Below are positions 1 to 34,506 of a stretch of 34,506 nucleotides of DNA, piece after piece. Origin of the DNA: a virus; IMG/VR virus record IMGVR_UViG_3300037557_000087, positions 1 to 34,506 of that record; one strand, given 5' to 3'. The notes beneath the pieces are model-generated. The model did not search any database, was not told the origin of the DNA, and was given only the letters and a program-made list of their open reading frames with translations. Each line of letters begins with the position of its first letter. Position 1 is the first letter of the stretch. The position numbers and the translations under genes were made by a program.

Positions 1-1240
1 GTATGTTCTCTGAAGGATTATGCATAAAGTAATCGAACAAAAGATCAATACCTTCAGAACCTTGATGCAAATCAACAACTTTGATATCCCCAATCATTCC
101 TGCGTTCTGTGGATTTATCAAAGTCGGGCCTAAAGACCGAAGAGAATCTATAAGAGAAGCACCGCCACCAGAAAGTACATGAACACTGTTACCACTTAAA
201 TAATTAACCATTCTGTCTGCAATGTTTTGATCTGACAAAGTTTGATGGTATATATGTTTTAAAACGTGGTCACCGTTTAAATTTATTGTCCCATTTTCTG
301 CTGTTTTAAAATATGGTCCTTTTATAAAGTCGTCGGCTGTAGGTTCAACATTTTCATAAGATTGTTCCTCCGCACGAGAACCAGAAGGGAATACTTCCTT
401 CGTTATTTGTTGCGCCCCAACTACCGCACCAGTTCCCAGAATCGCCCCCGCTGTGGCTTGGTTTGGTGTTAAAGGAATAGGTGTTTGTATAGGAACACCA
501 GCAGTAGTTCTTGCTCCTCTTGCCCCCATTGCCGCTTGATTAGAACCATAAGGTCCACGCGTGAAACTGTAATTAGGGGTACCTAACCTTCCCGTTTTAA
601 ATCCGGCTTTGATACTTTCAGCTACATCGTCTACATGACCGAAACCTGTTTCACGTATAGTCCTACTCGTAGCGGATCTCCCTGCTATCGGTGCCAGATC
701 ATCTATGAATCTGGTGTTTCCAAGAAGTCTTCCAAGCCATTTGCCTACCGTAGTTTTAAGTAATTTAGTCCCAACTCTCAGCTTCCCCCCTCCGGGAAAT
801 GGGGCGAACATGAATCCGAGTTCAGCAAAAACACGAGCATCAGATGCTACCCCTATATTAGGGTCACCTAGTTGAGCGTATACTGCTCGAAGTAAATCAG
901 GATCAAGATTCTCTACGTATTCAAGAGTTTCTTCTTCTGACATATCAGAGAAATCTATGACCTCATCGGGGGAAATAGCCTGAAGAGCCATCTCTATGTC
1001 TTTAATATTATAGTCACTAGGCGTAATATTAAAAGCTGTATCTCTATAAACGACAGCAGAAATATAATCTTGGAATCGTTCTCTTGAGTCAGGAGATTGC
1101 TCCACATGAATAAAAAAGAATTCTTCAAGTTCTTCCGTAGTCATTGAACTAAAATCAACATCAAAACCCTGTGCTTTGAAATAGTCTTCAGTAGCAACTT
1201 CAGTAGCTTCTATTAGTTTTATATACTCTTCTTCAGTCAT
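1..1240 (-). CDS. Probable virion protein, 3' end cut by window edge
   Basis: An open frame of at least 413 codons starts at the ATG at 1238-1240 and runs off the left edge without a stop. It begins MTEEEYIKLIEATEVATEDY, two bases after the stop of the giant virion gene, with an AAGGG Shine-Dalgarno seven bases upstream, so it is very probably co-translated with that gene. The first ~110 residues are acidic and helix-like. Residues ~125-170 are basic and glycine-rich (FAPFPGGGKLRVGTKLLKT), followed by an Ala/Gly/Pro-rich stretch that could be membrane-active or flexible. I recognise no family. Its place directly after portal and giant protein suggests a second internal or ejected virion protein; that role is inferred from position only. 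Confidence 0.8.
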   Translation of the reverse strand, partial: MTEEEYIKLIEATEVATEDYFKAQGFDVDFSSMTTEELEEFFFIHVEQSPDSRERFQDYISAVVYRDTAFNITPSDYNIKDIEMALQAISPDEVIDFSDMSEEETLEYVENLDPDLLRAVYAQLGDPNIGVASDARVFAELGFMFAPFPGGGKLRVGTKLLKTTVGKWLGRLLGNTRFIDDLAPIAGRSATSRTIRETGFGHVDDVAESIKAGFKTGRLGTPNYSFTRGPYGSNQAAMGARGARTTAGVPIQTPIPLTPNQATAGAILGTGAVVGAQQITKEVFPSGSRAEEQSYENVEPTADDFIKGPYFKTAENGTINLNGDHVLKHIYHQTLSDQNIADRMVNYLSGNSVHVLSGGGASLIDSLRSLGPTLINPQNAGMIGDIKVVDLHQGSEGIDLLFDYFMHNPSENI

Positions 1241-1242
1241 TC

Positions 1243-4200
1243 TTATACCCTTATTGCATCTAACGACACATTAATTAAACCATTATCAAACTTAGCCATC
1301 CAAGAATCTCCTATCAATGGAAGAAATACACTGTAATACAATTCATTCAACCAAGGTTTACCATTGACAAACGCTTCCATATGTTGCATATAAGTCAACT
1401 TTAACCTATTTCTTGTATCTGTGGCAGTCCTAGAGTTACGACCAGTCAAATTTCTTAACCTTGTATCCAAATCAACAATGACTGCCATCGCTCCTAAAAT
1501 GTCACCCTTGCGTCTAGTATCAGGAATAAGTTCTGGGCTTTGCACAAGAAGACGCATCTCAGCGATACTGTTATCACGCCTTTCATTTTGGCTTGTCACA
1601 TGTTGAGCGAAGACTGGATGCGTTCTATCAAAAGCTTCTTTGAAAACTTGCCATTCAAAATCTAAAGAACTTGTATCCATACCAAGACCCTTATATTTAT
1701 ATCTCTTTGTTAGATAATCTTGATAAGTTTTATGGTAAATACCACTAGCCGCATTGGAATACAATTCGTCTAAGAACTCTTCTGGAGATAAGGTGTATGT
1801 AAGAGCTAAATTAAGTTGCCTTGTTTTTGCTTCTGCCGAAAACTCTGTGTCTTCTTCATCAAATTTACGAGGCAGAAAATAAGCTGATGTGTATTTAAAA
1901 GTTCCAATAAACTCTGGGTTGTCTGCAATGTACTGATTTGATGCGTCGAACGCTTCCATAACAGCGTAACTAACCTTCTTTGATTTACCTGTCATAAACG
2001 GTGAGTGTTCTAATGGGTTGAATGGTTCACCTGTAAAAGCTTCTATAGCTTCTATCCATAAACCGTATGCTTCTTGGTATGGCACTCCAGTTGACAGAAT
2101 ATCTTGGAACATTTTGTTCCATTCCCAACCTTCATGCGTTGTCAGATCAGCCAAAGTAGCTGTGTTAGGCCCCAATGCCCATGACAAACTCTGTAAGAGT
2201 TGCAGTTGCATAGCCATCATGTCAACCTCATCGTAGAACTTTTCCTTTTCTAAAGGAGTCATGTTCTTTTCATCAGGCAACCTGCCGTTCATTGCAAGGT
2301 AACTCATAACATCTTGTGCGGCTTTGTTTCTAGCCGCGCCATTTGCGAACGGTTCCAACTGCATCATTTGTAATGGTCTTGCTATAACAGCAGGAACAAC
2401 AGCAGACCAAATAGTTTCAGCTAACACTCTCGCTTGATTACCAACACCATTAATAGGTTCACTAGCAGTTTGGAATCTTCCTCCTATTAGATTTTTTTCA
2501 AAAGTTTGTCTGATACTAGGATCTCTATGTGCAAGCAAATTTAGAGGTATAACTAACAGAGGGCCGAATCCGGGGCTACCTATACGTTCTAAATCGTAGC
2601 CGGGAATTACATTAATACTTGTACTTAGCCCCGACTCTAAACTTGCCCGTGTTATAAATCCTAATGGACCACCAAAGTAGTTACCTATTATTGGGAATTC
2701 TTCTGCTAATTCCAAAGCAAATGTAGTAGCTGTTTCAGATCCGGGGATAACTAAGATTTTGTCGCCTCGTGAATTTTCCTGAATAAGCCCACCGTTAATA
2801 CCAGCATTCATAGTGAGATGAACTCTCCGTAACATTAAAGGATTATGATTTATACTTCTGCCCATTCTTCTAAGGAACTGATCTTCTGCAAACCAGAAAG
2901 GTAGGAGTGTTCCTACCATTTCTTGGAATTGTGATCTGATCCGATGGTCATCTATAAACGCACTGGTTAATGTTAAAGCAGTTTTAGTAGCTAAATCTCT
3001 ATGAGTTTCGAATTGTAAAGCTGACCTTGCAACAAAATCAAAGAACTCATCTACAACTTTTGGATCGCTATTGACAATAGCTTTAAAGATTGGTGGCAAC
3101 TCTACGCCATCTTTAATAGCAGTTGTGACATTCTTTTCTAATGCACCATTATTTCTTGTTTGTATATTAAAAGCTATCTTAGACATAAGATCATCAGGAT
3201 CAACAGAACGACCCACATAATCAAACTTGATGAACCCTTCTAAACTATCTATTTGTACTTGACCATCAACTTTAGTTACACCTTTAAGCTTTTCTAAATT
3301 CTTATACGCATCCGGTGAATGGTTATAAAGATTACGCGCTCCAACAGTTTGTGCTTTAGCAATCGTATAATAATGCTGGAACATAGGTTCACGAACCATC
3401 GCTCCGATCATTGGATTTACAACACCATCAAACCAATTACGAAGTAAAGTATTCCATGCCTTACTTATAACTTCTCCCTTAGAACCAGCTTGGTTAGTCA
3501 CAGGAACGAACGTAAGTATTTTCTCTGGTGCTTTTTCCCACCATCCAGCATTCACCGCATTCTCGTGAATCCTCCAAGGGCTGATCTCAACACCTTTTTC
3601 AGTGTTTAAAATCTCTCTGATCCAAGGGTTGAAGGTTTCAAAACCTTGACCGGATACTGTGCGGACACCAGTGGTAAATAAATCTTCTATCTCTAACAAG
3701 TTCAGCATCGCTAATTCTTCTGCCGCGTTACGCAAATCATTATGAGTAACTATCTGTTCATCAATAATGTCCCATTCATCTTTGTTGTACCAACTGTAAT
3801 GATCGTTCTCATCTGCAACTCTTAGACTCGCTGTTCGACCATCTTGTTTGTTTTGATATACACGAACCCGATGGGTTAATGGTTCGTTGTCCATCATTTG
3901 CACACTTCGCAACCCATCACTATGAGGGTAAAGAAGGTGAGGATTTAACCCTATAATATTCTCACCTCTCATACCATTCGCACCAAAATCTAAAGCTGAT
4001 TGTGGTCCTTCTGCTCCCCAACCCCAGAAATTTTCTTGTAATCTGATATCACCAATATCTGCTAATTCTTCATAGGTGATTGTTTGATTCACACCATTCC
4101 TAGTTGTAGTGATAGGAGGCCCCTTCAATGATGATCTTCCTCTTACAGCCGCACCAGCATCATTAAATAGTTCTTCTGCATTTAATTCTATGCTTCCAAT

Positions 4201-7200
4201 ACGACCACTTGTTGATGTCTTCGGAGGCCCATCTATATATCTTAAAAGAGAATTATCTAATGATCTTGACACCGCGCTTGCGATGGCATCATTAGGGCTT
4301 GATAAAAGAAGAGGGAAAAAATTAGCGTCATTGTTTTTATAAGCTATAGCAAGGTCACCATAGATAGAAGGAGTCATACCTGTTACTTGAGGTGACATGC
4401 TTGGTTGAAGCATACGTGCTACAGCTTCAGCATTATTAGTAGACACACCTATTTGTGTGAATTCAAAAGATAGTCTCTCAACAAAATCATCAAACCATGC
4501 TTGGCTAGTTGTAACGTCGCTAGTTAAGACACGACCTAAAGCTACGACAAGATCTTGTGATATGAGAGGAACAAATAAACGAACATGCCCTTCAGGTAAA
4601 GGCATACTCAATACATCACCAGCACCATCGAAACTAATATTTGATCGGTGTGTGCTTATTAATCTTTGCTGTCCTTCAATAGACATCAGATCATTTACAA
4701 ATGCTTGCTTTGCATTTGCTTTAGTTATTACCCAATCATTAGTTATTTTTGTTACATCTAAATCATGTAATAAGAACGCAATAGGATTTGGACTGGCGCC
4801 AACTCCGGGTACAGGTTCAAGAAATTTCCTAACTGTTTGTTTAATATTGTCAGGCATGGCATCTATAAACTCTTCGATAGCCCCAAGTTTTGTAGCCATC
4901 TCATCTGCTTTTTCAACTGTGTCTATATTTTTAATAGCAACTATATCGAATGCCTCGTCAAGTGACCGTAAAGCTTCTCTGTGATGTTCATGGAAATATT
5001 TATAAATAATAGCCGCGTTTGTTTCTCCTTCTCTGCCGGGAAGACCAAGCGCACGAACCAACTCCCCGAAGCTGGCCTCTTGTTGAGGTGAGGAATAATG
5101 AGCTATTTGTTTAAGCGCCGCTATGTGTGAAGGATCACCTGACATGACATCTAAGCGTTGTCCGACACCAACACTCTTATCAACCGAGTACATGTCGTTC
5201 GTGCCTATATTAGATGCCCATCTTAATTCTGTTGCACCATAGTTCATAGGTAACTGCAACTGTGGTGTTACACCAAATCCTCCTTGTTTTAATACAGTGT
5301 CGAGGTTTACTTTGTCTGCCGCTATATGGGAATCAAAAGTTCCTAAGATGTCTTTCATTTTTGTATCTATAAAAGTTGGGTTCGTATACAACTCTGCTAT
5401 ATCTAATACACGTTGGTCGAAATTCTTATCTAACTTTCTACCAATCCATTTAGCAATTTGTTGTTTAGTACCAATACCCATTGGCGTGGCAGAATAATGC
5501 ATTAAAGCTGAAAGCTTTTGCGCTTCTGCTTCAGCCCATTCAAAAGCCATTCGTGAAAAAGAACCAAGTCCTCTTTGTTTATGTAATATTCTTTCTCTGG
5601 TTGCTTTAAATAATAAATGTTTTTGTTCATCAGATAAGAAACGCCACTTATGACCTGACTTTTCTATTGATTCAATTATCGCTTTCCTTGTAATAGCGTA
5701 ATCACCTACACCAGCGACCTCATTTATTGAACGCCATATACGTGAAAACGGTTTCCATACCAAAGCTGTTTGAGTTTCAGGATCTATATTCTGCCAAATT
5801 TTTCTACCGTATGCGTCCCACACTTTGCGTCTACCAGCGGCAACTTGCGCCGCTTTTTGAGCTTGCCATTGTCTTGGTCCTTCACGCCACATGAATGAAG
5901 CAAGCTCTTCCCCACCGTTACGAGCAACGTAACCTAATCGTAATAGAACTGCTGGTCGCCATGTACGAGACATGAACTTGTCAATCTTTGGAAGCCATGA
6001 ACCCCACCCAAGATTTCTGTAAAGAGCCATGTACCTTGATACTGCTCCCAACTCTCGGTAATTAGGAATTATATTTGTTGTAGTTAAGTGTCCTGTATAC
6101 GCTTCACCAGCGATAATACCCCGTCGGCGTTCAAGTCCTTGTATACCAATAGCTTCATCAGCAAAGTTCGCATACCGTTGATGCCCATATCTTATGAACC
6201 TTTGGATAAACTCTTGGACATCTCGACCACCATGTAGAAGAGCGCCACTTCGCCCTATGAAATCTAAAAAGAATTCGCTTTGTACAAGCCAGCGTTCAGA
6301 ATCATTACCCATTATAAATGTACGAACATAGCTATCTATTCTCGTTCGAGACATCCCTGCCATGACACCCATATCAACAAGAGCAGTAAATTCTGAGATA
6401 GCCGTATTAGCATCTGTCACATCAAGAAGAGTATTCCTTGGCGTGTATGTTAATAGTTTCTCAGCAAAACGTGCAGGATGATAAGCCACACCTACACCGA
6501 ATGCTTTAACACCCGCAGGTATTAACGAACCAGCACCCACATGATGCAACCTTCCTAGTTCAGCATTTGTACTTCCGGGTGGGTGCATTTGATTATAGTA
6601 ATAATTTTTCGCCGCTTGCACTGGGCCATGAAAAGGACCTTTAATATTTGCTTTTAATACTAATGAACCGTCACGTATCTCATAACCATTAGCTTGATAC
6701 CATTTTAATAAAGGATCTAATTCGCCGTCCTCTAAAATAATACGAGCGGCGCTTGTTTCGTGTAATGTTCTAGCTTGTTCTATCGTTGTTAAATCTTCTA
6801 TACGAACGAGTTCACTTGTTTCAATAGTAGGGTCATTTAATATCCGAGTAAGCATCTCTTCGTCAATGTCTTTACTGACCTGTATTGATCCAGATTGAAT
6901 GTCATCCCATAATTTTTTGTGGATGTAATCAGCTTGTCTAGACAGATACGTGGCAGTCATACGTGCAATATCCGCGATGCCTTCATCTGGGAATTTATCA
7001 AAATCTAATGTATTGCGAATCCATCTTTTCCCTTTTATCCATTGTGCGCCAAATCCACCAATAGCAGGAAGGAATCTTGCTTCGGGACTTACGCCTCCCA
7101 TTTTAGAAGCCAGCATATTCCAGCCTTCTTCATCAGCTAAGAATTCCCAAAAGCCATCGTATTCAGAAAGAGTAGCTTTATGGTCTTTAAGTATTTTAAG

Positions 7201-8802
7201 ATGTCCTTCTGGTAAAACATCACGACCTCGGCTAAATGACAATGCATCATCTGATATTGTAAGAACTTCGTTCCTTGCTTTCCGATGCCATGCTTTCATT
7301 CCGGGAAGAATCGCAGATATAGCAGGTAGATCCCTTGACAAAGCAGTTATCTGATCCATGCCACCTGTCTCTAAAAAAAACTTTTCGTTTATTTCTGCTT
7401 TTAATTGTGCGTTTGTTAACGATGGGTCTTCTCTAAATCTTTTTAATTTATAATCATCTATCAAATCTATTTCTTTAAATGCGGCTTCAATTCTTTCCTG
7501 CATACGGTTAATGGCTCTAGCTTGAGCCCTAGTACTAATCTTTGTAGCCGCCCATATACGCAACCCTGTTCCATAACCCCTGCTACCAGCATGTAACCAC
7601 GTTCGTAATTCTTTAGCAGGGTTCCAAACTTCACCTGTGACTTTATTCACTACATCTAAAGATGAAACATTCTTACCGTCGATTGCTTTTTGCACAGTAG
7701 CTATTCGTCGCCACATATCAATAGCACCTCTACCAGAATCAGTAGCACGTACCCCTGCTTTTATTGCTCTTACTCCTTTAATCCAAAATCCTCCAACGTA
7801 GGTCATGGGATCTAAAAGAATCTCTGTAGCAAGAGAACCAACAATACCAATAGCTTTTGCAGGTGCAGTTCCGGGTCGCACATCCCACGGCGTTGTCCTG
7901 TTCCATGCTCTTACTGAAGCTTCAGCATTAGTTAACCGTCCGCTTTCTAAAGTAGTAAAAGCATTCTGTATATCAGGGTCATTTAATTTATCAACAAAAT
8001 TTGTGAACGTCTGACGAATTGTTTCAGAATCTTTTCCTTCTGCTACTCCGATTTCTTCAAGCTTGTCATATACACCTTGTAAATCTTTACGCAAAAATAT
8101 TTTTAATAACTCTGTTTGATCTCTACCTAAATCAGAAACAACTTTATCAGTAGCCCATTTATAGTAAGAACCATCGTCATACTCAGATGCATCCCATGCT
8201 TCTTTCCATTTACGAGGATTTATAAAATCTGTTCCACCACGTTCTGCTCTATGGGCAATAGAACGTCCGGTGTGTGTAGCCAAACGTGAAGGTTTCATTA
8301 TGCCGTATTCCCAAATGTTTCGCGCCGCTCCACCAGCAAAAAATCCCATAGCTCTAAGTGGAGAAAGCCCTACTTTAACAACAGGCCCCATGTGTTCTTC
8401 GGGTAGTACTGGGATATCCCAAGTAAAGATACGTTTTAATAAGCTGTCTTGTTTTCTTTCACTTGGTAGTTCATAACCAGAACCTCGTAAAAATTTCTGC
8501 ATCTTTGGCGGAAGTGAAACGAATTCTGCTTCCTGCATTTGAGTAGGTAATATCTCAAAATTTTCTTTCATTTCATTAAACTGGACTTGATCCATCGCCC
8601 CAATGAAATTAGAAAGCATATCAAAATCGCTTGAAGCGCTTTGAACATGTTGAACCATCGAACTAGGTTCTATATCAAAAAACCTACTCGCTCCTGTAGA
8701 GAATAAAAGTTCCATTCTTCTACCATGTAGCTCATCATTAATAGTCGACTGAGCGCTTCTGTCTACAGACATTATCTGCGAAATTTTAGTAGGGGCAAAC
8801 AT
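1243..8802 (-). CDS. Giant virion-associated protein (2519 aa)
   Basis: A single uninterrupted 7.56-kb reading frame takes up over a fifth of the window. Its ATG overlaps the stop of the preceding small gene (TAATG), which itself overlaps the portal, so it belongs to the late operon. It looks mainly alpha-helical with many Trp and Tyr. Hydrophobic or amphipathic stretches occur, for example around residues 314-345 (IGIVGSLATEILL) and near 150-160 (AMGFFAGGAA). I see no convincing catalytic motif: no lysozyme or transglycosylase signature, no RNA-polymerase motifs of the N4 type, and no long coiled coil as expected of a tape measure. Podoviruses place large ejected internal proteins near the portal (T7 gp15/gp16, N4 virion RNA polymerase), and some actinobacterial podoviruses carry one gene of extraordinary length. 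An ejected internal core or channel protein is the most likely role by position and size, not by sequence match. Confidence 0.9.
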   Translation of the reverse strand: MFAPTKISQIMSVDRSAQSTINDELHGRRMELLFSTGASRFFDIEPSSMVQHVQSASSDFDMLSNFIGAMDQVQFNEMKENFEILPTQMQEAEFVSLPPKMQKFLRGSGYELPSERKQDSLLKRIFTWDIPVLPEEHMGPVVKVGLSPLRAMGFFAGGAARNIWEYGIMKPSRLATHTGRSIAHRAERGGTDFINPRKWKEAWDASEYDDGSYYKWATDKVVSDLGRDQTELLKIFLRKDLQGVYDKLEEIGVAEGKDSETIRQTFTNFVDKLNDPDIQNAFTTLESGRLTNAEASVRAWNRTTPWDVRPGTAPAKAIGIVGSLATEILLDPMTYVGGFWIKGVRAIKAGVRATDSGRGAIDMWRRIATVQKAIDGKNVSSLDVVNKVTGEVWNPAKELRTWLHAGSRGYGTGLRIWAATKISTRAQARAINRMQERIEAAFKEIDLIDDYKLKRFREDPSLTNAQLKAEINEKFFLETGGMDQITALSRDLPAISAILPGMKAWHRKARNEVLTISDDALSFSRGRDVLPEGHLKILKDHKATLSEYDGFWEFLADEEGWNMLASKMGGVSPEARFLPAIGGFGAQWIKGKRWIRNTLDFDKFPDEGIADIARMTATYLSRQADYIHKKLWDDIQSGSIQVSKDIDEEMLTRILNDPTIETSELVRIEDLTTIEQARTLHETSAARIILEDGELDPLLKWYQANGYEIRDGSLVLKANIKGPFHGPVQAAKNYYYNQMHPPGSTNAELGRLHHVGAGSLIPAGVKAFGVGVAYHPARFAEKLLTYTPRNTLLDVTDANTAISEFTALVDMGVMAGMSRTRIDSYVRTFIMGNDSERWLVQSEFFLDFIGRSGALLHGGRDVQEFIQRFIRYGHQRYANFADEAIGIQGLERRRGIIAGEAYTGHLTTTNIIPNYRELGAVSRYMALYRNLGWGSWLPKIDKFMSRTWRPAVLLRLGYVARNGGEELASFMWREGPRQWQAQKAAQVAAGRRKVWDAYGRKIWQNIDPETQTALVWKPFSRIWRSINEVAGVGDYAITRKAIIESIEKSGHKWRFLSDEQKHLLFKATRERILHKQRGLGSFSRMAFEWAEAEAQKLSALMHYSATPMGIGTKQQIAKWIGRKLDKNFDQRVLDIAELYTNPTFIDTKMKDILGTFDSHIAADKVNLDTVLKQGGFGVTPQLQLPMNYGATELRWASNIGTNDMYSVDKSVGVGQRLDVMSGDPSHIAALKQIAHYSSPQQEASFGELVRALGLPGREGETNAAIIYKYFHEHHREALRSLDEAFDIVAIKNIDTVEKADEMATKLGAIEEFIDAMPDNIKQTVRKFLEPVPGVGASPNPIAFLLHDLDVTKITNDWVITKANAKQAFVNDLMSIEGQQRLISTHRSNISFDGAGDVLSMPLPEGHVRLFVPLISQDLVVALGRVLTSDVTTSQAWFDDFVERLSFEFTQIGVSTNNAEAVARMLQPSMSPQVTGMTPSIYGDLAIAYKNNDANFFPLLLSSPNDAIASAVSRSLDNSLLRYIDGPPKTSTSGRIGSIELNAEELFNDAGAAVRGRSSLKGPPITTTRNGVNQTITYEELADIGDIRLQENFWGWGAEGPQSALDFGANGMRGENIIGLNPHLLYPHSDGLRSVQMMDNEPLTHRVRVYQNKQDGRTASLRVADENDHYSWYNKDEWDIIDEQIVTHNDLRNAAEELAMLNLLEIEDLFTTGVRTVSGQGFETFNPWIREILNTEKGVEISPWRIHENAVNAGWWEKAPEKILTFVPVTNQAGSKGEVISKAWNTLLRNWFDGVVNPMIGAMVREPMFQHYYTIAKAQTVGARNLYNHSPDAYKNLEKLKGVTKVDGQVQIDSLEGFIKFDYVGRSVDPDDLMSKIAFNIQTRNNGALEKNVTTAIKDGVELPPIFKAIVNSDPKVVDEFFDFVARSALQFETHRDLATKTALTLTSAFIDDHRIRSQFQEMVGTLLPFWFAEDQFLRRMGRSINHNPLMLRRVHLTMNAGINGGLIQENSRGDKILVIPGSETATTFALELAEEFPIIGNYFGGPLGFITRASLESGLSTSINVIPGYDLERIGSPGFGPLLVIPLNLLAHRDPSIRQTFEKNLIGGRFQTASEPINGVGNQARVLAETIWSAVVPAVIARPLQMMQLEPFANGAARNKAAQDVMSYLAMNGRLPDEKNMTPLEKEKFYDEVDMMAMQLQLLQSLSWALGPNTATLADLTTHEGWEWNKMFQDILSTGVPYQEAYGLWIEAIEAFTGEPFNPLEHSPFMTGKSKKVSYAVMEAFDASNQYIADNPEFIGTFKYTSAYFLPRKFDEEDTEFSAEAKTRQLNLALTYTLSPEEFLDELYSNAASGIYHKTYQDYLTKRYKYKGLGMDTSSLDFEWQVFKEAFDRTHPVFAQHVTSQNERRDNSIAEMRLLVQSPELIPDTRRKGDILGAMAVIVDLDTRLRNLTGRNSRTATDTRNRLKLTYMQHMEAFVNGKPWLNELYYSVFLPLIGDSWMAKFDNGLINVSLDAIRV

Positions 8803-9167
8803 TATTGTGGTGCCAATAATTGAGCGGCTGATTCAGCTAAAAGCTGACTACCTGAAGCTCCTGCCCATCTTGCCACTAACTCTCCTGACACTTGTGTATC
8901 GCTAACCATCGTTGGTTCACTAGATGTAATCCCAGAACCCGGAGCTAATAAAGGTGTTATTTGTGGAGTAAAAGCAGTCGCTTCTTCTAAAGGAAGAGGA
9001 GCATTAACTGGGGCAGGAGGCGTAGGAGTAGCAGTAGGTTCTATTGCCATACCCGAATTACTCACAGGTATTCCACCTTTGTTAGGATCGGTACTATCTG
9101 CGACAGCTTGGACGGTACCATAATCACCGCCATGTTCTAACCCTACATTTTGTTTTTTCCTTGGCAT
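8802..9167 (-). CDS. Small Pro/Ala-rich protein between portal and giant protein
   Basis: This 121-residue protein starts with a basic segment (MPRKKQNVGLEHGGDYG), followed by a long low-complexity middle rich in Pro, Thr and Ala (ATPTPPAPVNAPLPLEEA) and a short Ala/Gln-rich helix-like C-terminus. It overlaps the portal stop by TAATG at its start and the giant gene by TAATG at its end, so its translation should be coupled to both. No family is recognised. Small disordered proteins in this slot of actinophage genomes are often minor head proteins or helpers. A scaffold function is possible but it is rather short for that. No catalytic features are visible. Confidence 0.8.
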   Translation of the reverse strand: MPRKKQNVGLEHGGDYGTVQAVADSTDPNKGGIPVSNSGMAIEPTATPTPPAPVNAPLPLEEATAFTPQITPLLAPGSGITSSEPTMVSDTQVSGELVARWAGASGSQLLAESAAQLLAPQ

Positions 9168-10969
9168 TATCCTGCCCTTAACGCGCCGATAAGTTGCGCC
9201 GCTTCTTCAGGTGATCCACCCTGTCCACCACTTTGTGGAACCATACCTTCAGGGCCAGCCGCTAACCCCATAGCTTGTTCTGGAGCCATAGCCATCCCTT
9301 GTTCAGGTGCAGGAGCTACAGCCGCTTGCTCTTCACGAATCTCACTATCGGCTTTTTCGATAGCCTCAAAAATATCAAAACCCTTCCTACGATGCTTCTC
9401 AATCTTAGAGACATACACCACCGGCAACTGACCGGACAATGCTTGTTGCTGTATCGCGGCCATGACTGCCTCTTCAAGTTGTTCTTCATCTACCCTACGT
9501 CCTTCAGCTTCAGCATCCTCAATGAACGGGTGCTTAGTACGGAATGTACGAAGACTGATACCTTTCATTGAAAGCAACTGACCTAACTGTATCGTAGTGC
9601 CTTGAATGTCTGCGCCGGGGATTGAGTACGAAACAACATTATCGTGTGTTTCGAAATGTTCGTTTGGAGTGAACTCCACTTGTCCAAAATCCCCAGCGTA
9701 GCCAGTGAACATCGAGAACTGTTTAGCTCCGAAGTACCCTTCATAAGTAGCGAATAAACATTCGTTTAGATGAGGAAGATGAGCCTCCATAATCTCTTGC
9801 ATCTCTTGGATGCGTGGATCAAGCGCCGCGCCCATAAGGGAATCAATTCCTCTTCCGGTACGTAACGCTCCATAGGTTTCTCCACCAATCTGGGGGACGG
9901 TTCCTGTTGAAATACGAGCATTTCTTTCCAATCGATCGATTGCAATGTTTGTACTCGGATCAGGAGTTGATTTTAATTCGCCGATAGCTTCAGCATCAAG
10001 AAGTACATTCACTTCACCTTCACGACCGTCTTTCCATTCACCTCCGACGATCATAGGTACCTGACCCGATCGTCCTATTATATACCTATCAGGGAAGATA
10101 GCTTTTTCTTGTGCAATTATTTCCAATGCCATCATTTTTGACATAAGATCCACAATCCCTACAACATTAGAAACAGAGGAAGCGATCTTATCTAACGAAA
10201 CACGACCCGGAGTTATAACACATGGCATACCAGATTTGTTAGGCGCACGAGATAGTTCTATTTGCGTACTATGATATGGGTAGGTTTGATTATGATGACT
10301 GTAACGTGGTCCCATTATCCCAATAACAATATGTTCGCTATCCACCCATTCGCATACATCCCACAATTCTTGACGGGCGTTATCATCTGAAGCTACAGGC
10401 CCACCGTTTTCTTGTCTGGCGGCTGGATAGTGTGCGCGTAACCAATCACCTGATTTGCCGTAAATAAACCCACAGTTACGTGGAGGTTCGACATCTTCAT
10501 AAGCTTTAGGTTCTGGGTATACACCAAGAGGATCACGGACATCAATACGTGGTAAACCCTTTTCAAAATCAGGAGTAACTACTAGACATGATGTGGCATA
10601 CCCAGCTAAATGTCGGTAAGCCCTACGCATCTTGAGTTTATACTTTGATGAATACCAAGTAGCGGCAAGTGCGCGTCTACGAATATCAGCATACTCACGG
10701 GAACGAACACCCCGTTCTTTCGACTGGTCTATAGCAGGGCATCCAATAAAAGGCATAACTGATGAGGCTCTTTGAGCTATTGCATCAATATTTTCTGCTA
10801 TAAGAGCAGGAGTTAATGGAGGTAAAACAGGTTCATTATCCATAGAAGGAAGCGGAATAACATAATCTCCATTATATCTTTCCTTGACTTGGATCATTCT
10901 TTCCAATAAAGGGCTTTGTATATCCTGCCTTTGTCTTATAATCCCTACTATTTCATCAAAGGTATACAT
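9167..10969 (-). CDS. Portal protein
   Basis: This 600-residue protein follows the large terminase directly (TAATG overlap at 10969), the classic place for a portal. The portal forms the dodecameric ring at one capsid vertex through which DNA is packaged and ejected. Its N-terminal part (residues ~1-110) is helical, with a conserved-looking stretch LTPALIAENIDAIAQRASSV. The middle carries a DPLGVYPEPKAYEDV segment typical of portals of podovirus-like phages, in which a 'D-P-x-x-x-Y-P' strand precedes the wing. The last ~60 residues are Gln/Ala/Gly/Met-rich and probably disordered (EQGMAMAPEQAMGLAAGPEG), as in many portal C-termini. Length is normal for podovirus portals (500-720 aa). Identification is by recognisable sequence style plus context; no domain search was possible. 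Confidence 0.87.
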   Translation of the reverse strand: MYTFDEIVGIIRQRQDIQSPLLERMIQVKERYNGDYVIPLPSMDNEPVLPPLTPALIAENIDAIAQRASSVMPFIGCPAIDQSKERGVRSREYADIRRRALAATWYSSKYKLKMRRAYRHLAGYATSCLVVTPDFEKGLPRIDVRDPLGVYPEPKAYEDVEPPRNCGFIYGKSGDWLRAHYPAARQENGGPVASDDNARQELWDVCEWVDSEHIVIGIMGPRYSHHNQTYPYHSTQIELSRAPNKSGMPCVITPGRVSLDKIASSVSNVVGIVDLMSKMMALEIIAQEKAIFPDRYIIGRSGQVPMIVGGEWKDGREGEVNVLLDAEAIGELKSTPDPSTNIAIDRLERNARISTGTVPQIGGETYGALRTGRGIDSLMGAALDPRIQEMQEIMEAHLPHLNECLFATYEGYFGAKQFSMFTGYAGDFGQVEFTPNEHFETHDNVVSYSIPGADIQGTTIQLGQLLSMKGISLRTFRTKHPFIEDAEAEGRRVDEEQLEEAVMAAIQQQALSGQLPVVYVSKIEKHRRKGFDIFEAIEKADSEIREEQAAVAPAPEQGMAMAPEQAMGLAAGPEGMVPQSGGQGGSPEEAAQLIGALRAG

Positions 10970-12687
10970 TAAAAAACCCTACTATTAGACACACTTGTCT
11001 TCCAAGGTAGTCCTTTAAAACTGAATTGTGAAGAGTCAACACTATATGATTGTTTCCTTTGCCGCCAGAGTATCCAAATGAACCATAATGCCATCACTTG
11101 ATCCTGTCTTAGTTTAGTACCCCGTTTTAATGGCCGCCATGCTTTCAACTGTCTTATTAGTTCATCAGCTTGATGGCGTGTGGATGGATCATCTGCATAA
11201 GGAATGTCTATTTCACCACGCATAAACGATAAAGCCATAGAAGGAACCCCAATAGTTTCATCATACTTGTTCATACCAGTTAAATGTTCCCTCACACGGA
11301 AACCATAACGGTCAGTCATCTCTATAAGACGCTCATCACGCGATAAACCTTTCTGAAATACCATCGCTTCAATCACAACATCCGATACGGTCGCACCATT
11401 CTGCCCACATCTAAGTACCGCTTCTTCAACAATACCGAGTATCTGCTCATTACGGGTAAGACCCACATCTTCCCTAACGAAAAGAATCTTCAACTTACCC
11501 TCATGTGGAGTAGCGGCTATCACACAGTTATTAGAACCCAACGCAGGATCTAAACCAATATAAACAGTGCAGTCCTTTGGTGGATGATGATTAACTGAAC
11601 GCAAAGGATTCAAACATTTTTTAATAGAATCCTCATCAAACGTAGCTTCAGCAGAAGAACTTGGCTGTTGCATATAGTTACGCGACCATGCCTCTTCCCC
11701 AACCTTACGTCTAATCCTGTCAAGAGCATCCATAGAAAACATCTCAGGCCACAAAGGTTCAGGTTCACCCTCATCATTAGTCACGATTGCAGGGAACCGA
11801 ATCACAGAAAGAATATCTGGATCTATTTCATTCATAACTCGTTCATAAAAATCGCCTTCACCCACACGGGTGCCATTAATACTTGTTCGACCCTTTTCAC
11901 CCGGACGGGTCAACCAGTCTTGTCGGAAAATTTCGAACATCTGTTCGGTTAGATTTAATGAAACACGAGACTGGATGTCATCAATGTGCAGATGGTCGGT
12001 ACGTGTACCAGCAATCTTCGACCTCCATCCTAAAGAAACCATTGAATAATCACGTTCATCGTGGTTAGCTTTCTTAAAGACATTAAAATAATCGGCACCC
12101 CACGACTGGGCAGTTTTACGACCACTCTGGTTTTGAGGTACGAAAGGTCCATATTTAGCTACATATTTAGGGAAAGGTCCATGAGGTTCCATCCGAGTAC
12201 GTATACGCCCAAGAATTTTTCGCGCCATGTCTTGGCCCTCAGATCCGACGGTGATCCTGAATTCGGGATTTGTCGCCAGTTTGTAGCAGAAGTAGTCCTC
12301 GGCAAGCGTAGTTTTGCCGTGTTCTGGAGGCCAGAGAATCAGGGTAATGTTACCGGGTGGTGTGTTTTCGTACGCTTCGATGGCTTTGATATGGAACCAT
12401 GGGGACATGTGCCTGAAATAGTGACTTCTGAAACTTTGAAAAGTGCCGTCCCACTTATCCACACCGCCGTCAGCGAGAGCTTTCGCTCTAATGGAGTCCG
12501 CTTTCTCAGCGAAGTCAGGTATCCTTTGTCTCCACTTGTCATAAGCGGATCGTGTGACACCAGCGATAGCACACGCCTTAGAGATAGTTCCATGCTCCGC
12601 GAGTCCTTCAAGGAACAATTCACGAGTCTTCTGGCCCCTGACTTTGCTGACGTTGCCGCCATGTTGTTCATGCGGAGTGTTAGTCAT
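10969..12687 (-). CDS. terL: Terminase large subunit with N-terminal helix-turn-helix
   Basis: This is the ATPase-nuclease motor that packages DNA into the prohead. From the ATG at 12687 it is 572 residues. The Walker A motif is WPPEHGKTT (119-127) and Walker B is HLHIDD (232-237), followed by a coupling-like SINGTR (269-274). The RNase H-type nuclease has acidic residues D380 (GLDPALG), E440 (VVIEAM) and D529 (RQDQVMA). Residues ~21-70 (LAEHGTISKACAIAGVTRSA) look like a helix-turn-helix of the kind found in small terminases, so the DNA-recognition part may be fused. No separate small terminase is seen nearby. The frame also allows a TTG start at 12708 that overlaps the upstream stop. I prefer the ATG because AAGGGGGG lies just before it. 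Confidence 0.95.
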   Translation of the reverse strand: MTNTPHEQHGGNVSKVRGQKTRELFLEGLAEHGTISKACAIAGVTRSAYDKWRQRIPDFAEKADSIRAKALADGGVDKWDGTFQSFRSHYFRHMSPWFHIKAIEAYENTPPGNITLILWPPEHGKTTLAEDYFCYKLATNPEFRITVGSEGQDMARKILGRIRTRMEPHGPFPKYVAKYGPFVPQNQSGRKTAQSWGADYFNVFKKANHDERDYSMVSLGWRSKIAGTRTDHLHIDDIQSRVSLNLTEQMFEIFRQDWLTRPGEKGRTSINGTRVGEGDFYERVMNEIDPDILSVIRFPAIVTNDEGEPEPLWPEMFSMDALDRIRRKVGEEAWSRNYMQQPSSSAEATFDEDSIKKCLNPLRSVNHHPPKDCTVYIGLDPALGSNNCVIAATPHEGKLKILFVREDVGLTRNEQILGIVEEAVLRCGQNGATVSDVVIEAMVFQKGLSRDERLIEMTDRYGFRVREHLTGMNKYDETIGVPSMALSFMRGEIDIPYADDPSTRHQADELIRQLKAWRPLKRGTKLRQDQVMALWFIWILWRQRKQSYSVDSSQFSFKGLPWKTSVSNSRVF

Positions 12688-12700
12688 GGCCCCCCTTGGA

Positions 12701-12988
12701 TCAATCAAAGACAGAGTGGGCTACCTCTAACTGCACAATATCCGATGCAATAACCCCCTCATCGCCTTGGAATCTGACATGGTGCATACCTGCTTCTGCT
12801 AAAGTCAAGTCAACATAGTAAATACCTGTAGCACTTTTAGTAGCTGTAGGGGTTGCATCTGTACCACCTGAAGGTTTACGCCAAGTAACAGTTACATCAT
12901 CAGCGTTATCTGTAGGATCAGTATTAACACTATTACTCGTGAAAGTAGCAGTTACCCTTACTTGATCTCCTTTATCGTATGTTGCCAT
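12701..12988 (-). CDS. Ig-like beta-sandwich phage protein
   Basis: This 95-residue protein begins MATYDKGDQVRVTATFTS and shows alternating hydrophobic/polar beta strands. It ends in a pattern typical of a small immunoglobulin-like domain (TGIYYVDLTLAEAGMHHVRFQ). The 'VTWRKPSGGT' and 'GIYYVDL' strands resemble small proteins encoded in tail-fibre regions of many actinophages, where they are thought to decorate heads or tails or bind glycans. It sits between the 20-residue-repeat protein and the terminase and ends next to the terminase start. An Ig-like accessory virion protein is the best guess; the exact partner is unknown. Confidence 0.8.
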   Translation of the reverse strand: MATYDKGDQVRVTATFTSNSVNTDPTDNADDVTVTWRKPSGGTDATPTATKSATGIYYVDLTLAEAGMHHVRFQGDEGVIASDIVQLEVAHSVFD

Positions 12989-12996
12989 TAAAACTC

Positions 12997-14256
12997 CTAA
13001 GTAGTGCTTACTTCTAGTGAAACATCATGATAGTTCGTCAACTCAAGAGTAACATCATGGTACTGCGAAGGCGAGAGAGACACGGCAGGTTTCGGATATT
13101 TGACAAGAATCAACGTACTTATAGACCCTGCTGAAGATAAACCACTAGCTATCGGACGTTCTTTAACAATAACTGGGGCAGTCCAAGAAGCGACAGCAGA
13201 GAAATTAGAAGCTATAGGCGCTTCTACAATTAGAGCCGCCGCGATAGAAGCCGCGCTGGAAGCAGAAACAGCAACAAATGCTTTTTCGATTATCGCAACA
13301 ACAGTAGAGCCAGTAGCTGAAACACTACTCGCTACCGAAGCTTCCATTACGATACCAGCGGATAGTGATGCCGCCGAACTAGGAGCGCTGGCTACAGAAG
13401 CTATCTCAATTATTGCAGTCGCAGTAGAAGCACTCGATGTGAGAGCAGAAGCTACCAAAGCTTCCATAACTATCGCACCTGCAACAGACGCACTACTCGA
13501 TGGAGTAGCCGCAATAGGCGCTTCGTGACCTATCCCCGCTGATAAAGAAGCCGCGGAACTTACTGCACTAGCTACAGATGCTTCCATCACTATGCCAGCA
13601 GAAACAGAAGCCGCCGAACTAGGTGTGCTAGCCACATAAGCTATTTCGATTAGTGCAGTAGCAGTAGAGGCACTCGATGAAAGCCCAGCCGCTATAAACG
13701 CTCGTTCTTTAATAGTCGCAGAAACAGATGCACTACTTGAAGGGGTACCTGCGATGGGTGCTTCCATCACTATCGCTGTTGCAACTGAAGCCGCCGAAGA
13801 GATACTCGAAGCTACAGGCGCTTCCATTACGATAGCTGGAGCTATAGAAGCGGAAGCTGAAGGTGTAGCCCCAATACTGAAATCTGCTTTAAGCGCACAT
13901 GTAAGACTCGCCGCGCTTGAAGGTGTCGCCGCTACAAAAGCTTCTTCGATAATAGCTGTAGCAGTAGATCCAGTACATGATATACTGGCGGCTATGGATG
14001 CAACTTCAACAACTGAACAAGAAACAGAAGCCGCTGAAGAAAGCGCAGAAGCTACTGGCGCTGTGTGGGAGATAGAAGCAGAGATTGTCGTTGAACACGA
14101 CAAAGAAGACTGAACTAACGCTTCTTCAACAACAGCACAACTTACTGAACCGGCTCCTGATATAGACGCGGTTATTTCATGGCGAGTTAATACACCTTGA
14201 TATGTGACATCGGATACCCGATAGTCAATTCCGCTTTGTCTATAATCGTATGCCAT
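12997..14256 (-). CDS. Ser/Ala/Val repeat protein, 18 x 20 residues
   Basis: This 419-residue protein has three parts. Residues 1-29 form a unique N-terminus with several Tyr (MAYDYRQSGIDYRVSDVTYQ). Residues 30-391 are eighteen tandem units of 20 residues (the last two are 21), each following roughly x-x-x-S-S-x-A-S-x-S-x-x-I-V-x-E-A-x-V-A. Residues 392-419 form a C-terminus carrying two YHDV(T/S)LE repeats. Charged residues are almost absent except one Glu per unit at a fixed position. The regular short-strand spacing suggests a beta-solenoid or other fibrous fold, so a thin tail or head fibre is plausible. It starts one base inside the end of the tail assembly chaperone gene and precedes the Ig-like gene, consistent with a virion surface role. 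I recognise no named family. Confidence 0.85.
   Translation of the reverse strand: MAYDYRQSGIDYRVSDVTYQGVLTRHEITASISGAGSVSCAVVEEALVQSSLSCSTTISASISHTAPVASALSSAASVSCSVVEVASIAASISCTGSTATAIIEEAFVAATPSSAASLTCALKADFSIGATPSASASIAPAIVMEAPVASSISSAASVATAIVMEAPIAGTPSSSASVSATIKERAFIAAGLSSSASTATALIEIAYVASTPSSAASVSAGIVMEASVASAVSSAASLSAGIGHEAPIAATPSSSASVAGAIVMEALVASALTSSASTATAIIEIASVASAPSSAASLSAGIVMEASVASSVSATGSTVVAIIEKAFVAVSASSAASIAAALIVEAPIASNFSAVASWTAPVIVKERPIASGLSSAGSISTLILVKYPKPAVSLSPSQYHDVTLELTNYHDVSLEVSTT
13084..14169 (-). repeat. Tandem 60-bp coding repeats
   Basis: The eighteen 20-residue units of the fibre-like protein appear in the DNA as ~60-bp tandem repeats. On the plus strand the recurrent motif is gaagC(T)TCCAT(T/C)AC with flanking GAAGCCGC blocks. 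Units have diverged in DNA, and alternate units are more alike (units 10 and 14, and 6, 7 and 12), which hints at past duplication of two- or four-unit blocks. Copy number could change by slippage or recombination. Confidence 0.85.
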
Positions 14257-14552
14257 CAGCTAGGAGGCGCAGGCCAAGGGTCGAGTTCTGATATTCGTGT
14301 TTTATCTGTGAAACGATCTCTTAAAGTCTGACGATATGTAACCCATTCAGCTTTCTTTTCATCTGTTAACGTGTTGTCTTCAGCGTATTGAGTCCAATCA
14401 GATTCAGCTAACAAAGCGTCACGCATTGCTCGTTCCATACCAAGACCCAAGTCAAATGCTTCAGCCATTTCAGCGTTCATTGCTTTTTCTTCGTCGTTTA
14501 ATTCTCTTACGGTTATTACACCGCCATCATTTATAACAATAGTGTTTGGCAT
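14256..14552 (-). CDS. Tail fibre assembly chaperone-like protein
   Basis: This 98-residue protein ends with the hallmark pattern of the phage tail assembly chaperone family (Phage_tail_APC): LLAESDWTQY, then DEKKAEWVTYRQTLRD, and finally a Pro/Trp-rich DPWPAPPS. In that family the C-terminal 'SDWTQ...W..YRQ.LRD...WP..P' is highly conserved, and the genes lie next to tail-fibre or receptor-binding genes, whose folding or assembly they are thought to assist. Here it lies directly after three adjacent beta-rich receptor-binding candidates and before the repeat protein, which fits. The N-terminus (MPNTIVINDGGVITVRELND) is a short beta hairpin followed by a helix. Confidence 0.82.
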   Translation of the reverse strand: MPNTIVINDGGVITVRELNDEEKAMNAEMAEAFDLGLGMERAMRDALLAESDWTQYAEDNTLTDEKKAEWVTYRQTLRDRFTDKTRISELDPWPAPPS

Positions 14553-14561
14553 TATTCTCCT

Positions 14562-15170
14562 TTAATAATAATACTGATCGAATCGTGTGCCATTAGCGAA
14601 ATTAGTAGCACCCGCTCCAGCGACCCAAAGATATAAATATGATTGTTGCGCTGTTCCTTGAACACTTCCTGCACATTTTTGAATCCAACTATAAGGAGGG
14701 TACGAATCTAAATCACCGTACACGTTACTTAAACCTGATCCTGTTGTGTTCGTGTCATTAGCTGAAGCAAATTCATCAACTATCCAAGACATATCACCGT
14801 TGGTCATATTATGGTATCTGAGTCTTGTCACACCCCATTGATGAGTGTCTGTCGTGACATGCGAATTTAATATAGCTACATAAGGCCAGTAGGATGTTAT
14901 ATTATTAAAAGAAGTAGGAACGGCACCTGCGGAATACAGGCTTTGCTGATTGTATTTGTTTCCTGTTATCCAACCATCAGTCGCGTTGTAAACCCTTCCA
15001 CCCAAGTATCCGTATTCATTGCTAACTTCACCTGTGTCAGAAGAAGGGATTGCTCCTGTTATATATATTTCTCCTATAGACCCGATAGAGAAAGTCACGG
15101 TAGTTGTCGTATCATTACCTATAACAGTTGAAGAAAAAAACTTTTGGCCGGTGGTATCTGGAGTAGGCAT
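14562..15170 (-). CDS. Putative receptor-binding/tail fibre protein, third of a trio
   Basis: This 202-residue protein lacks Cys and Lys-rich helices apart from one IQKCAG segment. It is dominated by Gly, Thr, Ser, Asn, Tyr and Trp in short alternating strands, the usual look of a phage jelly-roll or fibre-tip protein. It ends in an aromatic tail (RFDQYYY). It starts by a TAATG overlap with the preceding gene, and both begin with MP(S/T) and a Thr-rich first strand. This suggests a set of related or functionally exchangeable tip proteins. The role is inferred from composition and from the tail assembly chaperone just downstream; no family was recognised. Confidence 0.72.
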   Translation of the reverse strand: MPTPDTTGQKFFSSTVIGNDTTTTVTFSIGSIGEIYITGAIPSSDTGEVSNEYGYLGGRVYNATDGWITGNKYNQQSLYSAGAVPTSFNNITSYWPYVAILNSHVTTDTHQWGVTRLRYHNMTNGDMSWIVDEFASANDTNTTGSGLSNVYGDLDSYPPYSWIQKCAGSVQGTAQQSYLYLWVAGAGATNFANGTRFDQYYY

Positions 15171-15766
15171 TATTCAACAAACCCAAATAAAGAAATTTTA
15201 CTTCCTTGAACGAAATCAATACTGTTTGACACAGCCCTAAAAGTAAAATAATCTACCACATTAGCCACCCTGTAATTAGCCCAACCCCACACCCAATAAG
15301 GATAAGTAGCAGTAGCACCACCTGTAATTGTTGTGCCATGTTCGTAAGGATTTTGACAAGTATAAGTCACTGTTGTCGCTTTAGCACTATCAGAATAATT
15401 CCATATAGTTCCTTGAATAACACCTATATGACCTTGCTTCCAAGCACTTGTCCCAGATGATTGAGTGTTCGGCAAATACCCCATCGTCGCAAATGTTTGC
15501 CTGTTGTCACCAAACCTAGCGGCAGTTGTGTTATACCCCCAGCAAATACCACGGTTGTAACTAGCCGAAGTATCAAGAGAACCGTCACCCATCCAAAACC
15601 CACATGTTCTTGGAGCGTTCGTGTCATAATCAAACGCTCCAGTAATAACAAAAGTTAGATGCCTGTAATCAGGAGAAAGATCCGTAAACGACAAGGTTTC
15701 TGTAGTCCCATTAGTCGTCTGAACCGTACCTACATGATATAAACCGCTGTCACCGGAACTTGGCAT
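15170..15766 (-). CDS. Putative receptor-binding/tail fibre protein, second of a trio
   Basis: This 198-residue protein begins MPSSGDSGLYHVGTVQTTNG and is predicted beta-rich. It has a strand pattern like YRHLTFVITGAFDY, several aromatic residues and the ending SKISLFGFVE. C-terminal 'S-x-(I/F)-S-L-(F/Y)-G' strands are common at the end of phage beta-sandwich proteins that bind surfaces or sugars. Both its boundaries are TAATG or near-TAATG overlaps with neighbours of similar size and composition. No helices long enough for a coiled-coil shaft are visible, so it would be a globular tip or decoration. The role is inferred. Confidence 0.72.
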   Translation of the reverse strand: MPSSGDSGLYHVGTVQTTNGTTETLSFTDLSPDYRHLTFVITGAFDYDTNAPRTCGFWMGDGSLDTSASYNRGICWGYNTTAARFGDNRQTFATMGYLPNTQSSGTSAWKQGHIGVIQGTIWNYSDSAKATTVTYTCQNPYEHGTTITGGATATYPYWVWGWANYRVANVVDYFTFRAVSNSIDFVQGSKISLFGFVE

Positions 15767-16449
15767 TATCTGTCATCCTTCAAGCCGTAAGCATAACAGT
15801 AGGAACCAGCTTTTAGATTGCTACCTGATCTTAAATAAATATTGTTCAATCCAGTAGTGAACTCACAAGTTCCAGAAGTACTAAACTGTTCCGCGCCACC
15901 AGCCATATTACTACCATCATAGTCAAGAGCGCACATGCTTAAAGTCCAAGTTTTAAACAAATTGCTTGAAGCTCCGTCACCGTCTTGAATGTTCCAAAAA
16001 GTTAAATCACCATGAGCTGTGCTTCGAGCAGAAAACCCTGACCTACTGTGGCTAGGATATATACTCAGATTGTAAGGCCAAGAATTACCGAAACCTCTAA
16101 CACCCCAACTTTTACTATCCGCTGAATGTTTCTCATACATCGCGTGGTACTTACCTGAAGAGCCGTGACTACCACTATCTTCAATACCGCCACCTACACC
16201 AGTTCCAACATTAAGTATGATTTGTGGAGGGTAGCTTGACGTACTCACAGTGTTCATACCGAACAAAAACTTTATAGCAAAGTAACCATCCCAATCCTCA
16301 GCACTAGAATCATTAATCTGCATAACCTGACTTGAACTGTCAGCAGTTAAAGGAGCTAAAGGTGTTTGCATAAAATGCCACCCAGTTATAGGTTCCGCTT
16401 CACCGCTTTGACTAGCAGACGAACCTAACAGACCATGTACAAGAGACAT
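15766..16449 (-). CDS. Putative receptor-binding/tail fibre protein, first of a trio
   Basis: This 227-residue protein opens with MSLVHGLLGSSASQSGEAEP and then shows aromatic- and glycine-rich strands (WDGYFAIKFLFGMNTV, GVRGFGNSWPYNLSIYPSHS). It ends GSYCYAYGLKDDR, again a terminal beta strand with a G-L/F motif as in its neighbour. It starts two bases after the end of the N-anchored fibre gene at 16451. The three consecutive proteins of ~200 residues likely form the variable adsorption apparatus. No enzyme motif (lyase, esterase) is seen. Function is inferred from context and composition. Confidence 0.72.
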   Translation of the reverse strand: MSLVHGLLGSSASQSGEAEPITGWHFMQTPLAPLTADSSSQVMQINDSSAEDWDGYFAIKFLFGMNTVSTSSYPPQIILNVGTGVGGGIEDSGSHGSSGKYHAMYEKHSADSKSWGVRGFGNSWPYNLSIYPSHSRSGFSARSTAHGDLTFWNIQDGDGASSNLFKTWTLSMCALDYDGSNMAGGAEQFSTSGTCEFTTGLNNIYLRSGSNLKAGSYCYAYGLKDDR

Positions 16450-16450
16450 G

Positions 16451-17032
16451 TCAAGCCTGCAAAGCGCCGATAAGTTGCCAAGTGTCTGTAGCTGTTTTAA
16501 TTATCGTCACCGAAGCGTGTTGCCCATCAATCGCCTTCTCAGAATCTTTACTGTTAATCGTCACACCTGACCCTTGCGCCAACGTCACCTTACCAGCACC
16601 TATCCCAATGATCGTGATAACAGTCCCAGTAGGGAACGCAACCCCAGAATTAGGAGGCACAGTATACGTCTGAGCGGAACCGTTACTCGCAGTAACAAGC
16701 TTAGTTTGGTCAGCAAGCACAAAAGTATACGTCGTACCAGTCTGAGCATTAATCAACAACGGAGCCGCGATACCACCAGAACATGTAACCAAACCAGTGA
16801 TAGTAGGAGTAGTAGTCCACGAAGTAGTAGACGCACCCGACCCGACAAGCACAGCATTCGCTGAAGCATTAGAGTCAGTTAAACCCAGCTTCGTTTCCAA
16901 AGCGATAAGCGCACCAGAGTGATTCGTATGAACTACGTCATGCTCATACCCTCCCGCGTCTAAATCAGTTGTACTAGACGGCGCAGGTTGTTGTGTAGAG
17001 GTATCTAACGATCCCGGAAAGTTTGTAGCCAT
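16451..17032 (-). CDS. Tail fibre-like protein with conserved C-terminal beta domain
   Basis: This 193-residue protein has an N-terminus of the form MATNFPGSLDTSTQQPAPSS, followed by DVVHTNHSGALIALETKLGL. That arrangement is common in phage fibres: a virion-attachment motif, then a short helix for trimerisation. The C-terminal ~95 residues (LADQTKLVTASNGSAQTYTV onward, with PTGTVITIIGIGAGKVTLAQ and a final DTWQLIGAL) match a beta-sandwich module shared by many phage and prophage fibre proteins. It lies between the first late gene and the receptor-binding trio. It is probably a short fibre or connector anchoring the tip proteins. Confidence 0.82.
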   Translation of the reverse strand: MATNFPGSLDTSTQQPAPSSTTDLDAGGYEHDVVHTNHSGALIALETKLGLTDSNASANAVLVGSGASTTSWTTTPTITGLVTCSGGIAAPLLINAQTGTTYTFVLADQTKLVTASNGSAQTYTVPPNSGVAFPTGTVITIIGIGAGKVTLAQGSGVTINSKDSEKAIDGQHASVTIIKTATDTWQLIGALQA

Positions 17033-17036
17033 TGGA

Positions 17037-17423
17037 CTATGCCAATGTTATGACTAGCGCACCTGCCGCAAGTGAAATTGTGTCTCCCGAAGCCACGGCT
17101 TTAGAAGCCGTAACAGCTCCATAAAACAAAAGGTTCCCTGAAGAAGCCGCATCCCAAATACCTATATGGCTCACAGTGCAAGCCGGCATGGAAGTAAACT
17201 CCTCAGCGGACGAATTGTCTATAGTACCGTTAGATGCATGAGCGGCATTGAAAGTAATAGCCTGACGGGCGTAAGACCCACCAGAAGCTTCTGCACCAGA
17301 ACCGGCATCAGTAGGATCAGCGGTATGCAAAGCAAGGTATATCGCCGCCGGAGCCCAATCTGCTTGATCGCGAAGAACGTAGTCTAAAACTTTCGTCTCC
17401 AAATAATTTGACATAGCTGACAT
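17037..17423 (-). CDS. Small conserved tail/fibre-region protein
   Basis: This 128-residue protein is the first gene of the leftward late operon. After an N-terminal helix (SNYLETKVLDYVLRDQ) it carries the block IYLALHTADPTD, then GSYARQAITF, then HIGIWDAASSGNLLFYGAVT. I recognise this order as a widespread phage family usually labelled tail protein or tail fibre protein, found near receptor-binding genes in actinophages and other siphoviruses and podoviruses. The predicted fold is a compact beta barrel. A clear AGGAGA ribosome site (17429-17434 complement) precedes the ATG. The next in-frame Met (MSNYL, residue 4) is an alternative start. Confidence 0.85.
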   Translation of the reverse strand: MSAMSNYLETKVLDYVLRDQADWAPAAIYLALHTADPTDAGSGAEASGGSYARQAITFNAAHASNGTIDNSSAEEFTSMPACTVSHIGIWDAASSGNLLFYGAVTASKAVASGDTISLAAGALVITLA

Positions 17424-17443
17424 TAAAATCTCCTAAAAGGTTT

Positions 17444-17453
17444 GAACATGTTC
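17444..17453. promoter_or_regulatory. Palindrome GAACATGTTC, possible operator
   Basis: A perfect 10-bp palindrome lies between the candidate leftward promoter -10 box and the ribosome site of the first late gene, about where the transcript would begin. A repressor bound here would block late transcription. Inverted halves in this position are typical of operators, but a 10-bp palindrome can also occur by chance. Confidence 0.35.
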
Positions 17454-17459
17454 ACTCCT

Positions 17460-17488
17460 ATGATATAAATATATACGCGCCCCGTCCA
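17460..17488 (-). promoter_or_regulatory. Candidate late promoter (leftward)
   Basis: Read on the minus strand, TGGACG (17488-17483) and TATCAT (17465-17460) are separated by exactly 17 bases. They match the sigma-70/SigA-type -35 (four of six) and -10 (five of six) consensus. The promoter points into the 17423 gene and lies in an AT-rich stretch right after the hairpin region. It would drive the late operon with host polymerase. Confidence 0.45.
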
Positions 17489-17520
17489 GACTACAGGGTT
17501 TTAAATATAAAACGAAGTCT

Positions 17521-17546
17521 GCGAACCCTTATCAGGTTCAGTTCGC
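17521..17546 (-). terminator. Hairpin, possible terminator of a leftward RNA
   Basis: GCGAAC and GTTCGC enclose an inner CC/GG pair and a TTATCA loop. On the minus strand the stem is followed, after about eight bases, by TTTTATATTT. It could end a leftward transcript of the structured region before the late promoter, or insulate the late promoter. The T-tract distance is longer than ideal. Confidence 0.3.
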
Positions 17547-17807
17547 CCGTCAGATGGGCTTCTGTCCCCTACAATCAACTCAAGTAGAGGCAGAGACAAG
17601 CGTGATCGCTCGAACTCGAAGTGGAACCGTACTTAAAACGGCCGGATGGCACCCAAGGGGAAACTAAACTCAACACATCCGGTGTCCACGACAAGAATAA
17701 CAAGCCAGACACATATATATACAACCCCCCTCTGGCACATCCCCCCCTAAGAGGGACGCTTCGCTTACCTTTTGTCCAAATAAACCCCCCCAAGACCCCT
17801 CTGGACT
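17547..17807. other. Gene-free stretch with stems and C-tracts
   Basis: No convincing gene is present; the long minus-strand frame across it is low-complexity His/Pro/Gly sequence. It holds a 7-bp inverted repeat CCGGATG (17642-17648) / CATCCGG (17676-17682) with an inner CCCAAGGG. It also holds three runs of six or more C (near 17726, 17742 and 17785) and two near-copies of CCCCTCTGG. It may be part of the structured element to its right. Confidence 0.5.
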
Positions 17808-17893
17808 TTATGTTTGTGTTTTTGTTGTGTTTTGGGATGTGTGGGTGGCAGGGTTGTGGTGGTTGTGGGTGGTGTGTGTGTGGGTGCTGTGCG
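17808..17893 (+). other. GT-rich tract with G-quadruplex potential
   Basis: Over about 85 bases the plus strand is almost entirely G and T, with only one C before the last few bases, and multiple GG and GGG runs in the second half (17834-17884). It follows immediately on a C-rich stretch, so strand composition flips sharply near 17806. As DNA it could form a two-tier quadruplex or unwind easily. As minus-strand RNA it would be an unstructured CA-rich linker. Confidence 0.6.
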
Positions 17894-17962
17894 TATTTGG
17901 ACAATTCGAGATGAATCTCGACTCTCCCTGTGTGAGAGATTAGAAAACCGTAGTCTAGATTC

Positions 17963-17990
17963 CTGTGCAATCGGAGAGAAGATTGCTACG
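17963..17990 (+). repeat. Stem module copy 1 (8-base insert)
   Basis: CTGTGCAATC, 8 bases, then GATTGCTACG. The inner GCAATC/GATTGC pair forms a 6-bp stem, while the unpaired CTGT and TACG flanks are also conserved between copies. TCTAGAT occurs a few bases upstream, as in copy 3. Confidence 0.8.
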
Positions 17991-18180
17991 GAACAAGACC
18001 CTTCGGGCTCACGACCAAGCTCCTCCCTAGAAGAGAGAAGCGGTCGGAGTACTACAGGGTGTGGCTGGCATTGGATGAATCAGTCTACTCGCGAGCGAGC
18101 GACTAAGATTCAGATGCCAGAACGTGTCCGCTTTGGTCTAAGTACGGGAATTCATACAGCCTCTAGAGAGTGATGTCATT

Positions 18181-18227
18181 CTGTGCAATCAAGTCAACTC
18201 CCAAGGGAGTTACTATAGATTGCTACG
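18181..18227 (+). repeat. Stem module copy 2 (27-base insert)
   Basis: CTGTGCAATC and GATTGCTACG, here separated by a 27-base insert that itself forms the AACTCCC/GGGAGTT hairpin. The module lies inside a larger junction closed by TGTCAT/ATGACA. Confidence 0.8.
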
Positions 18228-18564
18228 CAATGCCCTCGGCATTGACATGACACTAGCGACTAAGAAGCGAGCTTCTAAGTCTACTGCTTCAGTCGTTCCT
18301 CCTTCTGTCACTCTTGAGACGCTGTTATGAATCGACTTTTTGTACTACAAGCTAGCCACGATGGCATCAAAAGATCAAAATGCCGACTTTTGACACTCAT
18401 CGGCTACTTGTGCAAAAAAGCTCGCCACACTCTCCACCACACACACAGTCGTCCGTCCGCTGACTCGAAGTGGACGAGGAAGCGAACGAGTTCGCTTGCC
18501 ACTTCGGTCGGCAGAGGAGCTCTGTATCACATGAGTCTCCATTAGTAAATTCGGTTCTAGATAG

Positions 18565-18586
18565 CTGTGCAATCAAGATTGCTACG
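18565..18586 (+). repeat. Stem module copy 3 (2-base insert)
   Basis: CTGTGCAATC and GATTGCTACG with only AA between them. It is preceded by TCTAGAT and followed closely by the candidate early promoter. It marks the right end of the structured region. Confidence 0.8.
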
Positions 18587-18601
18587 CTTTCACGCCCCGA
18601 C

Positions 18602-18630
18602 TTGACAAATTCCGACTAGTTACATGTGAT
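18602..18630 (+). promoter_or_regulatory. Candidate early promoter (rightward)
   Basis: A perfect -35 box TTGACA (18602-18607) and a -10-like TGTGAT (18625-18630, four of six) are separated by 17 bases. It lies just outside the structured region and upstream of the first small early gene, pointing into the whole rightward block. It is probably read by host housekeeping sigma factor. Confidence 0.5.
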
Positions 18631-18680
18631 GTAGAGCGGTCGACTGTGTGCAGGTAGTAGGCAGTTAGAAAGAGATTAAA

Positions 18681-18797
18681 ATGACTTGTAAAAAATGGAC
18701 TTGTTGTCGATTCATGTGGATTTATGAATTACGGATAACTATTAACATGCTAAAGGACGCTCGGCTGTTGGCAAAGTTGGACAAGGAGGGTTTCTAA
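18681..18797 (+). CDS. Small leader protein (38 aa), translationally coupled
   Basis: ATG at 18681 opens a 38-codon frame (MTCKKWTCCRFMWIYELRIT...LLAKLDKEGF) whose TAA overlaps the ATG of the next gene as TAATG, the same junction used throughout this genome. The strong GGAGGG ribosome site of the next gene lies inside its last codons. Upstream there is only a weak AGAGA site. It has three Cys and several aromatic residues in its first 14 residues. The coupling and the nearby promoter support it as real; a leader-peptide role is possible. Confidence 0.5.
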   Translation: MTCKKWTCCRFMWIYELRITINMLKDARLLAKLDKEGF

Positions 18798-19027
18798 TGA
18801 ATATGACATTTTATGAAGCTTTGACAAATTATGTTGATGCACATTTTAAACCAATAGAGACACCCAAATATATTGATCCTGAAGATGATGATGGTGATTG
18901 GGTTTGTGACCATTACAAGTGGCAAGGTGAGTCCGCTTGGATTTTAGAGACTCACCATCTCGACGAAGTTGAAAGATTTATAGAGGATTTAATTGAACAT
19001 ACAGCGAGGTTTGCTGATGTTAATTAG
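18797..19027 (+). CDS. Small acidic hypothetical protein
   Basis: This 76-residue protein, acidic (YIDPEDDDGDWVCDHYKWQG) and rich in Trp and Tyr, ends in a helical EVERFIEDLIEHTAR stretch. GGAGGG lies six bases before the ATG. It is the first well-supported gene of the early block. No family is recognised. Small acidic early proteins of phages often inhibit host enzymes or mimic DNA; this is only a general possibility here. Confidence 0.8.
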   Translation: MNMTFYEALTNYVDAHFKPIETPKYIDPEDDDGDWVCDHYKWQGESAWILETHHLDEVERFIEDLIEHTARFADVN

Positions 19028-19036
19028 ATGTAATGC

Positions 19037-19070
19037 CTCGGTAAGTAACGTGCTTATCGAGTTTGATAAT
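19037..19070 (+). terminator. Hairpin in the first early intergenic gap
   Basis: CTCGGTAAG (19037-19045) and CTTATCGAG (19053-19061) form a 9-bp stem with one G-T pair and a 7-base loop, followed by TTTGATAAT. It could be a weak terminator or attenuator between the first early genes, or a processing site. GATAAT also resembles a -10 box, but no good -35 box is in place. Confidence 0.35.
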
Positions 19071-19093
19071 ACAGTGCCTAGGAGGTACATGAA

Positions 19094-19729
19094 ATGAGTA
19101 ATAAAGATAATACTGGAATTAACGCCGGAGACGGTGACGAGTCTGCTTCTAACAGGAGTCAGACAGCTTTACTTACAGCGTGGGATGAACGGGTAGAAAA
19201 GCCCCTCACTCTAGCTGTTACCCCGTGGGAATCGGCGGTATCTGACTCTGCGCAGGGGTCAGCTACTAGCTCCGAGATGTTTGAAGGTAGGCTACCGTCA
19301 GACATCAAGGCATGGGTTTCCGCTGACCTGTTTACAGGTGGGTTAGGGGATCTGTTAGCATCTACTGCTGACGCTCTCAATGCAGAACCAGCGCTGGTAG
19401 GTTTTGAACCTATACAGATTGCTCCTGAATCTATCTTGATAGGCGAGAAAGAGCATGCTGGTATAGGCATACAAGTGCGCGCACGATTTGATCGTGTGAG
19501 TACCTCGATGCTTACCGATACTCAACTTGTTGAGCAGGTGTGGCGTACCATTGGATGGATTAAACCAGACCGTATCCCTGATAATAAGGATGCTCTGATA
19601 TTCATCCGTGATTTGGGTGCAAGCGCTAGAGAAATCGGTGCTGTACGCAGGGCGCAACAAGTTATGCCTGAAGTAGTCGTTGACGAGGAGTCAAGGGCTG
19701 AATTCAGGAAGCGTGTAGCGAACGCATAG
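19094..19729 (+). CDS. Hypothetical early protein (211 aa)
   Basis: The start has a near-perfect AGGAGG ribosome site. The first ~60 residues are Ser/Asp/Ala-rich and probably disordered (NAGDGDESASNRSQT). A mixed alpha/beta region follows, with GIGIQVRARFDRVSTSMLTD and a helical ASAREIGAVRRAQQ segment near the end. No family or catalytic motif is recognised. It stands alone between two hairpins, unlike the tightly overlapping genes after it, and could be expressed at a higher level. A Ser-rich N-terminus followed by a compact domain is compatible with a DNA-binding or virion-associated role, but nothing decides this. Confidence 0.85.
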   Translation: MSNKDNTGINAGDGDESASNRSQTALLTAWDERVEKPLTLAVTPWESAVSDSAQGSATSSEMFEGRLPSDIKAWVSADLFTGGLGDLLASTADALNAEPALVGFEPIQIAPESILIGEKEHAGIGIQVRARFDRVSTSMLTDTQLVEQVWRTIGWIKPDRIPDNKDALIFIRDLGASAREIGAVRRAQQVMPEVVVDEESRAEFRKRVANA

Positions 19730-19738
19730 AGTCCCTCT

Positions 19739-19782
19739 AGTCGGGGCTGGCGTTAGGTTAATCCCTAGCGTCAGTCTCGACT
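19739..19782. terminator. Long hairpin after the 211-aa gene
   Basis: AGTCG (19739-19743) pairs with CGACT (19778-19782), and CTGGCGTTAGG (19747-19757) pairs with CCTAGCGTCAG (19764-19774) using two G-T pairs. It begins ten bases after the stop codon. It is followed on the plus strand by a run of A rather than T, so it is not a classical rightward terminator. It may protect the mRNA 3' end or be an RNase site. Confidence 0.4.
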
Positions 19783-19868
19783 ACTACTAAAAAAAAATAA
19801 ATAAACCCCTCTGTTTGGGTCATCAGTATCTAAGCAGTTGGTTTTCTAACAAATATATAGGAGGCATT

Positions 19869-19958
19869 ATGCCATTAACATTTAAACCATTTATAAATCT
19901 TGCTGAGGCTGTGGCTTTGGCTAAGGAATCAGGCAGACCAGTGTTGGTGAAGCCATGA
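19869..19958 (+). CDS. Very small protein (29 aa)
   Basis: ATG at 19869 with AGGAGG four bases upstream opens a 29-codon frame (MPLTFKPFINLAEAVALAKE, ending in VLVKP). Its TGA overlaps the ATG of the next gene (ATGA). The strong ribosome site and coupling make it likely that ribosomes enter here. The sequence looks like the start of a longer protein (a loading helix), so it may be a remnant or a leader for the genes after it. Confidence 0.5.
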   Translation: MPLTFKPFINLAEAVALAKESGRPVLVKP

Positions 19959-20125
19959 TTACATTCAGGGTGGGTGATATGAGATTTGAGTATCACTCAC
20001 CTAATATTGTACCGTTTCCAGAGTTTCTGTTGGATGCGTGTGATCTTGAGCATGATTGGACTTACACATCAGGTGACAAGCTTGTGTCTGGGTTGTCAAA
20101 GAAGGGGAAGAGTAATGACGTATAG
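19955..20125 (+). CDS. Small hypothetical protein (56 aa)
   Basis: It starts by an ATGA overlap with the preceding 29-codon frame and ends eleven bases inside the next gene. The product (MITFRVGDMRFEYHSPNIVP...) has a beta-like N-terminus and a basic C-terminus (GLSKKGKSNDV). The codons around its end contain the AAGGGGAAG ribosome site of the next gene. No family is recognised; the overlaps on both sides support it. Confidence 0.6.
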   Translation: MITFRVGDMRFEYHSPNIVPFPEFLLDACDLEHDWTYTSGDKLVSGLSKKGKSNDV

Positions 20126-20474
20126 CTATGACTCATTCGGTAAGTACTACATGCAAGAAGCTAGTGGGCATTACTTCACTGAACATTTACCTGATGGTTG
20201 GGATACATGGGAGCAAGAAGAACTAGACGAATGGTGTGAGGCTCATGCTTGGGAGCCGTTTGAATATCATCCAACTGATTGGGTGTTTGAACAAGCATGG
20301 AATCTAGCAGTGAATATTCATACATGTGTAGAGAAAGCAACTGAATCGTTGGAAGATACGGTAGCTGAGTGTGAACAAGAGATACATAATCTTAGAACAA
20401 GTTATCTTGATGCAAGATTAGAGATGGAGAAACTTAACACAATGTATGACGAAGTAAGACAAGGAGAAGGCTAA
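20115..20474 (+). CDS. Hypothetical protein with C-terminal coiled coil
   Basis: I place the start at the ATG at 20115, preceded by AAGGGGAAG, rather than at an upstream ATG in the same frame that would run through the 56-aa gene. The 119-residue product is acidic and aromatic in its first 60 residues (DGWDTWEQEELDEWCEAHAW). It then forms a probable coiled coil (KATESLEDTVAECEQEIHNL...YLDARLEMEKLNTM). The stop overlaps the next ATG by one base. No family is recognised. Confidence 0.75.
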   Translation: MTYSYDSFGKYYMQEASGHYFTEHLPDGWDTWEQEELDEWCEAHAWEPFEYHPTDWVFEQAWNLAVNIHTCVEKATESLEDTVAECEQEIHNLRTSYLDARLEMEKLNTMYDEVRQGEG

Positions 20475-20824
20475 TGCCAGCAGTACTAGATGAAATGAAT
20501 CCTAATTACAGTGAAGAAGAAATCATTAGAGATAATCTTCATCCTATTTATTGGAGAGAATATCCGGGTGAGTGGTTGCGATTCCATGCTGATAACCCTG
20601 ATGTGTATGACCATTTGCATCGGATGGCAATAGATTTACTTGAGCTTGGGCGTAAGAAATGGGGGATGAAATCTCTTATTGAGGTAGTGCGTTGGCAGAT
20701 AGCGATGAATACTACTGATCCTGTGTTCAAGATTAATAACAATCATGCCCCGTATTATGCGAGGTATTTAATGGATATGAATCCTGAATTAAGAGGGTTC
20801 TTTAACATAAGGCAGGTGAAGTAA
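20474..20824 (+). CDS. Conserved phage protein of unknown function
   Basis: This 116-residue protein contains the blocks GEWLRFHADNPDVYDHLHRM, then a helix LLELGRKKWGMKSLIEVVRW, then TTDPVFKINNNHAPYYARYL, then NPELRGFF. I recognise this pattern (a helical region followed by 'F-K-I-N-x-x-x-x-P-Y-Y-A-R') from a common phage and prophage family, usually annotated hypothetical and found near replication or recombination genes. It may bind DNA. It overlaps both neighbours by one base. Confidence 0.8.
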   Translation: MPAVLDEMNPNYSEEEIIRDNLHPIYWREYPGEWLRFHADNPDVYDHLHRMAIDLLELGRKKWGMKSLIEVVRWQIAMNTTDPVFKINNNHAPYYARYLMDMNPELRGFFNIRQVK

Positions 20825-21099
20825 TGAGTTACATAACTGGAATAGAAATAATTTATAACAAAGAAGATGAGTACTATACGTACAAGTTTACTGAAGTAAC
20901 AGCAGATAATAAAAATCTAGCAAGCGTAGAGAGTCAGACAGTATTAAGTAGACAGTTCTCTCATTGGAATGATTGTGTTGAGTTGTTACATGACAAGATC
21001 ATGTGCTGGATGGATGCGAATGCATGTGTAGAGCATTGGAATATAGCTGATGCTAGACACAGGTTCGATCGCACTGACTATTACGAGGGGAAACAATGA
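20824..21099 (+). CDS. Hypothetical protein (91 aa)
   Basis: It starts with an alternating strand pattern (MSYITGIEIIYNKEDEYYTY), has a middle helix (WNDCVELLHDKIMCWMDANA) and an acidic end. No family is recognised. It overlaps the preceding stop by one base and the next start by four bases, so it is part of the same translational unit. Confidence 0.75.
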   Translation: MSYITGIEIIYNKEDEYYTYKFTEVTADNKNLASVESQTVLSRQFSHWNDCVELLHDKIMCWMDANACVEHWNIADARHRFDRTDYYEGKQ

Positions 21100-21239
21100 A
21101 AGATTGTCAGATATGTGGTGATGAGATAGCAACAGTGCAAACACGTTCAACTATTCCGGGTGTGACTGAGATGGTTGATGACTTAATAGTTTGTAGCCGT
21201 TGCTTTGATGATGAGAGAGGGGAGTTTCCTAAATGGTAA
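21096..21239 (+). CDS. Small zinc-ribbon protein (47 aa)
   Basis: ATG at 21096 overlaps the preceding TGA (ATGA), with AGGGG upstream. The product MKDCQICGDEIATVQTRSTI... has C4-x2-C7 and C33-x2-C36 pairs, the pattern of a minimal zinc ribbon. Such phage microproteins often bind nucleic acid or host proteins. The function is unknown. It is one of four short CxxC proteins in this early block. Confidence 0.7.
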   Translation: MKDCQICGDEIATVQTRSTIPGVTEMVDDLIVCSRCFDDERGEFPKW

Positions 21240-21258
21240 AGAGTGGGGGTTATGAGCA

Positions 21259-21465
21259 ATGAGTAAAGTAGCAACAGCATTAATACAAGTAACAGTAGAG
21301 TATGAAGTTGACCAAACATTTGAAGATGACATGTCTATACATGATATGCGTGACAACTGGGATGAATGGATAGAACTACCTGAAGGGTGTATGCCTAAAG
21401 AATGGGACTATATAGAAGTATATATATCCAAGATTGAATGCGAAGGGGAAGAGTGGGAGAGATGA
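21259..21465 (+). CDS. Small acidic hypothetical protein (68 aa)
   Basis: The product begins with a beta strand (SKVATALIQVTVEYEVDQTF), is strongly acidic in the middle (DDMSIHDMRDNWDEWIELPE) and ends with strand-like YIEVYISKIECEG. GTGGGGGT lies upstream, although a four-codon ATG frame is interposed. Its TGA overlaps the next ATG. No family is recognised. Confidence 0.72.
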   Translation: MSKVATALIQVTVEYEVDQTFEDDMSIHDMRDNWDEWIELPEGCMPKEWDYIEVYISKIECEGEEWER

Positions 21466-21617
21466 TAGAATGTAGATACTGCCATAAAATAATAGATCTC
21501 GATACGCTTAGTGACATATGGCGTAGCCGTGAAGACGGTGTGGTTTCATGCCGTGCTAATCATAAGAAGAGTTCATATAGATGGACTCATTTACCTGAAG
21601 TAAGGGAGAGAGTATGA
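21462..21617 (+). CDS. Small Cys/His protein (51 aa)
   Basis: ATG at 21462 overlaps the preceding stop, and the stop at 21615-21617 overlaps the next ATG. Just upstream is GGGAGAG. The product MIECRYCHKIIDLDTLSDIW... contains C4-x2-C7-H8 and a later C30 with H34, so a zinc-binding knuckle is likely, but the second CxxC pair is incomplete. It may be a degenerate ribbon. The tight overlaps support translation. Confidence 0.65.
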   Translation: MIECRYCHKIIDLDTLSDIWRSREDGVVSCRANHKKSSYRWTHLPEVRERV

Positions 21618-21895
21618 CATTGGAAATGTGTCCTCGTTGTAAGAGAGTACCGTTGCGTACACCTCAGGTGTTGAATTGTTTAAGCAGGTGTACTCGTAGT
21701 GAAGATGTGCATGCTGTATATGTATGTACTGAGTGTGGTACTGATGAAGCATTCGAGGAATACCACGGGACAGGTGATGGGTTAACACCTATGAATAATT
21801 GGCCTGTTAAAGAGCGGGTTAATCAAGATATAATTGATGTGATACAAACACAACATGATATAAACATAACAGAAATGATGGAGGAATCATTATGA
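21614..21895 (+). CDS. Zinc-ribbon phage protein
   Basis: This 93-residue protein has CPRC (6-9) and CTEC (38-41), with further Cys at 22 and 26, forming a zinc ribbon. It is followed by TDEAFEEYHGTG and a helix. The 'CxxCG-T-(D/E)-E-A-x-E' ending is common in a phage family annotated as zinc-ribbon or hypothetical proteins in actinophages and others. It lies among small overlapping early genes and may bind nucleic acid. Confidence 0.75.
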   Translation: MTLEMCPRCKRVPLRTPQVLNCLSRCTRSEDVHAVYVCTECGTDEAFEEYHGTGDGLTPMNNWPVKERVNQDIIDVIQTQHDINITEMMEESL

Positions 21896-22194
21896 AATTA
21901 AATTATAGAACAGAGAGAGATACTGAGCATGGAAGTGTAGCTGAGTATCACAATATAAAAGAAGCAACTAATATAGAGTGTGCGGTTGATAATACTAATA
22001 CTTATTCATTCATTAGTAAAAGTTATAATGGAGAACCAGATGAAATATGCCTGCATATTGGGGGTGTTCGTGTGGATTTTCCTGTAACTATGGTCGATGC
22101 TGTGTTAGAGAATGTTAAGCTTACTATGGAAGAGTACAATAATAAGCTACATGAGGAGCAACTCGAAGATGAGCGGAGCACCAGTGTTAAGTAA
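21892..22194 (+). CDS. Hypothetical protein (100 aa)
   Basis: It starts by an ATGA overlap after GGAGG. The N-terminal half is beta-rich (NYRTERDTEHGSVAEYHNIK, EICLHIGGVRVDFPVTMVDA), and the C-terminal ~30 residues form a charged helix (LTMEEYNNKLHEEQLEDERS). No family is recognised. Its last 26 bases overlap the next gene. Confidence 0.7.
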   Translation: MKLNYRTERDTEHGSVAEYHNIKEATNIECAVDNTNTYSFISKSYNGEPDEICLHIGGVRVDFPVTMVDAVLENVKLTMEEYNNKLHEEQLEDERSTSVK

Positions 22195-22414
22195 TACTCT
22201 ACCTATACCAATAGAACAAATGAAATGTACCACCTTGATAGCGATGCTTAATGATATTCATAAGCAAGCAATAACTACGCTACACAACGGAGTGCATGAA
22301 GGATCTCTAGAGGAAGCAAGTAAAGAAGCATCTAGTAAGTTGGTTCTTTCTTACAATCTAGTAGAGCGTTGGGTTGAAGCTGAAATTGATAGGCGTTCAA
22401 CCGAACCATTTTAA
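22169..22414 (+). CDS. Hypothetical helical protein (81 aa)
   Basis: I start this gene at the ATG at 22169, preceded by GAGGAG about ten bases upstream. An ATG in the same frame at 22112 would overlap the previous gene by 83 bases. The product (MSGAPVLSNTLPIPIEQMKC...) is mostly helical with a conserved-looking LIAMLNDIHKQAITTLHNGV segment and ends RRSTEPF. It precedes ssb by 30 bases. No family is recognised. Confidence 0.68.
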   Translation: MSGAPVLSNTLPIPIEQMKCTTLIAMLNDIHKQAITTLHNGVHEGSLEEASKEASSKLVLSYNLVERWVEAEIDRRSTEPF

Positions 22415-22444
22415 TATAAACAATTATCGAGGAGGTAATTTACA

Positions 22445-22855
22445 ATGAGTCAGGCAAATCAAATAACATGTTGGGGTAACCTAACAAGAGACCCGGAGAT
22501 CAGATACTTTGAAGACGAGAACTCTGTCACCAACACCGGCATGGCGATTAATAAATCATGGACAGATCCGAAAGGCAACAAGCAGGAGAGTACAGAGTTC
22601 TTCGATCTTTCTATCTACAATAAGATGGGTGAGAATGTGGTTGAGTCTATGTCTAGTGGCGATCGTGTCATGGTTGTTGGCAGTCTTAACATTAAGCGTG
22701 TTGAAGATCCAGATGGAAGTAAGAAAGTTTATCCAAAGATAAACGTAGAAGAGATAGGTCATACTGTGAGATGGGCAACCACTACAGTAAGTAAGAATGA
22801 AAAAGCTGAAGGTGGTGGAGGTAAGTCATACTCTACACCTGAAGAGAAGTTCTAA
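22445..22855 (+). CDS. ssb: Single-stranded DNA-binding protein
   Basis: This is a 136-residue OB-fold SSB that would coat ssDNA during phage replication and recombination. The opening NQITCWGNLTRDPEIRYFED matches the conserved first strand of bacterial and phage SSBs (...G.L.RDPE.R). STEFFDLSIYNKMGENVVES and GDRVMVVGSLNIKRVEDPDG follow the family order. After residue ~115 comes a short linker (EKAEGGGGKSYSTPEEKF). The end keeps a terminal Phe and two Glu but lacks the usual DDDIPF acidic tip, so docking to host SSB partners may differ. A perfect AGGAGG lies eight bases before the ATG. It begins the part of the early block with recognisable DNA-metabolism genes. Confidence 0.93.
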   Translation: MSQANQITCWGNLTRDPEIRYFEDENSVTNTGMAINKSWTDPKGNKQESTEFFDLSIYNKMGENVVESMSSGDRVMVVGSLNIKRVEDPDGSKKVYPKINVEEIGHTVRWATTTVSKNEKAEGGGGKSYSTPEEKF

Positions 22856-22862
22856 TTCGCAC

Positions 22863-23043
22863 ATGTTCTACTAAAGCAGGAGCAATGGATGACTGTGGCG
22901 GTGTGCGCACGGTACATGGAGGACATGCAATCCGGTTCCCGAAATCTTGGGATGAAAGTGATTGTTGAATCTTGTACTTGACCGAGTAGTAGAACATTGA
23001 TAGTGGCAGGGTGACCATGTTTGACGGCTACCCTGCTACTATC
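22863..23043. other. Structured intergenic region between ssb and whiB-like gene
   Basis: An 11-bp perfect inverted repeat (22863-22873 with 22987-22997, ATGTTCTACTA/TAGTAGAACAT) encloses smaller stems, including GTGCGCAC and CAATC...GATTG around TCCC/GGGA. Just after it a 14-bp stem with one G-T pair (22999-23012 with 23030-23043) has a 17-base loop. Together they look like a small structured RNA or an mRNA leader controlling the whiB-like gene. It partly competes with the short frame inside it. Confidence 0.45.
22885..22968 (+). CDS. Possible micro-ORF (27 aa) inside the structured gap
   Basis: ATG at 22885, with GCAGGAG five bases before it, opens 27 codons (MDDCGGVRTVHGGHAIRFPK...) ending at TGA 22968. 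The ribosome site is good, but the product has no recognisable family. The region is also rich in stems, so it could equally be non-coding or a leader peptide for the next gene. Confidence 0.3.
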   Translation: MDDCGGVRTVHGGHAIRFPKSWDESDC

Positions 23044-23064
23044 ACCTACATTTAAGAAGGGATC

Positions 23065-23373
23065 ATGGAATTAAAACTAAAAGATTGGTTACCTGATGCC
23101 TTATGTAGAGGGTTGAAGGTTGAAACCATTAAGAAAGAATTGTGTTGGAAATGTCCAGTTAAGTTTGAATGTTTGTGGACAGCATTGGAGACAGACGACA
23201 GAGTTGGTGACCGTGCCACGTTTATAAGAGGTGGGTTGACTGCCAGTAAACGAGATGAAATATGGTACTGGAAAGATAGGAACATTAAAGACAGCTTCGA
23301 CATGTGTGTTGTTGAGATAGCAAGGAGTCAGTATGCAAGCGAAAGGAAACAAAAAGTTAGCGGCAATAGGTAA
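23065..23373 (+). CDS. WhiB-like iron-sulfur transcription regulator
   Basis: This 102-residue protein has the WhiB hallmark of four Cys (14, 27, 30, 36) that bind a [4Fe-4S] cluster: DALCRG, then ELCWKCPVKFECLWTAL. The block GDRATFIRGGLTASKRDE corresponds to the G-(V/I)-(W/R)-G-G turn and the basic DNA-contact region. WhiB proteins occur only in actinobacteria and their phages and act with the primary sigma factor; phage copies can dampen host whiB genes or alter host septation. The spacing between first and second Cys (12 residues) is short compared with most host WhiBs. AAGAAGGG lies before the ATG. Its end overlaps the next gene by 41 bases. Confidence 0.85.
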   Translation: MELKLKDWLPDALCRGLKVETIKKELCWKCPVKFECLWTALETDDRVGDRATFIRGGLTASKRDEIWYWKDRNIKDSFDMCVVEIARSQYASERKQKVSGNR

Positions 23374-23623
23374 GGCTACTAATGTATTCGCTTCAAACAT
23401 TAGACGTAAACCGTTGGCTAATAAGTTGGATCATGCCAGAGTATTAGCTTTCATTAGAGAACTGAGAGACATTATGAGTGCAATGCCTCATGAGTCTCAA
23501 CGTGTGGTAGACTATAAGCCAGTAGAATATACTGATGCATTGTCTGCTGAAGAAAATAAAAAGCGCATAGCTGAAGTTCGCGCACAACTTAAAAGGAATA
23601 AAAATTATGAGAATGGAAAGTAA
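23333..23623 (+). CDS. Small basic hypothetical protein (96 aa)
   Basis: It begins inside the last 41 bases of the WhiB-like gene with AAGGAG five bases before the ATG, so both are probably translated. The N-terminus is basic (MQAKGNKKLAAIGKATNVFA) with IRRKPLANKL, and the C-terminus is a charged helix (SAEENKKRIAEVRAQLKRNK). It may bind nucleic acid. No family is recognised. The last 17 bases overlap the DUF932 gene. Confidence 0.75.
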   Translation: MQAKGNKKLAAIGKATNVFASNIRRKPLANKLDHARVLAFIRELRDIMSAMPHESQRVVDYKPVEYTDALSAEENKKRIAEVRAQLKRNKNYENGK

Positions 23624-24584
23624 TTTCCGTGACCAGATGATTAAGTCTGGCACTAAGAAATCTGCTCACGAATATTTAACTGAGCATGGCGGTGACTTTG
23701 AAGTATGGTATAACAAGGCTGGTTACTACACCTTTGAGAATGGGTTCGTAGTTCCAGAGGCACCAACAACAAGGCATCATCAGGATGAACCTGAACCACA
23801 GTTTAGATGGGTGATAAGGAAAGACAACGATGAACCCATTGGGATTCATGGTCCGGGGTACAGTCAGAATGAAAGCTATACATTTGTAGCTGACATGATG
23901 GAGTCCTTCTTACCTGAGAGTACAACAGGATGTGCTGTGCTTGATGGTGGTAGGAGATTGTTCATGACTCAAAGCATAGGTGAGCCTATTGATTTAGGTG
24001 GTGGTGATGTTATCAAACCTGAGATTGCGTGGACTGCATCGTTTGATGGTACGTGGTCAACAGGTGTGTATGATTTCACGACTCGTGTGTTCTGTTCAAA
24101 CATGTTGATGATGGGTACTGCTTTGTTTAAAGCTAGGCGTACTGACCAGCATGATATCACTGCTGAGTATCGTTCAAAGATATTGGGTGATGCGATGGCT
24201 CATGCTGAGACTATGAAACGTATAGCTGTGACGTTGAAGGATCAGTCGTACACTGATGAACAGTTCCAGATATTAATTAAGCAATTAATACCTGAACCTA
24301 AGACTAAATTTAGAGGCAGTTTTCCTATAGAGCCTCATCATAAATCAGTTGAAAGTTATAAAGAAAAAATGTATTGGTTTAATAATGAATGGCGTAGAGA
24401 GACAGAGACTTGGGATGCTAAGAACAAGTGGCTTGCTTACAATGCTATTCAAGGTGCTGAACAGCATCATATAAATCTAGGTCAACGTGGTAATCAGGTA
24501 GCTAAGAATACACGTTCATTAATTAAAGCTGTTGAGGGTAAGACACCCTTAGCTAAGAAAACATTGGAGTTATTAAATGTCTAG
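23607..24584 (+). CDS. DUF932 (phage/plasmid-like) protein
   Basis: This 325-residue protein has the core of the DUF932/TIGR03299 family: WVIRKDNDEPIGIHGPGY, then a 'FDGTWSTGVYDFTTRVFCSN' region (147-166) leading into MLMMGTALFKARRT. In that family the 'T-R-(V/I)-(V/F)-C-x-N-x-(L/M)-x-x' motif is conserved. It is widely found in phages and conjugative plasmids next to SSB and recombination genes, but its biochemistry is not established. Here it sits between ssb/whiB and a Cas4-like nuclease, the usual company. The first ATG at 23607 overlaps the preceding gene; the next one at 23613 is also possible. Confidence 0.85.
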   Translation: MRMESNFRDQMIKSGTKKSAHEYLTEHGGDFEVWYNKAGYYTFENGFVVPEAPTTRHHQDEPEPQFRWVIRKDNDEPIGIHGPGYSQNESYTFVADMMESFLPESTTGCAVLDGGRRLFMTQSIGEPIDLGGGDVIKPEIAWTASFDGTWSTGVYDFTTRVFCSNMLMMGTALFKARRTDQHDITAEYRSKILGDAMAHAETMKRIAVTLKDQSYTDEQFQILIKQLIPEPKTKFRGSFPIEPHHKSVESYKEKMYWFNNEWRRETETWDAKNKWLAYNAIQGAEQHHINLGQRGNQVAKNTRSLIKAVEGKTPLAKKTLELLNV

Positions 24585-24828
24585 ACAATTAACAGATCAA
24601 GAAGCTATCAGGCTTATTAAAGAAAATCCTGATGCAAGGATGAGATATGACTGGAATGAATGGTTAGATGGTAATTGGCATTACGTATTTAAACATGTTG
24701 ATTACGCATGTTCTGATGTTTCATTTAGGAATTTGCTTTACACACAAGTAAAGCACGTTGGTAGTATTAAAACAGTAAAAATGGAGGATGGATTCCTCAT
24801 AAAGAAAGTAGGTCGGGGATGCATTTAG
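24577..24828 (+). CDS. Hypothetical protein (83 aa)
   Basis: It starts within the last eight bases of the DUF932 gene and ends ten bases inside the nuclease gene. It contains a helical N-terminus (TDQEAIRLIKENPDARMRYD) and Trp/Tyr-rich middle (WNEWLDGNWHYVFKHVDYAC). The C-terminus is basic. No family is recognised. Its position between DUF932 and the nuclease suggests a shared DNA-processing role. Confidence 0.75.
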   Translation: MSRQLTDQEAIRLIKENPDARMRYDWNEWLDGNWHYVFKHVDYACSDVSFRNLLYTQVKHVGSIKTVKMEDGFLIKKVGRGCI

Positions 24829-25661
24829 CAGAAACAAATAATAGATTAGTTGTACATCGTATAGCTGAAGCGTGGGCTGAAGGTAATGAAGCACCATCAC
24901 AGCCTGATGAAACTAAATGGCGTGGCTCATGGGCTGGTATGTGTGCAAGAAAGATTGCGTACATGGTTGCTGATGTGCCTGAAACTAATCCACCTAGTAC
25001 TGCTGACATATGGCGTATGGGATTGGGATCTGTAGTACATGAGTTGCTGAAACCTGCCATTGAAAAATGGATAGGTTCAGATACCACACTGAATGCAGAA
25101 GAAGAAATCAACGTAGTATTAGGTGAGCATGGTCACGGTCATGTTGATCTTGTATTAGAAACTGAAGATGGTAAGACAGTGGTTGTTGAGTTGAAAACAA
25201 TCAACGGCTTTGGTTACAAGATGGCTATTGAGAAGGGGGAGGGGCCTCGACACAACGCTGTGTTGCAAGGTTCTATGTATGCTCGTGCTTTGAACGCTGA
25301 CTATCTAGTCATTGCTTACTTGTCATTAGAGAACATAGCTCCGGGTCGTGCCGCTAAGTTTGGGCTTGATGATATAGGTAGGTTCGCCGCTGAGTGGCAT
25401 CTAACACCTGATGAATTCTTTCCTCTTGCTGAACAGGAGATGGCAAGGATAGAAGGTATAGCTTTAGCTACTGAAGCTGACGGACCACAATCTGTGCCTC
25501 GTAGGTTCTCGCATTCTGATCCTGATATCCCTTTCCCTGCTGAGATAGATGATCCAAGCAAGGGACTATGGGTTGATGGTACAAGTTACGGCAAGGTGTG
25601 GCAATGCAACTATTGCAACCATCAAGATCAGTGTGTAAAGGATAAAGCTAGTGGATTCTAA
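24819..25661 (+). CDS. Cas4-like / RecB-type PD-(D/E)XK nuclease with probable Fe-S cluster
   Basis: This 280-residue protein shows the RecB/Cas4 nuclease order: H74 (GSVVHELL), D110 (GHGHVDLVLE), E124 and K126 (VVVELKT), then Q150 and Y154 (LQGSMYARAL), all metal or catalytic positions in PD-(D/E)XK exonucleases. One Cys near the N-terminus (C42, MCARKIAY) and three at the C-terminus (C263, C266, C272; CNYCNHQDQC) form the split four-Cys pattern that binds a [4Fe-4S] cluster in Cas4 and AddB. It should process DNA ends for recombination or replication. No CRISPR array or Cas1/Cas2 is present, so a CRISPR role is not indicated. Phage Cas4-like nucleases commonly stand alone, as here. Confidence 0.88.
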   Translation: MHLAETNNRLVVHRIAEAWAEGNEAPSQPDETKWRGSWAGMCARKIAYMVADVPETNPPSTADIWRMGLGSVVHELLKPAIEKWIGSDTTLNAEEEINVVLGEHGHGHVDLVLETEDGKTVVVELKTINGFGYKMAIEKGEGPRHNAVLQGSMYARALNADYLVIAYLSLENIAPGRAAKFGLDDIGRFAAEWHLTPDEFFPLAEQEMARIEGIALATEADGPQSVPRRFSHSDPDIPFPAEIDDPSKGLWVDGTSYGKVWQCNYCNHQDQCVKDKASGF

Positions 25662-25941
25662 GAGTGGGTTCCTTGTCATTGATTGGATAACAGGTGATGA
25701 CAAGTGGGAAGAAGTAGGTGCGTTAGATTACTGGCAGGCTAGTGCTATAGTGGATGCATTGAAGACATATAAAGCAGAGTTGTATGGTCAACTTACTTAT
25801 TATAAAGCTAAGAAAGATAACGAAGCAGACGGATTGTATGTGCTTGAGCAGAGATACAAGGCGGCTGAAGAAACATCCGAGCTTATGTTTAATGTAGTTA
25901 AAAAGATGAGGGGATATTATAAAGAAAATGAAACCAATTAA
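25651..25941 (+). CDS. Small helical protein, GTG start
   Basis: It starts at GTG 25651, inside the end of the nuclease gene, and overlaps the next gene by 14 bases. After a short strand-like segment (FLVIDWITGDDKWEEVG) the rest is a long helix with coiled-coil character (KTYKAELYGQLTYYKAKKDN...LEQRYKAAEETSELMFNVV). A helical adaptor or oligomerisation role is possible. No family is recognised. Confidence 0.72.
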   Translation: MDSKSGFLVIDWITGDDKWEEVGALDYWQASAIVDALKTYKAELYGQLTYYKAKKDNEADGLYVLEQRYKAAEETSELMFNVVKKMRGYYKENETN

Positions 25942-26761
25942 ACCTATCCAAGATCTGGGACGGACACCAGAGCATGGTCGTATTAGGTTAGGGGTAAAGA
26001 CGGAACGTGCCATGAAAAGTCTTGACACGTTTCGTTTTACTTCTCCCGATAAAGAAGCCATAGAACAAATAGCAGATGCTCATGGTGGTGGTGTAAAGAG
26101 TTGGACTCCACCTAAATCTAAACAACAACAGTGGGAAGTTATTACTACTTCATCTGAGATACGGGTGTATCTGCCTCCGAACAGCATTGATGTGTGGTAT
26201 GAACAGTGGTCTGGTGGTGGTTGTCAACGTCGTTGCGATGGCGTGAGTGTGGATGTTCCGGTGAAAACTCCAGATGGCATGGACACTGACAGTGTTCCTT
26301 GTTTGTGTGATCTTGAGAAGTCAATGGTCTGCGCTCCTTATACTAGGTTACGTGTGGTCCTCCCCGATATTAGATTCGGAGGGGTATGGAGACTAGAGTC
26401 TAAGGGATGGAATGCGGCTAATGAAATGCCAGGAATGGCTGGAATGTTAAGTCAGTTACAGAGTATAGGGTTAGCTGAGGCTGTGCTATCGTTAGAGAAG
26501 AGGACTAAGGTATCTGGTGGACAGACCAGACACTTTGTTGTTCCTCGCTTGTCGATGGACACGTCGCCTCAAGAGTTGCTTGAAGGGAAGGGTCTGGCAT
26601 CGGCGCTGGATTCACCCCCTCGGCCAGCGCCGGTGCTTGCATTGGAAGCTGAAGTTATTGAAGCTGAGATAGTACAAGAAGGGTGGGATATACCACCAGC
26701 AGGTGTAGCTGTTAAGAAGAATCCGAATGGTTCTCCCAAATATATTCCGGCAGATGCATAA
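25928..26761 (+). CDS. phiC31 gp3-like (recombination directionality factor family) protein
   Basis: This 277-residue protein matches the order I recall for the gp3-like family, whose founder is the phiC31 recombination directionality factor that turns its serine integrase from integration to excision. The blocks are PIQDLGRTPEHGRIRLG (N-terminus), DTFRFTSPDKEAIEQIA, VYLPPNSIDVWYEQWSGGGC, QRRCDGV, PCLCDLE with further Cys (99, 103, 125, 127, 135), and VVLPDIRFGGVWRLESKGWN. The five clustered Cys suggest a zinc-binding or structural knot. The C-terminal ~70 residues are Pro/Ala/Glu-rich and variable. No integrase or attachment site is visible in this window, so an alternative role in replication is likely; family members are also found in lytic phages. 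It overlaps both neighbours. Confidence 0.85.
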   Translation: MKPIKPIQDLGRTPEHGRIRLGVKTERAMKSLDTFRFTSPDKEAIEQIADAHGGGVKSWTPPKSKQQQWEVITTSSEIRVYLPPNSIDVWYEQWSGGGCQRRCDGVSVDVPVKTPDGMDTDSVPCLCDLEKSMVCAPYTRLRVVLPDIRFGGVWRLESKGWNAANEMPGMAGMLSQLQSIGLAEAVLSLEKRTKVSGGQTRHFVVPRLSMDTSPQELLEGKGLASALDSPPRPAPVLALEAEVIEAEIVQEGWDIPPAGVAVKKNPNGSPKYIPADA

Positions 26762-27120
26762 TGGCTGATATATATGGGAAAGGTGCGAAGGGTAGAGCCA
26801 CTAGATTACACGCATTAATTACTAGAGATTTTGGTAAATGTATGAACTGTGGTAATACTAATGCGTTGCAATGCGCTCATATTATTTCACGTAAGTATGC
26901 TCAAACACGTACTGATTTAGATAACGCTTTCTGTTTGTGTGCATCATGTCACATGACGTTCACTGACAATCCTGTTGAGTTCGGCAAGTTCACTATCGAA
27001 CAAATAGGTGAAGAGAACTACTATGCGCTCTATCGCAAAAAGGAAGTGATAGCTAAGATGGATTGGGAAGTAGAAGCCAAACGCTTAAGAGACATAGCAA
27101 AGGAGATGGGTCTTGTCTGA
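26761..27120 (+). CDS. HNH-family nuclease
   Basis: This 119-residue protein has zinc-binding CMNC (27-30) and CASC (60-63) pairs, H40 in QCAHIISRKY, N55 in TDLDNAF and H64 right after the second pair, which is the HNH order with a treble-clef zinc site. The 'C-A-H-I-I-S-R-K-Y...T-R-x-D' pattern resembles phage HNH proteins and the NinG/Ref type of recombination nuclease. It starts by TAATG overlap with the gp3-like gene. It could nick DNA at packaging or recombination sites. It is not next to the terminase, so a packaging role is less likely. Confidence 0.83.
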   Translation: MADIYGKGAKGRATRLHALITRDFGKCMNCGNTNALQCAHIISRKYAQTRTDLDNAFCLCASCHMTFTDNPVEFGKFTIEQIGEENYYALYRKKEVIAKMDWEVEAKRLRDIAKEMGLV

Positions 27121-27355
27121 AGATGATTTTGATTACGTGGATAGAGACTATGAATTAGAAGAACCACTCGCCGCTAATCTAATGTTGGATGCTGATACCC
27201 GATTATGGAAACTAGAGTTGCAAGGTCCTGCCTCTATGATCTTATTCTTTTTATTAGACCATAGTGAATCAAGTATTACTAACAAGTTATGGACTGAAGC
27301 TAAGTTCGATCAAATGATAAAGTATGATCTGGGTGAATTAAATGACGATGCATAA
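27113..27355 (+). CDS. Small acidic protein, TTG start
   Basis: The frame starts at TTG 27113 within the last eight bases of the HNH gene, with AGGAGATGG upstream. The 80-residue product is very acidic at its start (SEDDFDYVDRDYELEEPLAA), then has a hydrophobic segment ASMILFFLLDH and a helical end. The short hydrophobic stretch is too short for a sure membrane segment. No family is recognised. A possible small regulator or inhibitor. Confidence 0.68.
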   Translation: MSEDDFDYVDRDYELEEPLAANLMLDADTRLWKLELQGPASMILFFLLDHSESSITNKLWTEAKFDQMIKYDLGELNDDA

Positions 27356-27491
27356 CCCGACAGGTAGAACTAGGGATTATGTAAAGTGTTGGAACTGTGA
27401 CGGTTATATAGGTAAGAACATATTAAAGAGTGAAGATTTCGATAACATATGTCCCCTGTGTAACGCCTCTCCGCTAATCGTCGACAAGTAA
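27342..27491 (+). CDS. Small zinc-ribbon protein (49 aa) at the convergent junction
   Basis: ATG at 27342 lies in the end of the preceding gene, and GGGTGA is upstream. The product (MTMHNPTGRTRDYVKCWNCD...) has CWNC (16-19) and CPLC (37-40), a compact zinc ribbon. Its last 18 bases overlap the end of the leftward metallophosphoesterase gene (27474-27491), so the two convergent blocks share their ends with no room for a separate terminator. Confidence 0.65.
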   Translation: MTMHNPTGRTRDYVKCWNCDGYIGKNILKSEDFDNICPLCNASPLIVDK

Positions 27492-28529
27492 AGCTGTCTG
27501 CCAAAGCACACCCTTACCCGGAACGTTAATCCATAGTGCTTGTTGTGGTGCCTCGAAAGCAAAGTTACCTATCGAAGCGTACTCATCGTAACCTTTAAGG
27601 CTACCATTCAATAGGAACCCTGATGATGGTGCCATGATTAGTTGATGGAAGTGTCCTAGTACCATGTAATCGAAGTCAGTGTTCTGTCGTTTGCGTGCCA
27701 CCATTCTCATGAGTGGAGGCCAGATGCCACCGATACCACCGCCGCCTTTAGCTTGGTCACCGTGTGTAAGTAGGTAAGTTGTGTCTTGTACTTTGACCAT
27801 AAGGTCAGCTCCGGGGGCTACATCGAATGTGACCTTGTCGTTATCAATGAACCGTTGCTCTAATGTTTTAGATAGAAACCAATCGAAGTTATCTTTGACT
27901 CTCAGCTTGTGTCTAGGTTTACGGCTACGTCTACCATGATTACCTACCACGCATGGTATGTGTACATAGTTGAAGTGTTCAGCTAATAGATTGATACCTG
28001 CCGCTACTTGTTCAGTCCAGAAAACAACTGATGCGAGCATAGTATCTTCGTTAGTTTCAGATAGTTCTTCGTGTATGTCACCTGAGAATATGTCACCGCC
28101 TAAGAATAGGACTATGCCTTCGTAATCTATACCAGTTATGTATTCGTTAGTGAGTAGTATTACTTTTTGGAAGTAAGCTTCGAGTCTTTTAACAGCTATC
28201 TCTCTGTTGTACTCGTTGCGGAACTGTATCTCTTCAGGTTTAACTACCTCATCAAAGTGTGTGTCAGATAGTATTGTGCATACCACACCTGTTGATTTCT
28301 TTTTCTTTTTAGTTAACCATGTTGGTGGTTTGTAATCTGCTTTAGATAACTGGGTAAGGAGATGGCTTCTTAACTCTGCTTCGTCTAAAGCTTCTTCAAG
28401 TTCTTTAACTTGACCTTTAAATATATCCCGTTCAGTTTTAACCTTACTTACTTGTCTAGAAAGTTGGGTGATCTGTTGGATATCTGCGCCATCTAAGGCG
28501 TAATCCGCTAAGGACTTAGCGTCGGTCAC
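27474..28529 (-). CDS. Calcineurin-like metallophosphoesterase with N-terminal coiled coil
   Basis: This 351-residue protein has all five metal-binding motifs of the metallophosphoesterase/Mre11-SbcD superfamily: SDTHFD (88-93), GGDIFSG (144-150), GNHGR (196-200), THGD (255-258) and GHFH (292-295). Residues ~15-65 form a coiled-coil-like helix (QLSRQVSKVKTERDIFKGQV...), and a Lys run (KKKKKS) separates it from the domain. The Asp of the usual GNHD is replaced by Gly-Arg, as often seen in Mre11-like phage enzymes. It is the last gene of the leftward late block after the lysis gene. Possible roles are a DNA-end nuclease or phosphodiesterase; the substrate is unknown. Confidence 0.88.
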   Translation of the reverse strand: MTDAKSLADYALDGADIQQITQLSRQVSKVKTERDIFKGQVKELEEALDEAELRSHLLTQLSKADYKPPTWLTKKKKKSTGVVCTILSDTHFDEVVKPEEIQFRNEYNREIAVKRLEAYFQKVILLTNEYITGIDYEGIVLFLGGDIFSGDIHEELSETNEDTMLASVVFWTEQVAAGINLLAEHFNYVHIPCVVGNHGRRSRKPRHKLRVKDNFDWFLSKTLEQRFIDNDKVTFDVAPGADLMVKVQDTTYLLTHGDQAKGGGGIGGIWPPLMRMVARKRQNTDFDYMVLGHFHQLIMAPSSGFLLNGSLKGYDEYASIGNFAFEAPQQALWINVPGKGVLWQTALLVDD

Positions 28530-28734
28530 GAGTAGAGAATGCCGCTACCTTGCCTTGTGTCACATCGTCATAGCCTAAAGATTGCAACCATTTAGTTATC
28601 ATTATCTTTCCTATGCCGTTGTTGGTACCATCCCAACATTCGTTGAACACACCATCAGGTAGAAGATCTATCCATGCTCCGGGCAACTTACGTCCTCTGG
28701 ACGCGGCGAATTCTTGTAAAGTTTCAGAGGCCAA
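28516..28734 (-). CDS. Small hypothetical protein, TTG start
   Basis: I start this at TTG 28734 because GGAGA lies six bases upstream (in the end of the endolysin gene), giving an 11-base overlap. An upstream ATG (28788) would overlap the endolysin by 65 bases without a clear ribosome site. The 72-residue product contains GAWIDLLPDGVFNECWDGTN and a C-terminal helical block MITKWLQSLGYDDVT, then GKVAAFSTRDRR. No family is recognised. It could be a small regulator or a lysis accessory, but it lacks a transmembrane segment. Confidence 0.65.
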   Translation of the reverse strand: MASETLQEFAASRGRKLPGAWIDLLPDGVFNECWDGTNNGIGKIMITKWLQSLGYDDVTQGKVAAFSTRDRR

Positions 28735-29467
28735 TAGGTATCTCCGGTTTCCACATTGCAGTCCATGTCTTATAATCCATAGTCCCACTCTCTTTTAGTA
28801 GCATAGACCGTTGTAACATCAGCACCGCTCGTAGCGTTTTGCGTCCGTATACACCATCAGCTATTCCGCAATTAAAGTCTAACGAGTTGAGTTTCGATTG
28901 TGCAACCTTTACAATATCTCCTTTAGATCCTCGTCTAATTGGAGATGTAGCTATTTGCCTACCCATCTCATCTATGATCGCTTGAATGCCAGCCCAATTA
29001 ACCTCTGGTTCAGGTGGTTCTTCTGGTCTACCAAGGAACACTGAGCCACCTCTGTTAAACCAACTGTTGCCGTTACGTGGTTGGAAATGCCACCATTCTC
29101 CGTGAACTGTAGGTCGTATACCATACCTATGAGCAACACTTGTTACTTCATCTGTTGTTATACCCCGTTTAACTATACGAAAGTCAACTGCATATGAGTA
29201 TCCATCCGGTTGTTCTTGATGAAAGCTTCCTCGAAAGAAACCATCCGGTCTTTTCCAATCAGGATTCGCCGCAAGGTTACCCTTACCTCTCTTGTAACGG
29301 TCGTAGAGGGCCTTCTGAGCAGCGTATGACCTGCAACCTGAACATATACTTACTCTGTTACCTATGCGCCCGTCAGAGAAGAAATCTTCTAATCGTTGTA
29401 CAAATCTAGGGTGCAGTAAACTTAGATCTATACTCTCACTGGTCGTGGGGAGTAGGGGGTTGCTCAT
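28724..29467 (-). CDS. Endolysin: M15-family peptidase plus peptidoglycan-binding domain
   Basis: This 247-residue protein should cut peptide cross-links of the host wall. The N-terminal domain has the VanY/D,D-carboxypeptidase M15 zinc pattern: S81 and H83 (GSFHQ), D95 (YAVDFRI), E124 and H127 (HGEWWHFQP). A Cys-containing SGCRSYAAQKALYD segment is the usual helix before the active site. After a Pro/Glu linker (~148-157) the C-terminal ~65 residues (178-240: RRGSKGDIVKVAQSKLNSLD, GIADGVYGRKTLRAVLMLQR) form a PG_binding_1 domain. No signal peptide is seen, so export would rely on a holin, which I did not find nearby. It follows the tailspike gene with a 32-base overlap. Confidence 0.9.
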   Translation of the reverse strand: MSNPLLPTTSESIDLSLLHPRFVQRLEDFFSDGRIGNRVSICSGCRSYAAQKALYDRYKRGKGNLAANPDWKRPDGFFRGSFHQEQPDGYSYAVDFRIVKRGITTDEVTSVAHRYGIRPTVHGEWWHFQPRNGNSWFNRGGSVFLGRPEEPPEPEVNWAGIQAIIDEMGRQIATSPIRRGSKGDIVKVAQSKLNSLDFNCGIADGVYGRKTLRAVLMLQRSMLLKESGTMDYKTWTAMWKPEIPIGL

Positions 29468-30443
29468 GTATATCCTCTGGTTCAGCCGTTGGAATATATT
29501 CTAGAACAATTCTACCATCATTGTCACTAATATCTGTGTCAATCATATGCTGATCTTTACGTTCACCTATTACCATCCATTGACAAACTGTTCCTTCATC
29601 CCCAATAATAGTCAGCTTGCATTCATCTAACGACCATTCAACCAGCTTGCCTGATGCTGAAACCATAGACCAAGGGTTAGTGTTTAATGCTTTCCACGTG
29701 CCTTCAGTCATACCATACTGTTCATCCATGCAGATAGTTATTGGTTCTGCTCCGAGTGTCACAGTGCCTCTGTATATTAGATCAGCATACGGTCCCTCTA
29801 TGAATGAATGACGTAATCGTTTACCTTCTGTTACTGGGTGAGGTATATCAAATGACCCAGATCCTTTAGATAATGAGCCTGTAACAGCTAGATTACCTGA
29901 ACTATTAAGCGTTAGTAAAGCTGTCATTGAACCAGTATCAGGAGCGTCATACCAATAATGTGTATCAGCGTAATGAGCTATTAATTTGCTTCCATCTGCA
30001 TAATGTGACCAGTAAGTAACAGCTTCTCTACCATTAGTAGTACTACTATTTAATACACCACTAGCCCAGAAGCAACGACCACCATAACTTTGAGAGTTGT
30101 CGTACTCTCTACCCCACGCATAAGCACGAATGTTATCATTGTGCATTACTGGGGTACTCATTTGTATCTGAGCATAGTTACCGTAATTAGTAGGTGATGT
30201 AACAGCACCAGAAACAGAAGAAACAAAACCCTTATAGACTTGACTGTCATGCCCAGTATCAAACGATACATAACCGTAAGCATCAAGAGAATCAAACGGA
30301 TGATCTATTACACCAAGTTTTATACTACCGCCACCATCAGCCGATGAGCCTTTATATTCTGTGTAACCACCAGTACCCACACGTTGCTGTGATCTAGGTG
30401 AACGATCTTGATTAGGTAAAGAAGGAAAGAATCTAGGACGCAC
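29436..30443 (-). CDS. Tailspike/tail fibre with conserved C-terminal receptor-binding module
   Basis: The N-terminal ~30 residues (MRPRFFPSLPNQDRSPRSQQ) are basic and Pro-rich, probably for attachment. A middle beta-rich region has Ser/Gly/Tyr motifs and ends in LLTLNSSGNLAVTGSLSKGS. The C-terminal ~150 residues (SFDIPHPVTEGKRLRHSFIE, GPYADLIYRGTVTLGAEPIT, MDEQYGMTEGTWKALNTNPW, CQWMVIGERKDQHM) match a module shared by fibres and tailspikes of very many phages and prophages. There, 'P-H-P...L-x-H-S-F-x-E-G-P-x-A-D-x-x-Y-R-G' precedes a trimerisation/receptor domain. It is positioned between the probable nozzle and the endolysin, so it is probably the main adsorption fibre. Confidence 0.88.
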   Translation of the reverse strand: MRPRFFPSLPNQDRSPRSQQRVGTGGYTEYKGSSADGGGSIKLGVIDHPFDSLDAYGYVSFDTGHDSQVYKGFVSSVSGAVTSPTNYGNYAQIQMSTPVMHNDNIRAYAWGREYDNSQSYGGRCFWASGVLNSSTTNGREAVTYWSHYADGSKLIAHYADTHYWYDAPDTGSMTALLTLNSSGNLAVTGSLSKGSGSFDIPHPVTEGKRLRHSFIEGPYADLIYRGTVTLGAEPITICMDEQYGMTEGTWKALNTNPWSMVSASGKLVEWSLDECKLTIIGDEGTVCQWMVIGERKDQHMIDTDISDNDGRIVLEYIPTAEPEDIHEQPPTPHDQ

Positions 30444-32358
30444 GATAGGTAGTCACTCCAGTTTGAACAGTAATAAGTTGCACTGTTAACACACCATCCA
30501 CCCACCTGTACCTATCATAATTAGGTGTTTCATGTTGCGCCGCATCACTCCATTGACCAATAGAGCCGGGTTCATATGCCACACCAGCAACATACACTGT
30601 CTTTTCCTCTGCCCCCATCTTGAACTTAACTAATGTACGGCTCTCAAGTAATGATTTGATATAAGAATACTCGTCGTAAACATCTTGATACACATCACGC
30701 CTCTCATACTCAGTGTGGTTAGTTAATATCACAGGTAATGAAAGCACCTCAGCTACGAACGGCATAGGTATAGCACGTAACGTCCACCTGTATAAAGTAG
30801 GTGTAGCTGTAACAGTAGTAGTCGTTAATGTAATGGTTGGTATCAGATACTCGCCATCTATGTTCGCTTCAGCGGATGTAAGTATCGGTTGTATTCCCGG
30901 TGTTAAACTATCTGTTGTATTAGATGTTACTGTGCCTGTGTTACCGTCATCGCTGTCTACTTTAATAGCTATTGATTGACCTGAAGCTAAAGCCTTATGG
31001 CGTACATCAACTGATGCGGCTACTTTAAGTTCTGATATACCCCACCGGAACTTGCCTTCGTCTATGCTTCCAGTTGCCATATAGTTAGTGGCATGTTCTA
31101 CATATACTCCTTTACCAGATATAGAGAATGCTCTTATCTCAGTTCCACTTCTAGTAAAAGTAGCAACACCTTGAACTGCCGCATCGGTACCACTACCACT
31201 AGCCATCAGATCACTAGCATAAGCTGGTACTAATTGGTCTGTCCATTCGGATAAACCTATACGACCTAACCCTCCACGATCTGTACTTGGATCAAACGGT
31301 GACTCATAATCTTTCCACCCAAACCACATGTGTTCACCTTGAGGCTCGAACACTTGAACACCGTTCTTTATATCTACTCGTGGTCCATAAGATAGGTAGC
31401 CTTGGCCTGTAATGGCTGCGAGTCTAAATCCTTTGTTCGTACCTAGTACTACATACCCTAAGTATTCTGCCATTGATAGGATCTTCTCTCCTTGTGGCAG
31501 TTCAGCCGCTATCACAGGTACATTTAGTGCGGCAGTTGAATCGTTGATCCCTATGTAATATATCTTTCCTTGTCCACCCTGATTACCACCAGCGAATATA
31601 CCTACTGATGTACCAACAACTGTTTCCCAGCTATCTACTTGGTTGAAAGAGTCGCTTGCTATATCACCATTGGCGCTTGGTGCTGTGCCAACAGAAATAA
31701 CTGTAAGCCTGTCAGCTACACTCGCAAGTAAGTAACCGTTAGCAAACCACACCCCATCAACATTATTTAACGTCCAGTAATCTGTGTTAGCTGATGCCCC
31801 AGTTACAGCCAATGCGCTTATCTTTTGTACTTTATTACCAACAGTAGAAGCCACATAAACATTCGTACCATCAGAAGCTATACCAATAATTGCACCACCA
31901 GCAGGATTAGAGATTGCTGTTTCTGTACTAGTAAATGAATCGTCAGTAGGTTTAACATCAGAACCAGTACACACATAACCGTACTCTTGCTCACCAACCA
32001 TCGCAAAAGCCATGTAAAGATTAGTGCCTGAATCAGTAATAGTAAGGTTAGTATCCTTTAATAAAGTAAGTTCGTTCTTAACCCAAGGATTAACACCAGT
32101 AGACTTATAGTACTGGCGAGGACCAGACTCAGGTGTGTCACCATCACGCTGACCTGCACCCAACTGCCAGTCATTACGTGTACGTTTCCACACACCAGCC
32201 TGATTCAAAGACTGTTCACCCGGACTGCCTTGAGTATCAAAGCCCTGTCTTATTGGGTCTATAGTCGAACGACCCATCTTAGCTAAATCAATATTATAAT
32301 TTCTTTCACCAAGTTTAATTGGTAAAGAATCTCTTACGCTATCTTGGATATTACCCAT
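30433..32358 (-). CDS. Tail protein, probable nozzle/tubular protein B-like
   Basis: This 641-residue protein opens with a conserved-looking region (MGNIQDSVRDSLPIKLGERN) and DPIRQGFDTQGSPGEQSL, then a long series of beta blades of ~40-50 residues (GIASDGTNVYVASTVGNKVQ, VWFANGYLLASVADRLTVIS), which suggests a beta-propeller. T7 gp12, the nozzle of the short tail, also has a propeller domain, and the gene follows a candidate adaptor directly, as gp11-gp12 in T7. I infer a nozzle or minor tail protein; a spike platform is an alternative. It overlaps the tailspike gene by 11 bases. Confidence 0.78.
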   Translation of the reverse strand: MGNIQDSVRDSLPIKLGERNYNIDLAKMGRSTIDPIRQGFDTQGSPGEQSLNQAGVWKRTRNDWQLGAGQRDGDTPESGPRQYYKSTGVNPWVKNELTLLKDTNLTITDSGTNLYMAFAMVGEQEYGYVCTGSDVKPTDDSFTSTETAISNPAGGAIIGIASDGTNVYVASTVGNKVQKISALAVTGASANTDYWTLNNVDGVWFANGYLLASVADRLTVISVGTAPSANGDIASDSFNQVDSWETVVGTSVGIFAGGNQGGQGKIYYIGINDSTAALNVPVIAAELPQGEKILSMAEYLGYVVLGTNKGFRLAAITGQGYLSYGPRVDIKNGVQVFEPQGEHMWFGWKDYESPFDPSTDRGGLGRIGLSEWTDQLVPAYASDLMASGSGTDAAVQGVATFTRSGTEIRAFSISGKGVYVEHATNYMATGSIDEGKFRWGISELKVAASVDVRHKALASGQSIAIKVDSDDGNTGTVTSNTTDSLTPGIQPILTSAEANIDGEYLIPTITLTTTTVTATPTLYRWTLRAIPMPFVAEVLSLPVILTNHTEYERRDVYQDVYDEYSYIKSLLESRTLVKFKMGAEEKTVYVAGVAYEPGSIGQWSDAAQHETPNYDRYRWVDGVLTVQLITVQTGVTTYRAS

Positions 32359-32360
32359 GA

Positions 32361-33317
32361 TTAACGACGAAGAGTTGTCGGAAAGACAGAAGAAACAGAA
32401 GCTCCGCTTCTTATCCCGTAAAGACTCATCAAACGACGAGCCTCTTCACTCACCCGACGATCATACTGCCCCTGTAATATCATTGAATACCGTGCGCGAT
32501 CACCGGCAGCAACAGATGCATCAGAACGACTATCCCCCTGACTATGCAAATCCAATCTTAATGACTCTTCTCCAAGAAGAAGCCTTGCTGATGCTCCTAA
32601 TGATGGAATATCTGTCATCGAATCCGGCATTCCTACAGTGGTGCCAAGAACAGTATCCAGATCTAATGCCGTTGTAACAAAAGGATGAGCGTAAATAAGA
32701 TTAACTGTTATAGCTTTCTCAATTCCTTCTTGTCTTATAACTTTATATGTACCATCCATCTGTCTTTGTACAGTGCAATTAAGATTCAGCAACCTATCTT
32801 CTGAGCTACGTGCTGTACGTGTAGCAGATAAAAGATGGTAGAAACCTGTACCCGGAGTAAGAACATCTGGATCTAAGTCTTGATCGTTCATCTCGTCGAC
32901 TGTCACAGATTGTACTGTTGTAGAAAACTCAGCAGTTGCAGTACTAACAGCATACAAATTATTTGGTAAAGATCTAATAGTATCTCTGACTGCTTCTGCT
33001 ATTTGGAAGCCAGAGAATCTAGGTTCTACCTCTATCATAGAACCAGCGACCCAGTTATTAGCAGTACTACCTTGCATACCTCGTTGAATAGTTATATTTA
33101 CATCATTGACTTTGTGAACATAAACAGTTTCAGGTTCAGTAGTACTATTACTTATAGAAAGATATGACCCGACCCTTATACCATCCGCTCCGTACTTTAC
33201 TTTAAGAGTAGTATCAGTAGCAGAATCTAAAGCTGTATCCAACTCGTCTATCTCAGACCGAGTGTTACTATTTATCAGCCTTTGTGTACGTGTTATGCAG
33301 TCAGCGAGCGTAGCCAT
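32361..33317 (-). CDS. Probable head-tail adaptor or tail-tube protein A
   Basis: This 318-residue protein begins with a helix ATLADCITRTQRLINSNTRS and DELDTALDSATDTTL, then beta strands (KYGADGIRVGSYLSISNSTT, VNITIQRGMQGSTANNW). It ends in a helical region and a Ser/Arg-rich tail. 'T-x-R-x-x-x-I-x-S' N-terminal helices with a following beta domain are the style of podovirus adaptor proteins that bind the portal ring. It lies between the capsid protein and the probable nozzle, exactly where an adaptor is expected. Function by position and style, not by a firm family match. Confidence 0.75.
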   Translation of the reverse strand: MATLADCITRTQRLINSNTRSEIDELDTALDSATDTTLKVKYGADGIRVGSYLSISNSTTEPETVYVHKVNDVNITIQRGMQGSTANNWVAGSMIEVEPRFSGFQIAEAVRDTIRSLPNNLYAVSTATAEFSTTVQSVTVDEMNDQDLDPDVLTPGTGFYHLLSATRTARSSEDRLLNLNCTVQRQMDGTYKVIRQEGIEKAITVNLIYAHPFVTTALDLDTVLGTTVGMPDSMTDIPSLGASARLLLGEESLRLDLHSQGDSRSDASVAAGDRARYSMILQGQYDRRVSEEARRLMSLYGIRSGASVSSVFPTTLRR

Positions 33318-33341
33318 GAGGTAAATACTAGCGTGTTGTAA

Positions 33342-33364
33342 GGGGCGGGGCTATGCCCCACCCC
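33342..33364 (-). terminator. Hairpin terminator after the capsid gene
   Basis: GGGGCGGGGC (33342-33351), a TAT loop and GCCCCACCCC (33355-33364) form a ten-base-pair GC stem with one wobble on the minus strand, 21 bases after the capsid stop. A weak T-tract (TTACAAC) follows. Partial termination here would make capsid mRNA more abundant than the tail genes. Confidence 0.6.
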
Positions 33365-33385
33365 CAACAAACTTCTAGTTAACTA

Positions 33386-34506
33386 CTACGGAGTATCCGT
33401 GTAGCCAGTTAGATTAGTGAATCTTGCCATGTGAGACTGACCCTTAACTTGGAGTCCTTCTTCACAAACAATTTGCACCTTGTCGCTGTCACCAGTTTTG
33501 GCGAGAGCTTCAACCACGAGTGGTTGCATAACCCGTCGGGAAACATTTTCCTTCTGGACTACGAATGCACTCTCGCTGTGGCACCAGCGGTTCCTTACCA
33601 TCTGTGTTTCACCAAACTCGGTGAAGACAGACATGACAGGTACGCGACCACGACGAGGATCATCAATGGTTGTGCGGACACGACCACTATCTGATACTGC
33701 ATTTAGGGTAGCAAACGAAGCTGGGTTAGCGATCAGAAGATCGGGGATACCACCTGCGTTGTAGCATTTTTGCATCAAAGCTTCTAACGCTGTGAGCGTC
33801 AACGTAGTTGTTGAGCTGTCAGTGTTAGTAGTAATGAAGTTCATCAAGCCACCAGTTGAACGGCGCTTGGTTGCTGTATCGTTTACTGGCTTACCATAAA
33901 GGTATGCTTGTTCACGAGTTATCACGTTCTCAACTGAGCGGCCATAAACTTGCTTGGCGAACTCATCAGATACACCGTAACGGGATACCTGCTGTTCTGA
34001 ACGTGTCATGTGGATAGGTGTAGGTCCGAAGATCTGCGTGTAGTTCGAGTGGATCGTACGATCTGCTGAACGTGCAGTTCCCGGATCGGAACCTTCAACC
34101 AGTGCAGTACCAACACATACAACTGTGTCTTCATGCGCGGCTGTTGTTGCTGGCCATGCTGAACCATTAGCCCAATCAGCTACGTTAATAACACCACTGG
34201 TATTATTAATCGCTGTGATTCTCTTAATGGCACCATTGACAGTAGCGTCTTCTTCACCAATGTTTAGAAGATCGTCTTCTTGGAACCTGTAAGAGTCGGC
34301 GGCTGAAACTGTAATAGTTGTAGCGCCTGCTCCTGCGGCTCCTGTACCAGCTACGGTGCAACGAGGAAGCAAAAGCTCCTCGTCCATCCATTTAAACTCT
34401 TGTTGATCTACGGGAGAACTTGAAAGAAGTTGCCTTCCATCAGTTCCAATACCGTTGATAAACGGAGAGTCTGTTGGTGAAATCATGTAAATGAGTTCAT
34501 CCATGT
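33386..34506 (-). CDS. Major capsid protein (SU10/DUF5309-like), 5' end cut by window edge
   Basis: The visible 372 codons begin DELIYMISPTDSPFINGIGT, which matches the internal opening of SU10-like (DUF5309) major capsid proteins, where 'I-x-x-x-x-P-T-D-(T/S)-P-F' usually lies 15-40 residues after the true start. The ATG at 34504 is therefore probably internal and the gene probably begins outside the window. Other family-like parts are FGPTPIHMTRSEQQVSRYGV, DEFAKQVYGRSVENVITREQ, GGIPDLLIANPASFATLNAV and a C-terminal KTGDSDKVQIVCEEGLQVKG. A variable insertion of ~50 Gly/Ala/Ser/Thr-rich residues follows the first strand. It assembles the icosahedral head. Confidence 0.85.
   Translation of the reverse strand, partial: MDELIYMISPTDSPFINGIGTDGRQLLSSSPVDQQEFKWMDEELLLPRCTVAGTGAAGAGATTITVSAADSYRFQEDDLLNIGEEDATVNGAIKRITAINNTSGVINVADWANGSAWPATTAAHEDTVVCVGTALVEGSDPGTARSADRTIHSNYTQIFGPTPIHMTRSEQQVSRYGVSDEFAKQVYGRSVENVITREQAYLYGKPVNDTATKRRSTGGLMNFITTNTDSSTTTLTLTALEALMQKCYNAGGIPDLLIANPASFATLNAVSDSGRVRTTIDDPRRGRVPVMSVFTEFGETQMVRNRWCHSESAFVVQKENVSRRVMQPLVVEALAKTGDSDKVQIVCEEGLQVKGQSHMARFTNLTGYTDTP

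Follow-up and report, generated by a model that had tools for sequence, protein, structure and literature searches.

A two-part structured region, probably RNA, between the early and capsid genes of a marine phage lineage

The 34.5-kb phage record analysed here, referred to as the window, has a gene-free gap at positions 17424–18680, between its early and capsid genes, and the question is what such a stretch might do there. The sequence-only reading saw in this hairpin-packed 1.25 kb a candidate for one large undescribed RNA or cis-acting element. We find that the gap is a real, conserved and structured region, probably RNA, which is new to Rfam and consists of two parts. To our knowledge, few large structured phage RNAs have been described, and most of these have no known function. 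Its position, where the early genes give way to the structural ones, points to a concrete hypothesis of regulation. The relatives belong to an uncultured marine lineage, and with a conserved element beside the capsid operon as partner, a recurring loop motif and exchange of modules, both function and evolution become testable. We will refer to the left and right parts of the gap as A and B respectively (Table 1).

Setting of the gap

The structural genes, for the portal, the terminase, a head protein (17037–17423) and an SU10-type major capsid protein, run leftward, and the head gene of the capsid operon borders the gap on its left. The early genes run rightward from 18681, where an ORF with a plausible ribosome site begins, and so the gap ends there; no relatives of this ORF were found, nor any relatives of the downstream 211-aa protein among viral contigs. 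The gene direction switches at the gap, as does the sign of the GC skew. The window has no tRNA. A relative with 79% identity in the head protein occurs in a marine Actinomycetota genome bin, which suggests that the host of this phage belongs to the Actinomycetota.

We saw no protein-like ORFs in the gap. For the ORFs within B, none of the fetched loci holds a relative, and those over A match relatives on both strands simultaneously because the underlying DNA is conserved. A coding explanation is therefore rejected, and the earlier statement that no frame here looks coding is borne out.

Folding of 600-nt tiles on both strands against dinucleotide shuffles sets B apart from the rest of the window. 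Tiles over 17900–18650 reach z-scores of −7.5 to −15 on the + strand and −5.9 to −8.2 on the − strand, as compared with means of −1.2 (sd 1.9) and −0.9 (sd 1.4) respectively for the 44 other tiles, while the tile at 17251–17850, over part A, is not unusually stable (−1.2 on +, −0.3 on −). Unusually stable folding is thus confirmed for 17895–18660 and not for 17430–17890, which is of ordinary stability, and the gap is not the single element envisaged but two different parts, a conserved A and a hypervariable B. The lone other tile with so low a score, 33751–34350 (z −8.0), lies within the coding sequence for the major capsid protein, on the + strand, opposite to the gene's direction.

Table 1. 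Features in and beside the gap (window coordinates; helix and loop letters of the recurrent hairpins are those of the + strand)
Feature	Position	Strand	Description	Basis
Part A	17430–17745	−	conserved and non-coding, immediately upstream of the head gene	blastn; covariance model
Promoter-like site	17460–17488	−	conserved, sigma-70-like, leftward, TGGACG-N17-TATCAT, ahead of the head gene	consensus match alone
Helix H9 of A	17480–17498	−	CCCUGU/ACGGGG, 17480–17485 with 17493–17498	covariation
Helix H8 of A	17487–17521	−	H9 loop 17487–17492 with 17516–17521, pseudoknot-like	covariation
Linker between A and B	17772–17904	open	GU-rich (+)/CA-rich (−)	closed by 11-bp perfect inverted repeat 17772–17782/17894–17904
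Part B	17895–18660	more likely − than +	large multi-branched structured element	fold z, tiles, strand test
Recurrent hairpin, copy 1	17963–17992	open	CTGTGCAATC..GATTGCTACG, asymmetric loop CUAC/GYG	loop enriched over shuffles
B domain	18056–18433	open	closing helix 18056–18072/18417–18433; holds 18156–18173/18308–18325 and several arms	inverted repeats, MFE on both strands
Second hairpin type	18082–18104	open	AGTCTACT..AGCGACT, same CUAC/GYG loop	loop enriched over shuffles
Recurrent hairpin, copy 2	18181–18227	open		sequence, inverted repeats
Second hairpin type, order flipped	18254–18286	open	AGCGACT..AGTCTACT	loop enriched over shuffles
B domain	18442–18650	open	closing helix 18442–18455/18637–18650; inner helix 18519–18533/18623–18637	inverted repeats
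Recurrent hairpin, copy 3	18565–18586	open		sequence, inverted repeats
First early ORF	18681–18797	+	38 codons, plausible ribosome site; right border of gap, start of early block	from sequence

Conservation and covariation in part A

Fifty-five relatives were collected through the head protein. By blastn, the A segment (17400–17745) is mostly 83–95% identical in the closer relatives and less so in the distant ones, and A is kept in 20-odd related phages. A covariance model of its core (17445–17600) finds members of the lineage, and gives no match in the distant relatives or in the four named phages checked, in which the related gene sits behind other structural genes of the same direction with no comparable gap in front.

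The named helices of A were assessed on the − strand in 21 distinct sequences, in which 94.3% of cells are paired and 13 pairs have changed on both sides; the covariation score is double the mean of the shuffles, and none of 500 shuffles reaches it. H9 is paired in 98.4% of cells and has changed on both sides at three of its six pairs, and one U-G pair is near-invariant (20 of the 21 sequences), and H8 has double-sided changes at all six pairs, with 97.6% of cells paired. As H8 is formed through the loop of H9, the two helices either make a pseudoknot or alternate, and they are situated shortly before the ribosome site of the capsid operon. Read as the − strand, the helices of A contain 54 G-U cells and 15 C-A cells, and a leftward reading of A, together with the capsid genes, is well supported by these comparisons. 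The promoter-like site within A is found in the window, in L073 and L079, and also in most aligned relatives, and with such a site A could be a DNA control region instead of a leader.

Structure, strand and variability of part B

On the − strand B folds at −308 kcal/mol (z −10.8 against shuffled sequence), and B together with every B-like gap in 13 relatives gives z-scores of −3.4 to −12.5 on the + strand and −4.8 to −12.0 on the − strand. We list 15 inverted-repeat pairs, several of them long-range and nested, and the stems build multi-branch domains, in agreement with the sequence-only description of separate stems nested into junctions.

Among the 55 relatives, blastn with 17760–18680 matches L019 alone, and this in pieces; other relatives hold different hairpin-rich sequence at this place. 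L073, L075 and L076 were added through pattern searches and L079 through a genome scan. The second early gene of L079 is a relative of the window gene at 18797–19027 (43% identity), which supports synteny. A search with the L073 early protein matched only itself. These four sequences align over 373 columns at 93% mean column identity, with 111 predicted pairs. Pairing is retained in 98.9% of 440 cells, and ten pairs have changed on both sides, some of them 66–81 columns apart; none of 500 shuffles attains either the paired fraction or the number of double changes, and when the partner is slid by 1–3 columns, pairing falls to 29–41%. The helix that closes the 18442–18650 domain shows a compensatory change too, spanning about 190–240 nt: it is CAGUC/GACUG in the window and CAGUU/AACUG in L019. 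A weaker set is provided by L005 and L011, whose gap looks different: all 132 pairs are kept, and their five double changes are equalled by 15 of 500 shuffles. Compensatory changes are thus present in related phages in both parts of the gap.

The strand on which B is read can be approached through the mismatches that its helices tolerate. At single-position holes in helices common to the folds of both strands, the B-like regions have 33 G-U on the − strand and nine on the + strand, many of them from related sequences so that the independent number is smaller. In the L073/L075/L076/L079 alignment there are 41 G-U cells on the − strand versus four, one-sided changes are kept by G-U in six cases versus one, and the consensus energy is better on the − strand. 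The window and L019 also lean this way (19 versus 8), while L005/L011 and L002/L009/L006 are neutral, with no clear bias. We consider it likely from these counts that B is read leftward. Two observations oppose this and leave the strand short of proven. Read as +, B has purine-rich hairpin loops, as is usual for RNA of that strand, and L073 and L079 have, on the + strand, a hairpin and then a T-run before the early gene, seen by eye and not listed by the consensus scan. No terminator-like hairpin of this type occurs in the window or L019. For the right end of B the scan gave weak consensus matches alone and no convincing leftward promoter.

B contains two hairpin types that have in common an asymmetric loop, CUAC opposite GYG in + letters. 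There are ten such sites in ten B-like regions, compared with a mean of 0.5 and a maximum of three in shuffles; they are present in the window, L019, L075, L079 and L005, and absent from the other five regions. An exact-pattern scan of 2.9 million viral contigs with both hairpin types and one further hairpin module returned members of this lineage alone. The recurrent hairpin was dropped as a means of fixing the strand by itself, since CUAC/GYG on + is a bulged-A loop, GUAG/CRC, on −, so that the motif could be read on one strand as well as on the other. Promoters of the N4 hairpin type were also considered, since the loops of several hairpins are 3 nt long; a virion polymerase is unsupported, as the 2519-aa ORF of the window (1243–8802) has no PHROG or Pfam match.

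In the relatives, segments have been exchanged between the gap and another intergenic stretch with structure, the second of its kind, which lies behind an early gene of 200–300 aa, for example L002 637–748 with L013 1479–1587 (numbered upstream from the head gene). This second stretch is found at 19501–20100 in the window and about 1650–1900 nt upstream of the head gene in L002 and L009. Short proteins with an LTFKPF-like start follow structured stretches, at about 19869–19955 in the window and as the first gene after B in L019, L073 and L076. In 16 of the 29 relatives listed first (L002–L030) the contig ends 25–821 nt upstream of the head gene (L003, L004, L007, L008, L010, L012, L014–L018, L021, L023, L024, L026 and L027). 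A fixed genome end is rejected as the cause, since the ends are scattered over this range, and a hypervariable or hard-to-assemble region fits better. On these comparisons B is hypervariable and modular.

What the gap may encode

Searches with the Rfam 15 families over the window and 14 relatives gave no match in the gap above the gathering cut-off, and loose thresholds gave hits at chance level. The sole Rfam hit is a tmRNA above the cut-off at L028:2581–2675, elsewhere in that related contig. GOLLD (RF02032) has no match by cmscan or by a direct covariance-model search at E<=10, and ROOL (RF03087) none by cmscan, either in the window at the gathering cut-off or over the gap at E<=10; a direct search with the ROOL model found nothing in the region, and nothing in its controls either. 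When the gap and the B-like regions of L079 and L028 were compared with named phages by blastn, nothing matched. The membership in GOLLD or ROOL that had been entertained is not supported by these searches, with no tRNA nearby, while the failure of any family to match is consistent with an undescribed RNA. A structured RNA is indeed the best supported reading, on the strength of the compensatory changes, the Rfam result and the strand-asymmetric use of G-U, an asymmetry not expected of a pure DNA element; what has not stood is the single large RNA.

We put at even chances a model in which the gap is a leftward structured leader that controls the capsid operon in cis, with B perhaps also a noncoding RNA. 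In this model the gap would encode a structured RNA, read leftward like the capsid genes and as one transcription unit. Its upstream portion, B (about 770 nt), would be fast-evolving and built from exchangeable stem-loop modules, and its downstream portion, A, would be conserved and end with interleaved helices shortly ahead of the ribosome site of the capsid operon. Such a long leader would set the timing of transcription or translation of the operon, and B may additionally accumulate as a noncoding RNA. More tentatively, the region may belong to a class of large phage RNAs that is itself new, in which the 3' part, conserved and pseudoknotted, lies at the capsid operon, the 5' part is hypervariable and modular, and the recurrent hairpin with its bulged loop serves as a repeated binding site for protein or RNA.

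A literature search for published phage leader RNAs of such a kind found nothing close. The put RNA of HK022 is a cis-acting antitermination leader of about 70 nt with two stem-loops (PMC9378689); the region described here would resemble it if an antitermination version of the leader model holds, but is over ten times larger.

The main rival to the leader is that B, with a promoter and an end of its own, forms a separate large ornate RNA that acts in trans, abundant and perhaps multimeric like GOLLD and ROOL, and A an independent leader of the capsid operon. GOLLD and ROOL are phage RNAs that occur near tRNA islands and form cages, with function unknown; ROOL is phage-encoded, large and multi-branched, and GOLLD, encoded by phages and prophages, has many members over 800 nt and a conserved 3' region next to a less conserved 5' region (PMC12286853). 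B resembles them in size, branching and phage origin, and the gap, read on the − strand, is likewise conserved in its 3' part and variable in its 5' part. In the window, moreover, an unstructured linker, CA-rich on the − strand, parts B from A, and the promoter-like site lies within A. However, the gap has neither a covariance-model match to GOLLD nor a cmscan match to ROOL, there is no tRNA island, the conserved part abuts a capsid gene, and B differs strongly among close relatives. We regard this rival as unlikely, though it deserves to be taken seriously.

That B is a DNA element, such as a replication origin, a recombination hot spot or a cruciform-forming site whose hairpins work as DNA, appears improbable. 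It would account for the position at the switch of gene direction and GC skew, the good folding on both strands, the swapping of modules between two intergenic sites, the accumulation of contig ends, and the fact that the helices of B change mostly through double Watson-Crick substitutions. Local cruciforms would have no need of the nested longer-range pairs that are conserved, however, and the use of G-U and C-A would not be expected to differ by strand as it does.

Least probable of all is a rightward 5' leader of the early operon that acts as an attenuator, a long-range helix competing with a terminator-like hairpin: the hairpins of L073 and L079 do share a strand with the long-range closing helix, the loops are purine-rich on + and the first early gene is directly adjacent, but the window and L019 have no such terminator, the consensus scan found none, and the G-U counts favour the opposite strand.
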